Shown here piece by piece: positions 1-6,136 of a stretch of DNA of 6,136 nucleotides. Under the pieces are notes generated by a model. That model saw only the letters and a list, made by a program, of their open reading frames with translations, was not told the DNA's origin and did no database searches. Source of the stretch: a bacterium (lineage in GTDB: Bacteria > Coprothermobacterota > Coprothermobacteria > Coprothermobacterales > JAADFF01). Within the stretch, counting starts at the first letter, position 1; the number at the start of each line of letters is the position of its first letter. A program made the translations under genes and the position numbers. Location: contig JAMORD010000117.1 in assembly GCA_027063755.1 (NCBI GenBank), positions 1 to 6,136 on the forward strand. Reading direction: 5' to 3'.

Positions 1-619
1 CATGGCATATGCACTGCAGTTGATGGAACCCCCTATAGAAATCAGAGACATATACTTAGGTGGCGATAAGCCTAAAGTGGTAAAGGCAACAGTTACAGAA
101 AAAGACATTGCCTCCATTCACAATTTTATACTCAATTTAATCCAAGCGAGCAGACGCAACCCACAACCCCACCCCTCCGACGCATGTGGATTGTGTGAAT
201 ATAAATTCCGTTGCCCATTATATTTTAGATTATCAAAAGAAGCTCAAATAATGCATAAAATAAAGAGCATTTCCAATCGCCTGGATCACGCATATCAATA
301 TAGAAAGCTCGGCATTGAATTGAAATCACTGGCAAGCAAATTAAATAACATGGCTAACAAACTTATAGATAAGCATTCAACACTCCGCAAATCTGTATCC
401 CCAACAAGTGCACCAAATACAATTATTCAAGAAAAAGTATGGGCGAGCGGCCTTATACCTTTTATAGAACATTTATCTGAAGAAGAAAAAAACCAACTAC
501 TTATAGCCCTCCTGAAAGAAACTGCCACGATTACCGTGGATATTATTCCAGATAGCATTAAAGGAAAACTCAACATTCTCAAAGACATTGATAGAAACAA
601 GATTCGCAAATTCATGTAA
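1..619 (+). CDS. Cas4/RecB-like PD-(D/E)XK nuclease with Fe-S cluster motif, 3' part only
   Basis: The reading frame is open to the left edge, so the true start and the catalytic core (D, E-x-K) lie outside the window. The first visible residues (AYALQLME) match the end of the Q-x3-Y helix motif that follows the active site in Cas4 and RecB/AddB nucleases. A short beta region comes next, then C-x2-C-x5-C at visible residues 62, 65 and 71 (CGLCEYKFRC). This is the C-terminal three-cysteine part of the 4Fe-4S clasp of these enzymes; the fourth cysteine would lie upstream. Known members are DNA exonucleases acting in recombination or CRISPR adaptation. After the cluster about 130 further residues follow, first helical and charged and then a small mixed segment. 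This tail is longer than in Cas4, which normally ends soon after the cluster. No CRISPR repeats are visible, so a housekeeping or stand-alone role is as likely as a Cas role. The family call is fairly sure; the function is not. Confidence 0.72.
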   Translation, partial: MAYALQLMEPPIEIRDIYLGGDKPKVVKATVTEKDIASIHNFILNLIQASRRNPQPHPSDACGLCEYKFRCPLYFRLSKEAQIMHKIKSISNRLDHAYQYRKLGIELKSLASKLNNMANKLIDKHSTLRKSVSPTSAPNTIIQEKVWASGLIPFIEHLSEEEKNQLLIALLKETATITVDIIPDSIKGKLNILKDIDRNKIRKFM

Positions 620-640
620 AACCTTGTAAAATATATTCAG

Positions 641-649
641 AAAGGAGGG
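641..649 (+). promoter_or_regulatory. Strong Shine-Dalgarno site of the PilZ-like gene
   Basis: AAAGGAGGG lies 8 nt (counted from its GGAGG core) before the ATG at 657. It is close to the full anti-SD complement and fixes this start. The gap from the stop of the preceding nuclease gene is only 37 nt and shows no terminator hairpin, so the two genes are probably co-transcribed. Confidence 0.85.
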
Positions 650-656
650 CTGTAGC

Positions 657-1346
657 ATGAGTCCATGGTATGACATTATCAAAAGCGGAGACCCTGTATT
701 TGTATCTTATACCTCAGACAAATGGCATGGAGCATTTATGGGAAAAGCTGAAGTAATAGATGTATACAACATTACACTCCGTCCAGAGATAGGGGAAGCT
801 TTCATCAAAACAGGATTTGACTGCGATGTTATCGTAACATCGGTAAACGAAGAAAAAAGTTTCTATCTTACAGGTATAGTTTCTTTGCATGAAGATGGTA
901 TCACCAAGATTAGTATTAAGACCACGCCAATTGAATTAACACAACACCCTCCTGAACTTCACAGATTCTTGCTGGCAGGAAAACTAACAATTTTAGATAG
1001 TGAAGAAACCTTTGATATAGCTGTAAGAGCCATTGGTATCAATGGTTCCATAGGAATAGTACCCGAAAATCCATCAAGACTTTCAAAACACAAAGAGAAA
1101 GATATTATGATGTTTATGGAAGTACCTGTTGAGCAGGGAATATTTCAGTCTCTACTGAGGGGTAAGATAGAACATGTTATTAAATACCGGTATATGAAAA
1201 ACTGGAGTGAATTATACATTTCCTTTGTCCTCAGTGAACTTACCACTACATCTGTTCAACAAATAGCGGCAACATACAACAAACCCATCAAGGTAGATTT
1301 AACCCCTAAAAAAGGTGGTATACTTGGAAGGCTACTGGGCGGTTAA
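657..1346 (+). CDS. YcgR/YpfA-like PilZ-family protein with degenerate c-di-GMP motifs (tentative)
   Basis: A soluble 229-residue protein with no signal peptide or membrane helix, predicted to be rich in beta strand. Its layout resembles the two-barrel YcgR/YpfA proteins. An N-terminal barrel opens with G11-D12-P-V-F-V. A linker then carries H102-R103-F104 where the family has RRxxR, and a second barrel runs from about residue 105 to 195. Its I126-to-I134 stretch (IGINGSIGI) lies where PilZ domains have [D/N]xSxxG. A short helix (SVQQIAATY) and a basic, Gly-rich tail (TPKKGGILGRLLGG) close the protein. Known relatives bind cyclic di-GMP and act on the flagellar motor, but here the arginines and the D/NxSxxG motif are mostly lost, so ligand binding is doubtful. 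The assignment rests on pattern matching by eye; a protein of unknown function is the alternative. The last codons overlap the convergent DUF362 gene by 15 bp. Confidence 0.5.
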   Translation: MSPWYDIIKSGDPVFVSYTSDKWHGAFMGKAEVIDVYNITLRPEIGEAFIKTGFDCDVIVTSVNEEKSFYLTGIVSLHEDGITKISIKTTPIELTQHPPELHRFLLAGKLTILDSEETFDIAVRAIGINGSIGIVPENPSRLSKHKEKDIMMFMEVPVEQGIFQSLLRGKIEHVIKYRYMKNWSELYISFVLSELTTTSVQQIAATYNKPIKVDLTPKKGGILGRLLGG

Positions 1347-1359
1347 TCTGCCCAGTAGC
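1331..1359. terminator. 10-bp inverted repeat at the convergent gene junction
   Basis: Perfect arms GCTACTGGGC (1331-1340) and GCCCAGTAGC (1350-1359) flank a 9-nt loop, with an extra possible G-U pair outside. The hairpin contains the stop codons of both convergent genes (TAA at 1344-1346 on +, TAG at 1334-1332 on -). Its position suggests a bidirectional transcription or RNA 3'-end barrier. Neither side carries a U tract, so it is not a classical intrinsic terminator. Confidence 0.55.
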
Positions 1360-2261
1360 TCCGCATAAGCACTGTCAAGCCATCTCTTCATCAGGGTATA
1401 TTCTCTGTGTGGCTTAAAAGTGGTCTTTACATTATCTATATCTTCTCCGATAAACTCTACATCTCTAAAGTAAATATCGCCAACTCCCATCTTATACAGT
1501 GCATAAAGATATCCTATTTCAGTTGGAGCAAAGCCCATAGCATATGTGATAGCACTGTCAAGCTCCACAATATCATGAGAGGCAAACACCACACCCCATT
1601 CTTTGGCCGTTCCATAAACAGGTCCATCACCCTCCATAGCTACCGTGCCATCTACAATAGCCAAATCTGCACGCTTTCTCTTGGCAAGCATTGCTATATT
1701 GATATTGATAATACCATACCCCTGATGCACCTTTCCTTTATTGCGCCCCTTGGGTATAGCCATAGCAATATTCTTTAGTGCCAAAGTAACAATAACAGTA
1801 TCGTGGGTTTTAGGCGGTCCTACAGAAACTAGGTATGGGGCATTGACAAGATAGCCATTGAGGTATATTGTTTGAATACTCCTATCCCACTTAAAAATCT
1901 CAAATGGTATCTGAGGATTCTCTGTTTCACTAAGCTCCTCTATAGCCACAAGTTCCACCCACGAGTATTCCTTTAAGACATCTTTATACCCAAAGTTTTC
2001 CAGTGCATCTACGGTTCTTCCTACAGAAGATTCCTCAGCCACAGCAACATTTCTTACTCCCAGTTCCTTTAAGTGGTCAACCACAGCCTTTACAGCTATA
2101 GGATGAGTACATGCCAGTGGATACCTCACATCCACGAAATTGGGCTTGATAACAACAAGATCTTTGGGAATATTATGTCTCACCTTACTATGAAGTATAG
2201 CTAAGGCATCCCTTATAGCTTTATACCTATCCTTTTCTTTTACAATTGATATATATTTCAC
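1332..2261 (-). CDS. DUF362 domain-containing protein
   Basis: About 309 residues, almost entirely one DUF362 domain. Visible hallmarks, numbered from the upstream ATG at 2267, are VVIKPNF (38-44), THP (54-56), AEES (77-80), PPKTH (151-155), ALKN (163-166), HQGY (181-184), DGTVAMEGDGP (206-216) and a late ELDS (235-238). Many DUF362 proteins carry ferredoxin-type cysteine clusters. This one has a single cysteine (C53) and no Fe-S motif, so it is the short cluster-free form. The biochemical role of the family is not established, and none can be read from the neighbours, which lie on the other strand. Start choice: ATG at 2267 touches its SD directly (0 nt), whereas GTG at 2261, two codons in, sits 6 nt after GGAGG and is preferred. 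The start is head-to-head with the membrane-protein gene, and the 3' end overlaps the PilZ-like gene by 15 bp. The domain call is firm. Confidence 0.88.
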   Translation of the reverse strand: MKYISIVKEKDRYKAIRDALAILHSKVRHNIPKDLVVIKPNFVDVRYPLACTHPIAVKAVVDHLKELGVRNVAVAEESSVGRTVDALENFGYKDVLKEYSWVELVAIEELSETENPQIPFEIFKWDRSIQTIYLNGYLVNAPYLVSVGPPKTHDTVIVTLALKNIAMAIPKGRNKGKVHQGYGIININIAMLAKRKRADLAIVDGTVAMEGDGPVYGTAKEWGVVFASHDIVELDSAITYAMGFAPTEIGYLYALYKMGVGDIYFRDVEFIGEDIDNVKTTFKPHREYTLMKRWLDSAYAELLGRLTAQ

Positions 2262-2267
2262 ACCCAT

Positions 2268-2275
2268 CCTCCCTT
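2268..2275 (-). promoter_or_regulatory. Shine-Dalgarno site deciding the DUF362 start
   Basis: On the minus strand AAGGGAGG runs directly into ATG (2267-2265). With no spacer that ATG is a poor initiation site. GTG at 2261-2259 is 6 nt downstream of the GGAGG core, an ordinary spacing. The two starts differ by only two residues. Confidence 0.7.
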
Positions 2276-2285
2276 ATACTATAAA
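2275..2285 (+). promoter_or_regulatory. Possible -10 element(s) just before the membrane-protein ATG
   Basis: TATACT (2275-2280) and the overlapping TATAAA (2280-2285) lie 5 to 15 nt before the ATG at 2290. Either would start transcription within a few bases of the ATG, which fits the lack of an SD. A TTGATA at 2246-2251 is too far upstream (23-nt spacer) to be a normal -35 for TATACT. This is a weak prediction. Confidence 0.3.
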
Positions 2286-2289
2286 TGCT

Positions 2290-2727
2290 ATGGATATCAG
2301 GCATATTATAACAGTGTTCATTACCAGCCTAACCCCAGTGCTGGAGCTAAGAGGAGGCATGCTACTGGCGCGAAGTCTAAATCTACCATGGTGGGTATCA
2401 TTCCTTACATGCGTAATAGGTTCTACACTCCTGGGAGTGCTCACATTTTTCTTAGGAGAAATCATTATAAAAATACTAAAAATCATATTACCTAAGTATA
2501 TTGAAAAACTGGAAGAGAAAAAAGAAACACTCTCACAAAACTACGAAAAATGGGGATACACAGCACTTACCCTATTTGTAGGAATACCGCTACCAGGCAC
2601 CGGTGCATTCACCGGTGCCCTTATAGCTGGACTATTGGAATTTGATACCAAGAAAAGTATAATATCACTCCTCCTCGGAAATATCCTCGCCGCTTTCCTC
2701 CTCAGTCTCTTCTTCCTCATAAGGTAG
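2290..2727 (+). CDS. Small integral membrane protein, COG2426 / 'small multi-drug export protein' family
   Basis: A 145-residue inner-membrane protein. Family marks are E19-L-R-G-G23 after the first hydrophobic stretch and P100-LPGTGAFTGA110 in the middle of the second half. Hydrophobic segments fall at about 5-18, 34-66, 90-115 and 123-144, with a charged loop at 70-88 (KYIEKLEEKKET). The two halves place similar re-entrant-looking motifs, as expected of this family. The name 'small multi-drug export protein' is historical; the transported substrate is unknown. The ATG at 2290 gives the normal short N-terminus before ELRGG, but no SD precedes it and no other in-frame start fits, so initiation may be leaderless or SD-independent. 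The final helix is encoded opposite the acidic tail of the next gene in a 63-bp convergent overlap. Both flanking genes are on the other strand, so this is a single-gene unit. Confidence 0.85.
   Translation: MDIRHIITVFITSLTPVLELRGGMLLARSLNLPWWVSFLTCVIGSTLLGVLTFFLGEIIIKILKIILPKYIEKLEEKKETLSQNYEKWGYTALTLFVGIPLPGTGAFTGALIAGLLEFDTKKSIISLLLGNILAAFLLSLFFLIR
2596..2619. repeat. 10-bp perfect hairpin inside the membrane-protein gene
   Basis: Arms 2596-2605 and 2610-2619 (GGCACCGGTG / CACCGGTGCC) are perfectly complementary around a 4-nt loop CATT. The sequence is GC-rich within an AT-rich gene. It encodes the conserved GTGAFTGA motif (residues 103-110), and two in-phase copies of ACC-GGT-GC create both the direct and the inverted repeat. 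Protein repetition may therefore explain it entirely. Confidence 0.6.
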
Positions 2728-2916
2728 TTCTTCTTCCTCTTTTTCTATTTCTTCAAGAAGTTTCTCCCAATCTTCTTCATCCCAAGCAGGATCGGCAAGA
2801 TATATAACGGGTTCCTTTCCAGTAATAAATGCTACCGCAAGAAGACCAATAAACATCCAACCCACAAGCGCAGCAATACCATTGACAAAGCCAAATATCT
2901 TCTTAATAGAACGCAT
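2665..2916 (-). CDS. 83-residue single-span membrane protein with highly acidic C-terminal tail
   Basis: I do not recognise a family. The N-terminus is basic (MRSIKKIF). One hydrophobic helix follows at about residues 10-32 (VNGIAALVGWMFIGLLAVAF), then a short linker (KEPVIYLADPAW) and a tail in which 24 of the last 38 residues are Asp or Glu. The basic N-terminus before the helix suggests an N-in topology with the acidic tail outside the cytoplasm, although an uncleaved signal anchor cannot be told from a cleaved signal. The gene is credible because GGAGGTGAT, a near-perfect anti-SD match, sits 9 nt before the ATG at 2916. A TTG six bases upstream (2922) is only 3 nt from the SD and is rejected. 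The last 21 codons overlap the convergent membrane-protein gene in register. It is divergent from the phosphoesterase operon. A role in binding cations or a cationic partner at the membrane is speculation. Confidence 0.72.
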   Translation of the reverse strand: MRSIKKIFGFVNGIAALVGWMFIGLLAVAFITGKEPVIYLADPAWDEEDWEKLLEEIEKEEEELPYEEEETEEESGEDISEEE

Positions 2917-2970
2917 GTACAATCACCTCCGTATATTTCTTACTATAATAATACCATAGGGGGCGATGTA
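2917..2970. promoter_or_regulatory. 54-bp divergent intergenic region with candidate back-to-back promoters
   Basis: This short gap must hold the start signals of both the acidic membrane protein (-) and the phosphoesterase operon (+). On the plus strand TATAAT occurs at 2944-2949, 21 nt before the ATG at 2971. On the minus strand TATTAT (2953-2948) overlaps it. No convincing -35 box is seen for either. AGGGGG (2958-2963) is the SD of the plus-strand gene. Overlapping -10 boxes would make the two directions compete for polymerase. Confidence 0.4.
2924..2930 (-). promoter_or_regulatory. Shine-Dalgarno site of the acidic membrane protein
   Basis: Minus-strand GGAGGTG, continuing as GGAGGTGAT, lies with 9 nt between GGAGG and the ATG at 2916. 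It is the strongest evidence that the small, overlapping gene is translated, and it selects ATG over the upstream TTG. Confidence 0.85.
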
Positions 2971-3579
2971 ATGCTAAAAACAATAAAAAAGAAATTGCTC
3001 GGTATCCCTAACATACCAGACTATGCTATAGGAGGAATACTTCATATTAGTGATACACCACGACCTATATATAAATGGCTCAAATGTCTCATTGACACCG
3101 TAAACCCCGCATATATAGTACACACAGGTGATGTCGCAGATGACATTAAGCTGGAAAATGCTCCTGAAAGGTTAAAGGGGATATATAGAGAAGCTGTCAT
3201 TGAGATACGCAATATACTTACCAATTATTTATCAAATACTTACATTGTAGTAGGAAACCATGACAACGAAGAAATCTTATCTTCCCTTCTCCAACCTGCA
3301 AATATTATCAGAGAACCTTACCGTATAACATTGAACGGTATATCTTTCCTTCTAACCCATAAGCCTCCTACATGCACTGACGATGTAGATTTTATACTAT
3401 TCGGACACCAACCTACAGAACAAATACTGGAATCAAGTCGGTGTTTAAACGGCATACATAATATCCACATCATCGGGAAGAATAAAGATGTTTTTTATGT
3501 TCCCTATCCTAAGGGAACTAACAAATATAGAAAACTAAGATGGGGTGATGCAAATGATCTTATCCACAGAGGGCCCTGA
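2971..3579 (+). CDS. Calcineurin-like metallophosphoesterase, YfcE-like, with altered metal site
   Basis: A 202-residue single-domain protein. The metallophosphoesterase motifs appear in order: HISDTP (25-30, motif I), TGDVADD (52-58, motif II), GNHDN (95-99, motif III), LTHKPP (128-133, motif IV) and FGHQP (144-148, motif V). The family hydrolyses phosphomono- or phosphodiesters with two metals. Motif I ISDT resembles the ISDTHG of YfcE/MJ0936-type phosphodiesterases, but the metal-binding His is Pro30, and motif V has Pro148 in place of the second His of GHxH. Both lost residues normally bind metal 1, while the metal-2 ligands (N96, H130, H146) and bridging D54 are kept. The enzyme may use one metal, recruit another ligand, or act as a binding protein. 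No signal peptide is seen, so it is cytosolic. It is the first gene of a two-gene unit with the unknown protein downstream, whose start overlaps or abuts its stop. The fold call is firm; activity and substrate are unknown. Confidence 0.85.
   Translation: MLKTIKKKLLGIPNIPDYAIGGILHISDTPRPIYKWLKCLIDTVNPAYIVHTGDVADDIKLENAPERLKGIYREAVIEIRNILTNYLSNTYIVVGNHDNEEILSSLLQPANIIREPYRITLNGISFLLTHKPPTCTDDVDFILFGHQPTEQILESSRCLNGIHNIHIIGKNKDVFYVPYPKGTNKYRKLRWGDANDLIHRGP
3542..3549 (+). promoter_or_regulatory. Shine-Dalgarno candidate for the upstream start of the unknown protein
   Basis: GGGGTGAT pairs along eight bases with the anti-SD (one G-U) and lies inside the phosphoesterase gene, with 8 nt between its GGGG and the ATG at 3554. 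A second good site, AGAGGG at 3568-3573, precedes ATG 3581, which follows the phosphoesterase stop by one base. Both arrangements imply translational coupling. Confidence 0.55.
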
Positions 3580-4570
3580 TATGCTGTTTATCAGAGCACA
3601 ACATCCAAATGAAATATCCGAAAAACTTAAGAATTACAACTTAGATGAATATCGGACACCTGCACAAGCATTTGCAGAAGCAATTAGCACAAATACTATC
3701 GTATTCATAACTGAGTCCGATAAAGCCAAAACACGTATTGAAGATGCCTTACATACTTTTTTAGCACCATGGGGCAGTGACATAACTATTGCAAATCTTT
3801 TTAACAATGGCATTTTAAATGATGTTCCTCGTATAGATCTTGGACCTGGTATCATCTTCCTTAAAGCCATAAACGAAAAACATATATCTGCCCTCAAAGA
3901 CAAACTCATGGACCAACTCTATTCCCACAAGTTCCCTTTTGTCAAAGGAGTAGAAGTAGGTGAAATACAAGACACTATTGTGTATGTCACAACAGATAGT
4001 CTCTCCAGACCTGTTAATATTAGCTTAGACGAAGAAGTCATACTTGTCCACAGAGACAAGTATCTTACCAGCTCATTTCTTGAAAAGAATATCGTTAAGA
4101 TATTTATGGAGACAATATCAGAAGACGCACTGAAAGAACTGGGGATTACTATATACGATCATCACAATCTCTATGACCTGCAGAGACAAAGAATATATAC
4201 TGTTATCACAGACCTAAGTCTTGGCTTTATTGTTGGAGAACGCTTTACTACAGATAGCCCTCGTTTTCTTATGAAGATTATTGTCTATCTTATAAAACTA
4301 CTTACCCCTGAGGATATACAGAAAATCAAATGGTATATGATGGGTCTGGAGTTTTTAGAAAACGGCGAAAGAATATGTGATATTGATATCTTATATAGGG
4401 GCAAGAAAATTTCATGGAGAGACCTTGACGGCATAGACCATACAGGCAGAAAAGAACATATTGCACTGCAAGCAAGAGAAGAACTCATGTCTACACTCTC
4501 CGACGAAGCCCGTGAACACCTTAGCCGTCTTGATGAGAAGATTGCCCAGAAGATTCGTGCTCTTTCCTGA
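3554..4570 (+). CDS. Protein of unknown function, about 338 residues, coupled to the phosphoesterase
   Basis: I do not recognise this protein. It appears soluble and mixed alpha/beta, without signal peptide, Walker motif or cysteine cluster (C275 is the only cysteine). The first part alternates strands and helices (TIVFITESDKAKTRIEDAL at 48-66, GIIFLKAIN at 99-107). A middle part has strand-like segments (DTIVYVTT, EEVILVH) and a YDHHNLYDLQ stretch (201-210). The end is helical and charged (TPEDIQKIKW, then AREELMSTLSDEAREHLSRLDEKIAQKI), possibly a coiled coil. D-x-D (276-278) and nearby histidines (296, 302) could bind metal but match no known motif. Starts considered were GTG 3545, ATG 3548, ATG 3554 (chosen, SD GGGGTGAT) and ATG 3581 (SD AGAGGG, 1 nt after the upstream stop). 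Tight coupling suggests it works with the phosphoesterase. The last 50 bp overlap the convergent rarA gene, out of register. The gene is certain; its function is open. Confidence 0.8.
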   Translation: MILSTEGPDMLFIRAQHPNEISEKLKNYNLDEYRTPAQAFAEAISTNTIVFITESDKAKTRIEDALHTFLAPWGSDITIANLFNNGILNDVPRIDLGPGIIFLKAINEKHISALKDKLMDQLYSHKFPFVKGVEVGEIQDTIVYVTTDSLSRPVNISLDEEVILVHRDKYLTSSFLEKNIVKIFMETISEDALKELGITIYDHHNLYDLQRQRIYTVITDLSLGFIVGERFTTDSPRFLMKIIVYLIKLLTPEDIQKIKWYMMGLEFLENGERICDIDILYRGKKISWRDLDGIDHTGRKEHIALQAREELMSTLSDEAREHLSRLDEKIAQKIRALS

Positions 4571-5681
4571 TAATTTTCAATCGTTCTTTCATCTTCTTTT
4601 CATAGCCGGCCTTAAACACAACAAGGTCGGCTTTTTCTATCTCATAGGGCATATACCTCTGCTGCACCCATCCGCCATAGGCATGAGGATATTTATATCC
4701 ACTACCCTTCCTATTGGTAAGATGCCTGGGCACCGATACTGTTGAATATTTTTCCAGCAACTCGCGGGTGTTTTTAATAATTTCCAATGTGGCATTTGAC
4801 TTTGGTGCTGTGGCTAGATATACTGCCGCCTGCACTAAGAAATACAAGGCTTCAGGCATACCAACATGTTCCACAGCATACATAGCACTGGTGGCAATTT
4901 GAAGAGCCCTTGGATCTGCATTGCCTATATCTTCAGATGCCAGTATTACCAGCCTTCTGGCTACATATTCTGGTGCTCCTCCACCTTCTATAAAACGCAT
5001 AAGATAATAAACACCTGCATCGGGATCACTACCTCTGATACTCTTTATCATGGCAGAAATAACATCATAAAACTCATCTTTGTCTGCCACACCACCACCC
5101 GATATGGTGTCATCAAGCACTCCTGTTTTATGCCATAGCATAAGAAGATTCTGAAGCCTTCTGATATCACCATCGGCCGAGCGTATGAGAATATTGGCAA
5201 CATCATCGGGCACATCTATATTCAGTTTCACCTTAAACATATCCAGAAGAGCTTTCATCTCTGAAAAAGATAAAGGTTTAAACTCAATAAGCACAGAACG
5301 GGACCTTAGCGGTGGAATAAGCATCTTCCACGGATTCTCCCATGAGGCACCTATAAGTATAAGTCTTCCCTCTTGTATAGGTATGAGAAGACTATGTTGA
5401 GCCGTGCGGTTTAGCCGTGATATCTCATCTATAAAAAGAAGAACATTGCCAAATCTAAGAATCTTGTCAAGCTCAGCCTTGGAAAAACGGCTTCCATCCA
5501 TTTGAAAATATAAGGCGCCACTCTCCTTGGCAAGGAGAGTGGCAGCCGTTGTCTTACCAACACCAACAGGGCCATAGAGAATAATAGACCTTATTCCACT
5601 GCTAAAAGCCCCTTTTAAGAGCTTAATGGCCTTTTTGTTACCAACAAACTCGGTCCAATCTTTCGGCTGAAACTCCTTCAT
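4521..5681 (-). CDS. rarA: Replication-associated recombination protein A (RarA/MgsA), AAA+ ATPase
   Basis: A 386-residue clamp-loader-like AAA+ ATPase acting at stalled replication forks. Motifs in order: Walker A GPVGVGKT (37-44), Walker B LLFIDEI (81-87), sensor 1 GASWENPW (111-118, usually GATTENP), arginine finger LRSRS (125-129), sensor 2 GDIRRL (171-176), then the RarA-specific ASEDIGNADP (248-257) and the C-terminal YKYPHAYGGWVQQRYMP (329-345). The last two separate it from clamp-loader subunits and RuvB. It is shorter than the usual roughly 420-450 residues, mainly through a brief N-terminus starting almost at the FVG motif. The ATG at 5681 has GAGAGGG (5699-5693) 11 nt upstream. The nif3 stop lies 3 nt before the start, so the two form an operon. 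The tail (HESSGQSSHQDG) is unlike the family and lies within the 50-bp overlap with the convergent unknown gene. Confidence 0.95.
   Translation of the reverse strand: MKEFQPKDWTEFVGNKKAIKLLKGAFSSGIRSIILYGPVGVGKTTAATLLAKESGALYFQMDGSRFSKAELDKILRFGNVLLFIDEISRLNRTAQHSLLIPIQEGRLILIGASWENPWKMLIPPLRSRSVLIEFKPLSFSEMKALLDMFKVKLNIDVPDDVANILIRSADGDIRRLQNLLMLWHKTGVLDDTISGGGVADKDEFYDVISAMIKSIRGSDPDAGVYYLMRFIEGGGAPEYVARRLVILASEDIGNADPRALQIATSAMYAVEHVGMPEALYFLVQAAVYLATAPKSNATLEIIKNTRELLEKYSTVSVPRHLTNRKGSGYKYPHAYGGWVQQRYMPYEIEKADLVVFKAGYEKKMKERLKIIRKEHESSGQSSHQDG
5517..5543. repeat. 27-nt palindrome (13-bp perfect arms) inside rarA
   Basis: Arms 5517-5529 and 5531-5543 (GCCACTCTCCTTG / CAAGGAGAGTGGC) are perfectly complementary around one central base (5530). 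The element covers exactly rarA codons 47-55, just after Walker A, so codon n from one end is the reverse complement of codon n from the other (GCC/GGC, ACT/AGT, CTC/GAG, CTT/AAG). It could extrude as a cruciform or fold into a stable mRNA hairpin near the start of rarA. Confidence 0.75.
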
Positions 5682-5684
5682 ATA

Positions 5685-6136
5685 CTACATAGCCCTCTCA
5701 TATATATCTACAAACTGAGAGCTGAGGCCAAACTGTTTTTCAATATGTTTGGCAAGGAGTATTGGTCCTCCTGTTTCACTTCTGTAATGTCCATAGAGAA
5801 TGACATTAACCCCATATCTACGAAAATCACGCCACTGGGGATAGGTAATCTCTCCGGTAATATATGTATCTACACCAAGATCAAGTAGCGCTCCCAAGAA
5901 AGAACCTCCAGCACCAGAGATAACTCCCAGTCTCTTTACATTGCCATCGCCAAACTCCCACACATCTTTGGGCATACCGAAGACCCTTTCCAGTTTTGCC
6001 ACAATATCGACAACAGTCATATCCACATTAACATAAAAACCTACATCCATAGGTTGCCATCTTGGGGGTTCTATCCCCAACGCCCCCAATATATAGGCAT
6101 TATTGCCAACCTCTGGGTGAGCATCAAGAGGCAGAT
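5685..6136 (-). CDS. NIF3-like dinuclear metal centre protein (YbgI family), 5' end outside window
   Basis: The frame is open to the right edge, and 149 C-terminal residues are visible of about 250-260 in the short family form. Reading past the first possible start (a TTG at 6089) continues the conserved LPLDAHPEVGNNA motif (codons 6134-6096), so the gene is cut by the window rather than starting there. D4 of that motif, and H and E in GHYRSE (coded around 5796-5779), correspond to the metal ligands known from E. coli YbgI. GVISGAGG and the ITGE stretch are also typical. No PII-like insertion domain is present between the halves. The family forms hexameric rings with two metals per active site; it is annotated as GTP cyclohydrolase-like, but its physiological reaction is unsettled. 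It is the upstream partner of rarA (3-nt gap). The family call is firm; the function is not. Confidence 0.9.
   Translation of the reverse strand, partial: LPLDAHPEVGNNAYILGALGIEPPRWQPMDVGFYVNVDMTVVDIVAKLERVFGMPKDVWEFGDGNVKRLGVISGAGGSFLGALLDLGVDTYITGEITYPQWRDFRRYGVNVILYGHYRSETGGPILLAKHIEKQFGLSSQFVDIYERAM
5693..5699 (-). promoter_or_regulatory. Shine-Dalgarno site of rarA inside nif3
   Basis: Minus-strand GAGAGGG is embedded in the last codons of the nif3 gene, 11 nt before the rarA ATG at 5681. The stop of nif3 (TAG at 5687-5685) falls between the SD and the ATG, a layout typical of translational coupling. Confidence 0.6.

Follow-up and report, generated by a model that had tools for sequence, protein, structure and literature searches.

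Among 1218 convergent overlaps of at least 5 bp surveyed in 58 prokaryotes, 33% had phase (123:321), and the phases of the convergent overlaps of E. coli fit stop-codon mutation as their origin (PMC2174442). Antisense overprinted genes, laoB and asa, have been described in E. coli O157:H7 (PMC5810103, PMC6294744), and homology of the family PF06695 to DedA has been reported (PMC7818093). The locus described here lies in a stretch of bacterial DNA of 6,136 nucleotides, analysed as a whole and called the window below. It shares its orientation and codon phase with the convergent overlaps of the survey, but it sets a transmembrane helix opposite a Glu-rich tail and one of its partners is a genus-restricted small protein. 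As in the published accounts of laoB and asa, as far as these go, a small gene occupies the antisense strand of another; here, however, the two genes meet in their 3' ends only, and three quarters of the small one are free of overlap. The likeness of the larger protein to the PF06695 / DedA (VTT) superfamily consists in its PF06695 match, its helices around conserved loops and its long last helix, whereas its C-terminus, about five residues shorter than those of relatives from the phylum, is a difference that would fit some remodelling of this end of the protein. The best explanation of the locus is a real convergent gene pair with dual-coding 3' ends, in which an old plus-strand gene and a younger, genus-restricted minus-strand gene are both constrained (probability roughly 0.87).

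Table 1. Coordinates of the overlapping genes and of their features in the window.
Feature	Position	Strand	Basis or remarks
Tail-to-tail coding overlap, 63 bp, codon register, phase (123:321)	2665..2727	both	ORFs and comparison
Plus gene: membrane protein, PF06695 (Sm_multidrug_ex, COG2426-type), DedA/VTT-like core, 145 aa	2290..2727	+	Pfam, AlphaFold2, congener
Plus-gene codons 130-134	2677..2691	+	Inside overlap; include G130 and A134
Minus gene: small acidic membrane protein (predicted), 83 aa	2665..2916	-	ATG 2916, stop 2665; N-terminal TM helix, short helix and Glu-rich tail, predicted disordered
Shine-Dalgarno sequence of minus gene, GGAGGTGA	2923..2930	-	6 bases upstream of ATG; same letters in congener G001, contig C72

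The plus protein matched PF06695 with a Pfam E-value of 8.3e-29 and 101.1 bits, above the gathering score of 30.7; its match to PF09335 stayed below threshold. All residues that are invariant among the relatives are present (P16, E19, R21, G22, P100, L101, P102, G105, G109, G130 and A134); two of them, G130 and A134, do not vary in 34 PF06695 relatives or in the relatives from the phylum. In the AlphaFold2 model (mean pLDDT 91) short helices flank the conserved loops and a long helix stands at the end. Since this confident model places the last helix at residues 120-144, the overlap encodes most of the last helix of the plus protein. A profile search of PDB sequences with the plus family found no relative, and the genome contigs, when first scanned with the plus protein alone, gave no match. 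No Shine-Dalgarno sequence is evident for the plus gene in 2274-2292, and TATACT lies about ten bases upstream of the ATG; to judge from this position, the transcript might be leaderless. A perfect hairpin (GGCACCGGTG / CACCGGTGCC) is present at 2596-2619 within the plus gene, over the conserved PLPGTGAFTGA motif.

The minus gene is probably translated. A TTG at 2922 is a possible alternative start, the ATG being better placed. The AlphaFold2 model of the minus protein, which is of low confidence, starts with an N-terminal helix (residues 3-32), continues with a short helix at 47-62 and finishes in an unstructured tail, to which the overlap belongs, suggesting that the protein may cross the membrane once and carry a disordered acidic tail. 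The acidic stretch starts outside the overlap. No family in the family databases matched the minus protein above threshold, and among the 386 genomes searched the protein is present in two only (G000 and G001). At none of 50 other PF06695 loci was the minus gene seen; an ORF scan found long antisense frames at some of these, none of which resembles the acidic protein. Searches of phages and plasmids returned nothing. A match on a viral contig (L022) was discarded as spurious, there being no matching ORF, and weak matches in G174, G208 and L020/L021 were set aside, as they sit within much longer frames, those of G174 and G208 being unrelated. A terminator-like site was sought in 2200-3050 and none was found.

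The preliminary description had reported a 63-bp tail-to-tail overlap in exact codon register. This proved correct: each strand reads 20 sense codons and a stop, the codon boundaries coincide, and the two opposite-strand genes have common 3' coding sequence, making this a convergent dual-coding overlap. Leu in the plus gene is encoded by CTC in eight of eight cases inside the overlap and in three of 22 elsewhere in that gene. When the last 19 plus residues were recoded at random with the codon usage of the window, the antisense register was open in only 5% of trials; the open trials had a mean of 2.9 Asp plus Glu and none reached 11, against 12 observed. An open and acidic antisense frame is thus well beyond chance for this plus peptide and, as recoding is rarely open and never as acidic, the antisense frame has been kept.

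When antisense codons are aligned, second positions pair with second positions, and NTN (hydrophobic) codons always lie opposite NAN (polar) codons. Here, GAA and GAG (Glu) of the minus strand lie opposite TTC and CTC (Phe and Leu) of the plus strand, and GAT and GAC (Asp) opposite ATC and GTC (Ile and Val). The hydropathic complementarity, which had been presented as a special natural case, is a consequence of the genetic code once codons are aligned in this way, and the odds of the register itself are about one in three. The acidity of the tail does not come from complementarity alone: it needs C-ending Leu and Phe codons, and a silent change in a plus CTC codon would turn the opposite minus codon into one for Lys or Gln or into a stop. 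These codons, and with them the acidity, are maintained by selection for Glu on the minus protein.

Comparison with G001, a genome of the same genus, shows that both genes are kept, with an overlap of 57 bp in which both frames are open. The G001 minus frame stops two codons earlier, which indicates that the last two Glu residues are dispensable, and the two plus codons past this stop have changed silently (CTC to CTT and CTC to CTA), an illustration of what silent change in plus CTC codons does to the opposite strand. The intergenic region including the minus-gene Shine-Dalgarno sequence is nearly identical in G001, where contigs C78 and C72 abut. The minus protein is identical at 78 of 81 residues (96%), without a single difference over residues 28-81, and the plus protein is 78% identical. 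Base identity is 51/54 in the common part of the overlap, 77% in the plus-only part and 86% in the minus-only part. Outside the overlap, Nei-Gojobori estimates gave w=0.153 for the plus gene and w=0.017 for the minus gene (dN 0.020, dS 1.18 over the 63 non-overlapping codons), values that come from two genomes only and from a dS near 1. The common 54 bp differ by three substitutions, ATC to GTC, TTC to CTC and TAG to TAA, all silent in the minus frame, with no minus replacement. In the plus frame they give two conservative replacements, I to V and F to L, and a change within the stop codon. With Glu and Asp of the minus strand opposite Phe/Leu and Ile/Val, silent changes in the acidic tail appear in the helix as mild substitutions between hydrophobic residues, and both observed replacements are of just this type. 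No silent change was found in the plus sense codons of the overlap (0 in 13.2 silent sites), in line with the earlier suggestion that the antisense tail constrains the choice of helix codons. Of the checks proposed with that suggestion, the comparison with a relative turned out in its favour, and the finding named as its refutation, a relative with free plus codons and a minus frame broken or lacking its Shine-Dalgarno sequence, is not what G001 shows.

How selection acts on these codons was examined by simulation, with parameters drawn from the same two genes. Constraint on the plus frame alone gave no run without a minus replacement in 4000, whereas both constraints together fit the observed class of substitutions (P about 0.65). 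Constraint on the minus frame alone produced this class with P=0.0045, and predicted about seven plus replacements against the two observed (P=0.008 for two or fewer); it is thus modestly rejected. A reading in which selection in the overlap acts on the minus protein only, leaving the plus C-terminal helix to vary freely and hydrophobic merely through the code, draws on the silence of all three changes on the minus strand and on the second half of the helix, which is simple in sequence (FLLSLFFLIR) and ends about five residues before the phylum relatives. Given the simulated excess of replacements and the family-invariant G130 and A134 within the overlap, this reading is unlikely. Purifying selection on both frames is what the two genomes point to, the minus frame appearing to be held more strictly. 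Because only two genomes carry the pair, the estimates of selection in the overlap rest on few substitutions.

That the minus frame is a chance antisense ORF, with the plus gene alone of importance, might be argued from its lack of a family match or of a relative outside the genus; but the substitution pattern of the minus-only region speaks strongly against it, as do the conserved Shine-Dalgarno sequence, the 96% protein identity and the missing silent plus changes, and this can practically be dismissed. A physical or regulatory relationship, either a sense-antisense (proteomic-code) interaction of the two proteins or regulation of the DedA-like protein by the acidic one, would accord with the adjacency of the genes, their joint conservation in two genomes and the prediction of both products as membrane proteins. 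Leu and Phe lie opposite Glu by virtue of the code, however, and so give no evidence of interaction; moreover, the genes are on opposite strands with starts in different intergenic regions, and relatives of the plus gene occur without the minus gene, making such a relationship very unlikely. The bolder proposal, in which the acidic protein would act on the DedA-like protein as a new functional partner or regulator and shared codons would lock the genes together, is about as doubtful.

Other convergent overlaps occur nearby. One of 15 bp at 1332-1346 is likewise in codon register and is 15 bp long in G001 too. At 1331-1359, across this overlap of genes 657-1346 (+) and 1332-2267 (-), lies a perfect 10-bp inverted repeat (GCTACTGGGC / GCCCAGTAGC), conserved in G001 and not followed by a T run, which may be a two-way transcription terminator. 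A third overlap, of 50 bp at 4521-4570 and not in codon register, joins genes 3545-4570 (+) and 4521-5681 (-, MgsA-like); it measures 53 bp in G001, where it is highly conserved. The MgsA-like gene also contains a perfect 13-bp inverted repeat with a 1-base gap (5517-5543). As a baseline, a simple ORF caller applied to stretches of G001 totalling 862 kb returned 66 convergent pairs, of which 13 overlap, with 68, 53 and 33 bp as the greatest lengths; the count is a lower bound, because the caller missed the plus gene studied here. The codon register is an ordinary one-in-three outcome, and dual coding at the locus is well supported, such an overlap being an ordinary feature of a compact bacterial genome.

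Which protein came first had been left open, and can be answered in part. The plus gene is very probably the older, because its helix carries family-invariant residues found family-wide and the minus protein is found in two congeneric genomes only; relatives with the older gene lack the minus one, as is characteristic of a young, overprinted ORF. It is also possible that the minus gene was lost elsewhere or diverged very fast instead of being young. In the favoured reading of a constrained convergent pair, an old DedA-like membrane protein gene ending in a transmembrane helix would have been entered from the opposite side by a younger small membrane protein gene, whose Glu-rich tail would be completed by the 18-20 shared codons. 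The overlap probably arose when a stop codon was lost or shifted, the usual route for convergent overlaps. The register would be tolerable in that silent changes in the acidic tail only exchange one hydrophobic residue of the helix for another.

Overall, the overlap illustrates cleanly and on a small scale how one set of codons is constrained by two proteins; with the antisense codons aligned, an acidic tail and a hydrophobic helix are able to evolve side by side. It lends no support to a general rule of interaction between sense and antisense peptides. The analysis does support an unnamed small protein, strongly conserved, which could escape routine annotation, and the remaining interest lies in the function of this acidic membrane protein.
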